Source of the DNA: Bacteroidia bacterium
GTDB lineage: Bacteria; Bacteroidota; Bacteroidia; J057
Reading direction: 5' to 3'
NCBI GenBank assembly: GCA_033391075.1
Contig: JAWPMV010000001.1
Location: forward strand, 6,882,001-6,946,000
DNA: 64,000 nucleotides
In this document: piece after piece, positions 1 through 64,000 of the stretch
How the letters are laid out: each line of letters begins with the position of its first letter
Numbering within the stretch: the stretch's first letter is position 1
Translations under genes and position numbers: made by a program
Notes under the pieces: generated by a model
What the model was told of the DNA's origin: nothing
What the model saw: only the letters and a program-made list of their open reading frames with translations
The model's database searches: none

Positions 1-802
1 CTTTTTCAACCTCTTTCAAAAGGATCGGATGAACCTCTTTTATGGCTCTATGGGAAATGTAATTCCCATATTTATCAACAATGATTCTCAATACTACCGT
101 CCCACTTATCCCGGCATCCCTGGCAAGTTGAGGATACTTGAGCACCTTCATAATCTCTTTCAGGTTCACGGGTTCAGGCTCTGAATCAACGTTTTTGCAA
201 AATGTATTCGGAAAATAAGGCGGTTCGCCTATCCCATAATCTCTTTCCCCAGGAAAACAAAAGCAACAAAAATGAACTTCTTCCCCAAATATCAGCGGTA
301 AATCAAAACTAGCTGGGACCTCATACTCAAGGACTTCTTCAACCGAATCAAGCTCAGGAATAATGTATGCTTCTTCAATATCAATAATAGCAGCTACTGA
401 CTTTGGATCAAGTATATATTGATCATTTGCTATTCCATCCATCCTGATTTTATGGCGAACTTGAGGCGCAGGTATTTGAAAATTCAGGAGATGTACTTTT
501 GTGCCTTGAGATAAAGCACCGTTGGGTGCAGGAAGGTGCTCAGGAGATTTATAAGGAATTTTGGGCCATCTGCATACTGAAGTTGACATATAGGATCTTT
601 CCTTCTCCCCCACATAAAAATGCAAAACTGCTAAAGGCAGATAAATGGCTAAGCCCCCGACAATAGCGAGGGCAGTCATGCCATACCAGATTTGGTTTTT
701 CTGGAGTTCTTTTCTCCCGTAAACGGGATCAATTTCTTTTGTAGGTTGTGGCTTGCCGTTTTTCAGGACCTGCCAATAGTACCGAAGGAGTGAGGTGATC
801 AT
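1..802 (-). CDS. TonB-family energy transducer (3' end beyond window)
   Basis: This partial minus-strand frame starts at the ATG at 802 and runs off the window edge. I read it directly from the reverse complement; it is open throughout. A short cytoplasmic stretch is followed by one membrane helix at about residues 40-60, then a proline-containing periplasmic region. The visible end matches the TonB C-terminal fold, with a KYPQLARDAGISG stretch followed by TVVLRIIVDKYGN. TonB proteins carry proton-motive energy from the inner membrane to outer-membrane receptors. It lies 53 bp downstream of a small membrane-protein gene on the same strand, so the two are probably cotranscribed. No exbB or exbD is visible here, so it may be one of the many TonB paralogues of Bacteroidota. 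A Cys-rich patch (FCCFCF) in the middle is unusual. Confidence 0.75.
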   Translation of the reverse strand, partial: MITSLLRYYWQVLKNGKPQPTKEIDPVYGRKELQKNQIWYGMTALAIVGGLAIYLPLAVLHFYVGEKERSYMSTSVCRWPKIPYKSPEHLPAPNGALSQGTKVHLLNFQIPAPQVRHKIRMDGIANDQYILDPKSVAAIIDIEEAYIIPELDSVEEVLEYEVPASFDLPLIFGEEVHFCCFCFPGERDYGIGEPPYFPNTFCKNVDSEPEPVNLKEIMKVLKYPQLARDAGISGTVVLRIIVDKYGNYISHRAIKEVHPILLKEVEK

Positions 803-855
803 GCTTTCTCATTTATGCAATGGAACAATTCAATTCCATGCAGGAGAAAGCGAAC

Positions 856-1272
856 CTAGTTTACATCTGAACTGAGCTCATGCCAGATAACAATGCGATT
901 GTTCGATTTTTCATGGATGGAATTACGATGCTTGGGAAGGGGAGGCCTTGGACGAATCGGCTCCGCAAATACACGTGAGCTGTTCATGTGAGTGCTTGTT
1001 TGCTGTCTGGGAAAGTTGTGAAAGGAAACTCCTAGTAATAAGGATATCCAAAGTGTAATGCAGGCAAACATAGAACTGAGGGCCAGTCTGTGGAAATTGC
1101 GATCCTTCTTTTTCAGGTATTCCCGATAGGCTGGACTTCTCAACGCCATCTCTACCTCCCTCGTAATGGCTTTCATATTACGGTTGCGAATATGGGTCAA
1201 GGTTCGGTTAAAACCTCTCCATCCTTTAGACAACAATCCATAAGCCAGGTAAATGAGATCACGAATAATCAT
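856..1272 (-). CDS. Small single-pass membrane protein, unknown function
   Basis: I do not recognise this 138-residue protein. It has a basic N-terminal half of about 60 residues, one clear hydrophobic helix near residues 64-85 (LALSSMFACITLWISLLLG) and a short proline-rich tail. The positive charges before the helix suggest that the N-terminus is cytoplasmic. The gene is directly upstream of the TonB-like gene on the same strand, with a 53-bp gap. It could be an accessory to that transducer or an anti-sigma-like membrane protein, but no motif proves either. A plus-strand frame at 1090-1314 overlaps it and shows no protein-like features. Confidence 0.55.
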   Translation of the reverse strand: MIIRDLIYLAYGLLSKGWRGFNRTLTHIRNRNMKAITREVEMALRSPAYREYLKKKDRNFHRLALSSMFACITLWISLLLGVSFHNFPRQQTSTHMNSSRVFAEPIRPRPPLPKHRNSIHEKSNNRIVIWHELSSDVN

Positions 1273-1467
1273 TTGGATAATCTAGTGATACGAAAATCCC
1301 ATTTTCCCAAGTAAATTGAAAAGAACTTTGCTCCCAAAGCTTACCATTGTCGTCCCCATGTAAGAATCTCGAATGGATTTTTTCCCGGGGTTTGTCAAAC
1401 AGCTTCAGGTTTATTATCTAGACTGCAGATTCGCCCCTATTCCACATATTTCTCTAGAAAAAATCCT

Positions 1468-2925
1468 ATGTATCGACTCATTCTACTTGTTTTATTTTGG
1501 ATTCCTTCGCTACTTTTTACTCAAAATTCTGCTATTCAATCCGCAATTAATACCTTAGACCGCGATCCCGACATGCGCTCGGCCAATTGGTCTTTTACGG
1601 TTTTGGACCTGAGTAGTGGTAAGACCATCGCAAGCCACGATCCCTATTCCAGCTTGAGCACAGCTTCCAGCTTAAAGGCTATTACCACAGCTTCCGCACT
1701 CGCTATTTTGGGACCTAACTATAGATATGAAACCTTCATTGAGCATGATGGGCGTTTGGAAGGAGGAATCCTGGAGGGAAATCTATACCTCAGAGGCTCA
1801 GGAGATCCCAGTTTAGGTTCAGATAGATTTGGAGAGGAATTGGCGATGGATAAAGTGCTGAATAAGTGGGCCTTGAAATTGAAAGATTCGGGCATACGAG
1901 AGATTAGAGGAATGATCATAGGAGATGCTCAGGCATTTTCTACCCAGCTTACACCCGATGAATGGGCATGGGAAGATATTGGAAACTATTACGGAGCGGG
2001 AGTAAGTGGGCTAAATCTGCATGAGAACTTATACTACCTCGATTTAAAACCCGGCCCATCTGTCGGTTCTGGTACGAAGGTGATTCGCACTCGTCCGGCG
2101 ATGAACATCAGTTTTGAAAATGAGTTGAGAACGGCAGGTTCCCGAACCGGAGATAATGCCTATATTTTTGGAGCTCCCTATACCCGTATTCGATATATAA
2201 GAGGGACGATACCCGCGGGGCGATCTGTCTTTACTATAAAGGGTTCTATTCCTGATCCTACTCAATTTGCAGCAGAACGCCTGAAGATGGCTTTGGAGAA
2301 ATGTGGAATCATTGTGGAAGGAGGTGCAAGCTCAGTTAGACATGAGCGTTTGCAGGGAAGGTATAGAGAGAGTAGGAGGAATGTATTGCTCAGCCACAAT
2401 TCTCCTCGCATGTCTGAGATCGTTTACCATACCAATATGAAAAGCGTCAATCTCTTTGCAGAGGCATTGGCACGAACCATCGCTGTCCATAATGGGAAGT
2501 TTGGCGGAAATGAGGAAGCCGTTGATGAAATTATGAACTATTGGTCCGCAAAAGGAATAGATACCAGAGGCATGAATATGCGAGATGGAAGCGGCCTGTC
2601 TCCCGGCAATGCAGTTTCCACCTATCAAATGGCGAGTATTCTCCGATATGCTTCCCGTCAAAGTTATTTTGAGACCTTTGAAAAATCTCTTCCCCTGGCC
2701 GGCAAATCCGGTTCTCTGAGAAGTATGATGAAAGGGACGATTGCAGAAGGAAAAGTTCGGGCGAAAAGCGGCTACATAGCAGGAGTTAGGAGCTATACAG
2801 GCTATGTTCGTACCAGAAGCGGGCAACATTGGGCCTTTAGCATGATCGCCAATAATTATAGCTGTAGTGCAGGAGCTATGAGAAGAAAACTTGAGAAACT
2901 CATGGTCGCCATGGCAGGGCAGTAA
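1468..2925 (+). CDS. dacB: D-alanyl-D-alanine carboxypeptidase/endopeptidase, PBP4 type (S13)
   Basis: This 485-residue secreted protein trims or cleaves peptidoglycan stem peptides in the periplasm. A signal peptide covers about residues 1-19. All three penicillin-binding active-site motifs are visible: SSLK at 67-70 (nucleophile Ser and general-base Lys), SVN at 326-328, and KSG at 433-435. The long insertion between the first two motifs is typical of class C low-mass PBPs (PBP4, family S13), and the length matches the family. The frame opens with ATG followed immediately by a signal peptide, so the start is well supported. The gene is monocistronic and ends at a bidirectional terminator shared with the convergent phosphofructokinase gene. 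Confidence 0.92.
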   Translation: MYRLILLVLFWIPSLLFTQNSAIQSAINTLDRDPDMRSANWSFTVLDLSSGKTIASHDPYSSLSTASSLKAITTASALAILGPNYRYETFIEHDGRLEGGILEGNLYLRGSGDPSLGSDRFGEELAMDKVLNKWALKLKDSGIREIRGMIIGDAQAFSTQLTPDEWAWEDIGNYYGAGVSGLNLHENLYYLDLKPGPSVGSGTKVIRTRPAMNISFENELRTAGSRTGDNAYIFGAPYTRIRYIRGTIPAGRSVFTIKGSIPDPTQFAAERLKMALEKCGIIVEGGASSVRHERLQGRYRESRRNVLLSHNSPRMSEIVYHTNMKSVNLFAEALARTIAVHNGKFGGNEEAVDEIMNYWSAKGIDTRGMNMRDGSGLSPGNAVSTYQMASILRYASRQSYFETFEKSLPLAGKSGSLRSMMKGTIAEGKVRAKSGYIAGVRSYTGYVRTRSGQHWAFSMIANNYSCSAGAMRRKLEKLMVAMAGQ

Positions 2926-2937
2926 CAAAACAATTGG

Positions 2938-2970
2938 CATCCCGACCTTGCGTAGGGACCTCAATTACTT
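2938..2970 (+). repeat. 33-bp dispersed intergenic repeat, copy 1
   Basis: This short element directly after dacB begins CATCCCGACCTTGCG and ends CTCAATTACTT. It recurs in inverted orientation at 29070-29102 with one mismatch in 33 bases. Both copies sit in the 3' region of a gene next to a terminator hairpin. Similar short intergenic repeats are common in Bacteroidota genomes; the sequence alone does not show mobility. Confidence 0.75.
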
Positions 2971-2990
2971 GCTCCAAACATCATTAAAAC

Positions 2991-3024
2991 AAAAAAAGCC
3001 GCTAGCATGCTAGCGGCTTTTTTT
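2991..3024. terminator. Bidirectional rho-independent terminator
   Basis: A perfect 20-bp palindrome at 2998-3017 is flanked by seven A on the left and seven T on the right. It can end transcription of dacB from the left and of the convergent phosphofructokinase gene from the right. Confidence 0.9.
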
Positions 3025-3037
3025 ATAGCGATCTTCT

Positions 3038-4303
3038 TTATGAAGTTTCGATCGTATTTTCCAGCGGTCTCAAAAGACTTGGATCGAAATCCCAGTTGAG
3101 AATCTTGTAGAAATCATATTCTTCAGGATCGGGAACCAGAATTTTTGCTTTCTCATAATCAGGCTCACAGAGCACATGGAAATCACTAAAGACCAGTTTG
3201 GCGAATTCATTGTCGATGTCAACCAAACGGGGAGGAATCTTTCCACTCTCATCTTTCAGATCATTCAGATACAAAGCCTGAATATCTGCTCTGGAACTGG
3301 TAGAAACGATACAACCTGTTTCGCCTCTGTCAAAGAGTTGTTTTACTCCCATTCCCAAAAGCGTACATAGAGTGAGATCATAAGCCACTGGACGGGTACA
3401 ACGAAGTTCATATCCCATTTCTACCGGACGACTTTTGATCGAAATCCCCAATTCTTTGAGCTTCTTTTGTACGAGTACGTTGAAAATATGGGCTTTACTC
3501 ACGTTTCCAAGTTCGGGGTGTCCGTGCTCATCATAGGTAAAAGCAATGCCGGAATTTCTGATTTGGTCGTCACTCAGGAAGTGAAATACTCCTTCACTTA
3601 CCATAGCTACCCCATGACCGATACCTTCAATGCGTCGCTTCATCATAGCGGAAATAATCAGCTTGGTGATCTTATCGAAAGTAATTTCAGTCTTATTGAA
3701 CATCTCCGGGATGATCATGATCGGAAAGTGGCAGCTTGCACCGATTTCAAAAGCAAGGTGTCCGGCTGAGCGACCCATAGAAGACATTACAAACCAGTTT
3801 CCGCTGGTACGCGCATCTTCATATACAGTATTCCCAATTTCCACTCCCGCATTTTTGGCAGAGTTGAAGCCAAAGGTAGGTGTACGACCGGGCAAGGGGA
3901 GGTCATTATCGATGGTTTTGGGAACGTGTATATTTTGAACCTTCAGGTCATTTTTCTGGAGGTATTCTGCTAATCGGGTAGCGGTAGAAGCAGTATCATC
4001 TCCACCAATAGTTACCAGCAGCTTGATATTGTTATCTTCAAAAAATTTGGAAGAAAATTCGTGATCTTTGGGTTTATAACGACTCATGCGTAGCGTAGAT
4101 CCTCCTCTAGGGAAAATTCTATCTGCATAGTGAAAATTGATGTGGACCGTTTCTGCTTTACCATTGAACAGATTCTTGTAACCGTCATGGATGCCTACGA
4201 CACGGTAGCCGTCTTTCAGGAACATCTTGGAGATGGTGCTGATCACAGTATTGATCCCAGGGGCTGGACCACCGGCGCATAATATGGCTATTGACTTTTG
4301 CAT
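3038..4303 (-). CDS. 6-phosphofructokinase, probably pyrophosphate-dependent
   Basis: This 421-residue glycolytic enzyme phosphorylates fructose 6-phosphate to fructose 1,6-bisphosphate in the cytoplasm. The N-terminal glycine-rich loop (CAGGPAPGIN, residues 9-18) binds the phosphoryl donor. Two sites decide the donor: GGDDT at 100-104, with Asp where ATP-using enzymes have Gly, and PKTIDND at 128-134, with Lys. In the PFK family this Asp/Lys combination marks pyrophosphate as donor and usually gives a reversible enzyme that ATP does not inhibit. The length also fits PPi-PFKs rather than the roughly 320-residue bacterial ATP enzymes. The donor assignment is inferred from these residues. The gene is transcribed towards dacB and follows the FKBP gene on the same strand. 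Confidence 0.9.
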   Translation of the reverse strand: MQKSIAILCAGGPAPGINTVISTISKMFLKDGYRVVGIHDGYKNLFNGKAETVHINFHYADRIFPRGGSTLRMSRYKPKDHEFSSKFFEDNNIKLLVTIGGDDTASTATRLAEYLQKNDLKVQNIHVPKTIDNDLPLPGRTPTFGFNSAKNAGVEIGNTVYEDARTSGNWFVMSSMGRSAGHLAFEIGASCHFPIMIIPEMFNKTEITFDKITKLIISAMMKRRIEGIGHGVAMVSEGVFHFLSDDQIRNSGIAFTYDEHGHPELGNVSKAHIFNVLVQKKLKELGISIKSRPVEMGYELRCTRPVAYDLTLCTLLGMGVKQLFDRGETGCIVSTSSRADIQALYLNDLKDESGKIPPRLVDIDNEFAKLVFSDFHVLCEPDYEKAKILVPDPEEYDFYKILNWDFDPSLLRPLENTIETS

Positions 4304-4335
4304 TTTATAAATAGGATTAAAATAATCAAGCCTTA

Positions 4336-4359
4336 AATATCCTGATAAAAGAGGATATT
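4336..4359. other. Inverted repeat upstream of phosphofructokinase gene
   Basis: Two 8-bp arms, AATATCCT at 4336-4343 and AGGATATT at 4352-4359, are separated by 8 bases, 33 bp before the start codon. No T-run follows in either direction, so an operator or leader hairpin is as likely as a terminator for the upstream FKBP gene. Confidence 0.35.
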
Positions 4360-4419
4360 AACAATTCAATTTGAGGAAAGCAGTATTCTTGATTTTTTGT
4401 TTTGTAAACGGCCTTTTTT

Positions 4420-5100
4420 TTAAAGGATTTGCAAAACTTTCAGGTCAAAGATAAGCAAGGAATTGGGAGGGATTTGAGAACGACTCTCTTCTCCCCAGGC
4501 AAGTTCAGAAGGTATGTAGACTTCCCAGTGGTCTCCAGGCTTCATCAAAGTCAGGGCTTCCTGCAGACCCGGAATCATTTCCGAGAGTTCCAATTCGCGG
4601 ATACCAGGAGGTGTAAAGACTTCGCCATTTAGGAGGCGACCCTGATAATCAACTTTTACTGTATTATTGATTTGGGGGGGATTTCCATTGCCTTCTTCCA
4701 GTATCTTATATTGTAGTCCACTGGCAAGCGTCAAGACATCTTCCTTTAACTCATTTTGGCTAAGGAAGTCTCTTTGAAGGTTTTGATTCACCCGGGCTTT
4801 TTGTTCGAGGGCTTCCTGATTATCCCCATTGAGTTGAGCTGCGTAGAAATCCAGAATCATTTCGATCTGTTTATCGCTCAGTTTTAAGGAATCCTTCTGG
4901 TATTTATCACGAAATCCCTGATAAATGAGATTGGAATTGAGAGATAAGCCCTGATCCATATAATGTCGGGCAATGTCAGCACCCAAGGCATAGGAAACAC
5001 TGTCTATGCTTGTTTTTATTTGGACATTATCCGGATGCTCACTTTTGCAGGCAAATAATCCGAATGTCAGGAAAATCAGTAAGGTTAAACGATGCAACAT
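4420..5100 (-). CDS. FKBP-type peptidyl-prolyl cis-trans isomerase lipoprotein
   Basis: This 226-residue lipoprotein has a lipobox (LFAC) with Cys18 as the probable acylation site. Residues about 30-110 are helical and resemble the dimerisation arm of Mip/FkpA proteins. Residues about 135-226 form the FKBP catalytic fold, with VKVDYQGRLLNGEVF at its start, a MIPGLQEAL segment in the middle and FDLKVL at the end. Such proteins speed proline isomerisation and assist folding of exported proteins. The 3' end is 116 bp from the phosphofructokinase start on the same strand. The 5' end faces the HD/DUF5706 gene across a 108-bp divergent region. Confidence 0.88.
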   Translation of the reverse strand: MLHRLTLLIFLTFGLFACKSEHPDNVQIKTSIDSVSYALGADIARHYMDQGLSLNSNLIYQGFRDKYQKDSLKLSDKQIEMILDFYAAQLNGDNQEALEQKARVNQNLQRDFLSQNELKEDVLTLASGLQYKILEEGNGNPPQINNTVKVDYQGRLLNGEVFTPPGIRELELSEMIPGLQEALTLMKPGDHWEVYIPSELAWGEESRSQIPPNSLLIFDLKVLQIL

Positions 5101-5167
5101 TTATACTAAACTGCTTATCGAAGCGACAAAATAGTAAAAGATCGGCTTCCGCTAAAGTATAAAGCAG

Positions 5168-5175
5168 TATTTTTG
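5168..5175 (+). promoter_or_regulatory. Candidate -7 element (TATTTTTG)
   Basis: It matches the Bacteroidota -7 consensus TAnnTTTG, 33 bp before the ATG of the HD/DUF5706 gene. No clear TTG/TTTG -33 box is present about 20 bp upstream, so support is moderate. Confidence 0.4.
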
Positions 5176-5208
5176 ATCTTAGTTTTTAGTCATTAACTTA
5201 ATGGCATT

Positions 5209-6489
5209 ATGAGCATGGACTTGCAATTGCTAAAAAACGCCGAATCCTTTGTAACAGAGATGCTTGATGAGCATCTGTCCGAGAACCTGACTTACCATAA
5301 CCTTGACCACACGAAAAATGTGGTAAAGATGGTAGAAGAAATTTCACAACAGAGTGAAGTGAATGCTGAAGAAATCTATCGCCTGAAACTAGCAGCCTGG
5401 TTTCATGATGTAGGGTACCTGCACAATTATGATGGACATGAGAAAGAAAGCATAAGAATAGCCGAAGAATACCTTCGTTCTAAGAATGCAGATGAGGAGC
5501 TTATCAAAACGGTAAGCAGATTGATAGAAGTAACAGAATTAGAGGTGATGCCTGAGACTCTATTGGAAAAGGTTATCAAGGATGCAGATATGTTTCATCT
5601 GGGTAGTCCCAAAGGACTGGTTTATACAGAGGAACTAAGAAATGAATACGAGCATTTTAAGAATACCGTGTACACGGATGAGTCATGGGACAAATTAAAT
5701 TACAAGTTCTATCGTGACCACGACTACTACACACAGTACGCCAATGAGAAATTTGGGCAGTACAAGTCTGAGAATACCTTGCTATTAAAAAAGAAAGTCA
5801 AAAAAGCTAAAAACAAAGTGCAGAAAGAGAAGGAAAAGAAAAACCGCCTGTCAAGAGCTGCGCTGGAAATCCAGGTGAATAGCCTGGAAGAGAAGCTGAC
5901 AAAGACTAAGAATAAGCTCAAGAAAACCGAGCAGCTCCGCCCGGATCGTGGGATCGAAACCATGTACCGGACAACCTATCGTACCCATATTGCCTTGAGT
6001 TCTATCGCGGATAATAAGGCAAACATCTTGCTTTCCATTAGTACCTTATTGATGGGTATTATTTTTACCGAGGTGATCAATGGAATTGGGGAGTTGAAGG
6101 AATTGGATAACATCATTGCCTTTCCCATAATGGCTGTCATCATTGTCTGTATGGCAACGATCATTTTTGCGATTCTTGCTACCCGACCCAAAGTAAATTC
6201 CGGGGTTTTTACACGAGAAGACATTATCCAGAAGAAAACCAATCTGCTTTTCTTTGGAAATTATCATGGGATGCCCCTGGATGATTATTTATGGGGAGTA
6301 GGGGAAATGATGAAAGATGCTGAATATCTATATGGGAGTATGTCGAAGGACCTTTTCTTCTTGGGGAAAGTACTGGCGAAGAAATTCCAATATCTGCGAA
6401 TCGCTTACAACATATTTATGTACGGGATCATTGTCTCTCTAATGGTGGCCATGCTTGCATATTTGGTTCCTTATCTCTTTAGTAGCTGA
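5209..6489 (+). CDS. HD phosphohydrolase fused to a DUF5706 (Pycsar-effector-like) membrane domain
   Basis: This 426-residue protein has three parts. Residues 1-185 are an HD-family phosphohydrolase domain with the metal ligands in place: His34, His66-Asp67 (FHDVGY) and Asp125 (KDAD). Residues about 186-245 are a strongly charged coiled coil. Residues about 252-426 match the DUF5706/Pycsar-effector family: RTTYRTHIALSSIADNKAN leads into one hydrophobic hairpin (about 273-324), and a third helix lies near 400-423. In Pycsar anti-phage systems proteins of this family bind cCMP or cUMP and damage the membrane. No uridylate/cytidylate cyclase gene is near, so a stand-alone signalling or housekeeping role is possible. 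It is convergent with recX, with a 5-bp gap. Confidence 0.8.
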   Translation: MSMDLQLLKNAESFVTEMLDEHLSENLTYHNLDHTKNVVKMVEEISQQSEVNAEEIYRLKLAAWFHDVGYLHNYDGHEKESIRIAEEYLRSKNADEELIKTVSRLIEVTELEVMPETLLEKVIKDADMFHLGSPKGLVYTEELRNEYEHFKNTVYTDESWDKLNYKFYRDHDYYTQYANEKFGQYKSENTLLLKKKVKKAKNKVQKEKEKKNRLSRAALEIQVNSLEEKLTKTKNKLKKTEQLRPDRGIETMYRTTYRTHIALSSIADNKANILLSISTLLMGIIFTEVINGIGELKELDNIIAFPIMAVIIVCMATIIFAILATRPKVNSGVFTREDIIQKKTNLLFFGNYHGMPLDDYLWGVGEMMKDAEYLYGSMSKDLFFLGKVLAKKFQYLRIAYNIFMYGIIVSLMVAMLAYLVPYLFSS

Positions 6490-6494
6490 TCCGC

Positions 6495-6941
6495 TTAAGG
6501 CAGAATTTGCATAATCATATCCCATTCATAGCCTCTGCTTTGTAGGTAGCGAATGATCTTCTGGCGACTTTCAAAAGGAGCAATGGCAGCCCATTGTTTT
6601 TGTTTCTTTTCAACTAGACCTTCCAAAATTTTCAGGTAATCCTCTTCTTCTATTTCTGAGGAAAAGGCTTCTGCTATGAGGGAATCACTGACACCTTTCT
6701 TTTTCAATTCATAGCGGATTTTCGTTCGGCCCCATTTTTTTACTGTAAATTTCCCACGGGTAAAACTGCGAGCAAAACGAGCCTCATCCCACATCCGATC
6801 AGCCGCTAAAAGTTCCATAATTTCCGGAATATCTTTCGGCTCAACTTCCAGAGAAATCAATTTTTCTTCAATTTCCTTGCGGGAACGATCCTGGTAAGCA
6901 CAATACTTATATATACGGGGAAGGATATCCCTGTTTTTCAT
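6495..6941 (-). CDS. recX: RecX regulatory protein
   Basis: This 148-residue protein modulates RecA by binding its filament and limiting strand exchange. It consists of tandem three-helix repeats. The family signature is visible in the second repeat (KKWGRTKIRYELKKKGVS, about residues 68-85), preceded by DEARFARSFTRGK. The length is typical for RecX. No recA lies in the window, which is common in Bacteroidota. The gene is convergent with the HD/DUF5706 gene, with only 5 bp between the stops, and divergent from a small lipoprotein gene. Confidence 0.88.
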   Translation of the reverse strand: MKNRDILPRIYKYCAYQDRSRKEIEEKLISLEVEPKDIPEIMELLAADRMWDEARFARSFTRGKFTVKKWGRTKIRYELKKKGVSDSLIAEAFSSEIEEEDYLKILEGLVEKKQKQWAAIAPFESRQKIIRYLQSRGYEWDMIMQILP

Positions 6942-7012
6942 AAAGAAAGTTTAGGCTCCGCTTTTTAAATTATTTAAAAAAAGAAAATAATCTGTTTCAC
7001 TTTGCAGTTTAC

Positions 7013-7020
7013 TATATTTG
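7013..7020 (+). promoter_or_regulatory. Candidate -7 element (TATATTTG)
   Basis: It matches TAnnTTTG 24 bp before the ATG at 7044. It supports the shorter start of the lipoprotein gene, because a start at 7002 would lie upstream of this element. The -33 box is unclear. Confidence 0.4.
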
Positions 7021-7043
7021 AACGGCAATCAAAATTCCAAATA

Positions 7044-7475
7044 ATGTTTAAGACACGATTTTTACTTATCGCTATAGTCCTTGTTGCCATACTCGGCACC
7101 TCATGCAGAAAGTATGAAGAAGGGCCCAATTTCAGCCTTCGTTCAAAAACAGAGCGCGTAAGCAATGATTGGAACTTCCAAACCATCGCTCGTAACAACA
7201 TTGATGAATCAGATCTTTATGAAAGATTCAATATGGTATTTACGAAAGAAGGTAAGCTCACCTGGACCATCAAAATGGTAGACCAGGATGAATTTTCAGA
7301 AACAGGGAGTTGGGAATTGGCGAGTGTGAATGAGCAGGTGAAAATCACCTTTGACGAAAAGGATATAAATGGAGAAACAAGATTGCTATTTTTGGATATC
7401 CTCCTGCTGGAAGAAGACCAGATCAGGTTTCGATATTTGAGAGAAGGAGATTTCTACAATGTCTTCCTCAATTAG
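7044..7475 (+). CDS. Lipoprotein, lipocalin-like, unknown function
   Basis: This 143-residue protein is probably a lipoprotein: after MFKTRFLLIAIVLVAILGTSC the lipobox Cys is residue 21. I chose the ATG at 7044 rather than the in-frame alternative at 7002, because the signal peptide begins there and a promoter-like element lies between the two. The rest is rich in beta-strand alternation (NMVFTKEGKLTWTI, GSWELASVNEQVKITF), like the small lipocalin-like lipoproteins of Bacteroidota. No ligand or partner can be inferred. It ends 33 bp before a terminator hairpin and is followed by fumarase under its own promoter-like site. Confidence 0.7.
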   Translation: MFKTRFLLIAIVLVAILGTSCRKYEEGPNFSLRSKTERVSNDWNFQTIARNNIDESDLYERFNMVFTKEGKLTWTIKMVDQDEFSETGSWELASVNEQVKITFDEKDINGETRLLFLDILLLEEDQIRFRYLREGDFYNVFLN

Positions 7476-7507
7476 AGATTGAAAGAAACATCGCAAACAA
7501 GAAATAC

Positions 7508-7534
7508 AGGCGCTTCTTTAGAGGCGCCTTTTTT
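7508..7534 (+). terminator. Rho-independent terminator
   Basis: A 6-bp GC-rich stem (AGGCGC at 7508-7513, GCGCCT at 7524-7529) is followed by six T. It ends the small lipoprotein transcript. Confidence 0.8.
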
Positions 7535-7547
7535 CATGGAAAAACTT

Positions 7548-7555
7548 TACCTTTG
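7548..7555 (+). promoter_or_regulatory. Candidate -7 element (TACCTTTG) for fumC
   Basis: An exact TAnnTTTG match directly after a terminator and 69 bp before the fumC ATG. The -33 region is a T-run without a clear TTG. Confidence 0.5.
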
Positions 7556-7623
7556 CAGCCCAAAGGAAGTCGATCTCGTACTTCCTCATCAATCATATAT
7601 TCAAACCATAAATACTCATATTC

Positions 7624-9018
7624 ATGTCTCAAGCTTTTCGGATAGAAAAAGATACCATGGGCGAGATTCAGGTTCCTGCTGAGAAATATTGGGGGGCCCA
7701 AACCCAGCGTTCTCTTCAAAATTTTAAAATCGGTGGTCAGAAAATGCCGATGGAAGTAATCAGGGCCTTTGCTGTCTTGAAAAAATCTGCGGCACTTACC
7801 AATTCTGAGTTGGCAGGATTTTCCGAAGAAAAAGCCAAAGTTATCCAGCAGGTGTGCGAGGAAATTGAAGCCGGAAAGCATGATGAGCATTTTCCTCTAG
7901 TGGTTTGGCAAACCGGTTCTGGTACCCAATCCAATATGAATGTAAATGAGGTGGTCGCAAATCGCTCTATCGAAATTATGGGAGGAGAGATCGGCAGCAA
8001 AAGCCCGATGCATCCCAATGATGACGTGAATAAGTCTCAGTCCTCAAATGACACCTTTCCTACGGCTATGCACATTGCTTCCTACCGCATGATCGTAGAC
8101 CATACCTTGCCACGCATGCGCAAGCTACATGCGACCCTGGCTACCAAAGCAGAGGCCTTTAGCTCGGTTGTTAAAATCGGTCGTACGCACCTCATGGATG
8201 CTACACCCTTGACTTTGGGGCAGGAATTTTCTGGCTATGCGGCTCAGCTAAAGAAAAGTATCGAAACAGTAGAAGATTGTCTCAAACATTTATCTGAGCT
8301 TGCGTTGGGAGGAACAGCTGTAGGTACCGGACTAAATACACCCAAAGGATATGCAAATAGAGTAGCTGAGCATATTGCTTCTTTCACAGGACATCCTTTC
8401 GTTAGTGCCGAAAATAAGTTCGAAGCTCTATCTGCACATGATGCGATGGTGGAGGCTTCTGGTGCCTTGAAAAGAGCGGCAGTTAGCTTGATGAATATAG
8501 GCAACAACATTCGCCTATTAGCTTCTGGTCCTCGTTGTGGAATTGGAGAAATCAACATTCCCGCAAATGAGCCGGGATCTTCTATTATGCCGGGTAAGGT
8601 AAATCCTACACAGGCAGAGGCTTTGACTATGGCTTGTGCTCAGGTAATCGGAAATGATGCAGGCGTAGCAGTAGCAGGTTCGCATGGCCATTTCCAACTC
8701 AATGTTTTCAAGCCCATGATGGTTTTCAATGTCTTGATGTCAGCTCGATTGATAGGCGATTCCTGCGAATCTTTCAATGACAACCTCGCTGTTGGAATTG
8801 AACCCAATCAAAAGAGAATCACCGCAAATCTCAACAATAGTTTGATGCTGGTTACAGCATTAAATACACATATTGGCTACGATAAAGCTGCAAAAATTGC
8901 TAAAACTGCGTTTGCAGAAGACAGCACCTTGAAAGAAGCAGCGATTAAGTTGGGATATCTCAACTCTGAAGAATTTGATAAAATCGTTGTGCCTGAAAAA
9001 ATGGTAGGAGAAAATTAG
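7624..9018 (+). CDS. fumC: Fumarate hydratase, class II
   Basis: This 464-residue enzyme of the citric acid cycle interconverts fumarate and malate in the cytoplasm without an iron-sulfur cluster. The superfamily signature [10 protein letters not shown] is at 318-327 and includes the serine loop that supplies the catalytic base. Other class II blocks are visible: [26 protein letters not shown] and [16 protein letters not shown]. The length is standard for class II fumarases, which act as tetramers. It has its own promoter-like site and terminator, so it is probably monocistronic. Confidence 0.96.
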
Positions 9019-9069
9019 GATTTGAGCCAACTTCAGCCTCAAATTCTTCGTAATAAAGTTATAAGGATG

Positions 9070-9104
9070 CTGCTACTGCCTTTGTGCGGTAGCAGTATTT
9101 TTTT
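9070..9104 (+). terminator. Rho-independent terminator after fumC
   Basis: Ten-base arms at 9070-9079 and 9086-9095 pair with one G-U; a T-rich tract follows. Confidence 0.85.
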
Positions 9105-9137
9105 CCTCTTTAGCTAACGTCCCTACTACCCAGGTAA

Positions 9138-9152
9138 TATTGTTCAACAATA
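9138..9152. other. Short inverted repeat upstream of the patatin-like gene
   Basis: The arms TATTGTT and AACAATA flank a single C, 58 bp before the start codon. This could be an operator for a dimeric regulator; no family can be named. Confidence 0.3.
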
Positions 9153-9209
9153 AGCTTCGCCTCAAAGGTGAAAAGAAGATATTTTATGTGAATGAAGCTT
9201 TTTTTCTAA

Positions 9210-11483
9210 ATGGGAAACCTCTCCAAAATAGCAGACGCAGTATTTTACTCATTTCCGGTGAGGTTGTTGATACGTCAACTTCATAAACATAAAATCCTGC
9301 TCTCATTTTGGGTCCTCCTATTGCTGCTAATGTCCGGTTCTTTAGGTGAAGGATTTGGAGCTGCGTATCTTTTTTTGGAACCCGAATATATGGGGGCCGA
9401 AAGTTTTTGGAGCTTTTTCATTCTGGGTTCAACATTAGGAATGTTCCTCTTTGCCTACATGATCACTTTCTATATAAATGAAAGTTATCGCTTTCACTTT
9501 GTGGCCTTGAGTAGAAGCCCTTTCTATACTTTCTCCTACAACAATTTTATCATTCCCTTCATTTTCCTGGGATTGTATTTTTATAATTTTTGTTCCTATC
9601 ATTCCGGATTATCGGGGGGATTGAGTGAGATATTATTTGATAAACTGGGAGGCCTGGTATTGGGGATGTTTGTTGTATTCCTTATTTCAGCCACTTACTT
9701 TTTCGCTACCCGGACCCTGATTCACTATTTCGGACAAAAACTGGAAAAGAAATTTGAAGAAGGTCGAAAAGAAAGAGCCAGTCGTTGGATTATTTTAGGT
9801 AAAGCACGAGCAGGACTTCGTACGCCTCAACGGACCGATAGTTATATCCAGTTTCCTTTCATCATCCGAAAAGTACGTGCCTTAAAGCCCCGTCAACTCC
9901 GGGCTCTGGTTCGTTCGCTCAATCAAAATCATGGAAAACTTATCCTGATCCAGCTGATGATTTTCATTTTGGTTGCAGTCTTGAGTGTATTGGATGATAG
10001 CCCGGTTTTCCAGATCCCGGCAGGAGCTTCCCTTCTTCTCCTACTTTCTTTGGCGGTTCTGATGGTAGGCGCTGTAGGTTTCTGGTTTAGAAAATCAGGC
10101 ATACTGACCCTCTTGGGAGCAGCTATGCTGATCTACTTTGCCAATAATGGAACCTTTTTTACCGGAGAAAATCAAGCTTTCGGCCTGGATTATCAAACAG
10201 AAGCTGCTGCCTATGATTTTGAAAATCTGGAAGAGCTGAATAGCGAAGAGAATTACCAGGAGGATCGTGCGAAAACCCTCGAAATGCTGGAAAACTGGAA
10301 AGCATCCTATGTTGAAAAGCATGGAGAAGGATTTAAGCCGAGAGCGATATTTGTAACAGCATCCGGAGGAGGATTACGATCTGCTTACTGGACCTTTAGA
10401 GTCATGCAGCATCTGGATAGTTTGTCTGAAGGAGAACTTCTGGACGAAACACGCCTGATGTCGGGCGCTTCCGGAGGCATGTACGGTTTGAGTTATTTTC
10501 GGGAATTGTATTGGCGCCGGCAATTAGGAGAAACCAATTGTTTGCAGGACGAAGGCTATGCAGAAAATATTTCCAAAGACCTCTTAAACAGAATATTCTT
10601 TAAGAAATATGCCGGTCTTATTTTACCAGATCAGTCGGTTGAAATAGCGGGTAAAGTTTATCCAAAGGAAGTCGGCTATTCTTTCGATGATCAGTTGGCC
10701 CAGAATATTCCCGAGTTTGCAGGAAGAAAGCTGAGCGATTACAGCCAGCCGGAAAGTGAAGGAATTATTCCCATAGTGGTTTTGGAACCTACCATTATCA
10801 ATCAGGGGCGTAAGCTGTATATCTCTTCAAGCCCGGCTTCTTTTCTTAGTCGACCAAATCATATTACAGATCGAGCTTTTTCTCGTTCTTCAGGAGTTGA
10901 GTTTCGGAGAATGTTTGCTTCGCAATCTGCGGACAGCCTGCATTTTACCACTGCTTTGCGTCTCAATTCAACCTTTCCCTTTATTCTACCCATTGTAGAA
11001 TTGCCGAGTGAACCCGCTATGCAGGTATTGGATGCCGGAGCCATGGACAATTATGGAACCCAGACAGCAGTAAAATATCTTTTTGAATTTAAGGATTGGT
11101 TTGTGGAAAACACTTCCGGAATCGTCTTCATACAGATTCGAGATCATCGACGAGATGATCCCATTTTGGAGCCTTCTCCGGAAGGAATATTTAGCAAACT
11201 GGCGACGCCTCTCGGTGGAGGCTATGCTTCCATGATCGAAGCCAAGGATATGTCCAATGACTACCTACTGGAATTTGTTCGGGAGTGGTATGATGGAGAT
11301 TTGGAATTCATTCCTATCGCCTACAACAAAACCAATAACGAAGACCGAGCATCCATGTCCTGGCACCTGACCTCCAGAGAGAAACTTGACATTGCAAGCT
11401 CTTTGCAAGATCCAGTAAATCAGAAGGCTTTCTCTATGATCCAGAGTTTGTATATGCCGAGATTGTTGGCAAGGAGGAAGTAA
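9210..11483 (+). CDS. Membrane-anchored patatin-like phospholipase/hydrolase
   Basis: This 757-residue protein has an N-terminal membrane region with about six helices (residues 30-55, 70-90, 112-130, 147-167, 245-262, 272-310). It is followed by a patatin-type alpha/beta hydrolase domain. The motifs are complete: the oxyanion loop SGGGLRS at 385-391, the nucleophile in GASGG with Ser421, and the dyad Asp in DAGAMDNYG at Asp608. Patatin-like proteins cleave acyl esters, often of phospholipids, with a Ser-Asp dyad. The hydrolase lies C-terminal to the last helix; which side of the membrane it faces is uncertain. No partner gene is evident. Confidence 0.78.
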   Translation: MGNLSKIADAVFYSFPVRLLIRQLHKHKILLSFWVLLLLLMSGSLGEGFGAAYLFLEPEYMGAESFWSFFILGSTLGMFLFAYMITFYINESYRFHFVALSRSPFYTFSYNNFIIPFIFLGLYFYNFCSYHSGLSGGLSEILFDKLGGLVLGMFVVFLISATYFFATRTLIHYFGQKLEKKFEEGRKERASRWIILGKARAGLRTPQRTDSYIQFPFIIRKVRALKPRQLRALVRSLNQNHGKLILIQLMIFILVAVLSVLDDSPVFQIPAGASLLLLLSLAVLMVGAVGFWFRKSGILTLLGAAMLIYFANNGTFFTGENQAFGLDYQTEAAAYDFENLEELNSEENYQEDRAKTLEMLENWKASYVEKHGEGFKPRAIFVTASGGGLRSAYWTFRVMQHLDSLSEGELLDETRLMSGASGGMYGLSYFRELYWRRQLGETNCLQDEGYAENISKDLLNRIFFKKYAGLILPDQSVEIAGKVYPKEVGYSFDDQLAQNIPEFAGRKLSDYSQPESEGIIPIVVLEPTIINQGRKLYISSSPASFLSRPNHITDRAFSRSSGVEFRRMFASQSADSLHFTTALRLNSTFPFILPIVELPSEPAMQVLDAGAMDNYGTQTAVKYLFEFKDWFVENTSGIVFIQIRDHRRDDPILEPSPEGIFSKLATPLGGGYASMIEAKDMSNDYLLEFVREWYDGDLEFIPIAYNKTNNEDRASMSWHLTSREKLDIASSLQDPVNQKAFSMIQSLYMPRLLARRK

Positions 11484-11498
11484 GACGGTCTTAGCGGT

Positions 11499-11555
11499 GT
11501 GTTTGTGTTTTAGCCTGATAAAAAAGCTACTCTAATACCCCTAACACACAAACAC
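11499..11555. other. Hairpin region between convergent genes
   Basis: Ten-base arms GTGTTTGTGT (11499-11508) and ACACAAACAC (11546-11555) enclose a smaller TAGC/GCTA stem. It lies between the patatin-like gene and the convergent MazG-like gene. It may act as a terminator, but there is no proper T-run. Confidence 0.3.
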
Positions 11556-11567
11556 CCTAGTACTACA

Positions 11568-11897
11568 TTAAAGCTCACTATACTTCGTATTCGATCCCTT
11601 AGACTTATCCACCGGATACTTAATCCCATTCTTCACAATCTTTTCTTCGACAATTTTTTCCACATCCAGTCCATAACAATCCGCCATAAGAAAAGCATAG
11701 GCAAAGACATCGGCTAATTCTTCTTTGAGCTTGGGCAGATCTACTTCCGAAGGATCTTTCCACAGAAAAAGCTCATTCAGTTCAGCCGCTTCTATAGATA
11801 GAGCGAGGGCTAGATCTTTCCCATTATGGAATTGTTTCCAATCGCGTTCGTTGCGAAAATCAATCAATTTTTGCTGGAGTTTTTCTAAGGGATTCAT
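11568..11897 (-). CDS. MazG-like nucleotide pyrophosphohydrolase
   Basis: This 109-residue all-alpha NTP pyrophosphohydrolase has the metal-binding pattern ExxE...ExxD visible as EAAE at 36-39 and ELAD at 60-63. The family hydrolyses nucleoside triphosphates, often non-canonical ones or dCTP-like substrates, to the monophosphate and pyrophosphate, and so cleans the nucleotide pool. The length is that of the single-domain RS21-C6/MazG-like branch. It lies 23 bp downstream of the deiminase-like gene on the same strand and may be cotranscribed with it. The substrate cannot be read from sequence. Confidence 0.85.
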   Translation of the reverse strand: MNPLEKLQQKLIDFRNERDWKQFHNGKDLALALSIEAAELNELFLWKDPSEVDLPKLKEELADVFAYAFLMADCYGLDVEKIVEEKIVKNGIKYPVDKSKGSNTKYSEL

Positions 11898-11920
11898 CCT
11901 GCTAAGGAACAGGAAATTTG

Positions 11921-13333
11921 TTAGCGGGGCAAGTTTCCCTTTGCTGCTTTTACCTGGAACTCAAAATAGGCTTCGGGAGCTGGTAGGGGACGGACAATCT
12001 CTTTACCTGAGAATGCACGGGCCTGGAAGAAATATCGAATCGAACTGCCTTTCTCTTGATAAGGAATGTAGGCAAACCAGGTGTCCGGATCTTTGCTACT
12101 GGAAATCATGGGCACTTCTTTGAAGAGCTGATCATCTTCGGTTTTGTAATACAAAGAAGCATATTCGATACCGCTTTGATGTTTTATGCGGGCTTCCAGA
12201 TAATGATCGCGTTTTGCGAATGTCTGGTCCTCCATAGGACTATGCTGGATCAGGAGAGGTTCACGAACTCCGATATTGGCCGTAACACAGTGGAGAGCCC
12301 CCGCAGATTTGATAAGCTGTATAGAGTTAATCCCAATGACCTTATAGCCTGGCAGCGCTTCTCTCAGTATCTCCAAAGCAACACTATCCATAGGAGAATC
12401 ATACTGAGGGACCAGGAGCATTTTGTTTACAAAAACAGAATTGGTGTAGGTCTGGTACCAGGCACCTGGGCTATCAGGATAATAGCTGCCATCAGCAGGC
12501 ATTGGAATTCGGACAATCTTCCAGGCTTGTCCGCTGGCAGTTGGAAAATGCTCCAATAAGTATTTTAGATTTGCTTCTATTTGATCCCCATCTGCGATAC
12601 CCTCAGGATACTGTCCCAAAAGAATGGTTTCCTCATTCAGGAATTTCAAATGCATGTCCAGGTGATGGATGGGATCAAAGGGGAGTTTGGGTAAAGTCAG
12701 GTATTGATAGATACCCATTCTCTCCTCAACCAGCTTTTGTATATCCTTGGGAGATTTGAAGTTATGTGCAAAACGACTTAGGCCCCCATTTTCATCCAGA
12801 AAAAGGCGAGTAGAAAGCGCAACTCCTCTACCATCTGTCATGAAATTTCCTCCTATATGTACCAGATCATTGGGATATTTTTCCATATCCAGCCGGCCTA
12901 TTTCCAATTTACTACTGAGTCTTTCCGGCATTCGGTCATCATGGGGTCTGGGGCGATTGTATATCCAGTCCACCAATTGTAGCTCTCCCACTTCCTCCTG
13001 GTATGCACTGACTCCGGCATAATCTCGGGTCCAGATGCTATTGAAGGGGGCGTGGAAATAGGAAATATTTGCCAGATCGACTCCTCCTTCTTGCAAAAAA
13101 TCCTGTACAAAAGTCGAATCTCTACAAACGATGAGAATTTTAGCTTCCTCTTTTCCATGCCTCACAATTTCCCGCAAGGTTTCAAATTCCCTTGCCCAGC
13201 TAACAACCAGGTATTCGGTCTCTTCCCATTCAGCCATCATCCGGACTGCTGGCGGATTTTCAGGACTTTGACTGAAAAGCGCGTAAGGAAAGGATAGAAA
13301 TAGGGTAAGAATGAAAAGAAAAGCCTTCTTCAT
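11921..13333 (-). CDS. Secreted agmatine/peptidylarginine deiminase-family protein
   Basis: This 470-residue exported protein belongs to the guanidine-modifying superfamily (agmatine deiminase/bacterial PAD type). A signal peptide covers residues 1-21. Family residues are visible: Asp103 in WTRDY, His224-x-Asp226 in HHLDMH, and the catalytic Cys349 in SAGALHCVTANIG. Such enzymes hydrolyse agmatine or protein arginine to the carbamoyl or citrulline product and ammonia. The signal peptide makes a periplasmic or secreted peptidylarginine-type substrate plausible. About 90 residues beyond the catalytic domain look beta-rich and Ig-like; no clear T9SS sorting signal is seen. The exact substrate remains open. 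Confidence 0.8.
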   Translation of the reverse strand: MKKAFLFILTLFLSFPYALFSQSPENPPAVRMMAEWEETEYLVVSWAREFETLREIVRHGKEEAKILIVCRDSTFVQDFLQEGGVDLANISYFHAPFNSIWTRDYAGVSAYQEEVGELQLVDWIYNRPRPHDDRMPERLSSKLEIGRLDMEKYPNDLVHIGGNFMTDGRGVALSTRLFLDENGGLSRFAHNFKSPKDIQKLVEERMGIYQYLTLPKLPFDPIHHLDMHLKFLNEETILLGQYPEGIADGDQIEANLKYLLEHFPTASGQAWKIVRIPMPADGSYYPDSPGAWYQTYTNSVFVNKMLLVPQYDSPMDSVALEILREALPGYKVIGINSIQLIKSAGALHCVTANIGVREPLLIQHSPMEDQTFAKRDHYLEARIKHQSGIEYASLYYKTEDDQLFKEVPMISSSKDPDTWFAYIPYQEKGSSIRYFFQARAFSGKEIVRPLPAPEAYFEFQVKAAKGNLPR

Positions 13334-13535
13334 GAATAAAAAACGTGAATGCCTAATAGGAGGTTTGGCTAAAATGTGTGTAACAGATTCTATTTCTTAG
13401 AACGAAACGGAGGCATAGAATCTTTTAAAAGGCAAGGATAATTGAAATATACGAGACTTCATCGGCACTACCCAGACAAAATTTAAGCTTGTTAGAATCG
13501 GATTCAAAAAAGAGTACCTGTCTGCCAAATTTTCT

Positions 13536-13543
13536 TAATTTCG
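13536..13543 (+). promoter_or_regulatory. Weak -7-like element (TAATTTCG) for the GGGPS gene
   Basis: One mismatch from TAnnTTTG, 47 bp before the ATG of the next gene. Weak evidence. Confidence 0.25.
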
Positions 13544-13589
13544 CAGTATAAGCTTACATTAAAGCGACCAGGGCAAGAGGAAACTTCCT

Positions 13590-14357
13590 ATGCACAAAAC
13601 CCTTCTTACACAACTCAATCAATTCAAAAGCTACGGACGGAAAGCTTTTGCGGTCTTGCTCGACCCGGACTATATTTCCAGGCATGACCTGGGTCCATTC
13701 TTGACGCGCGCAGAGGCTTGTGAAGTTGATATGCTCCTGCTCGGGGGGAGTTTGATGGTGGATGGGGATATTGATGAAGCTCTCCGTGAGTTGAAACGCC
13801 AAACAGATATTCCCGTTGTACTTTTCCCTGGCTCCATTCAGCAAATTTCTTCTGAAGCGGATGCTATTCTTTTGCTTTCTTTAATTAGTGGAAGAAATCC
13901 CGAATTACTAATCGGGCAACACGTAATTGCCGCACCCAAATTGAAAAAGAGCGGCTTGGAAATTCTGCCTACGGGCTATATGTTGATTGAGTCAGGTCGT
14001 ACCACTACGGCTCATTATGTCAGCAATTCTTTACCTATCCCTTATGATAAAGCGGAAATAGCAGCCTGTACAGCTATGGCTGGAGAGATGTTGGGATTGA
14101 AACTCATTTATATGGATGGAGGAAGTGGAGCCGAAAAAAGTATCAGCTCCCCGATGATTGCTGCAGTATCAAAACAAGTTGACTTACCTCTCATCATCGG
14201 AGGAGGTATACGCTCAGTAGAGGATGCATCCAGAATATGGGATGCTGGAGCAGATATGATCGTAATTGGAAATGCATTGGAAAAAGGAGAGAGTTTTGAA
14301 CTCCTGGAAGCTGTGGCAAGCTGTAAATCCGGAAAAAACCAAAAGAAAGCAATATAA
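13590..14357 (+). CDS. Geranylgeranylglyceryl phosphate synthase (bacterial, group II)
   Basis: This 255-residue TIM-barrel prenyltransferase belongs to the GGGPS/PcrB family. The family joins a polyprenyl diphosphate to sn-glycerol-1-phosphate, the first step of archaeal-type ether lipids; some Bacteroidota carry a functional homologue of unknown cellular use. Visible features are FAVLLDPDY near the N-terminus, LLLGGSLM, FPGSIQQIS, YMDGGSGA and the phosphate-binding GGGIRS loop followed by GADMIVIGNAL. A putative lipoprotein gene starts 20 bp downstream on the same strand, so the two probably share a transcript. No glycerol-1-phosphate dehydrogenase or other ether-lipid gene is in the window. 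Confidence 0.88.
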   Translation: MHKTLLTQLNQFKSYGRKAFAVLLDPDYISRHDLGPFLTRAEACEVDMLLLGGSLMVDGDIDEALRELKRQTDIPVVLFPGSIQQISSEADAILLLSLISGRNPELLIGQHVIAAPKLKKSGLEILPTGYMLIESGRTTTAHYVSNSLPIPYDKAEIAACTAMAGEMLGLKLIYMDGGSGAEKSISSPMIAAVSKQVDLPLIIGGGIRSVEDASRIWDAGADMIVIGNALEKGESFELLEAVASCKSGKNQKKAI

Positions 14358-14376
14358 AAAGAGTATCTTCGGATAT

Positions 14377-14793
14377 ATGAAGTATCTGGCAATATTAACA
14401 ACCCTCATCGGACTCGCATTTCTTACTTCCTGCGGTCCTACTCCCCCTACAGAAGGCGAAGTTATGGCCCATATAAAGGGTACCTATTGTACTTCTGGGC
14501 ATAAACTGACCCTGGGAGATATGACATATAGAAATGACTGGACCCAAAAAAGTGCCCTAGGTTCCGGCATTTACAGAGAGTACTGTAAAGGCGCCTATGA
14601 ACTGGTTCTGGCAGACAATGTATGGACCATCAATTTCAACAAGGCCGATAAACTACAGACCTATCTCAATTCGGATTGCTCAGGTTCTGTCGTGGCCTGG
14701 AACCCTGAACAGGGATATGTTTTAGGAGATCCTGGATCTGTCATCCGAGACCTTTTCAACAAAGCTGACCTCAGCAAAGGCCCCTGTAACTAA
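14377..14793 (+). CDS. Putative lipoprotein, unknown function
   Basis: I chose the ATG at 14377 because it opens a lipoprotein signal peptide with lipobox LTSC and Cys19; a longer frame from 14266 would lie inside the GGGPS gene. The 138-residue product has a small secreted domain with five further cysteines that could form disulfides after export. It is not assigned to any family. It is 20 bp downstream of the GGGPS gene and probably cotranscribed with it. A 10-bp inverted repeat follows at 14829-14855. Confidence 0.65.
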   Translation: MKYLAILTTLIGLAFLTSCGPTPPTEGEVMAHIKGTYCTSGHKLTLGDMTYRNDWTQKSALGSGIYREYCKGAYELVLADNVWTINFNKADKLQTYLNSDCSGSVVAWNPEQGYVLGDPGSVIRDLFNKADLSKGPCN

Positions 14794-14828
14794 AAGCATC
14801 CACGGAAATTTTGGGATAAGAGCTGCAT

Positions 14829-14855
14829 CTGGTAATTTCGACTGAAAATTACCAG
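14829..14855. other. Perfect inverted repeat upstream of the FAH gene
   Basis: The arms CTGGTAATTT (14829-14838) and AAATTACCAG (14846-14855) are separated by 7 bases, 27 bp before the next ATG. No T-run follows, so it looks more like an operator or mRNA hairpin than a terminator. Confidence 0.4.
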
Positions 14856-14882
14856 TCATTACCTTCTTATAGCTTTAGATCA

Positions 14883-15494
14883 ATGAAAATAATTTGTGTC
14901 GGCAGAAATTATGTAGAGCACGCCCGGGAATTAAATAATCCTGTGCCTGATGAACCTCTGATTTTTTTCAAACCAGATACCTCCGTCCTGCGGAACAATA
15001 AGGATTTTTACTATCCGGACTTCACCAAAGATCTTCATTTTGAGTGTGAAATGGTGATTCGTATAGCTCGGGAAGGGAAGTTTATCCAGGAAAAGTTTGT
15101 ACGAGACTATATAGATGGAGTGGGCGTAGGCATAGACCTTACGGCCAGAGATGTACAATCAAAAGCTAAATCCAAGGGTTGGCCCTGGACCCTGGCAAAA
15201 GGATTTAATGATGCGGCTCCGGTTTCCAATTTTCTGCCTATCGAAGACTTTCCGGATTTGCAGAAAGTAAATTTTCGCTGTGATATCAATGGTGAAATCC
15301 GACAAGAGGGAAACACCGCCAACATGATCTTTCAGGTTGATACCCTCCTTGCCTACATCAGCAAATTTATTACTGTCAAAAAAGGTGACCTTATCTTTAC
15401 CGGTACTCCTAAAGGAGTAGGACCTCTCAAGGTCGATGACCACATTGAAGCCTATTTGGAAGGACAAAAACTCATGGATTTTCATGTCAGGTAA
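14883..15494 (+). CDS. Fumarylacetoacetate hydrolase family protein (acylpyruvase-like)
   Basis: This 203-residue protein is a single FAH domain. Metal-binding residues are visible as Glu54 and Glu56 (HFECEMV), with a further Asp in VGVGIDLTARDVQ. KPDTS at 30-34 and FTGTPKGVG near the end are characteristic blocks. The short single-domain form resembles FAHD1/YcgM proteins, which hydrolyse acylpyruvates or decarboxylate oxaloacetate. The true substrate is not evident. The M23 peptidase gene overlaps its last 11 bp, indicating translational coupling, although no functional link is obvious. Confidence 0.85.
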   Translation: MKIICVGRNYVEHARELNNPVPDEPLIFFKPDTSVLRNNKDFYYPDFTKDLHFECEMVIRIAREGKFIQEKFVRDYIDGVGVGIDLTARDVQSKAKSKGWPWTLAKGFNDAAPVSNFLPIEDFPDLQKVNFRCDINGEIRQEGNTANMIFQVDTLLAYISKFITVKKGDLIFTGTPKGVGPLKVDDHIEAYLEGQKLMDFHVR

Positions 15495-17439
15495 ATACTG
15501 GATTAGCCTCTTCGCCTGTTTCTCCCTTGCCTTAGTATTCTGGGCCTTTGGTCCCCAGGAAGATGATTATGTATTTCCCATCAAAACTCACCGTGCACTT
15601 TCCGGCACATTCGGTGAATTGCGGCCCGATCATTTTCATTCGGGCATAGATATCAAAACCGGGGGAAGAAGTGGCGCTCCTTTATATGCTATTGATGATG
15701 CCTATGTGTATCGGATAAAAGTCCATCCTTATGGATTTGGAAAAGCCATCTACCTCAGACATGCAGATGGTCGTTTTTCTGTTTTTGGCCATATGTCCCG
15801 CTTCAATGATGAACTGGAAGACTATGCCTACGAACGGCAAATGACAAGTAAAGAATATACCCAGGAAATTTACCTGAGCAGGAATGAATTGACGGTGGAA
15901 AAAGGAGAGCTCATTGGCTATAGTGGCAACTCAGGTTCCTCCTTTGGCCCTCATTTGCATTTTGAGATCAGAGATCCGGAGGAGAGAATCATGAATCCCC
16001 TGGCCTGGTACAAGCCCAATGTTTCGGATACAAAGAAACCCATAGTTCAGAATATAGCCTTTGAACCCATAGATGCAGATTCACGTGTAAGAGGAGAATT
16101 CAGAAAACTGGTTCTTACGCCTGAAGGGAGCAATGGAAATTATCGGATTCCTTCCATCATTTCTGTTAAAGGAAGAGTAGGCATCGAATACCGGGCCTAT
16201 GATCTTCTGAATGCAGCTGGCAATCATTGTGGAATCAATCGGGCGCGTATGTATCTCGATGGAGAAATGATCTATGAGTTTGATTTGCGGAAATACGCTT
16301 TTGACGAAAAAAGATACATCAATCTCCATATTGATTATCAATACTACCAGCAAAAGAGACAGCGTTTTGAAAAAGCCTATCTCGACTTTGGCAATGAATT
16401 CCCTGCGAATATCTACGACCTGGGAAGAGGAATGATCGAATTACAGGATGATCAGGTTCACGAATTTCGTTTGGTCCTGAATGATCTGCATGGAAATACA
16501 ACTACGGTACAGGGGAAAATGAAAAAAGATCAGAGCGATCCTTTAGCCCAAAAACCAAGCTACTACCAAAGTCCTCGAGTAAGTCATGAGGTCAAAAGGA
16601 ATGTACTCCGATTGACTGCCAGCCGTGCACATAAAAGTTATGAAGAGGGTTTGATCTACGAAAACCAATATGGAGAAAGTAAGCGCATCATGCCTGCCTA
16701 TGTAAAAGGGGGCAAAATGGTCTTTCTACTTCCTCTCAATCGATATGACTATCCCAAAGTCATCCGTGATGATATTGGCAAACTGGATCTGAAAATGAAC
16801 TTTCAGGAAGAGATTCTTCCGAATAAAAATAATCTTGTCAAGCACGAAGGGGTTCAGCTTTTGTTTCCCTATGATGCCGTATTCGAACCCCTGCACCTGG
16901 AGGTAAATAAAAAGCCGGGCAATTCTAGCATGTATGGAGATGTGTATGAGGTTGGAGATAAAGAGATACCCTTATTCAAATCCTATCTGGTAAGTTTTAA
17001 AGTAGGAGAGGAAATCGACCGCACCCATTTGGTAGTCGCCCATAAAGTCAAAGGAGAATGGAAATTTCTCGGAAATACTATGGGAGAAGATGATAATGTA
17101 TATGCCAGTACACGGGAGTTTGGATCTTTTAGCTTGATGGCGGATAGTACAGCTCCAATCATCGAGCCAGTCAATTTTAGCAATGGAAGCAGCATATCAC
17201 GCTCTCAAAGAAATCTGGTCTTGCGGGTAGATGATAGTTTCTCTGGCATAGCTCATGAAGATATCTACTGCACCCTGGATGGAGAATGGATGCTTTTCGA
17301 ATATAATTTCAAACGCAATACCATTACCCACGACTTCAGAAGAAAACGACCCGCTCCGGGAAGCTATACCCTGAAAGTACAGGTGCAGGATGAAGCCAGC
17401 AATGTCAAGATCAAAGAATACAGGATCAGAATCCAATAA
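15484..17439 (+). CDS. M23-family metallopeptidase (LytM-like), exported
   Basis: This 651-residue protein has an N-terminal hydrophobic signal or anchor (about residues 5-23). I chose the ATG at 15484 because the signal begins there. The peptidase domain follows at about 35-175, with the zinc ligands His52 and Asp56 (HSGID) and the HLH motif at 157-159. Both motifs are complete, so it is probably an active peptidoglycan endopeptidase. Residues about 185-651 form several beta-rich modules. Such proteins cut peptide cross-bridges during growth or division. The gene overlaps the FAH gene by 11 bp. Confidence 0.88.
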   Translation: MSGKYWISLFACFSLALVFWAFGPQEDDYVFPIKTHRALSGTFGELRPDHFHSGIDIKTGGRSGAPLYAIDDAYVYRIKVHPYGFGKAIYLRHADGRFSVFGHMSRFNDELEDYAYERQMTSKEYTQEIYLSRNELTVEKGELIGYSGNSGSSFGPHLHFEIRDPEERIMNPLAWYKPNVSDTKKPIVQNIAFEPIDADSRVRGEFRKLVLTPEGSNGNYRIPSIISVKGRVGIEYRAYDLLNAAGNHCGINRARMYLDGEMIYEFDLRKYAFDEKRYINLHIDYQYYQQKRQRFEKAYLDFGNEFPANIYDLGRGMIELQDDQVHEFRLVLNDLHGNTTTVQGKMKKDQSDPLAQKPSYYQSPRVSHEVKRNVLRLTASRAHKSYEEGLIYENQYGESKRIMPAYVKGGKMVFLLPLNRYDYPKVIRDDIGKLDLKMNFQEEILPNKNNLVKHEGVQLLFPYDAVFEPLHLEVNKKPGNSSMYGDVYEVGDKEIPLFKSYLVSFKVGEEIDRTHLVVAHKVKGEWKFLGNTMGEDDNVYASTREFGSFSLMADSTAPIIEPVNFSNGSSISRSQRNLVLRVDDSFSGIAHEDIYCTLDGEWMLFEYNFKRNTITHDFRRKRPAPGSYTLKVQVQDEASNVKIKEYRIRIQ

Positions 17440-17821
17440 TAAACCTCTTATCGAATCTCCTTTAGGTAAAGATATTTATTGGGGGTAAGTAGAAAATACG
17501 AGATTCTGAAACATCTTCCGCCTTCCCTTCTTGATAGGAATGTCCTTAAAAAGGAATAGAGAAACCTATTCTTGCAGAAGCTGCTTTCCTCCCATTTTAT
17601 GTTCTGTCTATATTAACTAATTGATTATTAGAATTTTACGGTACATGGCTTCTAGCGATAGATGGTTTTCTTCCTCAGTCATTTTTGTTCCGAAAGAATG
17701 TAATAAATCCATTTCCCCTTAACATTGCTGTTTGTCAAGAATGAAGAATAATCAATTCTGAAAATATTCGATTTATCGTCTAATTCGAATTGTTAATCAA
17801 AACTTTTATTCTTCCTTGTTG
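17440..17821. other. Non-coding region of 382 bp
   Basis: This AT-rich intergenic stretch lies between the M23 peptidase gene and the DUF4279 gene. I see no tRNA, convincing terminator or conserved promoter. A small CTAAT/ATTAG hairpin lies near 17620. Confidence 0.5.
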
Positions 17822-18916
17822 ATGAAAACGTATTATTGGTTGGAAATTTGGACCGATCCTGGCAAACACGAGAAAGTGAGTAAAATTATGGATCATGCTC
17901 CCGCTAAAGAGCCTCGATCTATTTTGAAGTTTTTCGAAGAAGAACAAAATGAAGAACCCCAGTGGTATAAACTGGAATCTTTTCTGGATATCATAGATGA
18001 GAAATATGCTAAACTGGCGAAAACAGGGATTGAGCGCAAGGATATATCTATATGGATAAATTGTGCCTATGATGATGAAAGCTGTGACATTTCACTTGAT
18101 CCTGCGACTTTGTTGCGCCTGGGAGAAGATGGAATTCGGCCATGCATTACCTGTTGGAAAGGAGATGCCTGGGATGACTTTTTAGAGGCAGATCTCAAGC
18201 CCAGTGCTCGACATGTAGATATTGAAGATATCTGGATCGAAAGAGAAGGAGAGGGGGAGCAGATGATGTCAGGGAAGGCCGAAGTTACTATTGGCTTTGA
18301 TGATGGGAGTGTATGGACCGCAAATTTTGTGACCTTCCAGTATATGAGAAGCCTGCTCAGAAACGGGATCAACAATGGGAAATACCTGAAAGGGAGTTAT
18401 TTCTGGGATAAAAACAGTATCCTGATCGGTTCCTTGAAAAGGGTTCATATAGAGAAAGTGATCATAGAACTTTTGGAACAACAGCATTTTGAATCTGCTT
18501 TTGTCCGAAAAGATGTGCTGAATGAATCGGATTCAGAAGTGGGTCTTACCATGATGGAGCTAAGCATCATCCATGAAGAAGGCCTCGAAAAGTCTATAGA
18601 AGAAATATTGGGGATCAATGAGCACTACATTCTCAAATCCAACAATTTCTGGAGCCTTAAAAAGGTGAGAGAAGAAGGCGAGCCATTTGTTGATTACCTC
18701 AGCTACTTTTTGGACCTTCTGGAAGATAAATACGCGGAACTTGCAAAAGCGGGAATCCAGCGAAAAGATATTCAGATCAATTGGACTCACCAATACGAAG
18801 GAAGTTGTAATCTTGAATTGAGGCCTGAAATTCTGGAAAGAATGGGGAAAAATGGCATCGGTCTGAACTTGAGTTGCCGTCAGGCTGCTCCAAGTATTGC
18901 CCGCTGCTTGAATTAG
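17822..18916 (+). CDS. Tandem DUF4279-domain protein, unknown function
   Basis: This 364-residue cytoplasmic protein contains two copies of a DUF4279-like module. Residues 56-110 and 296-350 align well: LDIIDEKYAKLAKTGI against LDLLEDKYAELAKAGI, each followed by RKDI. Between them, residues about 132-228 form a different acidic alpha/beta module with GFDDGSVWTANFVTF and a conserved-looking KGSYFWD. DUF4279 proteins have no proven activity; some occur as candidate immunity proteins of polymorphic toxins, but no toxin gene is near. I chose the ATG at 17822 over two TTG codons just upstream. The DMT-transporter promoter candidate lies partly in its 3' end. Confidence 0.7.
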   Translation: MKTYYWLEIWTDPGKHEKVSKIMDHAPAKEPRSILKFFEEEQNEEPQWYKLESFLDIIDEKYAKLAKTGIERKDISIWINCAYDDESCDISLDPATLLRLGEDGIRPCITCWKGDAWDDFLEADLKPSARHVDIEDIWIEREGEGEQMMSGKAEVTIGFDDGSVWTANFVTFQYMRSLLRNGINNGKYLKGSYFWDKNSILIGSLKRVHIEKVIIELLEQQHFESAFVRKDVLNESDSEVGLTMMELSIIHEEGLEKSIEEILGINEHYILKSNNFWSLKKVREEGEPFVDYLSYFLDLLEDKYAELAKAGIQRKDIQINWTHQYEGSCNLELRPEILERMGKNGIGLNLSCRQAAPSIARCLN

Positions 18917-18938
18917 GCGCGGAGGTACTTTACCTTTG
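18908..18938 (+). promoter_or_regulatory. Candidate Bacteroidota promoter (TTG-N20-TACCTTTG)
   Basis: The -33 TTG at 18908-18910 and the -7 element TACCTTTG at 18931-18938 have the expected spacing. The transporter ATG is at 18945, so the transcript would have almost no leader. Confidence 0.5.
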
Positions 18939-18944
18939 AAGGCA

Positions 18945-19841
18945 ATGAAACTTGCCTTAACTGAGCGTCAGCGAGCTTACCTGGACATGCACATTTCCAT
19001 ACTCTTTTTTGGATTTGCAGCCATCCTGGGTAAGCTCATTTCTTTGCCGGGTACTACTATCACGTTTTACAGAATGCTGATTACCCTGATCAGTTTATGT
19101 TTCTTTCCCGGACTGATCAAAAAATGCCTTTCCCTTCCGAAAAAGACCCTGATCCGATATGCTGGAATAGGGATTCTCATGGCTTTGCACTGGATGTGTT
19201 TTTTCGAGTCCATCAAATACGCCAATGCGTCTATCGCCGTTACCTGCATGGCATCGGTAGCTTTCTTCACCTCACTCATCGAACCCATATTTTTCAAGAA
19301 AAAGATTCGCCGTCTGGAAATCATGCTGGGATTGATTGTTATCGGCGGTATCCTGATGATTTTTGGATTTACGGGAGAAAAATATGCCCTCGGAATTATA
19401 CTTGCGCTTATCTCAGCCTTGTTGATTTCTTTGGTGAGCGTGCTAAATAAACAGGCAGTAGCAGACCATGATGTCTATTCCATTACGGCGGTTCAATTCG
19501 CGGCAGGCGTTCTGTTCCTTGCGCTACTCATGCCTTTTTATATGCAAGTCTTTCCGGACTTGCCTTACCTCCCCAATGGCTGGGATTGGATATGGTTGCT
19601 TGTCCTTTCCCTCCTGGGAACCACTTTGGCCTATACCTTAAATATGCGATCCCTCAAGCATCTTTCGGCCTATATCACCATGCTCTCGATGAACCTCGAG
19701 CCTGTCTATGGAATCATCCTTGCCTGGTTGATTTTTAGAGAGGATAAAGACTTGAATTTGGGTTTTTATATAGGGGCTCTTATTATTCTAATAGCCGTTT
19801 TTATCCATCCGATGTTAGATAAAAAGGGCAAGGAGAGCTAG
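18945..19841 (+). CDS. DMT-family transporter (EamA)
   Basis: This 298-residue inner-membrane protein has ten predicted helices arranged as two EamA repeats of five. The second begins near residue 150 (ALGIILALISALLISLVSVLNK). Family members export or exchange small metabolites such as amino acids or nucleotide sugars; the substrate is not readable. I prefer the ATG at 18945 to the TTG at 18936, which is part of the promoter-like element. Its stop codon overlaps that of the convergent Ig-like gene in the shared bases CTAG. Confidence 0.85.
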   Translation: MKLALTERQRAYLDMHISILFFGFAAILGKLISLPGTTITFYRMLITLISLCFFPGLIKKCLSLPKKTLIRYAGIGILMALHWMCFFESIKYANASIAVTCMASVAFFTSLIEPIFFKKKIRRLEIMLGLIVIGGILMIFGFTGEKYALGIILALISALLISLVSVLNKQAVADHDVYSITAVQFAAGVLFLALLMPFYMQVFPDLPYLPNGWDWIWLLVLSLLGTTLAYTLNMRSLKHLSAYITMLSMNLEPVYGIILAWLIFREDKDLNLGFYIGALIILIAVFIHPMLDKKGKES

Positions 19842-21649
19842 TTTCTATTCCCATTCGGAATTCGCGAACCACTACCAGGCCTTCCACCAGGGTTTGTTCT
19901 ACCGCCCGGAGCACCTGTTGCACCTTCAGCAGTTTCTTCTTTCGGTGGAGGGGGAACAGCAATCCCCATGATGACTTCATGATCTTCAAAATCCCAGTTT
20001 TCCCGTATGGAAACGGCATTGGCATCCTGGTAAATTTTTTCCGGTAATCGAGGAGGATTGATAGAACCAGGTGTCCAGACACCATTTTGATCCTCATCTG
20101 CTATGATGCGAAATGTATAAGATCCTTTGGGAATATTGGTGAAATTGAAAACGGTATCCTGCAGACTTCTTACAACTTTGTTTTTATCCATAAACTGCAG
20201 AATCACAGGACCCCGATATAGGCTATCATTGAAAACGAGCTTTCCACTGATCGTTCCATACTCTTCCTTATCAAACCATTTCATCGTATAGCCATAGGTA
20301 CTATCACTCAGGGTGCTATCACTTTGCTCGAAAAATGTACCATCGACTTCCAAACGATAGGCTTTTTCCGGGTCCAGATCTTTGGGTGGTTTAATCCACA
20401 TGTTTATTCCGTCTTCTTCCCATTCCAGGGGATAGCTTTTCCTCAAACTATCTACAGAGCCCGTATCACGTAAGGCAAAGAATTTTCGATCTGCCTCAAA
20501 GACTTTTCGATAGGGCAGGAGTTCCCAGACTTCTTTTTCCAGATTGAGTTCCGGCTTTTTCAATAAAGGGTTTTCCGGATCCCGATTTCTATTAGGATTA
20601 ACCAGCAAAACACTATCCATGCTATTTCCCAAACTATCCTCAACAGAACTAAAATGCAGTTGACTATAATTTTCCTGAGCAATGGGCATATGGATGATCA
20701 GCTCTTTATCTGCCTTATTTCTCCAGAGGGTATAATCGGTCAATTCGAGGCTGTCCTGTCCGAGTGTATCTGTGCGATAGAGCTTCATGGCATCCAGTCG
20801 GAGGTTTTCACTCACAACCAGAGCCAGTGTATTAGGGTGAGTCCACAGATAACGCCTGAGTTGAGGAGGGCTGTCATCCGGGAGGAATGAATACAGAGTA
20901 TTTATAGTCTCTTGACTTTTGGTGGTATCCTTGATGTTGAAGCTGGGTAAGGAATCCTCCATGATTGCTACCTTCTCGGAAGGTTGACTATAGGTATTGC
21001 TTTGGTCGGCGTCATTCAATCCCAAAATTCGATACGGAGCATTCCGCAAATATTTGAATTCAAATATCCCTTCCTCATTCGCTTTGCTCACATAGGCAGG
21101 ACGTATTCCCAGAAAATCATTGTCCTTGATACTATCCGCATCGAAAAGGAGTACTTTCATTTCTTTTTCTCCAGTTCCCGCGACAGGACTCAGAATTTTC
21201 CCCTTGATCTCCATGCTGTCCAGCTGATCCCCTGTGCTGAATGCCAGGGTAAAAGCTTCCGCAATTTCATTTCCTTCCGTATTGTCTTTCACCCCTGTAA
21301 GGGTGATAACATAGGTGGTTGCAGGCCGAAGATCTTCGACAAATTTAATCGTGATCCTTTTTGCATTATCACTACGGATGATCTTGGGTCTTTTGACTAA
21401 AGGGGAGATAAATATTTCCTTGTCGAAAGTCGGTGCACGAACGGCTTCATCAAAAAGTATTTTGATTTCTTTGCCCTCAAAATTCAGGGATTGATTTTCC
21501 GGGACGGTTTTACTCACCTTGGGAGCGACTTCATCTCGGGGGCCACCTGTAGGAGAAATAGGCTTGGCACAAGTCGCCCAAAATAGACTTAGGACTGCCA
21601 TAGCAGCTATAAAAGCAGAAAATCTGGATATGTGTGAGGCTTCCTTCAA
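19838..21649 (-). CDS. Ig-like domain lipoprotein
   Basis: This 603-residue envelope protein has a lipoprotein signal with Cys27 (WATC). Residues about 40-140 form an SbsA-type Ig-like domain: PENQSLNFEGKEIKILFDEAV then PATTYVITL and FTLAFSTG. The rest is beta-rich, with a carboxypeptidase-regulatory-like segment near 500-560 (ILQFMDKNKVV, GSYTFRIIADEDQNGVW). The last 30 residues are Gly/Asn/Arg/Pro-rich. It is a conserved Bacteroidota architecture of unknown function, probably on the outer membrane. Downstream neighbours overlap only at the stop; upstream, a small membrane-protein gene is 28 bp away on the same strand. Confidence 0.78.
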   Translation of the reverse strand: MKEASHISRFSAFIAAMAVLSLFWATCAKPISPTGGPRDEVAPKVSKTVPENQSLNFEGKEIKILFDEAVRAPTFDKEIFISPLVKRPKIIRSDNAKRITIKFVEDLRPATTYVITLTGVKDNTEGNEIAEAFTLAFSTGDQLDSMEIKGKILSPVAGTGEKEMKVLLFDADSIKDNDFLGIRPAYVSKANEEGIFEFKYLRNAPYRILGLNDADQSNTYSQPSEKVAIMEDSLPSFNIKDTTKSQETINTLYSFLPDDSPPQLRRYLWTHPNTLALVVSENLRLDAMKLYRTDTLGQDSLELTDYTLWRNKADKELIIHMPIAQENYSQLHFSSVEDSLGNSMDSVLLVNPNRNRDPENPLLKKPELNLEKEVWELLPYRKVFEADRKFFALRDTGSVDSLRKSYPLEWEEDGINMWIKPPKDLDPEKAYRLEVDGTFFEQSDSTLSDSTYGYTMKWFDKEEYGTISGKLVFNDSLYRGPVILQFMDKNKVVRSLQDTVFNFTNIPKGSYTFRIIADEDQNGVWTPGSINPPRLPEKIYQDANAVSIRENWDFEDHEVIMGIAVPPPPKEETAEGATGAPGGRTNPGGRPGSGSRIPNGNRN

Positions 21650-21677
21650 ATTCTTTTATTTCATTTTCGCCTGCAAT

Positions 21678-22172
21678 TTATCCACTTCTGATAAAAAAGA
21701 GGCCAATAATTCCTAAAACACTGCCAGAAATCATGGCGGCAGGCTTTATCCAGCGACTAAATGTAGTGGGATCTTCGCCTTTGAATACCTCCGGACTCTT
21801 CCTGATTATCTTCCGCAAAGTTTTACCGGAAAGGGTGTCCTGATACACCAGATTTCTTTCCTGTCCACTTATGTTTATCGGAATCTGTATATCTCGAAGG
21901 TAGCTTCCTTTGCCTAAAGGGTTGTATAAGATGCTAAAACCATTGATTTGCAGGACATCCTGCTCAGTACTATCGACCATAAGCTTAGGTAAATAATCTT
22001 TGAAATATCTTCCCTCGATAGATTTAAAAGACTGGGGATGCAGAGATTCAATTTCCTGTAGCAAAGTCCGATAGATTTCCCCATTGTGTTGCTGAGCCGA
22101 GCTATGCGTAGGGAAAAGACAGAAGACTATTCCTAAAGAAATAAAGGAGATCCATGTTAGCAGCCTATCCAT
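21678..22172 (-). CDS. Exported protein with C-terminal membrane helix, unknown function
   Basis: This 164-residue product has a signal peptide (residues 1-26, ending SSAQ), a soluble domain and a C-terminal helix near 144-160 (AAMISGSVLGIIGLFFI). I do not recognise the domain. It lies 28 bp upstream of the Ig-like lipoprotein gene on the same strand, which suggests an envelope operon. A minus-strand terminator separates it from the coiled-coil gene further upstream. Confidence 0.6.
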   Translation of the reverse strand: MDRLLTWISFISLGIVFCLFPTHSSAQQHNGEIYRTLLQEIESLHPQSFKSIEGRYFKDYLPKLMVDSTEQDVLQINGFSILYNPLGKGSYLRDIQIPINISGQERNLVYQDTLSGKTLRKIIRKSPEVFKGEDPTTFSRWIKPAAMISGSVLGIIGLFFIRSG

Positions 22173-22186
22173 GGAGCCGAATATAC

Positions 22187-22218
22187 AAAAAGGCCTTGCA
22201 TCCTGAGATACAAGGCCT
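22187..22218 (-). terminator. Rho-independent terminator (minus strand)
   Basis: The arms AGGCCTTG (22191-22198) and CAAGGCCT (22211-22218) pair perfectly. On the minus strand the stem is followed by a T-run. It ends transcription of the coiled-coil protein gene. Confidence 0.8.
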
Positions 22219-22238
22219 GTATGATTTTGTCAGCTAAA

Positions 22239-22853
22239 CTATTTTTCGAGTTTCTTAAGCAAATCCTTATTGGATTGCTCAAGGATTCTCAGCTGGTCTG
22301 CATATTCATTATTTTCCTCAATATTCGATTCAAGCTCTTCGAGTTCTTCAATTTGTTGTGGGATAGCAAGCTCCATTACTGCTATTTGGGTATCCAGCTT
22401 TCTGATCCGCTCATTTAAAGCCCTTACTTTTTCTGAATCCTCTATGGGAGCTTCTTCCCAATCTTCCTCTTCAGTATTGTCATCCATCAGGAGTTGACTG
22501 ATCTCTTTGAGCAGCTTTGTTCTTTTCAATTGTAACTGCTGCAATTCCCTGCTTTGGAGGTTGTACTCGGTACTGGATTTTTGAAATTGATTCTCTAGAT
22601 AAAAGAGGTGCTCATCAGTCTGAATTTTCCCTTTCTCTAATTGAGTGATCTCCTTTTTGATCTCATTTCTCGCGCTTTCCTGACGAGCTTTGATTCTCTC
22701 TAAAATCATTGCCTCTTCTTCTGCTTCAAGGTTTTGAGGGAGTTCCTCCAGTTCTTCATCCTGAACTGTTTGGAGCTTTGTGTCCTGAGCCTGGATAGAA
22801 AAAGAAAAGAGTGTGAAAAGAACGAAAGGGCAAAGCAAACGAATGAGTTTCAT
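22239..22853 (-). CDS. Exported coiled-coil protein
   Basis: This 204-residue protein has a signal peptide (1-22, ending IQAQ) followed by an almost entirely helical, Glu/Lys/Gln-rich sequence with heptad character from about residue 40 to the end. A short acidic break (TEEEDWEEAPIED) lies near residue 130. It is probably periplasmic. Long helical envelope proteins can act as spacers, chaperones or peptidoglycan-hydrolase activators, but no motif allows a choice. It has its own terminator. Confidence 0.6.
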   Translation of the reverse strand: MKLIRLLCPFVLFTLFSFSIQAQDTKLQTVQDEELEELPQNLEAEEEAMILERIKARQESARNEIKKEITQLEKGKIQTDEHLFYLENQFQKSSTEYNLQSRELQQLQLKRTKLLKEISQLLMDDNTEEEDWEEAPIEDSEKVRALNERIRKLDTQIAVMELAIPQQIEELEELESNIEENNEYADQLRILEQSNKDLLKKLEK

Positions 22854-23110
22854 ATAAGTCTTGAAAAGGAATCAAACAAATAATTTTCTTCAGGGGTTAA
22901 AGCTATGGATATTCAGAATGTTTTACTACGCAAAATTGGATAATTTATTACCTGTTGTTTTGTGTGGATTCTTTCCTGAGCGCTTTACAAAGTCGGCTGC
23001 TTTACATATTAGGCTTTGGGAATATTAGTATATTAGTGCGTTATTTTTACCCACGCTATCTCTGAGATTTTTTCTTATTTGGGACCATTACCCATGCAGA
23101 CCCTTTGATT

Positions 23111-26100
23111 ATGCGAAAACTGTCTTTACTTATTATTGGCCTTATTCTGGGCGGACTGCATCTGTCTGCTCAGGACTATGCTGCAAACTCTGTACTTAAG
23201 GATGGTACCTGGTACAAAATTGCACTAACCGAAACAGGCATATATAAGCTTGACGCAGATTTTTTCTCTGATTTGGGAATAAACCTTTCCAGTATAAATC
23301 CTCGAAATATTCAGATTTATGGAAATGGAGGAAGCATTCTTCCCCAGAGCAATAGCGCATATCGACATGATGACCTGGTAGAAAATGCAATTCGCGTTGT
23401 GGGGGAAGATGATGGTAGTTTCAGTGGACAGGATCATGTGCTTTTTTATGGCGAAGGTCCACATACCTATGCCTACAATTCCGAAGCCGAACGTTTTCAG
23501 CATAAATTTCATACCTATTCTGATACCAATTTCTATTTTCTGAGAATTGGTGAAACAGAGGGTAAGCGTATAGAAGAACTCGCATCCCTAAGCAATCCCA
23601 CGATCCTCAATCCTGCTTCAAGAGGAATGGACTACCATGAGGTAGAAAAAGAAAATCTCATTAAATCCGGTCGGGTTTGGTTAGGGGAGAAATTTGACCT
23701 GGCAACCAGCCGTGTTTTTTCCTTCTATATGCCCGACGCGAAAAGCGGCGGAGACATTCGAGTTTCATTAAGAGTTTCTGCCCGTTCTGATGTAGCCTCT
23801 TCTTTTCAAGTGAAAGCAAAAGGAGATACCTATTCTACGGTCAATTTGGCGGCAACCAATATCGGAAACTATCAGGCCCGTCATTATTGGTCAAGAGCTG
23901 CTTCCCTGGTCATCCCTCCTTCCGCTATATCGGATGATGATTCATTGCGCATCGAACTTTTTTATAATAAAGGGAGTTCTAGTCGATCTGAAGGTTGGCT
24001 GGATTGGTTTGAAATAGATTATGATAAAGAGCTGGATGCTGGCAATTCGGTCATGTATCATTTCTCAGTCGTAGATGATGCGATGGGAGCCGGACAGATT
24101 GCGGATATCTCTATTGCAAATAGTGGTTCAGCCTATCAGGTGTGGAACATTAGTGATCCGACTTCAGTAAAAGCACAAGCATTTACTGCCAATGGAAATA
24201 CACTTTCGTTTGGAGCATCTGCAGAAGGGATCAGGAATTATGTTGCTTTTTCAACTACAACGCATGAACCCATTGCTGCGGAACGAATCGATAATCAGGA
24301 CCTCCATGGAAGTCCATTGGTAGATTATATAATTATCACCAATCCTGCTTTTCTATCGGAAGCAGAAAGATTAGCCCAATTCCATAATACCCATTATGGA
24401 AGAAGTACATTGGTTACTACCGTCCAAAAGATATACAACGAATTTTCCAGTGGAAAGCAGGACGTAACTGCCATACGGGATTTTATCCGAATGTTTTGGG
24501 TGCGTTCAGGAGGGATTTCTCCGGGCTTCGTCAATATGTTTGGAGATGGAACCTATATCTATAAAAATGTCAACCAGAATATAAACGCTTCTACCAATTA
24601 CCTGCCGACTTACCAAAGTCGGGATTCCTGGGATCCTACTTCTTCTTACACCAGTGATGACTTCTTTGTCATCATGGAAGATGATGAAGGTTTTTGGGGA
24701 GAAGCATCCGGAATAAATGGAGATGTTCGTTTTGATGTAAATACGATAGACATTCCCATTGGTCGTTTGCCCATAGAAAATAAAGAACAGGCCCAGATCA
24801 TTGTAGACAAGATCATTCAGTACGCTACGGATCCGGATGGAATCGGCAGGGGAGAATGGCGAAGTCGTATCATGTTAGTGGCTGATCACAAAGAAGGCGA
24901 AGGTAATACGCACGTTCGTCAGGCAAATGGCTACAGCAGCCAGATCAATGATGCCAATGCCTGTACCCATCTCGAAAAAATCTATATGGATAATTACGAG
25001 ATGATCACCACAGCAGGAGTTACTCGTTTCCCGGAAGGGAGACAAGCCTTGTTAGATGGTTTGGATAAAGGGGCATTGATCGTGAATTATACCGGTCATG
25101 GAGGGGAACAGGGTTGGTCCAATTCGAGGATATTGGAAAACCCGGATCTTATCAAGATGAAGAATGTGAACAAGCTCCCTGCTGTCATCACAGCAACATG
25201 TGAGTTTGGGCGCTATGACAATCCGGAGAAAAGATCAGGAGCGGAAATCATGACGATGATGGAAGATGTAGGGGCTATTGCACTCTTTACCACAGTGCGT
25301 TTGGTTTACTCTACTCCCAACCAAACCCTCAATGCAAATTTTTACCGTAACTCCTTCACTTTTGATCAGGATAAAGGAAGAATGCCTGCCATGGGAGAAA
25401 TCATGATGCGGACGAAAAATGCCACTTTCGTCAGGGGAAATCTGGCAAACATCAATTCCAGAAACTTTACCCTTCTCGGAGATCCCGGACTTCTTTTAAA
25501 TTATCCAAAACTCAAAGCAAGGATCACAGAGATCAATGGCAGCCAGGTAGTACCTGGTGTAGCAGATTCCTTGAAGTCCCTTTCCAAAGTAAGCATCAAA
25601 GGGGTATTGGAAAATGAACTGGGAACTGCACAAATCAATGCCTCTGGAGATATGGATGTGACAGTATTTGATAAACCAAGCCGTTTCACCACCAGACTCT
25701 CCAATTATACATTCCGTTGGGAGAAGAATAGAATCTTTAGTGGAAAGACGACTGTGGAAGATGGAGAATTTGAATTCGAATTTGTTGTACCTATCGATGT
25801 CTCTTATGAGGATGGAACTGGAAACATGCGCGTTTATTTTTTCAATGACAGCATAGACGGATCAGGATGTTATGACAATTTTTATGTGGGAGGAACCGAT
25901 GCAAATGCAATCAATGACGACCAAGGTCCTTCGGTTGAGCTCTTCATCAATGATACCAGTTGGGTAAATGGAGGAATCACAGATAAAGATCCCAAAATCT
26001 TTGCACGCATATTTGACGAGAATGGAATCAATACGGTGGGAAGTGGTATCGGTCATGAGATCACGGCGGTTTTGGATGAAGATGAATCACAGGTCGTCAT

Positions 26101-26584
26101 TTTGAATGAATTTTACGAAGCTGAGATCAATAACTACAAAAAGGGAAGTGTCGAATATCAGTTGAGAGATTTGGCTATAGGGGAGCATAAGCTTCGCATC
26201 CGTGTTTGGGATGTGGCCAATAATGCTGCTGAAGCGACGACCAGCTTTATTGTTTCAGATAATGCCGTAATGGCCCTGGACCAAATTCTCAATTATCCCA
26301 ATCCTTTTATAGACGAAACCCGCTTCCAGATCGGACATAATCAGGCGGGACAAAATCTGGAACTGGAGATTGAGATTTTAAATACTCAGGGTCAATTGGT
26401 GAAAGTACTGACTGCAGACTTCCAGGCCAGCGGTAACTACTACAAAGAGTTGAGCTGGGATGGGCGTTCTGACCAGGGAACTCAAATTGCCGATGGAATC
26501 TATATTTACCGGGTGAATTTGAGAAATGCCGAAAATGGAAAAGAGATCAGTACGGTAAATAAAATGGTTCTTTTACGGAAATAG
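23111..26584 (+). CDS. porU: T9SS signal peptidase/sortase PorU (C25 family)
   Basis: This 1157-residue gingipain-like cysteine protease removes the C-terminal sorting domain of T9SS cargo at the cell surface and attaches the cargo to lipopolysaccharide. A signal peptide covers residues 1-22. The C25 catalytic pair is present: His663 in NYTGHGGEQGW and Cys697 in TATCEFGRYDNP. The N-terminal 400 residues are beta-rich, as in PorU. The C-terminus (about 1060-1157) carries NYPNPF and a Por-secretion/FlgD-like fold. I chose the ATG at 23111 over an upstream TTG. The neighbour porV supports the assignment: PorU and PorV form the attachment complex. Confidence 0.92.
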   Translation: MRKLSLLIIGLILGGLHLSAQDYAANSVLKDGTWYKIALTETGIYKLDADFFSDLGINLSSINPRNIQIYGNGGSILPQSNSAYRHDDLVENAIRVVGEDDGSFSGQDHVLFYGEGPHTYAYNSEAERFQHKFHTYSDTNFYFLRIGETEGKRIEELASLSNPTILNPASRGMDYHEVEKENLIKSGRVWLGEKFDLATSRVFSFYMPDAKSGGDIRVSLRVSARSDVASSFQVKAKGDTYSTVNLAATNIGNYQARHYWSRAASLVIPPSAISDDDSLRIELFYNKGSSSRSEGWLDWFEIDYDKELDAGNSVMYHFSVVDDAMGAGQIADISIANSGSAYQVWNISDPTSVKAQAFTANGNTLSFGASAEGIRNYVAFSTTTHEPIAAERIDNQDLHGSPLVDYIIITNPAFLSEAERLAQFHNTHYGRSTLVTTVQKIYNEFSSGKQDVTAIRDFIRMFWVRSGGISPGFVNMFGDGTYIYKNVNQNINASTNYLPTYQSRDSWDPTSSYTSDDFFVIMEDDEGFWGEASGINGDVRFDVNTIDIPIGRLPIENKEQAQIIVDKIIQYATDPDGIGRGEWRSRIMLVADHKEGEGNTHVRQANGYSSQINDANACTHLEKIYMDNYEMITTAGVTRFPEGRQALLDGLDKGALIVNYTGHGGEQGWSNSRILENPDLIKMKNVNKLPAVITATCEFGRYDNPEKRSGAEIMTMMEDVGAIALFTTVRLVYSTPNQTLNANFYRNSFTFDQDKGRMPAMGEIMMRTKNATFVRGNLANINSRNFTLLGDPGLLLNYPKLKARITEINGSQVVPGVADSLKSLSKVSIKGVLENELGTAQINASGDMDVTVFDKPSRFTTRLSNYTFRWEKNRIFSGKTTVEDGEFEFEFVVPIDVSYEDGTGNMRVYFFNDSIDGSGCYDNFYVGGTDANAINDDQGPSVELFINDTSWVNGGITDKDPKIFARIFDENGINTVGSGIGHEITAVLDEDESQVVILNEFYEAEINNYKKGSVEYQLRDLAIGEHKLRIRVWDVANNAAEATTSFIVSDNAVMALDQILNYPNPFIDETRFQIGHNQAGQNLELEIEILNTQGQLVKVLTADFQASGNYYKELSWDGRSDQGTQIADGIYIYRVNLRNAENGKEISTVNKMVLLRK

Positions 26585-26931
26585 CCTCAAACCCAGGAAA
26601 GAAAGAGACCTAAATTCAGGCCTATTCTTTTAAATAGGAGTGGATCTACGTATTTAGCTAAGTAGGGGATAGGGTAAAAATTTTTGCCCCCGCAGCTTTT
26701 TCTTGAGCAATTGCGTTATTAAATACAAAATTGTCCACATCAATGTTGATTTTTTGGGAAAAGGTTTATATTTGTTCCAAATCTAAAGTAAGGTTTCACT
26801 GATTCTTGCTTCGCTTGAGAAGCAAAAATTATATTACATTTATAAATATTCCAGCTAGTAAACTGTTTGCCTATGAGATAATTGCTACAATTGAACATCA
26901 AATTATTTTTTTTAGGTAGCACTTATTTATT
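26585..26931. other. Non-coding region of 347 bp before porV
   Basis: AT-rich spacer between porU and porV. It contains a promoter candidate at 26746-26774, which leaves a leader of about 150 nt before the porV ATG. I see no terminator with a clear stem. Confidence 0.5.
26746..26774 (+). promoter_or_regulatory. Candidate porV promoter (TTG-N18-TATATTTG)
   Basis: TTG at 26746-26748 and TATATTTG at 26767-26774 match the Bacteroidota -33/-7 pattern at near-normal spacing. It suggests porV can be transcribed independently of porU. Confidence 0.5.
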
Positions 26932-28086
26932 ATGAGGAAATCATTCATTCTAATAGCTTGCTTGGGGATCCTGCTTGGGTTTTCAAATAGAGTTTTAGCC
27001 CAAAATCCTACTACCGGTGCTGAGAGAACCACGAAAACGATCACTACTGCTGTTCCGTTTTTGCTGGTGGCCCCTGATTCCCGCAGTGGAGGTATGGGTG
27101 AAGCTGGGGTAGCCATTGCGGATGATGCAAACGCCATGCATTGGAATCCTGCACAACTTGCATTTTTGGACAAACGCATGGGTTTTGCGATGTCTTACTC
27201 TCCTTGGTTGAGAGCTTTGGGAATTCCAGACATCAACCTGATGTACCTTTCAGGCTATTTCAATACAGGAGGAAAAGGAGTTGTTGGAGCATCTCTTCGC
27301 TATTTCTCTTTAGGAGAAATTCAGTTTACAGATAACCTGGGGCAGCCAACCGGAAGTGGTAAACCCAATGAGTTCGCGCTCGACCTTGCTTATGCACTGC
27401 CATTGACTGGCGATCTTTCCGGTTCTATCTCTCTTCGCTTTATCCACAGTGAGCTGGCTTCTAACAACAATGTGCCAACTGCAGATGCAAAGCCTGTGAA
27501 TTCAGCTGCGGGAGATATCGCTTTTGCGTACAAAAAAGATTTTAAAATGAATGGCGGAAATGGCCCGATTCCTGTTCGTTTCTCGAGTGGAATCAACATT
27601 TCTAACATTGGACCTAAGGTCTCATATTCAGCATCTACTGCCAATAAAGACTTCATCCCGATCAACATGAGATTAGGATATGCCTTTAAATTTTTGGTTG
27701 ATGACTATAACTCTATTACCTTTACCAATGATTTCAATAAATTATTGGTACCTTCTGAAGGTGGAAGATCTGACAAAGCACTGCTGAGTGGGATCTTTGG
27801 AAGCTTCGGAGATGCAGAAGGAGGTTTTGGAGAGGAGATCTCTGAATTTAATACATCTGTAGGATTTGAATACTGGTATCGCGAGATTTTTGCCGCGAGA
27901 GCAGGTTTCTTCTACGAAGATGCAGAAAAGGGTAATAGAAAATTCATCACCCTTGGAGCTGGCATCCGTTACAATGTATTTGGTTTGCACTTTGCTTACC
28001 TGGCGCCTCTGCAGCAAAATCACCCGCTGCAAAACACATTGCGCTTTACATTGACATACGATTTCGAGTCAGCTGGAAACGAGTAA
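26932..28086 (+). CDS. porV: T9SS outer-membrane protein PorV (LptO)
   Basis: This 384-residue outer-membrane beta-barrel of the FadL-like PorV/PorQ family has a signal peptide at 1-23 (ending VLAQ). The family start is visible: FLLVAPDSRSGGMGEAGVA followed by NAMHWNPAQLAFL. The remainder alternates as amphipathic strands and ends in an aromatic barrel strand. PorV carries T9SS cargo from the translocon to PorU for cleavage. The length and the position after porU fit. A strong terminator follows. Confidence 0.93.
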   Translation: MRKSFILIACLGILLGFSNRVLAQNPTTGAERTTKTITTAVPFLLVAPDSRSGGMGEAGVAIADDANAMHWNPAQLAFLDKRMGFAMSYSPWLRALGIPDINLMYLSGYFNTGGKGVVGASLRYFSLGEIQFTDNLGQPTGSGKPNEFALDLAYALPLTGDLSGSISLRFIHSELASNNNVPTADAKPVNSAAGDIAFAYKKDFKMNGGNGPIPVRFSSGINISNIGPKVSYSASTANKDFIPINMRLGYAFKFLVDDYNSITFTNDFNKLLVPSEGGRSDKALLSGIFGSFGDAEGGFGEEISEFNTSVGFEYWYREIFAARAGFFYEDAEKGNRKFITLGAGIRYNVFGLHFAYLAPLQQNHPLQNTLRFTLTYDFESAGNE

Positions 28087-28123
28087 ATCCGTGCAACTAC
28101 TTGGATACATGTTTTCGAACATG

Positions 28124-28153
28124 AAAAGGGAACTGTGGCGGTTCCCTTTTTTT
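28124..28153 (+). terminator. Rho-independent terminator after porV
   Basis: A 9-10 bp stem (AAAGGGAAC at 28125-28133, GTTCCCTTT at 28141-28149) is followed by a T-run to 28153. Confidence 0.9.
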
Positions 28154-28159
28154 AATGTC

Positions 28160-28197
28160 TTAAGGCGCTGATCGCGATCAGCGCCTTAATTGTTTTT
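28160..28197. other. 30-bp perfect palindrome, possible second terminator
   Basis: Bases 28160-28189 read identically on both strands, centred on CGCG, and are followed by TTGTTTTT. It lies just after the porV terminator and 28 bp before the aroE start codon. It may be a tandem terminator or a binding site for a dimeric protein. Confidence 0.6.
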
Positions 28198-28217
28198 AAG
28201 GAATTAAGACCTGAGCT

Positions 28218-28958
28218 ATGTTTCGACAATTTGGATTGATTGGGGAAAAACTGGGTCACAGTTTTTCGAAAAAGTACTTCAGTAAAAAATTTGAAGCTCA
28301 AGACATTGATGCAGCCTATGAGTTATATGAACTGGCTGAGATTGGAGAATTTGAAAAGTTGAAGAAAACACCTCATCTGAGGGGTTTGAATGTTACGATA
28401 CCCTATAAAGCAGCCGTTATTCCTTTTTTGGATGAATTGGCACCCGAGGCTGCTGCTATCCAGGCTGTCAATACCATCAAATTTGAAGATGGCAAGCTCA
28501 TCGGATTCAATTCGGATATCTACGGCTTTTGGAACTCTTTGCTGGATTTTACAAAGGGAGCCGAAATATCGGGGGCCATCATTTTAGGAAATGGAGGGGC
28601 GACCCGAGCGGTTATCTATGTACTGGAAGAAAAACTGGGCGTAAAAAATATCAGAATCGCCACTCGCAATCCGCGATCTGCAAATCATCTCTCATATCCT
28701 GAGTTAGAGAGTTTGGAGATCGAAAAATTCCCTTTGATCATCAATTCAACTCCTCTGGGTATGTACCCCAATACAGAGGGATGCCCGACTTTCCCCTACC
28801 ATAAACTCAGCGAGAAACACTGGGCATACGACCTCATATACAATCCGGAAGAAACCTCATTTATGAGGGCTGCTGCCAAGCATGGAGCCCGAAGTAAAAA
28901 CGGAATTGATATGCTGATCGGTCAGGCTGAGAAATCCTGGGAGTTCTGGAATTCCTGA
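28218..28958 (+). CDS. aroE: Shikimate dehydrogenase
   Basis: This 246-residue NADP-dependent enzyme reduces 3-dehydroshikimate to shikimate in aromatic amino-acid synthesis. Substrate-site residues are present: HSFSK near the N-terminus (Ser15, Ser17), the catalytic Lys64 in NVTIPYK and Asp100 in FNSD. The nucleotide-binding loop is GNGGATR at 124-130, and STPLGM and the C-terminal DMLIGQAE complete the family pattern. It is slightly shorter than E. coli AroE, as is usual in Bacteroidota. It stands alone; no other aro gene is in the window. Confidence 0.95.
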   Translation: MFRQFGLIGEKLGHSFSKKYFSKKFEAQDIDAAYELYELAEIGEFEKLKKTPHLRGLNVTIPYKAAVIPFLDELAPEAAAIQAVNTIKFEDGKLIGFNSDIYGFWNSLLDFTKGAEISGAIILGNGGATRAVIYVLEEKLGVKNIRIATRNPRSANHLSYPELESLEIEKFPLIINSTPLGMYPNTEGCPTFPYHKLSEKHWAYDLIYNPEETSFMRAAAKHGARSKNGIDMLIGQAEKSWEFWNS

Positions 28959-29069
28959 ATACTCTTCATCGTAATGGTAAGTGAATTATTGTCAGGGTGT
29001 GCGAGACCGAACCATCTACAAAGAAACTAGCCATCCTGGTTTTCTGTGATTCCTGCTGATTATTTAATA

Positions 29070-29102
29070 AAGTAATTGAGGTCCCTCCGCAAGGTCGGGA
29101 TG
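29070..29102 (-). repeat. 33-bp dispersed intergenic repeat, copy 2
   Basis: Inverted copy of the element at 2938-2970 with one central mismatch. It lies between aroE and a bidirectional terminator. Confidence 0.75.
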
Positions 29103-29120
29103 ACAGGATTTTAAAAAATA

Positions 29121-29157
29121 AAAAAGCAGTGTCATTAGAAAGGACACTGCTTTTTTT
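29121..29157. terminator. Bidirectional rho-independent terminator
   Basis: The arms GCAGTGTC (29126-29133) and GACACTGC (29143-29150) are flanked by an A-run and a T-run. It serves aroE and the convergent AAA ATPase gene. Confidence 0.88.
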
Positions 29158-29173
29158 ATGCTTAATTCTTTTT

Positions 29174-31147
29174 TTATCGAATTCTAGACTGCAAATCCTG
29201 TACGGTCATCAAAACATCTTCACGAGACATTTCTCTGAACTTTGGTGGAAGCAATTCTTTCGAAGTACACTCCAATACTGCAGCATATGTCATCAGCTCA
29301 ATTTCTTCCGGATAAGTAGGTGGCAGGAAGTCATGGAAAACCTGCGCAATGATATCCACATTTACTTTATCCAGTCCTAAACTGGCTGCTTTGAATTTCG
29401 CACGGGTCAGAGCTGCCTCCATATCCGCACCGGACTTGATCGGAATATCCTCAAAGAAGTCCTCATCAAATTCGTCCATGTTCAAATAACTAAGTCCTGT
29501 CTTTTTCAACATGACATCCAGAAGCTCACGCTTGTCTTCAATTGATTCAGGGTAGAAAAGTCCGATATGTTCTTCTGCACGACCCTGGCGTTTAAAGTCA
29601 ACTGGCATAAGGTCGGGCCTCGCAGTTACCAGGAACCAGATGACCTTTCCTCTATTTTCTGAGTTAGACATGAAACTGGCCAACATAGAGAAGATCCGGC
29701 TGTTTACTCCACTACCTCCGGAATTGGACCGATTGCCCAAATAAGCATCGGCTTCATCAATCATTACGGCTACAGGAGCCATGGCTTTCAGAATTTTCAA
29801 CACCTTTTGGAGGTTGCCTTCTGACTGACCAACGTACATACCCCTGAAGTTTTTGAGCATGACCATTGGTACTCCTATATCATTGGCAAAAACGCTAATC
29901 ATAAAGGTCTTACCCGTACCTACGGGCCCTGAGATCAGATACCCCATTGGCATCACATCGGACCTGCCATTTTTCAAGGCATTGGCCGCATCAAGGAGAT
30001 GCTTTTTCGCCTGCGTATGACCGGCCACATTTTTCAAGCTGTATTTGGTCTCAACAAACTCCAACAAGCCCCCCGCTTCCTGCTCGATCATTTCCTTCTT
30101 CTGTTCTGTCAGCTCTTCATTCGTGAATTTGATCTTGTTTCGAGCTGCCTCATTCATGATCGTATTCAGCTGAACGAGGCTAAGACCTGCTGTATTTTTC
30201 GCAAAGACCTCCGCATTCATTTCAAAATGCTTTTTGCTGTCTTTGTGATTTTTGTAGAAATCCTTGATGAATACCAGACGATCTTCCTCTTTAGGATAGG
30301 GGAGGGATACGTCAAAAGTAAAAGGATTGCGAATATACTGCGCATTGAGGTTCATGAGGTTTTCCGTCATGACCACAATCGTCATATCAGCATCCAGGAA
30401 TTTCTTTTCCTTGGCCCACTTTTGCATGAAGACCAGCAGCATATGTTCTTCCGGACGGTAACTGGAATTTTCCGTCATCGGAATGAGGGTCTCTGCATAG
30501 TCAATTACAAATGCGATGGACTTGGGCTTAGAGAGATTGGCTTTCAATTTCGCCAGTCGGGCTTTGAGGGTTTCCAGGTCCCCTTTTCTTTTCTTGGCGT
30601 CCTCATCAAATTCTGGCAGGGTCATTTTGATAAAGCGGTCAATGATGTCTCCATCTTTGACAGGCTCATCAGTTTCTACCACATTAGAAGGACTTTGAAG
30701 ATTTGCTTCGACCTCAGAAAACCAGGCATCAATAAAGTCCTGATTGACCATGAGATTGAAATAGGTATCCAGGGTGAAAAATGATCTTGCAGGATTTCGG
30801 GTCAATTCTGCAAAATTATTATCTGTTAACTCATCAAAGAGTCTCAGGGTTGATACAAATTCTTTGCGGGTTTTACTGTCTCCGCCAAAAGTGCGATCGT
30901 CCTTAAATCTTATCCCTGCTGCGCGATCATAATAAATTACTATGTCTTTGTACTTAAAGAGTTCCTCATTGAGGAAATCTTTAATGAGATAGTAACTGTT
31001 CTTTTTATCGCGATTGACCCTCACATAGTCATTGATGTTTCCGTGAAGGATAAATTGAGATACATTTTGAGATAGGTACTTTCTTTGAATATCCTGAACC
31101 CACTCAGGCACAACCACCTTGGGTTTAGTCGTCTTAGCTTTAGCCAT
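29174..31147 (-). CDS. Two-module AAA+ ATPase with degenerate first module
   Basis: This 657-residue protein has two AAA+ modules. The first (about 25-330) lacks a Walker A motif and keeps only a Walker-B-like strand, FVIDYAE at 213-219. The second (about 365-600) is canonical: Walker A GPVGTGKT at 407-414, Walker B VMIDEAD at 461-467, a SRIFSML arginine-finger region and sensor 1 LVTARPD. The architecture resembles Ycf46-like or NSF/CDC48-like remodellers rather than proteases, since no protease domain is present. The target is unknown. It is divergent from the giant CHAT-like/TPR gene across 520 bp, which makes a shared process possible but unproven. Confidence 0.78.
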   Translation of the reverse strand: MAKAKTTKPKVVVPEWVQDIQRKYLSQNVSQFILHGNINDYVRVNRDKKNSYYLIKDFLNEELFKYKDIVIYYDRAAGIRFKDDRTFGGDSKTRKEFVSTLRLFDELTDNNFAELTRNPARSFFTLDTYFNLMVNQDFIDAWFSEVEANLQSPSNVVETDEPVKDGDIIDRFIKMTLPEFDEDAKKRKGDLETLKARLAKLKANLSKPKSIAFVIDYAETLIPMTENSSYRPEEHMLLVFMQKWAKEKKFLDADMTIVVMTENLMNLNAQYIRNPFTFDVSLPYPKEEDRLVFIKDFYKNHKDSKKHFEMNAEVFAKNTAGLSLVQLNTIMNEAARNKIKFTNEELTEQKKEMIEQEAGGLLEFVETKYSLKNVAGHTQAKKHLLDAANALKNGRSDVMPMGYLISGPVGTGKTFMISVFANDIGVPMVMLKNFRGMYVGQSEGNLQKVLKILKAMAPVAVMIDEADAYLGNRSNSGGSGVNSRIFSMLASFMSNSENRGKVIWFLVTARPDLMPVDFKRQGRAEEHIGLFYPESIEDKRELLDVMLKKTGLSYLNMDEFDEDFFEDIPIKSGADMEAALTRAKFKAASLGLDKVNVDIIAQVFHDFLPPTYPEEIELMTYAAVLECTSKELLPPKFREMSREDVLMTVQDLQSRIR

Positions 31148-31667
31148 ATTGTGTTTGAGAAATGATTTATATACAATTAACTAGATGGGGAAAAATACTA
31201 AAAGTCTCGAAAGGAGCGTATTTTCACTAAGAGCCTTTACGGGAATTTTTCCGTCTGGATGATAAAGATACAAAAAGGCTCGAAAGGTTGGTGATTTTCC
31301 CAATTCTCACGCCAATTTCTGTAAATTAAGGGTAAAAGAAAGCTTTTTCTATTTATTCACGTGCTTGATAAGCGAAAATATGCTTTTTTCAGGCCTGGAA
31401 TTATTTCCTGACTTGGAAGCAGTCGCTTATCCTTTTATTTTGTTATTTTGAAATAAAGCTGATCAAAGATGACTTTCTCGGCATAGATCAAGTCCTAGAA
31501 ATAGGGACTTTTTTTTCGTCTTTGAACAGATTTAAAGGGGTTATAAAATTGTTTATGGCTTTGTTCAGGCTGAACTAACGTCTGTAATAACCATTTAGGC
31601 CTGAACTCTTGGATTCACGAGTACGTAGTATTTTTTTTGTATTCGGCTAAATTCTGCAGAATTACTT
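31148..31667. other. Non-coding region of 520 bp
   Basis: Divergent spacer between the AAA ATPase and the giant TPR gene. It contains a plus-strand terminator hairpin at 31491-31516 and inverted TTCAGGC/GCCTGAA arms near 31564-31606. A weak promoter-like TTG (31609) with a T-rich TTTG ends at 31639, just before the TPR gene. No gene is seen upstream of the terminator, so a short RNA or leader is possible. Confidence 0.5.
31491..31516 (+). terminator. Orphan rho-independent terminator
   Basis: The stem AGTCCTA (31491-31497) pairs with TAGGGACT (31502-31509), with one bulge, and eight T follow. It lies about 150 bp upstream of the giant gene and has no protein gene before it. Confidence 0.65.
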
Positions 31668-34600
31668 ATGCCAGCTAGATTTAAACCGCACATTTTTCTT
31701 GCCTGTACATTAGCAAGTGAGGAGGGGAAGAGACGATTAGACCCTGCTCAACATTGCGATGACATACTTAGGGTTCTTCAATATTGGATAGATAATGGAG
31801 GATGCGAAGTCTTACAGGCCAGACCTGGCTCTAAACTGTACCTGGAGGATGTTCTTGCAAACAAGAACAACAGAAGAGAAGTGGTTGGAATTCACCTCAT
31901 CGGAGAATTGCAAGATGAGAGCCATTTGCTTTTTAGATCGAGATCCGACCAGCAGTCATATAGCTTTGAGGAGTTTGGAAATAGCCTCAAAGAATTTCCC
32001 AAAATTCAGTTTCTATTTTTAAGTGGGATTAATGATCCCAAGCTGATCCACCAGATCCATGCAGCCGGCGTGCCAGCTGTATTTTCTATTAAGGATGCAC
32101 GACTTTCTCCTACGATAGTCGAGGCATTTTATCTTCAAATGTTGAGGGGGAAATCTGTAAAAGATTCGGTATTAGGATTGGACAGTATTCTAAAAATAGA
32201 AATATCCCGACACGAAGTAGACTTTAGTTACCAGTATGGACCCTGGAATGGAAATGATTTACCAAATCCGGGTGCATATGGGTTTTATTATAGAAAGGAC
32301 AAGTTTAAAAATTTGGGCTGGCGTTTGCGTAGCCCATTACTCATTCCAGGAGCAGAGAAGGATGAAATTGATTCCTACCTGGTAAAACTTTCCCATGAAG
32401 ATCCTATTGGACGTCTGTTGAAGGAGATTGAAAAGGAAGATGCTTCCAGTTCTAGCTGGAAAGAGCAAGAGAGGGCAATAGATGTGCAGGATCATGTAAT
32501 CGCAGAAACATTAGATACAATTGAAGAAATAAGTGAGATTGAGTCTGATGATGCAAAAATTGAGGATTTAGCGGAAAAAGCTGAATCTACAGAAGAGGTA
32601 AGAGAGGAAGTTGTTTCAGAAGAAACAAGCGAAGCAGAAATAGTAGCAGAAGAAGAGGAAGCTACAGAAGCAGCAGTTGAAGAAGTTGTTTCGGAGGAAG
32701 AAACGGAAGCTGAAATCGTAGCAGAGGAAGATGAGACTACTGAAGAAGTTATCGAAGAGCCGGTTTCGGAAGAAGAATCCGAAGCAGAAATAGTAGCGGA
32801 AGAAGAGGAGACTGATGAAGAAGCAATCGAAGAACCCGTTTCAGAAGCCGAAGCAGAAATAGTAGCGGAAGAAGAGGAGACTGCTGAAGAAGCAGTTGAA
32901 GAAGTTGTTTCGGAGGAAGAAACGGAAGCTGAAATCGTAGCAGAGGAAGATGAGACTACTGAAGAAGTTATCGAAGAGCCGGTTTCGGAAGAAGAAGCCG
33001 AAGCAGAAATAGTAGCAGAGGAAGATGAGACTACTGAAGAAGTTATCGAAGAGCCGGTTTCGGAAGAAGAAGCCGAAGCTGAAATAGTAGCGGAAGAAGA
33101 GGAGACTGCTGAAGAAGCAGTTGAAGAAGTTGTTTCGGAAGAAGAAGCCGAAGCAGAAATAGTAGCAGAGGAAGAGGAAACTACAGAAGAAGTTATCGAA
33201 GAGCCGGTTTCGGAAGAAGAAGCCGAAGCAGAAATAGTAGCAGAGGAAGAGGAAACTACAGAAGAAGTTATCGAAGAGCCGGTTTCGGAAGAAGAAGCCG
33301 AAGCTGAAATAGTAGCGGAAGAAGAGGAGACTGCTGAAGAAGCAGTTGAAGAAGTTGTTTCGGAAGAAGAAGCCGAAGCAGAAATAGTAGCAGAGGAAGA
33401 GGAAACTACAGAAGAAGTTATCGAAGAGCCGGTTTCGGAAGAAGAAGCCAAAGCAGAAATAGTAGCAGAGGAAGAGGAAACTACAGAAGAAGCAGTTGAG
33501 GAAGTTGTTTCAGAAGAGGAAGCCGAGGCGGAAGAAGTAGTAGCGGAAGAGGAAGCTACAGAAGAAACAGTTGAAGAAATTGTTTCGGAAGAAGAGACGG
33601 AAGAATTAACTGAGGAGGAGGAAGAAAACATAGGAGGAAGGAAAAAATCTAAATCTTCCAAGAAGAATAAAAGATCGGAAGCCAGGAAAAAACGAAGAGC
33701 CAAGCGTCAGAAGAGTTCTAAAAAGGGCTTGCCAACGATCAAACTGGATGTCAGAGAGATTGTTGAGTCTGATGAGAAAGAGGCACTGGCTATAACAAAT
33801 GAAAAGCTAGAAACTCCCTCTATCGAAACCCATATCGAGGACGGAGCTGAAATAATAAATCCTTTGGTGAATCAGGAAATCCTGGAGGATGCAAAAGCCG
33901 TTGAAGAGCTTTCCGAAGCTGATACAGAAAAAGGAAATGAAAAATCCGAAGCTGTAGAAGCTAGTGAAGATTCTAAGGCTGAAGAAGAGTTGATCGAAGA
34001 ACCAGTTTCGGAAGAAGAAGCTGAAGCAGAAATAGTAGCGGAAGAAGAGGAGACTGATGAAGAAGTAATCGAAGAGCCGGTTTCGGAAGAAGAAACAGAG
34101 GCTGAGATCGTAGCAGAAGAAGAGGAGACTGCTGAAGAAGCAATTGAGGAAGTTGTTTCGGAAGAAGAAGCCGAAGCAGAAATAGTAGCGGAAGAAGAGG
34201 AAACTGATGAAGAAGCAATTGAGGAAGTTGTTTCGGAAGAAGAAGCCGAAGCAGAAATAGTAGCGGAAGAAGAGGAAACTACAGAAGAAGTTATCGAAGA
34301 GCCGGTTTCGGAAGAAGAAGCTGAAGCAGAAATAGTAGCAGAGGAAGAGGAAACTACAGAAGAAGTTATCGAAGAGTCGGTTTCCGAAGAAGAAGCCGAA
34401 GCAGAAATAGTAGCAGAGGAAGAGGAAACTACAGAAGAAGTTATCGAAGAGCCGGTTTCCGAAGAAGAAGCCGAAGCAGAAATAGTAGCTGAAGAAGAGG
34501 AAACTACAGAAGAAGCAGTTGAGGAAGTTGTTTCAGAAGAAGAGACAGAAGCGGAAGAAGTAGTGGCGGAAGAGGAAACTACAGAAGAAGCCGAAGCAGA

Positions 34601-37600
34601 AATAGTAGCGGAAGAAGAGGAGACTGCTGAAGAAGCAATCGAAGAACTCGTTTCAGAAGCCGAAGCAGAAATAGTAGCGGAAGAAGAAGAGACTGCTGAA
34701 GAAGCAATCGAAGAACCGGTTTCAGAAGAAGAAGCTGAACTTGAGATAGTAGCAGAAGAAGAGGAGACTGCCGAAGAAGTTATTGAAGAGCCAGTTTCGG
34801 AAGAAGAAGCTGAACTTGAGATAGTAGCAGAGGAAGAGGAGACTGCCGAAGAAGTTATCGAAGAGCCAGTTTCGGAAGAAGAAGCTGAAGCTGAGATCGT
34901 AGCAGAAGAAGAGGAGATTGTTGAAGAAGCAATCGAAGAACCCGTTTCAGAAGAAGCAGCAGAAATAGTAGCGAAAGAAGAAGAGACTGCTGAAGAAGCA
35001 ATCGAAGAACCGGTTTCAGAAGAAGAAGCTGAACTTGAGATAGTAGCAGAGGAAGAGGAGACTGCCGAAGAAGTTATCGAAGAGCCGGTTTCAGAAGAAG
35101 AAGCCGAAGCAGAAATAGTAGCAGAGGAAGAGGAAACTACAGAAGAAGTTATCGAAGAGCCGGTTTCCGAAGAAGAAGCTGAAGCTGAAATCGTAGCAGA
35201 GGAAGAGGAAACTACAGAAGAAGTTATCGAAGAGCCGGTTTCCGAAGAAGAAGCCGAAGCAGAAATAGTAGCAGAGGAAGAGGAAACTACAGAAGAAACA
35301 ATCGAAGAACCGGTTTCCGAAGAAGAAGCTGAACTTGAAATTGTTGCAGAGGAAGAGGAAACTACAGAAGAAGCAATCGAAGAACCGGTTTCCGAAGAAG
35401 AAGCTGAACTTGAAATTGTTGCAGAGGAAGAGGAAACTAGAGAAGAAGCAATCGAAGAGCCGGTTTCCGAAGAAGAAGCAGAGGCTGAGATAGAAGAGGA
35501 AGAAAAGATTCCGTTCGGTGAATACAGCATTCAGGAACAATTCCCTGATAAGGATATAGAAGCCGATAAAGAAAAATTAAAATCCTTCCTCGCTGAGGAA
35601 CCCAAAGCAGAGGAACAAGAAGTCAATGTCTTCCAACCGGTAAACGGCAAAGAAGAAGTTGAACTCATATCAGAATCTATCCTCGAAAGAGAATTTGAAC
35701 CCGTCAATGAGAGACTGGAAAGGGAAGAGCTAGGATATGGGGAGATAGAGGAAGAAGTACAGGAAGTAGAGCCTGTTTTGAGTAGCCCGGTACCAGCAGA
35801 GGTTCAGAAGCCTCAACCCAATCCTCAGAAAAGAAGACCTACTCCCGCAAGGAGAGAAGATTCCGGCAGGCCTTCCAATAGGAAGCGACCGGTCAAAAAT
35901 CGAGTTAATAAAGACATTAGTTCCGCAATTCCTAAAGATCAGGAATTGATGGTTCAGAAAACCCGGAAAAAACGGGTACGTACCCTGGGAATTCTTGGTG
36001 GCTTGGTAGCTGCTTCTCTTGCAGGGGCGATGTTTATTTTCGGAGGAGATATTTTTGGACCGAAAGAAGAAGGAATTTTTGCTGCTAATGATGGTTCCTA
36101 CCACGTTCTCATGCTGCCTTCCTATAATGTCCAAAGCTGTGAACAGGGAGATAATGTATTTGTCGAAAGTTTGCGAGCACGTTTCAAAACACTCAATGGA
36201 GAAGAAAACGTTCCGGTTGATTCTCGTTTCGTCGATGTATTGGATTGTAGTGAAATTCAGTCTGTCGCACAAAAACTGGGTAAAAACTGGAATGCGAATC
36301 TGGTAGTATGGGGGGAATATGAAGCGAATAATGATTTTACCCTAAATTACTTCACGACCAGCAAACAAGGAGAAAATCTCTTTATGGATGGAAATGTTGG
36401 ACAGACTACCATCTCCGCAGATTTGATCGAATCTGATCCCGTGCTTGCAAGTAAAAGTCTGGAAAATATTCTCTACTGGGCACTTTCTTATGCTCAGATG
36501 GGTCGTGAAAATTATCCGGAAGCCGAACGCTACCTGACCCGGATAAAGCCAGAAAATGAGCTGCAAAGCTCTAGTGTTAGTGCCCTTTTAACCAAATGCT
36601 ATATAGAGTCCGCTCAATACGAAAAGGCAGTTGGGAATTATGATAATCTAATTGCTCAAAATCCAGCTGATACCAAGGCATATTTTGAAAGAGGAAAAGT
36701 CCTGGCTCAAATGGGAGAATTCCCAAGAGCCCTGGAAGACTATAACCATGTCCTCGATCAGGAACCAGAAAACATTCATGTGCTGATGAGCAGAGGGATT
36801 TTATATGCGGACCGTGAGCAGTACAATCGTGCGCTTCGTGATTTTGGGAAAGTATTGGATTTGGATGCCAACTTTGCCCCGGTCTTCGTAAATCGTGCCG
36901 AAGTCTACATCGACCTCCAGCAGTTTAGCCGAGCGATGAAAGATTATGATTTAGCTATCGAAGCGAATCCTTCTTATGCGCAAAGTTATTACCATAGAGG
37001 GATGCTGCATCAGAAACTGGGCAATGATGAAGAAGCGAGAGCTGACATGGCGAGAGCTTTGCAATATCAGTCTGACTTCACTGCTGCGAAATTGTTTGAA
37101 GGAGATCTACTGGCAGAAAGAGGTTCAAATAATCGGGCAATCAATGCCTACACACAAATAATTGAGAGCGACCCTTCAGCGGAAGCTTATCATAGAAGAG
37201 GGAAAGTTTATAGCGAAGTAGGAAACCATAGCCTGGCTATTAGGGATTTTTCTGAAGCCCTTCAACTTCGTGAAAATCTGGTGGAAGCCAGATTGGATAG
37301 AGGGATTGCCTATACAAAATCCGGATCTCTGGATAGAGCTATTGAGGATTTTGGTAGAATTCTCCAATTGAGGCCTTCCTATTCAGCTGCTTATATAGAG
37401 CGTGGGAAAGCATATATTGGAAAGGATGAAGGAGAATTAGCCTTATCTGATTTCGAAAATGCCCTCAAGATCAATCCACAAAATGATGAGATTTATCTTC
37501 ACAGAGGAATCCTCTTTTTCAAAAAAGAGCAATATGAGGAGTCCCTCGATAACCTGAATGAAGCGATTCGGTATAATTCAACTTTCGCAGAAGCCTATAT

Positions 37601-38795
37601 GTATCGAGGCCTTGTGAAAAAAGCGATGAATAGAAATGGAGATGCACTCAGAGATTTTAATCGTGCGATTCTCCTGGAAAATGAATTAGGAGATGCTTAC
37701 TTCCATAGAGGAGTGATCTATCGTGAGAGAAATAACCAGCGCAGAGCTATACAGGATATGGAGTCTGCTGTTGGAAATGATACCCGTCAAATAGAAGCTT
37801 ATACCTACCTCGCAGATATGTACAAAGATCATATCGATGGGGGAGAGGTTGTGAAATTATACTCTCAGGCTTTAGCCCTGGATTCAACACGCGCGGATAT
37901 CTATTACCATCGTGCCAATTACTATTATGAGTTGAAAGACCTCAAACATGCATTGGCCGACTTTAACCGGGCCGTTCAGTTGAGTCCTCCTGAAGATGAA
38001 ATTATTTATTTCTACAGAGGAAAAGCCAATGCAAAATTGAACAATCTCAATGATGCACTATTAGACTTCAACTCTCTCTTAAGAGCCTATCCGGACTCTG
38101 CCCGTTTTTATTCTGAAAGAGCCTTGCTTTATCAGGACATGGGTAAGATCAAAAAGGCAGAAGAAGATTTTGAAACGGCTCTCGCCCTAGAGCCCAATAA
38201 TCCCGAGATTTTCCTAAGTAAGGGAATCCTCTATATGAACCGTCAAAACTATGACCTCGCATTGGGAGAGTTTGACGCTGCCATTTCTCTTGACCCCAAA
38301 TACTCTGAAGCTTACAATCGGAGAGGGGAACTGTATTTTGAAATGGAAAAATATGATAAAGCCCTCGCGGATTATAACTATTCGATAGAACTAAATCCGA
38401 GAAATGCGGCTGCTTTTAATAATCGGGGAAACCTCGCCAGAAAAGCAGGAGATTACCGCAGAGCCTTCCGGGATTACTCGCAGGCAATAGAATATAATCC
38501 GTCTTTGAGTGGTGCTTACTACAACCGCGGATTTATCAGAGCTATGCAAGAGGATTATGCCGATGCTGTTACGGATATAGAAAAGGCCCTGGACCTGGGA
38601 CCTGCGACCGGAATCCGCTATGGCTTCCTGGCCAAGATCTATGCAAGGCAGCAACAAGATGTTCTTTTCTATAAGAATATCGAACTGGCCCTGGAAAATG
38701 ATTATCCAACCATTGAATTGGATAAGGATCCTGCTTTCAGGCCTTACAAGACTCAGGAAAGATTTAAAGAATTACTGGAAACTTATCAGAACTAG
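31668..38795 (+). CDS. Giant membrane protein: inactive CHAT-like domain, Glu-rich repeats, TPR array
   Basis: This 2375-residue protein has five parts. Residues about 5-170 resemble the CHAT caspase-like fold (LFLSG then AGVPAV at 133-138), but the usual catalytic His and Cys positions read GIHLIGEL (74-81) and LSGIND (118-123), so proteolysis is unlikely. Residues 312-654 and 776-1280 are 14 and 20 copies of a 25-residue acidic repeat (unit like IEEPVSEEEAEAEIVA), separated by a Lys/Arg-rich linker. One helix at 1439-1460 follows basic residues. Then comes a small alpha/beta domain (ANLVVWGEYE) and about 20 TPRs from 1598 to 2345. Positive-inside logic puts the acidic part in the cytoplasm and the TPRs in the periplasm. 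Its function is unknown. Confidence 0.75.
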   Translation: MPARFKPHIFLACTLASEEGKRRLDPAQHCDDILRVLQYWIDNGGCEVLQARPGSKLYLEDVLANKNNRREVVGIHLIGELQDESHLLFRSRSDQQSYSFEEFGNSLKEFPKIQFLFLSGINDPKLIHQIHAAGVPAVFSIKDARLSPTIVEAFYLQMLRGKSVKDSVLGLDSILKIEISRHEVDFSYQYGPWNGNDLPNPGAYGFYYRKDKFKNLGWRLRSPLLIPGAEKDEIDSYLVKLSHEDPIGRLLKEIEKEDASSSSWKEQERAIDVQDHVIAETLDTIEEISEIESDDAKIEDLAEKAESTEEVREEVVSEETSEAEIVAEEEEATEAAVEEVVSEEETEAEIVAEEDETTEEVIEEPVSEEESEAEIVAEEEETDEEAIEEPVSEAEAEIVAEEEETAEEAVEEVVSEEETEAEIVAEEDETTEEVIEEPVSEEEAEAEIVAEEDETTEEVIEEPVSEEEAEAEIVAEEEETAEEAVEEVVSEEEAEAEIVAEEEETTEEVIEEPVSEEEAEAEIVAEEEETTEEVIEEPVSEEEAEAEIVAEEEETAEEAVEEVVSEEEAEAEIVAEEEETTEEVIEEPVSEEEAKAEIVAEEEETTEEAVEEVVSEEEAEAEEVVAEEEATEETVEEIVSEEETEELTEEEEENIGGRKKSKSSKKNKRSEARKKRRAKRQKSSKKGLPTIKLDVREIVESDEKEALAITNEKLETPSIETHIEDGAEIINPLVNQEILEDAKAVEELSEADTEKGNEKSEAVEASEDSKAEEELIEEPVSEEEAEAEIVAEEEETDEEVIEEPVSEEETEAEIVAEEEETAEEAIEEVVSEEEAEAEIVAEEEETDEEAIEEVVSEEEAEAEIVAEEEETTEEVIEEPVSEEEAEAEIVAEEEETTEEVIEESVSEEEAEAEIVAEEEETTEEVIEEPVSEEEAEAEIVAEEEETTEEAVEEVVSEEETEAEEVVAEEETTEEAEAEIVAEEEETAEEAIEELVSEAEAEIVAEEEETAEEAIEEPVSEEEAELEIVAEEEETAEEVIEEPVSEEEAELEIVAEEEETAEEVIEEPVSEEEAEAEIVAEEEEIVEEAIEEPVSEEAAEIVAKEEETAEEAIEEPVSEEEAELEIVAEEEETAEEVIEEPVSEEEAEAEIVAEEEETTEEVIEEPVSEEEAEAEIVAEEEETTEEVIEEPVSEEEAEAEIVAEEEETTEETIEEPVSEEEAELEIVAEEEETTEEAIEEPVSEEEAELEIVAEEEETREEAIEEPVSEEEAEAEIEEEEKIPFGEYSIQEQFPDKDIEADKEKLKSFLAEEPKAEEQEVNVFQPVNGKEEVELISESILEREFEPVNERLEREELGYGEIEEEVQEVEPVLSSPVPAEVQKPQPNPQKRRPTPARREDSGRPSNRKRPVKNRVNKDISSAIPKDQELMVQKTRKKRVRTLGILGGLVAASLAGAMFIFGGDIFGPKEEGIFAANDGSYHVLMLPSYNVQSCEQGDNVFVESLRARFKTLNGEENVPVDSRFVDVLDCSEIQSVAQKLGKNWNANLVVWGEYEANNDFTLNYFTTSKQGENLFMDGNVGQTTISADLIESDPVLASKSLENILYWALSYAQMGRENYPEAERYLTRIKPENELQSSSVSALLTKCYIESAQYEKAVGNYDNLIAQNPADTKAYFERGKVLAQMGEFPRALEDYNHVLDQEPENIHVLMSRGILYADREQYNRALRDFGKVLDLDANFAPVFVNRAEVYIDLQQFSRAMKDYDLAIEANPSYAQSYYHRGMLHQKLGNDEEARADMARALQYQSDFTAAKLFEGDLLAERGSNNRAINAYTQIIESDPSAEAYHRRGKVYSEVGNHSLAIRDFSEALQLRENLVEARLDRGIAYTKSGSLDRAIEDFGRILQLRPSYSAAYIERGKAYIGKDEGELALSDFENALKINPQNDEIYLHRGILFFKKEQYEESLDNLNEAIRYNSTFAEAYMYRGLVKKAMNRNGDALRDFNRAILLENELGDAYFHRGVIYRERNNQRRAIQDMESAVGNDTRQIEAYTYLADMYKDHIDGGEVVKLYSQALALDSTRADIYYHRANYYYELKDLKHALADFNRAVQLSPPEDEIIYFYRGKANAKLNNLNDALLDFNSLLRAYPDSARFYSERALLYQDMGKIKKAEEDFETALALEPNNPEIFLSKGILYMNRQNYDLALGEFDAAISLDPKYSEAYNRRGELYFEMEKYDKALADYNYSIELNPRNAAAFNNRGNLARKAGDYRRAFRDYSQAIEYNPSLSGAYYNRGFIRAMQEDYADAVTDIEKALDLGPATGIRYGFLAKIYARQQQDVLFYKNIELALENDYPTIELDKDPAFRPYKTQERFKELLETYQN
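32601..33628 (+). repeat. Minisatellite block 1 (about 14 x 75 bp, coding)
   Basis: In-frame tandem units of 75 bp (25 codons; one unit of 69 bp) encode the acidic repeats of the giant protein. Several neighbouring units are identical or nearly so at the DNA level, which suggests recent duplication. Confidence 0.9.
33993..35507 (+). repeat. Minisatellite block 2 (about 20 x 75 bp, coding)
   Basis: A second array of the same 75-bp unit, separated from block 1 by a 364-bp linker that encodes a basic stretch. Two units are shortened, and one fused unit near 34530-34645 shows a past unequal exchange. Confidence 0.9.
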
Positions 38796-39313
38796 TCAGA
38801 AATTTCTTCACCCATCAATTGATTGAAGAAATTTTCTAAGTCAGTATAGCTACCCGAAAATTCTGCGATGTAGGATTTTCGGCTTTGCATTTCTTCGGTT
38901 TTGCGAATATCCTCCAGCTGATCGGTATGGTCCCGGAGGTGACGAAGTAAGGCCGCACTGGCTGCCAGATAAATCTGCCTTCCGGCCTGATCCTTTTTAT
39001 TTTTCTTGAGTTTCAGGCGTTCCAAATAAGGGGTTTTCAAGCTTTCCGGATCTCGGCTTGCTTGAATATATTGAGAGACTTCTGTCCCAAAAATATCTTC
39101 TATTCCCGCTTTCAACTCTTCCTGTATCCTTGGAACCTGATGCAAGGCTCCGGCCATCAGGATTCTTTGATCCTGTACTTTCCCTATATGCCAAAGGATA
39201 TTTACGGTTTCTATGGCGTGATGCAAGGCCGACATTTCGGTATTGAGCTTCTGATCCTTCATTTGATCTCCGGCAAAACGAAGGGCTTCCAGTATATTTC
39301 CTAATTGTTCCAT
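38792..39313 (-). CDS. Degenerate HD-domain protein, RelA/SpoT hydrolase-like
   Basis: This 173-residue helical protein aligns by eye with the (p)ppGpp-hydrolase HD domain of RelA/SpoT: LRFAGDQMK, then HH at 31-32, then AGALHQV where the family has ALLHD, then FGTEVSQYIQ. The key HD pair is His58-Gln59, so one metal ligand is replaced and hydrolysis is doubtful. The later part (YLAASAALLRHLRD) resembles the family's ADRLHNLR helix. It may be a binding protein derived from a small alarmone hydrolase; this is inference. It is convergent with the giant TPR gene, the two stops overlapping in CTAG. Confidence 0.6.
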   Translation of the reverse strand: MEQLGNILEALRFAGDQMKDQKLNTEMSALHHAIETVNILWHIGKVQDQRILMAGALHQVPRIQEELKAGIEDIFGTEVSQYIQASRDPESLKTPYLERLKLKKNKKDQAGRQIYLAASAALLRHLRDHTDQLEDIRKTEEMQSRKSYIAEFSGSYTDLENFFNQLMGEEISD

Positions 39314-39489
39314 ATCTAATCCATCTAAAAGGGGTGTTCAGGGCCAGAAAAAGTGAACGAGCGAAGCCCTGAGGTGTATCAATAAAGTAAGCTTTTCCGA
39401 AAGGAGAAAATTCTTGACCCTATTTTGCTGCTAATTCTGAGAATTGAGGTTTTTTTAGCAGAAAGGAATAGGAATTGAGTATATCTAAT

Positions 39490-39497
39490 TACCTTTG
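39490..39497 (+). promoter_or_regulatory. Candidate -7 element (TACCTTTG)
   Basis: An exact TAnnTTTG match 54 bp before the ATG of the DUF2723 gene. The -33 box is unclear. Confidence 0.45.
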
Positions 39498-39550
39498 TTC
39501 CCGGTGAAATTTGGACTTTGCCGCAGCACAAATAGCTTCACGCATCGCAA

Positions 39551-42500
39551 ATGAACTATAATAAGATAAACAACCTGGTTGGTTGGAGTGTGTTTTTAGT
39601 TGCACTGCTGGTATATCTGGCAACCGTAGCACCTACAGCCAGCTTTTGGGATTGTGGGGAATTTATTGCCTGCTCAAATGAATTGGAAGTAACACACCCT
39701 CCGGGAGCTCCCCTCTTTTTATTGTTGGGGAGGATATTGGCTATGTTGGCCCCCAATCCGGAGACCATTGCTTTTATGGTCAATTTGTTGAGTGTGCTGG
39801 CAAGTGCGTTTACGGCATTGTTTACCTGCTGGACAGTTACGATGCTGGCGAAAAAGGGATTGAAGAGAAGTAGTTGGTCGGAGAAAGAAAAAATACTGGG
39901 CGGCATGGGTGCTGGAGTTATTGCGGGATTGAGCTGTATTTTCGCTGATTCTATTTGGTTCAATGCAGTAGAAGCAGAAGTTTATGCCCTGAGTTCATTC
40001 TTTACAGCGATTGTGGTTTGGTTGATGTTTAAATGGGAAGCCAGGGCTGACGAAGCCGATCATTTGAAATACATCATCCTGATCGCCTATGTGATGGGCC
40101 TTTCAACTGGAGTCCATTTGCTCAATTTGCTGACTATTCCAGCTCTCGCACTCGTTTATTTTTTCCGCAAATATGAATTCAACTGGAAAGGAATCATGGC
40201 TACCCTAGCCATTTCAACCGGAATTCTGGCTTTCATTCAATATGGAATTTTGCAAACCATGATCAGCCTGGCTGCTGATATGGAGCTGCTCTTTACCGGG
40301 ACCCAGACCAGAGCAGGAGTAGATACGGGTGGATTGGGAATGGCCATGGGAACTGGAGCTACGGTATTCGCCATGATCATTTTTGCTTTACTGGTAGGCC
40401 TGATCGTGTATAGCCAGATTAAAAAGAAGGTGATCCTGAATACGGTTCTGCTTTCTACGGTCATGATACTGGTCGGCTTTTCTTCCTATTCCATCATTTT
40501 CATCCGTTCCAATGCCAACCCTCCGGTTGACATGAACAATCCGGAGAATGTCTTCACTTTCCTCAGTTACATGAAACGGGAACAATACGGAGACAGACCC
40601 CTCCTCAGAGGACCGATGTACAATGCACAGGTAAAGTTTGACCGCACAACAGGCTATCCGATTTCTGATACAGTCGGCATGAAATATACCTTGCTGGATG
40701 GCTCAGGAAAATATGTAGAAGATATCCCCAAAACAGAATATCAATATGAAGATAAGAATGTAGTATTCTTTCCTCGTATGTATAAAACGGATCGTTATGC
40801 CATGGGGCCCTATGGCTATACTAACTTTGTAAAAAACAAAGGACAAAATCCGAATAGCCCCTATGACGATAAGCCCACACGTGCCGAAGATCTTCGCTTC
40901 TTTTTTCAATACCAGATCGGACATATGTACCTGAGGTACTTCTTCTGGAATTTTGTGGGAAGGGAAAGTGATATTCGCGATGATAGATGGGAATCGGGCC
41001 TTGAATTTGCCGATAGCAGTCGCTATATCTATGAGCGCAAAAATAATAAGGCCAAGAATCATTATTTCTTCCTTCCATTTTTTCTGGGCCTCCTGGGAAT
41101 GGTTTGGCATTTTATCGCAGCGAAAAAAGATGCGAGTATAATCGGCCTTCTTTTCTTCTTTACAGGCATTGCCATTATCGTTTATCTCAATCAATATCCG
41201 GCCCAGCCAAGGGAAAGGGATTATTCTTTTGCCGGTTCATTCCAGACTTTTTGTATGTGGATTGGACTGGGGTTCTTATTCTTGCAGGAAGTATTCAGGA
41301 AGCATCTGGGAAATAAATCCTTTTATGTGGCTGCTGCCATTGCCCTGATCGCGCCTGTCCTGATGGCGACTCAGAACTGGGATGATCATACGCGCAAAGG
41401 AAGATATATCGATATCGAATTTGCCAAGAACCTTCTGAATACTTGTGAAGAAAATGCCATCTTATTTACCGGTGGAGATAATGATACCTTCCCGCTGTGG
41501 TACATACAGGAAGTAGAGGGCTATCGTACAGATGTACGTGTGGTTAACCTGGAACTATTGATTTCCGATTGGTACATCGATCAAATGCGTTCGGAAAGAA
41601 ATGGAACTCCCGGTATCCCGGTGAGTATAGATCAGAAAGATCTGACGGGAGATGCAGGATTGGTGATCAATGGTTTTCAATCACAAAAAATCGCTCTTCC
41701 ACTAGATCCGATTGAATTGGTCAAAAAAGGGATCTTCAATGCACAGGAAGCCAGCCTGGCTGATTCCGTTATGATCTGGGATTTCAAGGCAAGGGGAAGA
41801 GCCGACAATCCCTATATCCTGAGAAAAGACCTCATCATTATGGATGTGATCAAAAATGTGGCTATGGATGGCTGGAAACGTCCCATTTATTTCGCCAACA
41901 ATATGCAAACGGACAATTACCTCAACCTTATGGATTTCTTCCGGGTTGAAGGCCTGGCATATCGGGTAGTTCCTTTGAAAAAATCGGATAAAACCCTCAA
42001 TGATCGCTATACGCATGGTACGCTGAGACCTGATATTCTGAAAAGAAATATTACGGAAAAGTTCCTTTATACAGGCTTGGATAATCCGGATGTGTACTTT
42101 GATGAGCATATCCGCAACCTGGTCATCAATAATTACCGCAATAATTTTCTCCGCCTCGCGGCTGCTTATGCTGATGGATATAGTAGTCTGGGCAAAGAAA
42201 TAGCAGAGATAGATAGTTTGATGAAAGAGGAAGGAGCAGATGTCGAAGCATTGGATCATAGTCGTCTGGCAAAAGCTGCCAAAAGACAATCTTATCAGGA
42301 ACAGGCTGCTGAAGCCATAGCCTTCTCACGACAAGTGATGCCTACAGATGTTGAGCCACAAGGGAATCTCTACCTGGGATTGCAACAAGCACAGGTCCTG
42401 GAGACCCTTAAATTGATGGAAGATGCCGCAAGAGAATATGATGAGGTGGCGGAAGTAGGGATCGAGCAATTGCAGGATGATGTAAATATGGGCCAGCCCA

Positions 42501-42664
42501 TTGATCAGAATAATCTCTCTATGCAGATCACTTTATTGGCGATCCGCCATTACATTGAAAATGGAAATGAAGAGAAGGCACAGGCTCTGGCTCAGCGAAT
42601 TGAAGAGGTCAGTGCATCCCCGATAGGTAAACTGGTAATCGAGCAATTGAAAGGCGGTCAATAA
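39551..42664 (+). CDS. DUF2723 membrane glycosyltransferase
   Basis: This 1037-residue protein has about a dozen N-terminal membrane helices (to roughly residue 330, and again near 500-620) and a soluble C-terminal half. The DUF2723 hallmark is at the start: TVAPTASFWDCGEFI, then HPPGAPLFLLLGR, with the acidic residues expected for a GT-C catalytic loop. Related proteins, including human TMEM260, are O-mannosyltransferases, so protein O-glycosylation in the periplasm is the likely role. The C-terminal part contains GGDNDTFPLWY and a helical TPR-like end. rlmB starts 1 bp after its stop, so the two share an operon. Confidence 0.85.
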   Translation: MNYNKINNLVGWSVFLVALLVYLATVAPTASFWDCGEFIACSNELEVTHPPGAPLFLLLGRILAMLAPNPETIAFMVNLLSVLASAFTALFTCWTVTMLAKKGLKRSSWSEKEKILGGMGAGVIAGLSCIFADSIWFNAVEAEVYALSSFFTAIVVWLMFKWEARADEADHLKYIILIAYVMGLSTGVHLLNLLTIPALALVYFFRKYEFNWKGIMATLAISTGILAFIQYGILQTMISLAADMELLFTGTQTRAGVDTGGLGMAMGTGATVFAMIIFALLVGLIVYSQIKKKVILNTVLLSTVMILVGFSSYSIIFIRSNANPPVDMNNPENVFTFLSYMKREQYGDRPLLRGPMYNAQVKFDRTTGYPISDTVGMKYTLLDGSGKYVEDIPKTEYQYEDKNVVFFPRMYKTDRYAMGPYGYTNFVKNKGQNPNSPYDDKPTRAEDLRFFFQYQIGHMYLRYFFWNFVGRESDIRDDRWESGLEFADSSRYIYERKNNKAKNHYFFLPFFLGLLGMVWHFIAAKKDASIIGLLFFFTGIAIIVYLNQYPAQPRERDYSFAGSFQTFCMWIGLGFLFLQEVFRKHLGNKSFYVAAAIALIAPVLMATQNWDDHTRKGRYIDIEFAKNLLNTCEENAILFTGGDNDTFPLWYIQEVEGYRTDVRVVNLELLISDWYIDQMRSERNGTPGIPVSIDQKDLTGDAGLVINGFQSQKIALPLDPIELVKKGIFNAQEASLADSVMIWDFKARGRADNPYILRKDLIIMDVIKNVAMDGWKRPIYFANNMQTDNYLNLMDFFRVEGLAYRVVPLKKSDKTLNDRYTHGTLRPDILKRNITEKFLYTGLDNPDVYFDEHIRNLVINNYRNNFLRLAAAYADGYSSLGKEIAEIDSLMKEEGADVEALDHSRLAKAAKRQSYQEQAAEAIAFSRQVMPTDVEPQGNLYLGLQQAQVLETLKLMEDAAREYDEVAEVGIEQLQDDVNMGQPIDQNNLSMQITLLAIRHYIENGNEEKAQALAQRIEEVSASPIGKLVIEQLKGGQ

Positions 42665-42665
42665 G

Positions 42666-43415
42666 ATGTCAAAAAGTAAGCAACAACATTTGGTCTATGG
42701 CATGCATCCCGTTTTGGAAGCCATTTCTGCGGGGAAGTCAGTAGAAAAAATCTGGGTAAAGCAAAGCATGTCTGCCGATCGTCTCTATAGTATTCGAGAA
42801 GCTGCAAAAGAAAAAGATATACCGGTTCAATTTGTTCCCGAAGTTCGTCTTCAGCGTTTCGTTCCCAATGGCAATCACCAGGGAGTAGTAGCTATGCTTT
42901 CCTCGGTTAGCTATCAGGAGTTGGAGCAAATTATCCTTCAGGTGCAGGAGAAAGGGGAGAAGCCTTTGTTTGTGATGCTGGATGGGGTAAAGGACGTGCG
43001 CAACTTTGGCGCCATTGCCCGTACGGCCGAATGTATGGGAGCACATGCGATCATCGTTCCTTCTCAGGGATCAGCTGCCGCCAATGCAGATGCGGTCAAG
43101 GTATCGGCAGGTGCGCTAAGCTATCTTCCAGTCTGCCGTGAAGGCAACCTGGTCGATTCTCTCCTGCTTTTACAATCTTATGGGATCAAAACCTATGGCT
43201 GTACAGAAAAGGCTTCAGAGACGCTCTATACGGCTGACTTTCGGGAAGCTTGTTGTTTGATCTTTGGTTCGGAAGAAAAAGGGATGAGCAAACAAATTCT
43301 CAAACGATCCGACCACCTGATCGGCATTCCTCTTCAAGGTGAAATTTCTTCCCTCAATGTTTCTGTGGCTGTCGGGATGGTCTTATCGGAAACACTCAGG
43401 CAAAGACGGGCCTAA
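42666..43415 (+). CDS. rlmB: 23S rRNA 2'-O-methyltransferase, TrmH/RlmB family
   Basis: This 249-residue SPOUT methyltransferase has an N-terminal substrate-binding domain (LVYGMHPVLEAI) and a knotted catalytic domain. The motifs are NFGAIARTAECMGA (motif 1), FGSEEKGMS (motif 2) and IPLQGEISSLNVSVAVG (motif 3). RlmB methylates the ribose of G2251 in 23S rRNA; related TrmH-family members act on other RNA positions, so the target is the usual assignment, not proven. It begins directly after the DUF2723 stop and has no promoter of its own. Confidence 0.88.
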   Translation: MSKSKQQHLVYGMHPVLEAISAGKSVEKIWVKQSMSADRLYSIREAAKEKDIPVQFVPEVRLQRFVPNGNHQGVVAMLSSVSYQELEQIILQVQEKGEKPLFVMLDGVKDVRNFGAIARTAECMGAHAIIVPSQGSAAANADAVKVSAGALSYLPVCREGNLVDSLLLLQSYGIKTYGCTEKASETLYTADFREACCLIFGSEEKGMSKQILKRSDHLIGIPLQGEISSLNVSVAVGMVLSETLRQRRA

Positions 43416-43507
43416 ACGGATTACAGGGAAACTTATTTTTAAAGAATGCGCGCTGGGGATGAAACGAAAAAACCCTAAGCATAAAAGATGCGCTTATGAA
43501 AGTCAGC

Positions 43508-44410
43508 TTATAAAGCTCCTTCTGATTTTTTCTGCCAGTACCGCATCAAACCTGCTACACTCATATAGGGTGGGTTAGCAGCTTCGTACTTTTTGATTTC
43601 AACCTCATCCGTAACGCCTGCTTCTCTCAATTGCTCGCTGGTATAGGCTAAAAAATCCGGCGTAATATCTTTTACTTCTCTTCCGGCTTCCCATTGGGGC
43701 TTCATCCATTGGGCCCAGTCATTGATGATAAATTCCAGTCGATCCAGATGTGCTATTGGGTTTTCTTCAATCCCAAAATGTGTGAGATACAGGAGACGAG
43801 GATTTTGCTCCTTCAAAATTCGGATAGAATTCATCCAGGCTTCTACATTAATATCCGGGGGAGGGCAGGGGGGAACAACCGGTCCATTGGGAATGCGGCA
43901 ACCACCTACATCTCCACTAAAGATGATGTCATCTACTTGCCAGGCAATGTGATGGTTAGCATGGCCGGGCGTATGCCAGGCTTTAAAAGTCTTTCCTCCA
44001 ACTTCTATTTCCTGCTCATCCTCAATGGCAATCAACAATTCCTCCGGAATGGCTTTCATAATTCCCCATAAAGGTTCCATCATATCCCCATAGATGCGCT
44101 TCGCAGAACTATACAGACGTTCTGGATCGTGCATATGTTTCCAACCCCTTGGATGGACATAAATGCTTGCTCCTGCTTCTGCAAAGGCCCAGGCAGCTCC
44201 TGCATGGTCAAAATGGATATGAGTGAGGAATACATGCTTGATATCCGAAACTTTGTAGCCAATTTTTTCCAACTCTCCTTCCAGATGCGCAAAACGCGAA
44301 TGAGGTCCGGTTTCAACTAATACAGGGCCATCGGCTGTCTCATAAACATAAACAGCAATAGAGTTTGGGACTTGGAAATGCAGGTCGAGGGTATGAACCA
44401 TAGGAATCAA
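43508..44410 (-). CDS. Metallo-beta-lactamase-fold hydrolase
   Basis: This 300-residue protein has the full zinc-binding set: HIHFDH at 64-69, His150 in HTPGHANHH and Asp167 in SGDVGG. The fold covers a broad range of hydrolases (glyoxalase II, lactonases, thioesterases), and the substrate cannot be chosen here. No signal peptide is visible, so it is cytoplasmic. The C-terminal 80 residues are helical (WAQWMKPQWEAGREV), as in several glyoxalase-II-like proteins. The gene stands between rlmB and the FG-GAP cargo gene, the latter 17 bp upstream on the same strand. Confidence 0.85.
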   Translation of the reverse strand: MIPMVHTLDLHFQVPNSIAVYVYETADGPVLVETGPHSRFAHLEGELEKIGYKVSDIKHVFLTHIHFDHAGAAWAFAEAGASIYVHPRGWKHMHDPERLYSSAKRIYGDMMEPLWGIMKAIPEELLIAIEDEQEIEVGGKTFKAWHTPGHANHHIAWQVDDIIFSGDVGGCRIPNGPVVPPCPPPDINVEAWMNSIRILKEQNPRLLYLTHFGIEENPIAHLDRLEFIINDWAQWMKPQWEAGREVKDITPDFLAYTSEQLREAGVTDEVEIKKYEAANPPYMSVAGLMRYWQKKSEGAL

Positions 44411-44427
44411 TATATTTTGGGCGCAAG

Positions 44428-46719
44428 TTAATTCCTATGGATCAATTTTGATAACCATTGTTGACCTTCACTGCGTACCCGCACATAATAAATGCCTCCG
44501 GCCAGAGAAGTCAGGTCAATATCCAGTCGCTTATTATTGCTGCTTTCTCGATAAACTTCCTGTCCCATATTGTTGAGCAGGCTGATCTGTTTTTCGGCAA
44601 ACAAAATCTGATCTGAATCAAAAATGATCCGCACCCGATCTGAAGCTGGATTGGGAGCCAATCGGAAAGGTATATCTTTTGTCAAATCCGGAAATCCTAG
44701 CGAAGTGCTATCTTCCTGATCGCTGATTTCAACGGTATTGAACATATGAAGGCCTCCTCTTTCACTACCGATAATGAAGGTGTAATTGCCGGAAGTATCC
44801 AGAATGGCAGCATCTATGGCAGCTTCATCTCCAAAATCTCCATCAAAAAGAATAAAAGAAGGATTGAGGGTATCTGTAAGTGCGCCCGTCAGGTCTTCAT
44901 AGACTTCGATATATCCATCTTCTGTCGCGAGGATCAATTCAGTGGTATCGTCATTGTCATAGTCAATGAAACGAGGCTTGGTTCTTCCGTAAAACTCATA
45001 GCCGGTGGCAATGAATTTTATGTTGATGCCTCCCCATTGCGCAGTGATTTTGCTAAAGGAGAAATTGCTTGAATCTCCAATGTTTTCGTAATAGGCAATC
45101 TTTCCAAAGCGATCTCCCGCAAAAAGATCAAGATCACCATCATTGTCATAATCGAAAAGCTCAGGTGCACTCAAGGTTCCGATATCTATAGGAAGTCCGC
45201 TAGAATTTAGAATACCCTGGCCTTGTAATTGCAGATCGGCATTTTGTCCGGGAGCGGCTTCATTTTTGTAGTAAGTCAGGGTTCCCAGTGCATTTCCCAT
45301 AATCATATCCTCATCTCCATCTCCATCCAAATCCCCAAAGGTCATAGCAGCATCCTCAAATTCGAGGAAACGAGTACTTCCATCCATATAATCATCATCT
45401 ACTAAAGTAAATTCCGGGCGAGTGAGACTCCCGGTATTTTCGAATAGTTGGAGTTGGTAGGTAAAAATGAGGGAGTCAGAAGTTTTCATGATCAAGCCTC
45501 TACTCCCAACAAGGAGATCTTCCAGGCCATCATTATTATGGTCAAAGAACACAGGTAAAGAAAAATTCCCAACATCTATATGTTCTTCGGCTATAAATCC
45601 TCGGCCCTGAAATCTAAAATCAGGGAAATTATTTTCGCCAAAATTCTTATAGAATACTACGCCATTTTTATTTTCTCCCCCACTAGGTGCATGAGAGCTT
45701 GCAAGCAGATCCTTTTTTCCATCATTATCCACATCTGCATAATAAAGGCCTGGAAAAATCTCCACATCTATAGCAGAATCATAGCTGGGGAAATTGGTGA
45801 AAGCTGAATCCATAAAGGCCCAATCTTTGGTCCCATTATTTATGACTCCGCTGACTGTAGGAAAGGAAATATCTCCCAAAATGGCATCATAGAGGCTGTC
45901 TCCATTTAAGTCGAGGATCAACATAGTTGAACCTACATGGCGCGGATCGATCAAATCCGGATTAGCACCTCCTCTAGGACAATTAACTGTATCTGCTACA
46001 AAAAGGGTATTATCCAGATTACTTTCAGAGAAATTACCCCAGCAGTTGGTGGCCATCTGAAACACCATGGTATCGCATCTTCCAAATCGATCCATGGCCA
46101 GATTTTGATGATAGGCCCAGAAGTCAAATCCATTTTGCGTGCTGACGATATCCAGATCTCCATCAAAGTCAATATCTATGATACCTGGCATATCGCTATT
46201 GATGATAAAAATTTCGCGGGGAGTATTAGGATCCACAGCCTGAGGGTTGACTTCTTTGAGGGGATCGTATTTCAGCACAAAGCCCAAAGAATCTCCATTG
46301 AAAATGGTATTCTCATACACTTTGAAATGCTGCCCGACTGAGCCCGAACCACAAATTATATCTGCTCTGTCATCACAATTGTAATCCACTACCTGTGCCC
46401 ATTTCTGGCATTCGCAATCTTCAAAATTGGCAATGAATCCTGGGTCAAAAACGATGGGATTTGAAGCTGTATCATCGTAGATATAGGGCGTAAACTTTCC
46501 TACCTGCCCATCAAAAACAAGTATATCCAGGGTGCCATCCAGGTTGACATCTATGTTGAAAAATTGGGCGTCATTCATTCCTCCTGCCCAGGGATAGAGC
46601 AAACGTTTTCCATCCTGATCGATGACCGGGATATTATTGCTGCGCTTGTAATTCTGGGCCGAAATTTGAATAGCTTGAAAAGAAAACAGGATTGTTAGAA
46701 GGAAGAAAAGTTTTTTCAT
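44428..46719 (-). CDS. Secreted FG-GAP/VCBS repeat protein with T9SS sorting domain
   Basis: This 763-residue protein has a signal peptide (1-21) and a long beta-propeller-like region with calcium-binding FG-GAP/VCBS repeats. Repeated DxDxDGxxD loops are visible (VNLDGTLDIL, IDFDGDLDI, DLDGDGDEDM, YDNDGDLDL). The last 80 residues are a type A T9SS sorting domain: LAPNPASDRVRI, then GIYYVRVRSEG and a basic end. It is therefore cargo for the PorU/PorV machinery in this window and is probably surface-attached or released. I chose the ATG at 46719, not the GTG at 46722. Its role at the surface is unknown. Confidence 0.88.
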   Translation of the reverse strand: MKKLFFLLTILFSFQAIQISAQNYKRSNNIPVIDQDGKRLLYPWAGGMNDAQFFNIDVNLDGTLDILVFDGQVGKFTPYIYDDTASNPIVFDPGFIANFEDCECQKWAQVVDYNCDDRADIICGSGSVGQHFKVYENTIFNGDSLGFVLKYDPLKEVNPQAVDPNTPREIFIINSDMPGIIDIDFDGDLDIVSTQNGFDFWAYHQNLAMDRFGRCDTMVFQMATNCWGNFSESNLDNTLFVADTVNCPRGGANPDLIDPRHVGSTMLILDLNGDSLYDAILGDISFPTVSGVINNGTKDWAFMDSAFTNFPSYDSAIDVEIFPGLYYADVDNDGKKDLLASSHAPSGGENKNGVVFYKNFGENNFPDFRFQGRGFIAEEHIDVGNFSLPVFFDHNNDGLEDLLVGSRGLIMKTSDSLIFTYQLQLFENTGSLTRPEFTLVDDDYMDGSTRFLEFEDAAMTFGDLDGDGDEDMIMGNALGTLTYYKNEAAPGQNADLQLQGQGILNSSGLPIDIGTLSAPELFDYDNDGDLDLFAGDRFGKIAYYENIGDSSNFSFSKITAQWGGINIKFIATGYEFYGRTKPRFIDYDNDDTTELILATEDGYIEVYEDLTGALTDTLNPSFILFDGDFGDEAAIDAAILDTSGNYTFIIGSERGGLHMFNTVEISDQEDSTSLGFPDLTKDIPFRLAPNPASDRVRIIFDSDQILFAEKQISLLNNMGQEVYRESSNNKRLDIDLTSLAGGIYYVRVRSEGQQWLSKLIHRN

Positions 46720-46796
46720 CACGCATTTTTGTTGGAAGAAGTTTTCATGGTTTCATTTCAACTAAGCTGAAATGCAATCTATAAATAAGATTCTAC

Positions 46797-46804
46797 TATT
46801 TTTG
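46797..46804 (+). promoter_or_regulatory. Candidate -7 element (TATTTTTG) for murF
   Basis: An exact TAnnTTTG match 29 bp before the ATG at 46833; the -33 box is unclear. It supports the ATG at 46833 over the upstream TTG at 46812. Confidence 0.4.
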
Positions 46805-46832
46805 TCACAAATTGAACCTATTTATCCCTACT

Positions 46833-48143
46833 ATGGAAGGTCCGGAATTGTTCCTGCTCTTTAAAAGATTCCCAAGTATCTGCACCGATACAAGAAAGAT
46901 AAAAGAAGGAGACCTCTTTTTTGCCCTCAAAGGAGATCGATTTGACGGCAACAAATATGCTGAGCAGGCTTTGGAGAAAGGAGCCGCAAGGGCCATCATT
47001 GATGATCCGCAATATGCGAAGGAAGGGGATGATCGCTTTGTATGTGTTGAAAATGCGCTCAAAGCCCTACAAGAGCTCGCAAATACCTATCGGAAATCTT
47101 TACGCATTCCTGTACTGGGAATTACGGGTAGCAATGGAAAGACCACGACTAAGGAATTGATCAATGCAGTCCTGAGTACAGAGAAAAAAGTATTTGCAAC
47201 ACAGGGAAATCTCAATAATCATATTGGCGTTCCCCTAAGCCTCCTCAGTATTCCCGCAGAAGCAGAAATCGCCATCATCGAAATGGGAACTAATCAGCCA
47301 GGCGATATTCAGGAGTTGGTGGAAATTGCTATGCCTGATTTGGGACTTATTACCAATATCGGTTCGGCCCATTTGGAAAGACTCGGAAGTGTCGAAGGCA
47401 TACGGGAAGAAAAAGGCGCTTTGTTTAGGAAAGTGATGAAGCAGGGAGGATTGATTTTTCTGAATAAAGGCGATGATCATCTGAATCAATTGGTCGGAGA
47501 CTATCAAAACATCAGAAGCTATGGAAGTCCGAATGCCGACTATCAGTTTGAGATAGAAAGAAATGAAGCCTCAGGTATGGATATGCTCGTTCATGCAAAA
47601 GCCTGGGAGCAAAGCCAAAGTTTTCAGTTGCAGCTAAGCGGTTCTTACAATGCTTTGAATGCACTGGCAGCTATCGCCGTAGGAGAGTATTTTGCTTTGT
47701 CGAGGGAAAGTATAGCCCACGGACTTTCATCCTATGTTTCCAGCAATAACAGAAGCCAAATTCTACAGAGAGAGAACTATCAGATTTATCTGGATGCCTA
47801 CAATGCCAATCCTTCTTCGATGAAGGCTTCCATTGAGAATATGTTTGAGATCAGTAAAGGAAAACTCAGCTTGATCCTGGGAGATATGTTTGAGTTGGGC
47901 GAAAAGGAAGAAGCGATGCATGCAGAACTGGGAAGTATGATAAATACCCATGTTCCCTATCGATGCATTGGAGTAGGCAGGCTGATGAAAGCTGCCATTG
48001 AGCAGATTGATCAGGATGCACACTGGTTTGAGACTGTAGAAGAGGCTCAGCAAAAAGTTGAATCTCTGATCGAGGGCTCAGATTTAGTGATGATAAAGGG
48101 TTCCAGAGGTATGGCTTTGGAGCGTCTGCTAGATAAGATTTAG
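46833..48143 (+). CDS. murF: UDP-N-acetylmuramoyl-tripeptide--D-Ala-D-Ala ligase
   Basis: This 436-residue cytoplasmic ligase adds D-Ala-D-Ala to UDP-MurNAc-tripeptide, the last cytoplasmic amino-acid step of peptidoglycan synthesis. The N-terminal UDP-binding domain contains CTDTRKIKEGDLFFAL. The ATP loop GITGSNGKTTTKE spans 97-109. Other Mur ligase blocks are NNHIGVPLSLL, EMGTNQPGDI and DAYNANPSSMKA. The length is typical. It is convergent with gldH with only 2 bp between the stops. No other mur gene is near, in contrast to the dcw cluster of many bacteria. Confidence 0.93.
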   Translation: MEGPELFLLFKRFPSICTDTRKIKEGDLFFALKGDRFDGNKYAEQALEKGAARAIIDDPQYAKEGDDRFVCVENALKALQELANTYRKSLRIPVLGITGSNGKTTTKELINAVLSTEKKVFATQGNLNNHIGVPLSLLSIPAEAEIAIIEMGTNQPGDIQELVEIAMPDLGLITNIGSAHLERLGSVEGIREEKGALFRKVMKQGGLIFLNKGDDHLNQLVGDYQNIRSYGSPNADYQFEIERNEASGMDMLVHAKAWEQSQSFQLQLSGSYNALNALAAIAVGEYFALSRESIAHGLSSYVSSNNRSQILQRENYQIYLDAYNANPSSMKASIENMFEISKGKLSLILGDMFELGEKEEAMHAELGSMINTHVPYRCIGVGRLMKAAIEQIDQDAHWFETVEEAQQKVESLIEGSDLVMIKGSRGMALERLLDKI

Positions 48144-48145
48144 GC

Positions 48146-48613
48146 TTAGTTAAGGATGCCTACTTTTTCTATCCCACAAAGTTTTTCCTCCCGCATATAT
48201 TGAGCGACCGAAATGGCATACGTACCAGCTTCGGTGTAAGGAATTTCAATCAAATCATTCAGATCAAAGAGATAGTTAGCTCCACTGGCTTCTACGCTCC
48301 ATTCTCCCATAGGATCACTTAGGACCTCATTGTGGACAATCTCAGTTTCTTTCCCCTGGGGATCTGTTATCCGTATTTGCAAATAGATATTCTGGAAGCG
48401 GTATTCCGGATTAAATTTAAGGTGCAAAGAAAGCTTCCCGGGTCCCTGAAGTTCTTGATCAGCCTCAATTACCTCCTTTACTTCCCAGCAGCCATCCTCA
48501 AAACTCCTGCTACTCAGATAATCTCTGTTGTCGCAGGATACCGCCAAGGAAGCCCAGGCAAAGAGGATGATCAGTGCATTTGAAAGAGGAGATTTATTTG
48601 CCTTTCTGGTCAT
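48146..48613 (-). CDS. gldH: Gliding motility lipoprotein GldH
   Basis: This 155-residue lipoprotein has lipobox AVSC with Cys27. I chose the ATG at 48613, because longer frames lie inside the upstream ricT-like gene. The GldH pattern is visible: a beta-rich domain with NIYLQIRITDPQGKE, then DPMGEWSVEASG, and the terminal GTYAISVAQYMREEKLCGIEKVGI. GldH is needed for gliding in Flavobacterium and acts with the T9SS-linked Gld lipoproteins at the envelope. It overlaps the 3' end of the ricT-like gene by 20 bp, so translation is probably coupled. No other gld gene is present here. Confidence 0.82.
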   Translation of the reverse strand: MTRKANKSPLSNALIILFAWASLAVSCDNRDYLSSRSFEDGCWEVKEVIEADQELQGPGKLSLHLKFNPEYRFQNIYLQIRITDPQGKETEIVHNEVLSDPMGEWSVEASGANYLFDLNDLIEIPYTEAGTYAISVAQYMREEKLCGIEKVGILN

Positions 48614-49955
48614 TTCTGTTCTGAGGTTTTCTTCTGGGCCCTTTATTTTGTGGGCGATTTTTATTGGGTCTGGAACTGGAAGAATTGCGGTTTTGGCCAC
48701 CGGATTGTTGCTTCCCGGGCCTCCCTTTGTTCCCGCCTTTATTTCCAGCAGATTCTCTTTGAGAATTGGGCTGGTTTCCTGAGGCTTGTACCTTTTTATT
48801 TCTATTGTCTTTTCCCTTGCGGAAATTTCTGTTTTTATTTTTGTGGTGGCCCTTCTTACGCTTGTTCCTTCTTTCAGGTGCAGGAATATTGGTTCCTACG
48901 ACATCCACAAAGTCATGGTTCAGGTCAGGTCGGGTACTCTCGACAGTTTCGATTTTTGCGAAAGTAGCCTGGGGTTTCTCCCCTTTGTCATTCATGGCTT
49001 TGATCCGACTCACTTCCTCTACATCTATGGGATACCAGGAGGTTTCGCCTACATAGCTAAACCACATCTTACGCTTGAAGATGTCTGTCTTCTGGAGAGT
49101 CGCTTTTCCTTTGGCTGTCTCAATGAAAGTCACTTCCGGAAACCCTTCCAGGGCATCCATATATACGTCCAACTCATAATTGAGGCAACATTTCAATCGC
49201 CCGCAGAGTCCGGATATTTTCATGGGATTGAGGGAAAGATTTTGGTAACGGGCAGCTGAAGTACTGACTGTTTTGAAATCAGTCAGCCAGGTAGAGCAAC
49301 AAAGCTCCCGGCCACAGGCTCCAATACCTCCTACCAGACCAGCCTCATACCTCAGGCCGATTTGTTTCATCTCAATACGAATTCGGAATTCCCTCGCCAG
49401 AACTTTGATCAGTTCCCGAAAGTCCACCCGATGATCGGCTATATAATAGAAAATTGCTTTCGCCCCATCTCCCTGAAATTCGACATCACTGAGCTTCATA
49501 TCGAGCCCTAATTCTATGATCAATTCTCTCGATCTGGTCAGTGTTTCCTGCTCTCTGGCGCGTACTTTTTTCAGCAACTCCAGGTCTTCCTCATTGGCTT
49601 TCCGGTATATTCTGGGAAGTTCTTTGATAGGCTTATTGACCCCTTTCTTTTTCATTTGCAGCTCAGCCATCACTCCACCCAAAGAAAGGATTCCCACATC
49701 GTAGCCGCGATCACTTTCGACAACTACATTATCTCCAATATAAAGTCGCAATCCATTTACATTTCTATAAAATGATTTGCGTGTATTTTTAAACCTGATT
49801 TCGTAGACATTATCAACTTCTGTATGGCCCGGAGGCAGCATATTGTCTAACCAATCAAAGGTATTCAGCTTATTACATCCACCGGTAGCGCAACCTCCCT
49901 GTCTTCCGCATCCATCAGAGGAACAAGTCCCGCTACTACATGATCCACATCCCAT
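48594..49955 (-). CDS. PSP1-domain protein (RicT/YaaT-like)
   Basis: This 453-residue cytoplasmic protein centres on a PSP1 domain at about residues 50-300. Conserved paired cysteines are in CGRELCC (214-220) and CGRLKCC (251-257), which in the family help hold iron-sulfur clusters or a structural metal. Residues 1-28 hold seven Cys with Gly and Ser (MGCGSCSSGTC start), an added cluster-like tail. Residues about 360-453 are a disordered Lys/Arg/Asn/Gly tail, possibly RNA-binding. In Bacillus the RicT complex guides mRNA maturation. Here it is followed by the overlapping gldH gene. Confidence 0.82.
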   Translation of the reverse strand: MGCGSCSSGTCSSDGCGRQGGCATGGCNKLNTFDWLDNMLPPGHTEVDNVYEIRFKNTRKSFYRNVNGLRLYIGDNVVVESDRGYDVGILSLGGVMAELQMKKKGVNKPIKELPRIYRKANEEDLELLKKVRAREQETLTRSRELIIELGLDMKLSDVEFQGDGAKAIFYYIADHRVDFRELIKVLAREFRIRIEMKQIGLRYEAGLVGGIGACGRELCCSTWLTDFKTVSTSAARYQNLSLNPMKISGLCGRLKCCLNYELDVYMDALEGFPEVTFIETAKGKATLQKTDIFKRKMWFSYVGETSWYPIDVEEVSRIKAMNDKGEKPQATFAKIETVESTRPDLNHDFVDVVGTNIPAPERRNKRKKGHHKNKNRNFRKGKDNRNKKVQASGNQPNSQRESAGNKGGNKGRPGKQQSGGQNRNSSSSRPNKNRPQNKGPRRKPQNRNDQKGK

Positions 49956-50427
49956 AATTCTCCTTGTATATATGTTAAAAGAGGTATGTGCAGCTCAAAA
50001 AGCGGCAGTGAAAACATCTATGAAGGAAGGAAAATATAAATACAGGAGGATTATCAAAGAATCCTCGTGATGAGATCAGAAATCAAATAAAGCAGTTCAT
50101 ATGAAAAGGCTTTGCTTGCTTAGGGTATTAACTTAACCCGGTAACGTATTTATATAAAGCTTTCTAAAGGAAAGCAAGAAACTTCAAATCATAGATGGTA
50201 TCACATCATACCATCGAATCGTTTACACTCTTGTGTTGTGCTTTAAAGAACGATGAACCGGGTTTTTTTACCGAATGAATCCAATAGATTCTATTCACGA
50301 TTATAAATTCCCAACGTTCATTTTATCTATGTTAAAGTAAGGATTTTTTTCCTTGGGTTGCAAACAGCAGGGATATTTAGGCATTTAAGCTGTAATCGCG
50401 AAATGCAAATTCCATACATATTGCGAA
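49956..50427. other. Non-coding region of 472 bp
   Basis: Spacer between the ricT-like gene (start at 49955) and a hypothetical gene ending at 50428, both on the minus strand. It contains the structured RNA candidate at 50135-50270. I see no other coding or regulatory signal. Confidence 0.6.
50135..50270 (+). ncRNA. Candidate structured RNA, unassigned family
   Basis: Four helices fit one fold. A closing stem pairs AACCCGGT (50135-50142) with ACCGGGTT (50257-50264). Inside are hairpins 50159-50164/50170-50175, 50194-50201/50208-50215 (8 bp, 6-nt loop) and 50218-50223/50249-50254. Seven T follow the closing stem on the plus strand, as in an intrinsic terminator. There is no plus-strand gene downstream for over 4 kb, so a free small RNA is more likely than a riboswitch. 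On the minus strand it could instead be a leader of the ricT-like gene. Confidence 0.55.
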
Positions 50428-51441
50428 TTAAACCTCTTCTTCTTTCTCCAGCTGTGTTTTCAGGAAGCGCATATACTTTTTGCTGTTGAATTTTTCTTCG
50501 TACAGATCAAAAAGTTCATGAGCAAAATCAGAATTAGTGGCATTTTTCAATTGGCTGAATATCTGGCGGGTGATGAATACGTCATGAGGACCATCTTTCA
50601 AATCTTTACTGGCGAGTTCCAGTACCTGTCTCAGATTTTCTTCTTCCTGTCCGGCCTGATTATTTTTTCCCTGGAGTAAAGCCCGGCTAAAATAGTTTTG
50701 CAGATAGAGGTAATAATAGTAGGAAAACATCGCATCCTGATTATTCACATTGAGTTGATCCAGGTAATTTTCCGGGACTTCTTTATTGTAGGCCTTTGCC
50801 AATTTGAGATAGCCTTTTTGATAAAGGATCTCATTTCTTTCAAAGTGAACAAACCATTCCGGCAAGTCTCCAAATATTTCTTTTTCGTTCAGGTAATTGA
50901 GTTCCCGAATAGCCATGGAGTCGAGTTGCTGGCCGAAACCGTTTAGGTCTTCTGATACGAGAATACTTCTCCGGGCCCGCAAATGGACATCTCCAAAAAT
51001 CTCTGATTTCTCGAGGTAATAATCGCAAATATTTGCGAGCATGCCTTTATAGCGAAGAGAATCGAGTTCCCGATTAAGGGGCGAGTAGTGGAGATTGACA
51101 CTCAAAGAGGTGTCTCCGGGCATAAGGAGCACTTCAAGAGCTTCATCATTGATATACAGCCTGGCGGGTCTGGGGCTATTTACGGCGAAAGACATGAGAA
51201 ACTCATTGGAAGCCATACTATCGGCTTCGACCAGGGTTTTTTGTCCTTCCAGAATATTGTTGTATTCACCAAAGACCTCATGAGGCCCACCAAGGCCATC
51301 AATGAAGACTTTTACGTAGGTGGTATCGTAGAATTCGTAGCTGGGATTGAAGCCGAGGGTATTCTTTGCCTGATAGGTCAATCCGTATACATAAGCTACC
51401 ATAGCTCCTGCGATTATCCAGGGTATGACGGCATGTTTCAT
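50428..51441 (-). CDS. Membrane-anchored protein, unknown function
   Basis: This 337-residue protein has one N-terminal hydrophobic segment (about 5-22) that serves as anchor or signal. A beta-rich stretch follows near 40-120 with ARLYINDEALEVLLMPGDTSLSV, similar in style to the DUF4369 domain before thioredoxin-like proteins in Bacteroidota. The remainder, from about 130, is helical with many Tyr, Leu and Glu residues. No thioredoxin CxxC motif is present. It may be an envelope protein that has lost or never had the oxidoreductase domain. It is on the same strand as holB, 81 bp away. Confidence 0.55.
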   Translation of the reverse strand: MKHAVIPWIIAGAMVAYVYGLTYQAKNTLGFNPSYEFYDTTYVKVFIDGLGGPHEVFGEYNNILEGQKTLVEADSMASNEFLMSFAVNSPRPARLYINDEALEVLLMPGDTSLSVNLHYSPLNRELDSLRYKGMLANICDYYLEKSEIFGDVHLRARRSILVSEDLNGFGQQLDSMAIRELNYLNEKEIFGDLPEWFVHFERNEILYQKGYLKLAKAYNKEVPENYLDQLNVNNQDAMFSYYYYLYLQNYFSRALLQGKNNQAGQEEENLRQVLELASKDLKDGPHDVFITRQIFSQLKNATNSDFAHELFDLYEEKFNSKKYMRFLKTQLEKEEEV

Positions 51442-51522
51442 TAGGTTAATTTGAGTTTAGCTACGAGTTTACAGCAGAGTTTCAAAAATTTCAATACGCA
51501 AATGAGGATTACCCTACAAGCC

Positions 51523-52650
51523 TTACATACTTGATCGCATAATGCGATGAACCTTCAAAGAAAGGTCTGTGAATACCATTTGTGCGTTTGCATTGCCAGA
51601 AAGGTATCTGTGGCTATCCTCTAGTTCCCGGGTAATGAGTTCTACTTTAGCAGGATTGACAACTTGAGAGAATTTTTCCTGAAAACCTTTCTCTGCTTCG
51701 GTCACTAAAGCGAGTTGAGGAAGCCCCACCTGGTAGAGAAAAGAGTCTCTCATCTTCTTAACCGCAAGCTCAAGAAACAACTTTTGAAATTCTTTATTTT
51801 CCTGATAGATCTTTTCGATTTGCTCGAGAATTTTGTCAAACTGACCGGTATAGACAGCCCTCAGCCAATTGGCATATCTGTCTCCCATCTCCTGGCTATG
51901 CTCACTCATATACTCACTGGCAGTGGAGATACTTCCTTCGGCAATGCGGGAGAGTTCATCCGCTACACTTTCATCCACTCCTTTTACCTCCATCAAATAA
52001 TTTTTGATCTGCTCGGCTTGTATCCGGGCAAGGGGAATTCGCTGACAACGAGAATTGATAGTTGTCAGGAGTTTTGAAGGATCACTGCAGGTCAGGATCA
52101 GTAGTGTTTTATCCGGAGGTTCTTCCAATAATTTCAAGAAAGCATTGGCTCCTTCCGTATTTATCTGCTCGGCATTCCAGACGATGACAACTTTATAGGG
52201 AGCTTCGAAGGCTTTGAGGAAAATACCTCTTTTGAGCGCCCGGATTTCATGCACGCTGATAAAGAGCTGTTTGTTTTCTCCTCCCAGTGCTCTTTGCCAT
52301 TTTGCATAACTCAAATAGGGATCCGCCGCAAAAGGTTCGCGAAAGTGCTCATAATAATCAGCACTCAAATAACGCTTGCCTCCTTCTGTTTTGGAGATAA
52401 TGGGCAGGATAAAGCGGACATCCGGATGGATGGCTTTACTGATCTTGATACAATTGCTGCATTTGCCACAACTGTCATTCTCTTCAGGTTGAAGGCAATT
52501 CGCGAATTGCGCAATGGCATTTGCAAAGCCCAATTGACCAACTCCTGCAGGGCCTACAAGCATCAGGGCGTGTGCAAGTCGCTCACTTTTGATCGCGTCT
52601 AACACCCGTGATTTTGCTTCCTCCTGACCGATGATATCTTTAAATCTCAC
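51523..52650 (-). CDS. holB: DNA polymerase III, delta' subunit
   Basis: This 375-residue AAA+ clamp-loader subunit opens with the standard FKDIIGQEEAK. The P-loop GPAGVGQL (33-40) has Gln in place of the catalytic Lys, as expected for the non-hydrolysing delta' stator. A zinc site is formed by Cys52, Cys61, Cys64 and Cys67. ANAFLKLLEEPP and the SRC motif in NSRCQRI are also present. The C-terminal third is the collar domain. With the gamma/tau and delta subunits it loads the sliding clamp. It follows deoC on the same strand with an 11-bp gap, so the two are probably cotranscribed. Confidence 0.9.
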   Translation of the reverse strand: MRFKDIIGQEEAKSRVLDAIKSERLAHALMLVGPAGVGQLGFANAIAQFANCLQPEENDSCGKCSNCIKISKAIHPDVRFILPIISKTEGGKRYLSADYYEHFREPFAADPYLSYAKWQRALGGENKQLFISVHEIRALKRGIFLKAFEAPYKVVIVWNAEQINTEGANAFLKLLEEPPDKTLLILTCSDPSKLLTTINSRCQRIPLARIQAEQIKNYLMEVKGVDESVADELSRIAEGSISTASEYMSEHSQEMGDRYANWLRAVYTGQFDKILEQIEKIYQENKEFQKLFLELAVKKMRDSFLYQVGLPQLALVTEAEKGFQEKFSQVVNPAKVELITRELEDSHRYLSGNANAQMVFTDLSLKVHRIMRSSM

Positions 52651-52661
52651 TTCTTATTGAC

Positions 52662-53372
52662 TTAAGCTCCAAATTTGCTAATCGCTTCTTCTACAATTTT
52701 TTCTGTACCCGATGCACCGATTCTGTTGGCGCCCAGTTCTCGAACGCGCAGGGCATCTTCCAAATTTCGTATGCCTCCTGAGGCTTTAATTTTTACTTCT
52801 GCTGCACTATGTTTACGCATGAGAATCAGGTCCTCATCCAATGCCCCGATGCTGCTAATATTTCCCTCTATATCTTTTACATAGCCAAAGCCTGTCGAGG
52901 TCTTTACATAATCAACTTTCAAATCGCTACAAATCTCACAGAGACGAATTTTGTGATGAGCGATGGGAAGAAAGGCATTTTCGAAGATTACTTTCAGGAT
53001 TACCCCTTCTGCCTGACAAACATGTTGAACCGCTGCTATATCCGCTTTCACATAGCCCCAATGTTCATCCAGAACTTTGCCTACATTGACCACCATATCA
53101 ATTTCTTCGGCTCCTTCTTTGATGGCTACCGTAGTTTCATAGGCTTTTACTTCACTGGAATGATTTCCATGTGGAAAGCCGATGACCGTACAAACTTTTA
53201 CCGGAGAATCTTGCAGTAACTTTGCCGCTAGTGGTACCGCATAAGGTTTGATACATACGGATGCGACCTGGTACTTTTTTGCCAGTTCTATACCTGAGAT
53301 CAATTGCGCCTCCGTAAGGGTAGGGTGCAAAAGGGCATGGTCAATCATTTCTGCAATTTGCCTGGCTTTCAT
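52662..53372 (-). CDS. deoC: Deoxyribose-phosphate aldolase
   Basis: This 236-residue TIM-barrel class I aldolase cleaves 2-deoxyribose 5-phosphate to acetaldehyde and glyceraldehyde 3-phosphate in deoxynucleoside salvage. The Schiff-base Lys is Lys157 in VDYVKTSTGFG; a second Lys lies in VKIKASGGIR. The signature EIDMVVNVGK (90-99) and VIGFPHGNHSSE are intact. The length fits the family. It is upstream of holB with 11 bp between them, and 79 bp separates it from the epimerase gene. Confidence 0.94.
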   Translation of the reverse strand: MKARQIAEMIDHALLHPTLTEAQLISGIELAKKYQVASVCIKPYAVPLAAKLLQDSPVKVCTVIGFPHGNHSSEVKAYETTVAIKEGAEEIDMVVNVGKVLDEHWGYVKADIAAVQHVCQAEGVILKVIFENAFLPIAHHKIRLCEICSDLKVDYVKTSTGFGYVKDIEGNISSIGALDEDLILMRKHSAAEVKIKASGGIRNLEDALRVRELGANRIGASGTEKIVEEAISKFGA

Positions 53373-53451
53373 GATTTGAAGTTACGAGAAAGGAGCTTAA
53401 GCTCAAATGGAATGAGGGAGAAATGACTTCGGCGAGACAGGAATTTATGCC

Positions 53452-54348
53452 TTAAACCAAATCCTGAAGGGCAAGATCAAGTTCGGAATACTCAAATATG
53501 TACTTTTCTCTTTGAAGGACGCGGGGAATGGCTTTCTGCCCACCCCAAAGCAAAAGAGATCTTTCTCCTAACAGAAATTGAAGTGCAAATTTGGGAGCCG
53601 GGAATGGATCGATTCGATTGAGCGTTTTAGCGAGCTTATTGGAAAAAGTTTTTTGCTCGGTTACTTGTGGAGATACAAGGTTTACCGGACCATTTATATT
53701 TTCATTTTCCATACAAAAGATCAGGGATTTGACGATGTCGCTTATGTGAATCCAGGGAAAGCCCTGCTTTCCACTAGCCAAGGTTCCTCCCAGATAAGCT
53801 TTATAGATCGGAATCAATTGCTTCAAGGCACCCCCGCCTTTCCCTAGTACAATACCTATCCGAGGGTTCACGGTTCTGCAATTCGCTTTTTGCGATTCTT
53901 CTTCCCATTCTTTACACACTTTTGCGGCAAAGTCCTCCCCGGCTTTTCCTTTCTCATCAATCTCCTCATGGTTTTTGACCCCATAGTATCCCACAGCCGA
54001 AGCAGAAATAAATACTTTGGGTTTTTTGGGGCTACTATTGATATATTTTACACAGGCCGCAGTTGCACTAATGCGGCTATCCAGGATTTCTTTTTTACGG
54101 CTCTCTGACCATTTGCCTTCTGCAATACTGGCTCCCGCCAGATTTATGATCACATCATAAACTCCGATTCCCATAGGCATTTCCTGGCCATTCCACTTGA
54201 GGTAGGTGATATATCGATCCTTGCTTTCTCGAGCACTTCGACTGAGTATACTGACTGTATGCCCCAGTTCTGTGAGCTTGGGAACAAGGTGTTTACCAAT
54301 AAATCCGGTCCCCCCGCTAATCAAAATATTTAGGCCAGAGTCAGACAT
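53452..54348 (-). CDS. TIGR01777-family NAD-dependent epimerase (YfcH/SulA-like)
   Basis: This 298-residue protein is an extended short-chain dehydrogenase. The nucleotide-binding loop GGTGFIGKHL is near residue 12, followed by NLAGASIAEGKW and the family pattern SASAVGYYG, with the active-site Tyr in that block. The C-terminal DUF1731-type region includes VSPQVTEQKTFSNKLAK. Members bind NADP, but few have known substrates. The gene is divergent from the class V aminotransferase gene across an 83-bp spacer with a small palindrome (54391-54402). Confidence 0.86.
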   Translation of the reverse strand: MSDSGLNILISGGTGFIGKHLVPKLTELGHTVSILSRSARESKDRYITYLKWNGQEMPMGIGVYDVIINLAGASIAEGKWSESRKKEILDSRISATAACVKYINSSPKKPKVFISASAVGYYGVKNHEEIDEKGKAGEDFAAKVCKEWEEESQKANCRTVNPRIGIVLGKGGGALKQLIPIYKAYLGGTLASGKQGFPWIHISDIVKSLIFCMENENINGPVNLVSPQVTEQKTFSNKLAKTLNRIDPFPAPKFALQFLLGERSLLLWGGQKAIPRVLQREKYIFEYSELDLALQDLV

Positions 54349-54431
54349 TTTTAGGGATTTTCAGATGAAGAATATATAATTTCAGGCTATACAAATATTT
54401 GTTATTTATTACCTACTTTCCAAATAAAATA

Positions 54432-55502
54432 ATGTTTAAACTATATAGTCCTGGGCCAGTACCGGTTCCGAATTTTGTGCAGGATGCTTTATCCAAAGCG
54501 GTTATTCACCACAGAAGTCAGGAATTTGAAGACTTTTATGAAGGCTTTTTGAAAAGTCTTTCCTACATCTTTCAGACCGAACATCAGGTCTGTGCCTGTA
54601 TGGGAAGTGGCACCTATGGGGTGGAAATGGCTATTTATAGCATGTTTCAGCCTGGAGAGAGGCTGGTAGTGAGTGCAAATGGTAAATTCAGTAAGCGTTG
54701 GGCTGATTATGCCCGCTACCTGGGGATGGAGGTACAAGAATTGGCAAATGAATGGGGAGAGGCTCCTGCTTTGAAGGAAGTTATGGATAGCCTGGAGGAG
54801 AATCCGCATTTGCAAGGCCTTATCCTGACACATTCTGAAACTTCAACAGGCTCTTTACTGGATTTAGAAGAAATTGCCTTTGAGGTTAAACGAAAATATC
54901 CTCACATCCTCATTCTGGTCGATGGAATTACAAGTATCGGCTCCCTGCCTTATTTCCATGATGATTGGGGCATTGATTGTAGTGTGATAGCTTCTCAAAA
55001 AGCCCTCATGAATCCGGCTGGCCTGGTAGCCTTTGCCTTTAGTCCACAAGGCAAGGAAAAACTTCGCGAAACTCATCCTTCCGATTTTCAAAATCTCTAC
55101 AATCACCTCAAAGCTGCTCAAAAGAATAGTTCGGCATTTACTCCACCTGTGCAATTGCTCTTTGGGGTGGATGCTGCCATGAAGCATATGGAAGAAGAAA
55201 GCTTGCCTGCCATTTGGAACCGGGTACAACAGACCGCTCGCTATTTCAGAAAGGAGATAGAGGAAATGGGAGGAAAGATATTTCCCAGCCGGCCTACGGA
55301 CTCATTGACTGCCTTTAGCTTTGAAGGAAAAGATAGTACGGCTATCAAGGAGTTTTTGGAAAAGGAATATAAACTCATCCTTTCCGGAGGTCAGGGTGAA
55401 TTGAAAGGGATAATCCTTCGGGTATCCCATATGGGATTATTTACACAGAAAGACATGGAAGAGGTCATAAAGGCCTTGAAAAATGCCCTTGAACAATCTT
55501 AG
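54432..55502 (+). CDS. Class V aminotransferase (alanine--glyoxylate/serine type)
   Basis: This 356-residue pyridoxal-phosphate enzyme has the cofactor Lys at 190 (ASQKALMNPAG) and the pyridine-binding Asp at 164 (LVDGITSIGSLP). HSETSTG at 134-140 contacts the phosphate. The start FKLYSPGPVPVP matches the fold-type I serine/alanine-glyoxylate group, which moves amino groups between alanine or serine and glyoxylate or a similar oxo acid. The exact substrate pair is unproven. I chose the ATG at 54432 over an upstream start at 54399, because the conserved protein begins there. Its stop overlaps that of the convergent COQ7-like gene by 4 bp. Confidence 0.84.
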   Translation: MFKLYSPGPVPVPNFVQDALSKAVIHHRSQEFEDFYEGFLKSLSYIFQTEHQVCACMGSGTYGVEMAIYSMFQPGERLVVSANGKFSKRWADYARYLGMEVQELANEWGEAPALKEVMDSLEENPHLQGLILTHSETSTGSLLDLEEIAFEVKRKYPHILILVDGITSIGSLPYFHDDWGIDCSVIASQKALMNPAGLVAFAFSPQGKEKLRETHPSDFQNLYNHLKAAQKNSSAFTPPVQLLFGVDAAMKHMEEESLPAIWNRVQQTARYFRKEIEEMGGKIFPSRPTDSLTAFSFEGKDSTAIKEFLEKEYKLILSGGQGELKGIILRVSHMGLFTQKDMEEVIKALKNALEQS

Positions 55503-55981
55503 CTAGCTCCAGCCAACCATTGTTTTTGCTCTTGCTCCTGGATAAATTTCTTGATTACATCCATAGCATCGGGAGCCGGTTCATTATGGTTGAGTTTTTT
55601 GAGTTGTAAAGACTCAATCATCGAACGTAAAGAGGCATCCAGGTGCATTTCCTGTAAATATTTCTTATAGCGCTCTAAAATCCAGAATTCGAGGGTATCC
55701 TCGATTTTATTCATAAACTTTAGGGGAAGAAAGGCAGAAAAGAAACCAAATATATGTCCGAGTACGTAAAATGAACGTGCGTACCAGGCCGGACTTATTC
55801 CTCTTTTTCTGAGGAGGTCGTGTAGAAAAGCTGTATGGCGAGATTTTCTTTCTCTAAGGTGCCTGATCTTCTCTTGGTCAATCCCGAATTGGCGATACCA
55901 GCCCAGTCTCATATTTTCTCTGGCATGAAGATCACGGATAAAGAACTCTGTACGCTTTTTTAAATCTATATTAGACGGCAT
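55499..55981 (-). CDS. COQ7-like ferritin-fold protein (uncertain)
   Basis: This 160-residue helical protein resembles the C-terminal half of demethoxyubiquinone hydroxylases (COQ7) in RHTAFLHDLLRKRGISPAW and then VLGHIFGFFSAFL and EDTLEFWILERYKKYL. In COQ7 the helices carry Glu and His ligands for a di-iron site, including EExxH. Here the corresponding segment reads ERKSRH, and other ligands are not clear, so the metal site may be altered or lost. Ubiquinone synthesis is not expected in Bacteroidota, which use menaquinone. A hydroxylase or membrane-bound function of another kind is possible. Confidence 0.45.
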   Translation of the reverse strand: MPSNIDLKKRTEFFIRDLHARENMRLGWYRQFGIDQEKIRHLRERKSRHTAFLHDLLRKRGISPAWYARSFYVLGHIFGFFSAFLPLKFMNKIEDTLEFWILERYKKYLQEMHLDASLRSMIESLQLKKLNHNEPAPDAMDVIKKFIQEQEQKQWLAGAS

Positions 55982-56166
55982 GTAGTACTTTTAAATTGGC
56001 ATCTACTTATAAACTTACAAAAGATATTGAAAGTTTAAAAATTAAAAAAACCACATAGGGTTTATTCAATATCTTACGATTTTGTAAGTTTTCGGCTTTA
56101 TTCTTGCGAAAATATCCCAGAGTCCTGTACTTTCAGGGATTAGGAAGGTTAAAACAGCACCCAAAC

Positions 56167-59100
56167 ATGTTCAAAGCGCAGTTTTCATATCTAGTACGAC
56201 GCATCGCAATATATGTAATTTTATTCATATGTTTTTCCTCCCTTTCTCTGATGCAGAAGGGACTGATCGCGCAGAATGAGTATTCTGCCTATTTCGAGGA
56301 AGCCTATGAGAAATATCCCAGCGTCCCACAGGGACTTCTGGAAGCGGTGGCCTACACCAATACCCGCATGAAGCACCTGACCAATCAGGAAAGTTGCCAG
56401 GGGCTGCCCCAATATTATAGCATCATGGGGCTGGTGGCAGATGGAAAGGGATATTTTGAGAATAGTTTGCAAAAGGTAGCTGAAAGATCACCCTACACAG
56501 AAGAACAGATCATAGAAAGTCCACGAATTGCGATTCTGGCTTATGCAGCTGCTTATTCCTATGAACAAAGAAATAAACGATTAACTACTCGTAATGTAGC
56601 TGCTCACCAGGGAATCGTCGAATCTTTAGGCGAAATTCCAGATGATGGCTCTGCCCATAACCGCTATGCTCGTGATCAGCAGTTTTATTGCGTACTAACG
56701 GAAATGCAGGATCCTCATGTGGGAATGCGAATGAAATCCCGCCAACTCTTCAATTTTGAATCCATTTTTGGCAAAGAAAATTATAAGGTGCTAAAAGCTC
56801 CGGAAGTAAAAGTGGAAAAGGATGGAGTAAGATCAATAGATGGAGATGAATTTACGGTACCTGGAGTTCGTGCTGCGAATTGTACGGTTTCCAAGAGCAA
56901 AGCAGACTATAAACCCGCCATTTGGAATCCCGCCAATAAAAATAACTATGGATCGAGAGGAGGAGAAGAGGTTGAGTTTATTACCATTCATACGATACAA
57001 GGATCTTATGCCAGTGCAATCGCCTGGTTTAGAAATAGAAATGCGCGCGTTTCTGCCCACTATATCATTCGAGCAATTGATGGACAGGTAACCCAGATGG
57101 TCTGTGAAGATGACAAAGCCTTTCACGTAAAAACCGATAATGCGAAAGCTATCGGGATTGAGCATGAAGGTTATATCGAAGACGGAGCTGCCTGGTACAC
57201 ACAGGAAATGTACAGGAGTTCCGCAAGGCTGGTAAATGACATCGCTCACCGTCGCAAGATCAATACCTTGCAGACTTATGGAGGCCCACCGACAAATGGA
57301 GTATCTGTCTTAGGAAATACCTGTTGGAAAGTAAAAGGGCACCAGCACTTTCGGGGAAATAATCATATCGATCCGGGACCTTTCTGGGATTGGGACCTCT
57401 ATTATCGTATGATCAATGAGACGCCCAAGCCTACGACTTTCACCTCCAAAAAAGGAGATATCTATGATAGTGGCGGCGCAAGTAGAAACCACGGAGATCA
57501 GGAACGCAAAACTTTTCTGATCAAACCGAAAAATGCTTTTACCATCAATCTTTCCTTCAAAAGTTTTGAATTGGAAGGAACAAAAGACAAGCCCTATGAT
57601 TACCTGGACATTTATGATGGACAGGATGTAAACGGAAAATTTCTGGGCAGATATACAGGAGAAGATCTTCCTCCAGAGCTCATCGCCAAAAGCGGAGCTG
57701 TTTTTATGGAATTTCGTTCAGATTGTCAGGTAAACAAAAAAGGCTGGCACATTGAGTACAGCGCACGTTCCAAAAATCCGGATTGTCCGGCGCCCAGGGA
57801 TCTGATTGCAAAGAACATTTTCCCCATGGGTGCTACCCTGAGCTGGAAATCCAATAATCAGGCAGATGAATACCTGGTTTACCTCAAACGCAAACTGGAA
57901 AAGACCTGGACTTTATACAGAACTAGCAGGAACTATGTCAATGTCACCGGATTGAGTGCCAATGGATTTTACCAATGGCAAGCAGTTGCGGTATGCGATG
58001 GAGATAGTTCGGCTTTTATTGGGGCAAATTTTATTACTCCGAATGTACACCGGGGTTCAAAGCCGCAGCAGTATACCATCCGGTTGAATCGGGGAAGATT
58101 CAATGATTCGGGTGGAAAGATTGCCGGATATGGGAATAACGAAAATTATGTCTACCGTATCATCCCTCCGGATAAGGGCAAGGTAGAAATGATTTTCAGC
58201 AGTTTTGATACGGAAGATGAACTGGATCAGTTGGTCATATATGATGGACTCACTCCTCAATCAAAAATACTGGGTACTTATTCGGGGAGTAGTATTCCTC
58301 CCACCATTCGCTCATCCGGCAATGGCCTGACTTTGAGATTCACATCTGACAAACGAAGTGCGGGCAAAGGATGGTTGGCAAGTTGGAAAAGCATAGGAGG
58401 AAATGGAAATACAGGAGAGCCTGATCCTTCGCCTCCCATAGTAGACAATGGAGGAAACAATAATAATACGGGAAACAATTCGGGAACTCCACCGGATTCT
58501 GGCAACAATGGAGGAAGCGATAATGGAAATACAGGTGGGAATACAGGAGGCCCTTCAACACCACCTATTACTGATCCTGATCCTCCCCTTACTCCTTCAG
58601 ATCCGCCCGTAGTTATTGATAATAGCAACTTTGATCCGAAACTCAGCTACCATACTGCAGCTCCGCGAACGGAGCCTGATTTAGCTTCTTCTTACAGCAA
58701 GAGTTTTACGCTAAAGTTCAATGATAAAGACAGAAGTGGCCGAGGTCTGGCAAATAGATTTTTTACGATTGCTCAGCAAGATGGAGACGCATATCGTTCT
58801 CATCCGGAATCCGGTTTCTTCAATGAAAGTTTTGATGCAGGACTGAATGAGGATTGGAAGAGTGTTGCAGGGAGTTGGTCAGTAAAACAGGGAGTCCTGA
58901 GCCAAACGGATACCAAGCCTTCCAATACTAATCTTTATACAGCTCTCAGACAAACTGATCGAGACGTATATGTATACAGTTGGAAATCGAAAATGAGTGG
59001 GGATGGGAATAATCTCCGTCATGGACTGCATTTCTTTGCGAATAAGCCTAAAAATCCAGATCGGGGGAACTCCTATTTTGTCTGGATCAGAGATGGGGCA

Positions 59101-60486
59101 AGGGACTATGTGGAAATCTACAAAACTGTCAATGATCAGTTTGACAGAAAAATCCGCAAGGAGATTCAGCTTAAAAGCGGCCAGGTTTATGATTATAAAG
59201 TCATTTACAATCCTAAAAAAGGACGGATAGAAGTATATGTGAACAATAAATTCACTGCTTCCTGGGTAGATCGATATCCTTTGGCAAACGGGCAGTACAT
59301 TTCTCTGAGAAGTGGAAACTGCATCGTAAGCTATGACGATATCCGAGTGTACAAATCCCGACCATCATCCGTAAAAGTGAGTGTGGACGAAGGAAGTAGA
59401 AGTATGCTGAAAGGAAATGGCAGATTTCAGGTCTATTCCTTGATCGTAGATAGAAATATACGTTGGTCCAAAGAGGGAGATGCTGTTTCTCAGATTGGAA
59501 CGATTGCGGCTCCTCCTGCACAGCCCGATCCAACACCTCCGCCAACAGATCCTGATCCGGAACCTCAGCCTACAGAACCAGAACCAGATCCGGAGCCAGC
59601 ACCTACTGAGCCAGATCCTTCAGATCCTCCTGCAAATACCAATGAAATTGCATTTAAACTCCCGCATGGAAGCAGTGGGCAGACTTTCTTTCTGCCAGTA
59701 GATAATCGTTTAGGAGAATGGCGGGCGAATGAGGAGCTGGGCTTTCTGTATGAAGACTTTAGTGCGGGCAGACTTACGCAGGATTGGACACCAGCTAAAG
59801 GAAAATGGTCTCAGGAAAATGGACTTCTGTATCAAAGCGATGTTGGAGAAAGCAATTGCAACATTTACATCCCTGTCAATCAAAAAGGCAATCAAAGCTA
59901 TTTGTATCATTTCAGAGCCCGTTTTCTAACAGAGGGATCAAACAAGCGATTTGGGCTGCACTTCATGGCGGAGAAAGGTCAGTTTGAGGGTGAAAATGGA
60001 GCAGCAGACAATCGGGGAGATTCTTACCTGATTTGGTTCAGACATCACAAAGACAAAGCCGATAAAGTTGAAATTTATCATTCCGAAAAAAATATCATGC
60101 CGGGACCTAAAAGATCTGCCTTACTACCGGATCAATTCGAACCTCTGGAATGGTACGACATCAAAGTTCTCTATGATGCTCAATCGGGAGTCATTACGAC
60201 TTACCTGGAAAATCAGGAAGTGCTCAGTTGGAAGTATAGCAAACCAGCTTTTGACAAAGGAAACTTCCTTTCTCTTAGGGTAGGGGATAGCCAGGTTCAG
60301 TTTGACAATATCAGGATGTACCAATTGGCTCCTGATACCCGCATCAATCTGAGTTTGGGAATAAACGGAATGATCAGGGGCGATAGTCGTAGCAATACCG
60401 AAGCCCGCGTCCTTTCAATCAATCGTGGCAACAGTGGCAAACGCCCCTGGACGAGCCTAAAAGAAGAGGATGTGAAATTGAAATAA
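56167..60486 (+). CDS. Secreted N-acetylmuramoyl-L-alanine amidase with CUB, Fn3 and LamG-like modules
   Basis: This 1439-residue exported protein starts at the ATG at 56167 (a TTG at 56104 is the alternative). The signal peptide ends near residue 36. An amidase_2/PGRP-type domain at about 255-420 has zinc ligands His275 and His392, with Asp402 in HIDPGPF. Two CUB-like domains (428-535 and 638-742) flank an Fn3-like module. Two related LamG/DUF1080-like domains (885-1064 and 1194-1388) sit after Gly/Asn- and Pro-rich linkers. The family cleaves the lactyl amide bond of peptidoglycan. The C-terminus lacks a clear T9SS sorting signal. Confidence 0.82.
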   Translation: MFKAQFSYLVRRIAIYVILFICFSSLSLMQKGLIAQNEYSAYFEEAYEKYPSVPQGLLEAVAYTNTRMKHLTNQESCQGLPQYYSIMGLVADGKGYFENSLQKVAERSPYTEEQIIESPRIAILAYAAAYSYEQRNKRLTTRNVAAHQGIVESLGEIPDDGSAHNRYARDQQFYCVLTEMQDPHVGMRMKSRQLFNFESIFGKENYKVLKAPEVKVEKDGVRSIDGDEFTVPGVRAANCTVSKSKADYKPAIWNPANKNNYGSRGGEEVEFITIHTIQGSYASAIAWFRNRNARVSAHYIIRAIDGQVTQMVCEDDKAFHVKTDNAKAIGIEHEGYIEDGAAWYTQEMYRSSARLVNDIAHRRKINTLQTYGGPPTNGVSVLGNTCWKVKGHQHFRGNNHIDPGPFWDWDLYYRMINETPKPTTFTSKKGDIYDSGGASRNHGDQERKTFLIKPKNAFTINLSFKSFELEGTKDKPYDYLDIYDGQDVNGKFLGRYTGEDLPPELIAKSGAVFMEFRSDCQVNKKGWHIEYSARSKNPDCPAPRDLIAKNIFPMGATLSWKSNNQADEYLVYLKRKLEKTWTLYRTSRNYVNVTGLSANGFYQWQAVAVCDGDSSAFIGANFITPNVHRGSKPQQYTIRLNRGRFNDSGGKIAGYGNNENYVYRIIPPDKGKVEMIFSSFDTEDELDQLVIYDGLTPQSKILGTYSGSSIPPTIRSSGNGLTLRFTSDKRSAGKGWLASWKSIGGNGNTGEPDPSPPIVDNGGNNNNTGNNSGTPPDSGNNGGSDNGNTGGNTGGPSTPPITDPDPPLTPSDPPVVIDNSNFDPKLSYHTAAPRTEPDLASSYSKSFTLKFNDKDRSGRGLANRFFTIAQQDGDAYRSHPESGFFNESFDAGLNEDWKSVAGSWSVKQGVLSQTDTKPSNTNLYTALRQTDRDVYVYSWKSKMSGDGNNLRHGLHFFANKPKNPDRGNSYFVWIRDGARDYVEIYKTVNDQFDRKIRKEIQLKSGQVYDYKVIYNPKKGRIEVYVNNKFTASWVDRYPLANGQYISLRSGNCIVSYDDIRVYKSRPSSVKVSVDEGSRSMLKGNGRFQVYSLIVDRNIRWSKEGDAVSQIGTIAAPPAQPDPTPPPTDPDPEPQPTEPEPDPEPAPTEPDPSDPPANTNEIAFKLPHGSSGQTFFLPVDNRLGEWRANEELGFLYEDFSAGRLTQDWTPAKGKWSQENGLLYQSDVGESNCNIYIPVNQKGNQSYLYHFRARFLTEGSNKRFGLHFMAEKGQFEGENGAADNRGDSYLIWFRHHKDKADKVEIYHSEKNIMPGPKRSALLPDQFEPLEWYDIKVLYDAQSGVITTYLENQEVLSWKYSKPAFDKGNFLSLRVGDSQVQFDNIRMYQLAPDTRINLSLGINGMIRGDSRSNTEARVLSINRGNSGKRPWTSLKEEDVKLK

Positions 60487-60500
60487 GCTGATTGTTAAGG

Positions 60501-60547
60501 TTTTCCACACTTATCCACATTTTTGTGAATAAGTAAACTGTGAAAAA
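60501..60547. promoter_or_regulatory. Four DnaA-box-like sites upstream of nrdJ
   Basis: TTTTCCACA (60501-60509) and the consensus box TTATCCACA (60511-60519) lie on the plus strand. TTATTCACA (60524-60532) and TTTTTCACA (60539-60547) lie on the minus strand. All four fit TTWTNCACA. They lie within 47 bp and end 101 bp before the reductase start codon. Confidence 0.65.
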
Positions 60548-60647
60548 TACAACATCGGAGCTAAACTAGTAGTTCTGAATCCTACCTGGAATCAATTTTT
60601 TTTTGTACCATTTCATAACTGTGAACGATTTATCGCTTGATAAAACT

Positions 60648-63212
60648 ATGACTCCATCCCAAACCCACAAAACTAAAGACGCTGCTCTCACGTCATACTC
60701 TTACGAAGAGGTCCTTGCTCAAGCCATTGATTATTTTAACGGAGACGAACTCGCCGCCAACGTATGGATCAACAAATATGCTCTCAAGGATTCTTGGGGA
60801 AACATATATGATCGCACACCAGAAGACATGCACAACCGTCTGGCTTCGGAATTACATAGAATTGAAAAAAAATACCCCAAACCCTATTCAAGAGAAGAGA
60901 TTTATGAAGCCTTAAAAGACTTCAAGTACATTGTTCCTCAGGGAGGACCGATGACGGGTATCGGCAACCAGTTCCAGGTAGTTTCTTTGTCTAATTGCTT
61001 TGTGATTGGACAAGATGGTTCTGCTGATTCCTATGGAGGGGTGATGAAAATCGACGAAGAACAAGTACAACTGATGAAACGCCGTGGAGGAGTAGGACAT
61101 GACCTGTCTCACATCCGTCCCAAAGGGAGTCCGGTTATGAACAGTGCCCTGAGTTCTACCGGAGTAGTTCCTTTCATGGAGCGTTATTCAAATTCTACCC
61201 GCGAGGTTGCTCAGGATGGCCGCCGCGGAGCTTTGATGCTTTCTATTTCGGTTAAGCACCCGGATGCTGAGCATTTCATCGATGCCAAAATGGATGGAAC
61301 CAAAGTTACCGGTGCCAATGTATCCGTTCGGATCGACGATGCTTTCATGAAAGCAGTCAAAGAACAAAAAGAGTACAAACAACAATATCCCATCGATGCT
61401 AAAAAGCCGATGGTAAGTAAAGAAATCAATGCCAAGGCTTTGTGGGACAAGATCATCCACAATGCCTGGTCTTCTGCTGAACCAGGTATCCTCTTCTGGG
61501 ATACCGTGACCCGCGAATCTATCCCCGATTGCTATGCAGATCTTGGTTTTAAAACCGTTTCTACGAATCCATGCGGCGAAATTCCTCTTTGTCCGTATGA
61601 TTCCTGCCGACTCTTAGCAATAAACTTATACAGTTTCGTAGAGAATCCTTTCACCCCAGAAGCAAAATTTGACTTCGAAAAGTTCAAGAAATACGTTTAC
61701 ATGGCGCAGCGCATCATGGACGACATTGTAGATCTTGAAATGGAAAAGATTGACAAGATTCTGGAGAAGATCAATTCTGATCCTGAAGGAGAAGAAATCA
61801 AGCGAACAGAAAGAATTCTTTGGGAAAAAATAAAAGACAAGTGTAGAGAAGGAAGAAGAACAGGAGTAGGTATCACAGCAGAAGGTGATATGCTGGCTGC
61901 ACTTGATCTCCGCTATGGTACTGACGAGGCCCTTGCTTTCTCAGAAAAAGTACATCGCACCCTGGCTGTAAATGCCTATCGTTCTTCTGTTGATATGGCA
62001 AAAGATCGTGGAGCTTTCCCGATCTTCGATGCCGAGAGAGAAAAGAACAACCCTTTCATCAAACGTCTTCGCAAGGCCAACAAGAGCCTCTATGATGATA
62101 TGGTGAAATATGGTCGTAGAAATATCGCCTTATTAACGGTAGCTCCTACAGGAACCACTAGTCTGATGACCCAGACTTCTTCAGGTATTGAGCCCGTATT
62201 CCTGGTTTCTTACAAGCGTCGTCGTAAAGTGAATCCTAATGACAAGAGTGTAAAGGTTGACTTTGTCGATGAAGTAGGAGATGCCTGGGAAGAATATCAT
62301 GTATTCCACCACAAATTCCTGACCTGGTTAGAGGTTAATGGATTTGACCGCGAAGAAGTGGAAAAACTCGATGAAGAAGAATTAACTCATTTGATAGAGA
62401 GGTCACCCTACTTTAAAGCCACTTCTAACGATGTGGACTGGGTGAATAAAGTGAAAATGCAAGGTGCAATTCAGAAATGGGTGGACCACTCTATCAGTGT
62501 TACCGTAAACGTACCCAATGATATCTCTGAGGAAATGGTCGCCAAGATCTATGAGACAGGTTGGGAAGTGGGTTGTAAAGGAATCACCATCTACCGTGAT
62601 GGATCTCGTTCTGGTGTATTGATCGCTGATAATAAGCAGGAGAAAGAAGCCAGTGAGTTCCAGGAAACTACGGCTCCCAAGCGTCCTGAAAAACTGGAAG
62701 CTCAGGTAGTTCGTTTCCAAAACAACCTGGAGAAATGGGTAGCCGTTGTTGGCTTGCTCAATGACAGACCCTATGAGATCTTTACCGGACGTGCAGAAGA
62801 TTCTTTCTCTATCCTTTCTCAGGTAGATCAGGGATGGGTGATCAAGAGTAAAGACGAAAAGGCACGCAATCGCTATGATTTCCAGTATGTAGATAAAGAT
62901 GGTTATAAGATCACTATCGAAGGACTTTCACGGACCTTTGACAAAGAATACTGGAACTACGCCAAGCTGATTTCAGGAGTATTGCGTCATGGTATGCCAT
63001 TGCCATTCGTAGTACACATGGTAGGTACTTTGCACCTGGATGCAGAATATCTCAACACCTGGAAGAACGGAGTGGTACGGGCTTTGAAGCGTTTTATCGC
63101 AGATGGAACCGCTGCGGTTGAAAATGCTTGTACAGAATGTGGACATGATAGCCTCGTGTATCAGGAAGGATGTCTCACCTGTAAGAATTGTGGCTATACA
63201 AAATGCGAGTAA
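60648..63212 (+). CDS. nrdJ: Class II (B12-dependent) ribonucleotide reductase
   Basis: This 854-residue enzyme reduces ribonucleotides to deoxyribonucleotides using adenosylcobalamin to make the thiyl radical. Motifs include VSLSNCFV with Cys117, STNPCGEIPL with Cys309 in the active-site barrel, and APTGTTSLM. The C-terminus (about 828-854) carries a four-Cys zinc ribbon (CTEC and CKNC) typical of this class II type. No separate small subunit is needed or seen. I chose the ATG at 60648; a GTG at 60621 is an alternative. No cobalamin riboswitch is evident upstream, but four DnaA-box-like sites are. Confidence 0.9.
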   Translation: MTPSQTHKTKDAALTSYSYEEVLAQAIDYFNGDELAANVWINKYALKDSWGNIYDRTPEDMHNRLASELHRIEKKYPKPYSREEIYEALKDFKYIVPQGGPMTGIGNQFQVVSLSNCFVIGQDGSADSYGGVMKIDEEQVQLMKRRGGVGHDLSHIRPKGSPVMNSALSSTGVVPFMERYSNSTREVAQDGRRGALMLSISVKHPDAEHFIDAKMDGTKVTGANVSVRIDDAFMKAVKEQKEYKQQYPIDAKKPMVSKEINAKALWDKIIHNAWSSAEPGILFWDTVTRESIPDCYADLGFKTVSTNPCGEIPLCPYDSCRLLAINLYSFVENPFTPEAKFDFEKFKKYVYMAQRIMDDIVDLEMEKIDKILEKINSDPEGEEIKRTERILWEKIKDKCREGRRTGVGITAEGDMLAALDLRYGTDEALAFSEKVHRTLAVNAYRSSVDMAKDRGAFPIFDAEREKNNPFIKRLRKANKSLYDDMVKYGRRNIALLTVAPTGTTSLMTQTSSGIEPVFLVSYKRRRKVNPNDKSVKVDFVDEVGDAWEEYHVFHHKFLTWLEVNGFDREEVEKLDEEELTHLIERSPYFKATSNDVDWVNKVKMQGAIQKWVDHSISVTVNVPNDISEEMVAKIYETGWEVGCKGITIYRDGSRSGVLIADNKQEKEASEFQETTAPKRPEKLEAQVVRFQNNLEKWVAVVGLLNDRPYEIFTGRAEDSFSILSQVDQGWVIKSKDEKARNRYDFQYVDKDGYKITIEGLSRTFDKEYWNYAKLISGVLRHGMPLPFVVHMVGTLHLDAEYLNTWKNGVVRALKRFIADGTAAVENACTECGHDSLVYQEGCLTCKNCGYTKCE

Positions 63213-63245
63213 TCGCATTTTAAGCAATAGATAATCTAACACAAA

Positions 63246-63281
63246 AAAGCTTTATGGGCGGGAAACTGCTCATAAAGCTTT
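63246..63281. terminator. Hairpin after nrdJ
   Basis: Arms AAAGCTTTATG (63246-63256) and CATAAAGCTTT (63271-63281) pair perfectly, but only three T follow on the plus strand, so termination may be incomplete or lie on the other strand. Confidence 0.5.
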
Positions 63282-63366
63282 CCCTGTCTAATAGGATGGT
63301 AGAAATTTTGAAATTATAGGAGTTTTTTTTACCATCAGCGACTAGAGTTGCGTTTATAGATGATAT

Positions 63367-63373
63367 AAAGGAG
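63367..63373 (+). promoter_or_regulatory. Shine-Dalgarno site of parC (AAAGGAG)
   Basis: A strong ribosome-binding site five bases before the ATG at 63379. It is notable because most genes in this window lack one, and it settles the parC start. Confidence 0.75.
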
Positions 63374-63378
63374 AAACT

Positions 63379-64000
63379 ATGAGTGATAAGTCCCCAAATG
63401 GTCAGAACAATGGATCAGAAGCAGTAAGTACACCTGTTGCGGGAATGTATAAAGATTATTTCCTCGATTACGCCTCATATGTAATCCTGGAAAGAGCTGT
63501 ACCTATGATTGAAGATGGGTTTAAGCCGGTACAGCGGAGAATTATGCACGCCATGAAGGAAATGGATGATGGCCGTTTCCATAAAGTTGCAAATATAATT
63601 GGGCAAACCATGCAGTTTCACCCCCATGGGGATGCTGCCATAGGTGATGCCCTGGTCAACCTCGGACAAAAAGACCTGCTCATCGATTGTCAGGGAAACT
63701 GGGGAGATACCCGTACAGGTGATAGAGCGGCTGCCGCTCGTTATATCGAAGCAAGGCTTTCCAAATTTGCGCTGGAGGTTTCCTTCAATCCCAAAATCAC
63801 GGATTGGCAGGCATCTTATGATGGAAGGAAAAAAGAACCGGTTTCTCTTCCTGTAAAATTCCCCATGGTGCTTGCACAGGGAGTAGACGGGATTGCCGTA
63901 GGTCTTTCCACCAAAATCCTTCCGCACAATTTTCAGGAACTTATTAAAGCTTCCATCGCTGTCCTGAAAGGTAAGCGGACCAAATTAATGCCCGATTTTC
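63379..64000 (+). CDS. parC: DNA topoisomerase IV subunit A (3' end beyond window)
   Basis: The visible 207 codons, read directly from the sequence, match the Bacteroidota topoisomerase IV A subunit that decatenates replicated chromosomes. Residues about 23-60 hold YKDYFLDYASYVILERAVP, followed by GFKPVQRR and the helix-turn-helix QFHPHGDAA. The catalytic Tyr is in AAARYIEARLS, and LSTKILPHNF follows. The start ATG is fixed by the Shine-Dalgarno site. The pattern fits ParC better than GyrA in this phylum, but a GyrA paralogue cannot be excluded from this part alone. Confidence 0.88.
   Translation, partial: MSDKSPNGQNNGSEAVSTPVAGMYKDYFLDYASYVILERAVPMIEDGFKPVQRRIMHAMKEMDDGRFHKVANIIGQTMQFHPHGDAAIGDALVNLGQKDLLIDCQGNWGDTRTGDRAAAARYIEARLSKFALEVSFNPKITDWQASYDGRKKEPVSLPVKFPMVLAQGVDGIAVGLSTKILPHNFQELIKASIAVLKGKRTKLMPDF

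Follow-up and report, generated by a model that had tools for sequence, protein, structure and literature searches.

A family-restricted membrane protein of a Bacteroidia bacterium with a predicted pseudo-CHAT head, an acidic repeat arm and a TPR tail

What could a bacterium do with a giant membrane protein whose caspase-like head appears to have lost both catalytic residues? The question is raised by a 64,000-nucleotide stretch of DNA (hereafter, the window) from the 9.49-Mb genome of a Bacteroidia bacterium. An open reading frame on its forward strand (positions 31668-38795; ATG at 31668, stop codon at 38793-38795) encodes, as read from the sequence, a protein of 2375 aa, which consists of a head of about 226 residues, an acidic arm, a basic juxtamembrane segment, a transmembrane (TM) helix, a small domain, tetratricopeptide repeats (TPRs) and a TPR cap, in this order (Table 1). 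Two antisense open reading frames (32492-33703 and 33872-35530) bear no sign of being genes and mirror the GAA-rich repeats of the arm. Two genes that look ordinary for Bacteroidota lie near the giant gene, one for a homolog of PorV of type IX secretion (26932-28086) and one for a homolog of the TMEM260-like protein O-mannosyltransferase (39551-42664).

Table 1. Features of the giant gene and its divergent neighbor, with positions in the window
Feature	Position	Residues (aa)	Strand	Basis
AAA+ ATPase, 657 aa, divergent neighbor, possible partner	29174..31147		-	Pfam AAA, E 4.7e-26
Pseudo-CHAT head, predicted caspase-like alpha/beta fold, cytoplasmic	31668..32345	1-226	+	AlphaFold, PDB match, hhalign
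Glu80 codon at the catalytic His position (GELQ)	31905..31907		+	65-head alignment, hhalign
Ile121 codon at the catalytic Cys position (GIND)	32028..32030		+	65-head alignment, hhalign
Acidic arm, 34 copies of a motif of about 25 aa (consensus EIVAEEEETTEEVIEEPVSEEEAEA), in two blocks	32415..35522	about 250-1285	+	
Lys/Arg-rich block between the two acidic blocks	33630..33752	655-695	+	sequence
Single TM helix behind the basic juxtamembrane segment (predicted N-in)	35985..36047	1440-1460	+	hydropathy, charge bias
Small extracytoplasmic domain with a Cys pair, tentatively TolB-N-like fold	36096..36503	1477-1612	+	AlphaFold, pLDDT 82
About 20 TPRs	36672..38609	about 1669-2314	+	Pfam TPR_1, E 2.4e-87; 34-aa register
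C-terminal TPR cap, NCBIfam 'TPR end-of-group' (NF047558)	38610..38792		+	lies within the most conserved part of the protein

Fold and active-site positions of the head

A Pfam scan of the head of the window protein alone gave no match at all, to CHAT, Peptidase C14 or any other family, and C14 was likewise not matched by the whole giant protein; we therefore turned to profile and fold evidence. A profile built from six heads was aligned by hhalign with the profile of intact CHAT paralogs, which themselves pass the Pfam CHAT (PF12770) cutoff, at a probability of 99.8% (E 2.3e-28, 219 columns), compared with 0.2% for an unrelated control profile. The head profile also matched PDB entry 8tl0, a 'CHAT domain-containing protein', with an E value of 7e-5, and a paralog from the same genome that is dead too (L198) passes PF12770 directly (33.8 bits versus a cutoff of 24). 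Structure prediction, which the initial annotation had put forward as a test of the head, yielded a caspase-like fold (AlphaFold with five input sequences; pLDDT 81.7, pTM 0.82). The best solved match to this model was the SAVED-CHAT protein 8tl0 (Z 17.5 over 191 residues, 3.1 A), followed by DdvA, caspases, legumain and metacaspase (Z about 11-12). Thus, the CHAT/caspase-like nature of the head, previously judged by eye, is borne out by both lines of evidence.

In an alignment of 65 heads, the His column reads HYGGHAD in intact paralogs versus HLIGELQ in the window protein, and the Cys column LNGCST versus LSGINDP; the catalytic positions are thus occupied by Glu80 and Ile121, in agreement with the GELQ and GIND reported there at the outset. 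A His/Cys pair retained elsewhere in the domain was also looked for, and none was conserved across the group to which the window protein belongs (group A, described below), nor was a dyad kept in register. Just past the fold, the motif L-x-W-R-L-R-N-P is conserved in group A. Judging from sequence and model, the head is a member of the CHAT fold and sequence family that lacks the catalytic His-Cys dyad, and it is probably a docking or signaling part rather than a protease.

The arm, the membrane helix and the extracytoplasmic part

The arm indeed contains the roughly 34 acidic 25-residue repeats initially estimated: 34 motif copies, encoded by a tandem DNA array with a period of 75, fall between residues 323 and 1272. 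Asp and Glu make up 44% of the arm, which has a net charge of -469. The Lys/Arg-rich block recalls the juxtamembrane basic segment and possibly represents an internal duplication; this block and the TolB-like domain with its Cys pair were absent from the initial annotation. Comparison of the repeat copies showed 1459 synonymous versus 236 non-synonymous pair differences (about 0.04 as a corrected ratio, the pairs being non-independent), and this synonymous excess suggests that the protein sequence of the arm has been kept, although its length varies. In complete group A proteins, the spacer between head and TM helix ranges from 5 to 1189 aa, with an Asp+Glu content of 0-44%, and is often non-acidic. 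Such wide variation in length and acidity rules out the arm as a conserved domain, and the earlier view of a long acidic arm as a defining part of the protein had to be abandoned. By sequence comparison, the arm appears instead as a local expansion under purifying selection and not a family feature, and a flexible charged spacer would be its simplest reading.

The single TM helix of the window protein is preceded by 10 Lys/Arg residues within 30 positions and followed by 1; the corresponding numbers in group A are 5-15 and 1-4. This charge bias predicts an N-in orientation, with the head and arm in the cytoplasm and the TPRs outside it, and supports the membrane-spanning layout originally proposed. 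A TM helix was found in all family members examined; the charge bias for N-in is pronounced in group A and not clear in some members of groups B and C. The small domain behind the helix had no Pfam match. Its comparison with TolB structures gave Z scores of 7.7-8.2 over 107-120 residues, which is near background, so that the name TolB-like is tentative. Both cysteines of its pair are present in 17 of the 19 family members and both are absent in the other 2; the two cysteines thus go together, as expected of a disulfide in an oxidizing compartment. The TPR region comprises 15-16 stretches significant by Pfam and 19 units in a regular 34-aa register, close to the roughly 20 TPRs behind one membrane helix that had been counted before. 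Mean pairwise identity within group A reaches 43% over the last 200 aa versus 22% for the heads.

Distribution of the family and related systems

The initial annotation had recommended a search for the same architecture in other Bacteroidota. Searches with the head and the small domain showed that 8 of the family's 13 genomes encode proteins of this plan, 19 in total, including one whose gene is divided between two contigs; the relatives are represented by Bacteroidia/Bacteroidetes MAGs. The plan was not found in the 9 other genomes of the order that were searched, and among 395 genomes sampled from the phylum, only the source genome matched. No CHAT relative was confirmed when viral contigs were scanned. 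Every member with a visible N terminus has a CHAT head, which is never lost or truncated.

The proteins fall into three paralog groups (A, B and C), which differ in their active-site residues. Group A contains the window protein, L026 with L257, L027, L028, L029, L035, L259 and L258, the head of the last being cut off by a contig end. Group B consists of L198 (from the window genome), L030, L232 and L213. All members of groups A and B with a visible head have lost both catalytic residues. In group C, which includes L032 (also from the window genome), L036, L037, L038, L210 and the partial L260, the His is lost and the Cys is mostly kept, and one family member, L039, keeps both. In one genome (G004), the group A gene (L026/L118 and L257, on contigs C960 and C1422) is broken inside the repeat arm, most likely by an assembly break. 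Group D comprises CHAT proteins that are small (284-325 aa) and tail-anchored; the dyad is intact in most of them. Phylogenetic analysis supported the group B clade well; the joint group A clade is weak (86/75) and long-branched, which limits any count of independent losses from the tree.

Group D genes adjoin group C genes in L036 (5214-8121) and L037 (6619-9513), the group D partner having the full dyad. A similar pair of small anchored CHAT proteins, in which a His-less or dead CHAT-TM protein is accompanied by a tail-anchored partner that keeps the Cys, is encoded in L235 (3143-4949), and group A and group C genes stand in tandem in L259. The window genome (G000) encodes 18 CHAT-like heads at E <= 0.001, that is, 17 besides that of the giant, in soluble, STAND/WD40-fused, tail-anchored and TPR-fused forms. 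Another gene in this genome (L200:5417-10240, reverse strand) encodes a CHAT-STAND-like protein in which many WD40-like repeats are nearly identical (MEHESxVxGAVFSQGEDKILSWS...), an array that looks like a very recent expansion.

Among the CHAT proteins compared, all 34 without a TM helix are intact, whereas 20 of the 31 with a TM helix have lost one or both residues, the set of 31 including L026, whose contig ends before the TM region, and L259, which was read by eye (Fisher p 3e-9, indicative only, because the rows are related). Of the proteins with a TolB-like domain, 16 of 17 are not intact. Thus, as far as the sequences tell, catalytic loss tracks membrane anchoring and is seen only in membrane-anchored members.

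The architecture had been thought undescribed, a claim that cannot be upheld in this form. HetF of Anabaena/Nostoc has an N-terminal CHAT domain, one TM helix and C-terminal TPRs in the same order as the giant (PMC8406250, Fig. 4A legend), and pseudo-orthocaspases of the FS-dyad type, which are bacterial caspase-fold pseudoproteases like the giant's head, also carry C-terminal TPRs (PMC6426788). However, HetF is an active protease that cleaves PatU3 (PMC12288457), whereas the dyad of the giant is lost, and neither an acidic arm nor a TolB-like domain is mentioned in the descriptions of HetF on which this comparison is based. The pseudo-orthocaspases belong to the p20/C14 group, whereas the sequence relatives of the giant are CHAT proteins; the accessible text of the orthocaspase survey describes no TM/TolB-like/TPR layout of the giant's kind and counts only 10 pseudo-variants among 1078 Bacteroidetes sequences (PMC6426788). 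The SAVED-CHAT protease 8tl0, although the closest solved fold, forms filaments and has a SAVED domain but no TM helix or TPRs. The anti-sigma factor DdvA (PDB 8rw5, 8rot), the second-best fold match (Z 12, residues 800-991), is likewise a membrane protein that contains a caspase-like domain, but this domain lies near the C terminus of a transmembrane anti-sigma factor and no sequence-level match was found. In the literature searched, coverage of which was partial, we found no description of a dead CHAT-TM-TPR family or of the biology of dead CHAT domains in bacteria; the small CHAT-TM-TPR family with a dead head is thus apparently undescribed.

Candidate roles of the giant protein

We tentatively favor the reading that the giant is a transmembrane sensor or scaffold with a pseudo-CHAT head for docking a partner in the cytoplasm, most likely the cell's own intact CHAT proteins. 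The protein would be a single-pass inner-membrane scaffold or sensor of a family-restricted CHAT-TM-(TolB-like)-TPR group. Its extracytoplasmic TPR part may bind an envelope partner or ligand, the acidic repeat arm would set the reach of the head, and the head itself would serve as a non-catalytic cytoplasmic docking module through CHAT-CHAT contacts, comparable to those of c-FLIP with caspase-8. Animals are well known to have pseudo-caspases that regulate their active relatives. The parallel with the long form of c-FLIP, a pseudo-caspase-8 in which a dead caspase fold dimerizes with an active relative (PMC6426788), is an analogy only, since c-FLIP is an animal protein with death effector domains and homology is limited to the fold. 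CHAT-CHAT pairing is considered a candidate because of the group C/D gene pairs, the many CHAT paralogs and the correlation between catalytic loss and anchoring; the position of group C genes beside intact group D genes points to it most clearly. Against it, no intact CHAT gene lies beside the window gene, the conserved neighbor of which encodes the AAA+ ATPase, and the lower identity of group A heads than of their TPR ends may reflect relaxed constraint on the head, contrary to a docking role.

A somewhat doubtful possibility is a 'decoy caspase receptor' system, in which extracytoplasmic TPR/TolB-like sensors would relay envelope signals via dead CHAT heads to tail-anchored intact CHAT proteases, with the dead heads holding or triggering these small enzymes at the membrane's inner face. 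If true, the groups would form an evolutionary series within one family, beginning with the intact L039, passing through the His-less group C and ending with groups A and B, which are fully dead.

Other explanations were weighed as well. The shared CHAT-TM-TPR order, the localization of HetF at the divisome and its binding of FtsI (PMC8406250 and PMC12288457), together with the high conservation of the TPR C terminus in group A, would suit a factor of the envelope or divisome that resembles HetF and acts without CHAT-CHAT pairing. Its head would bind a cytoplasmic or membrane substrate without cutting it, while the TPRs would anchor the protein to peptidoglycan or the division machinery. Yet HetF requires its active site (same sources), which is lost here, and in the loci read, none of the genes next to family members was recognized as a division gene, so that we regard this role as unlikely. 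The AAA+ gene suggests a different partner, with the giant acting as an adaptor that presents the head itself or a cargo to an AAA+ machine at the membrane. In five genera (G000, G004, G005, G006 and G007), homologs of this gene, 65-79% identical, are the immediate divergent neighbors of group A genes, and in G003 the two genes are about 5 kb apart; the remaining flanking genes, where readable, are not the same from genome to genome. However, the two are not adjacent in G001, adjacency may mean shared regulation only, and the AAA+ gene is older and more widespread, being present in 13 of 13 family genomes, five of which lack group A, and having relatives in Balneolia and Rhodothermia, where the giant is missing. 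An obligate partnership was rejected on this ground, the adaptor role is quite unlikely, and the AAA+ protein is best described as a possible partner or a neighbor sharing a promoter. Neither Pfam nor NCBIfam provides a specific family name for it. An IetAS defense system was considered and rejected: the IetA-type NCBIfam model scored 39 bits versus a cutoff of 510, and the IetA-type match in PADLOC (46 bits over about 85 residues) covers only the generic AAA core. PADLOC supported no defense-system assignment for any head.

The head might also have no function, being a tolerated N-terminal cap with a vestigial CHAT fold on a working membrane-anchored TPR scaffold. The 22% versus 43% identity is what such a vestige might show, but the fold is well modeled, the head is retained wherever the N terminus is visible, the L-x-W-R-L-R-N-P motif is conserved and the arm repeats appear to be under purifying selection, which makes this explanation decidedly improbable. 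Finally, 5 of 7 heads in group A retain Cys13 (FLAC), which lies where the first strand ends; this might fit a head that has remained an enzyme by relocating its catalytic residues. The FLAC cysteine, however, also occurs in group D paralogs with a normal dyad, and thus Cys13 is no substitute for the dyad; since, in addition, the group A heads share no conserved His/Cys pair, a relocated active site is barely credible.

Whichever partner the head of the giant may dock, the family provides a natural series in which membrane-anchored CHAT heads are intact, half-dead or dead, beside soluble CHAT proteins that are all intact. The series can be used to ask whether active CHAT proteases are under the control of pseudo-CHATs tethered to the membrane.
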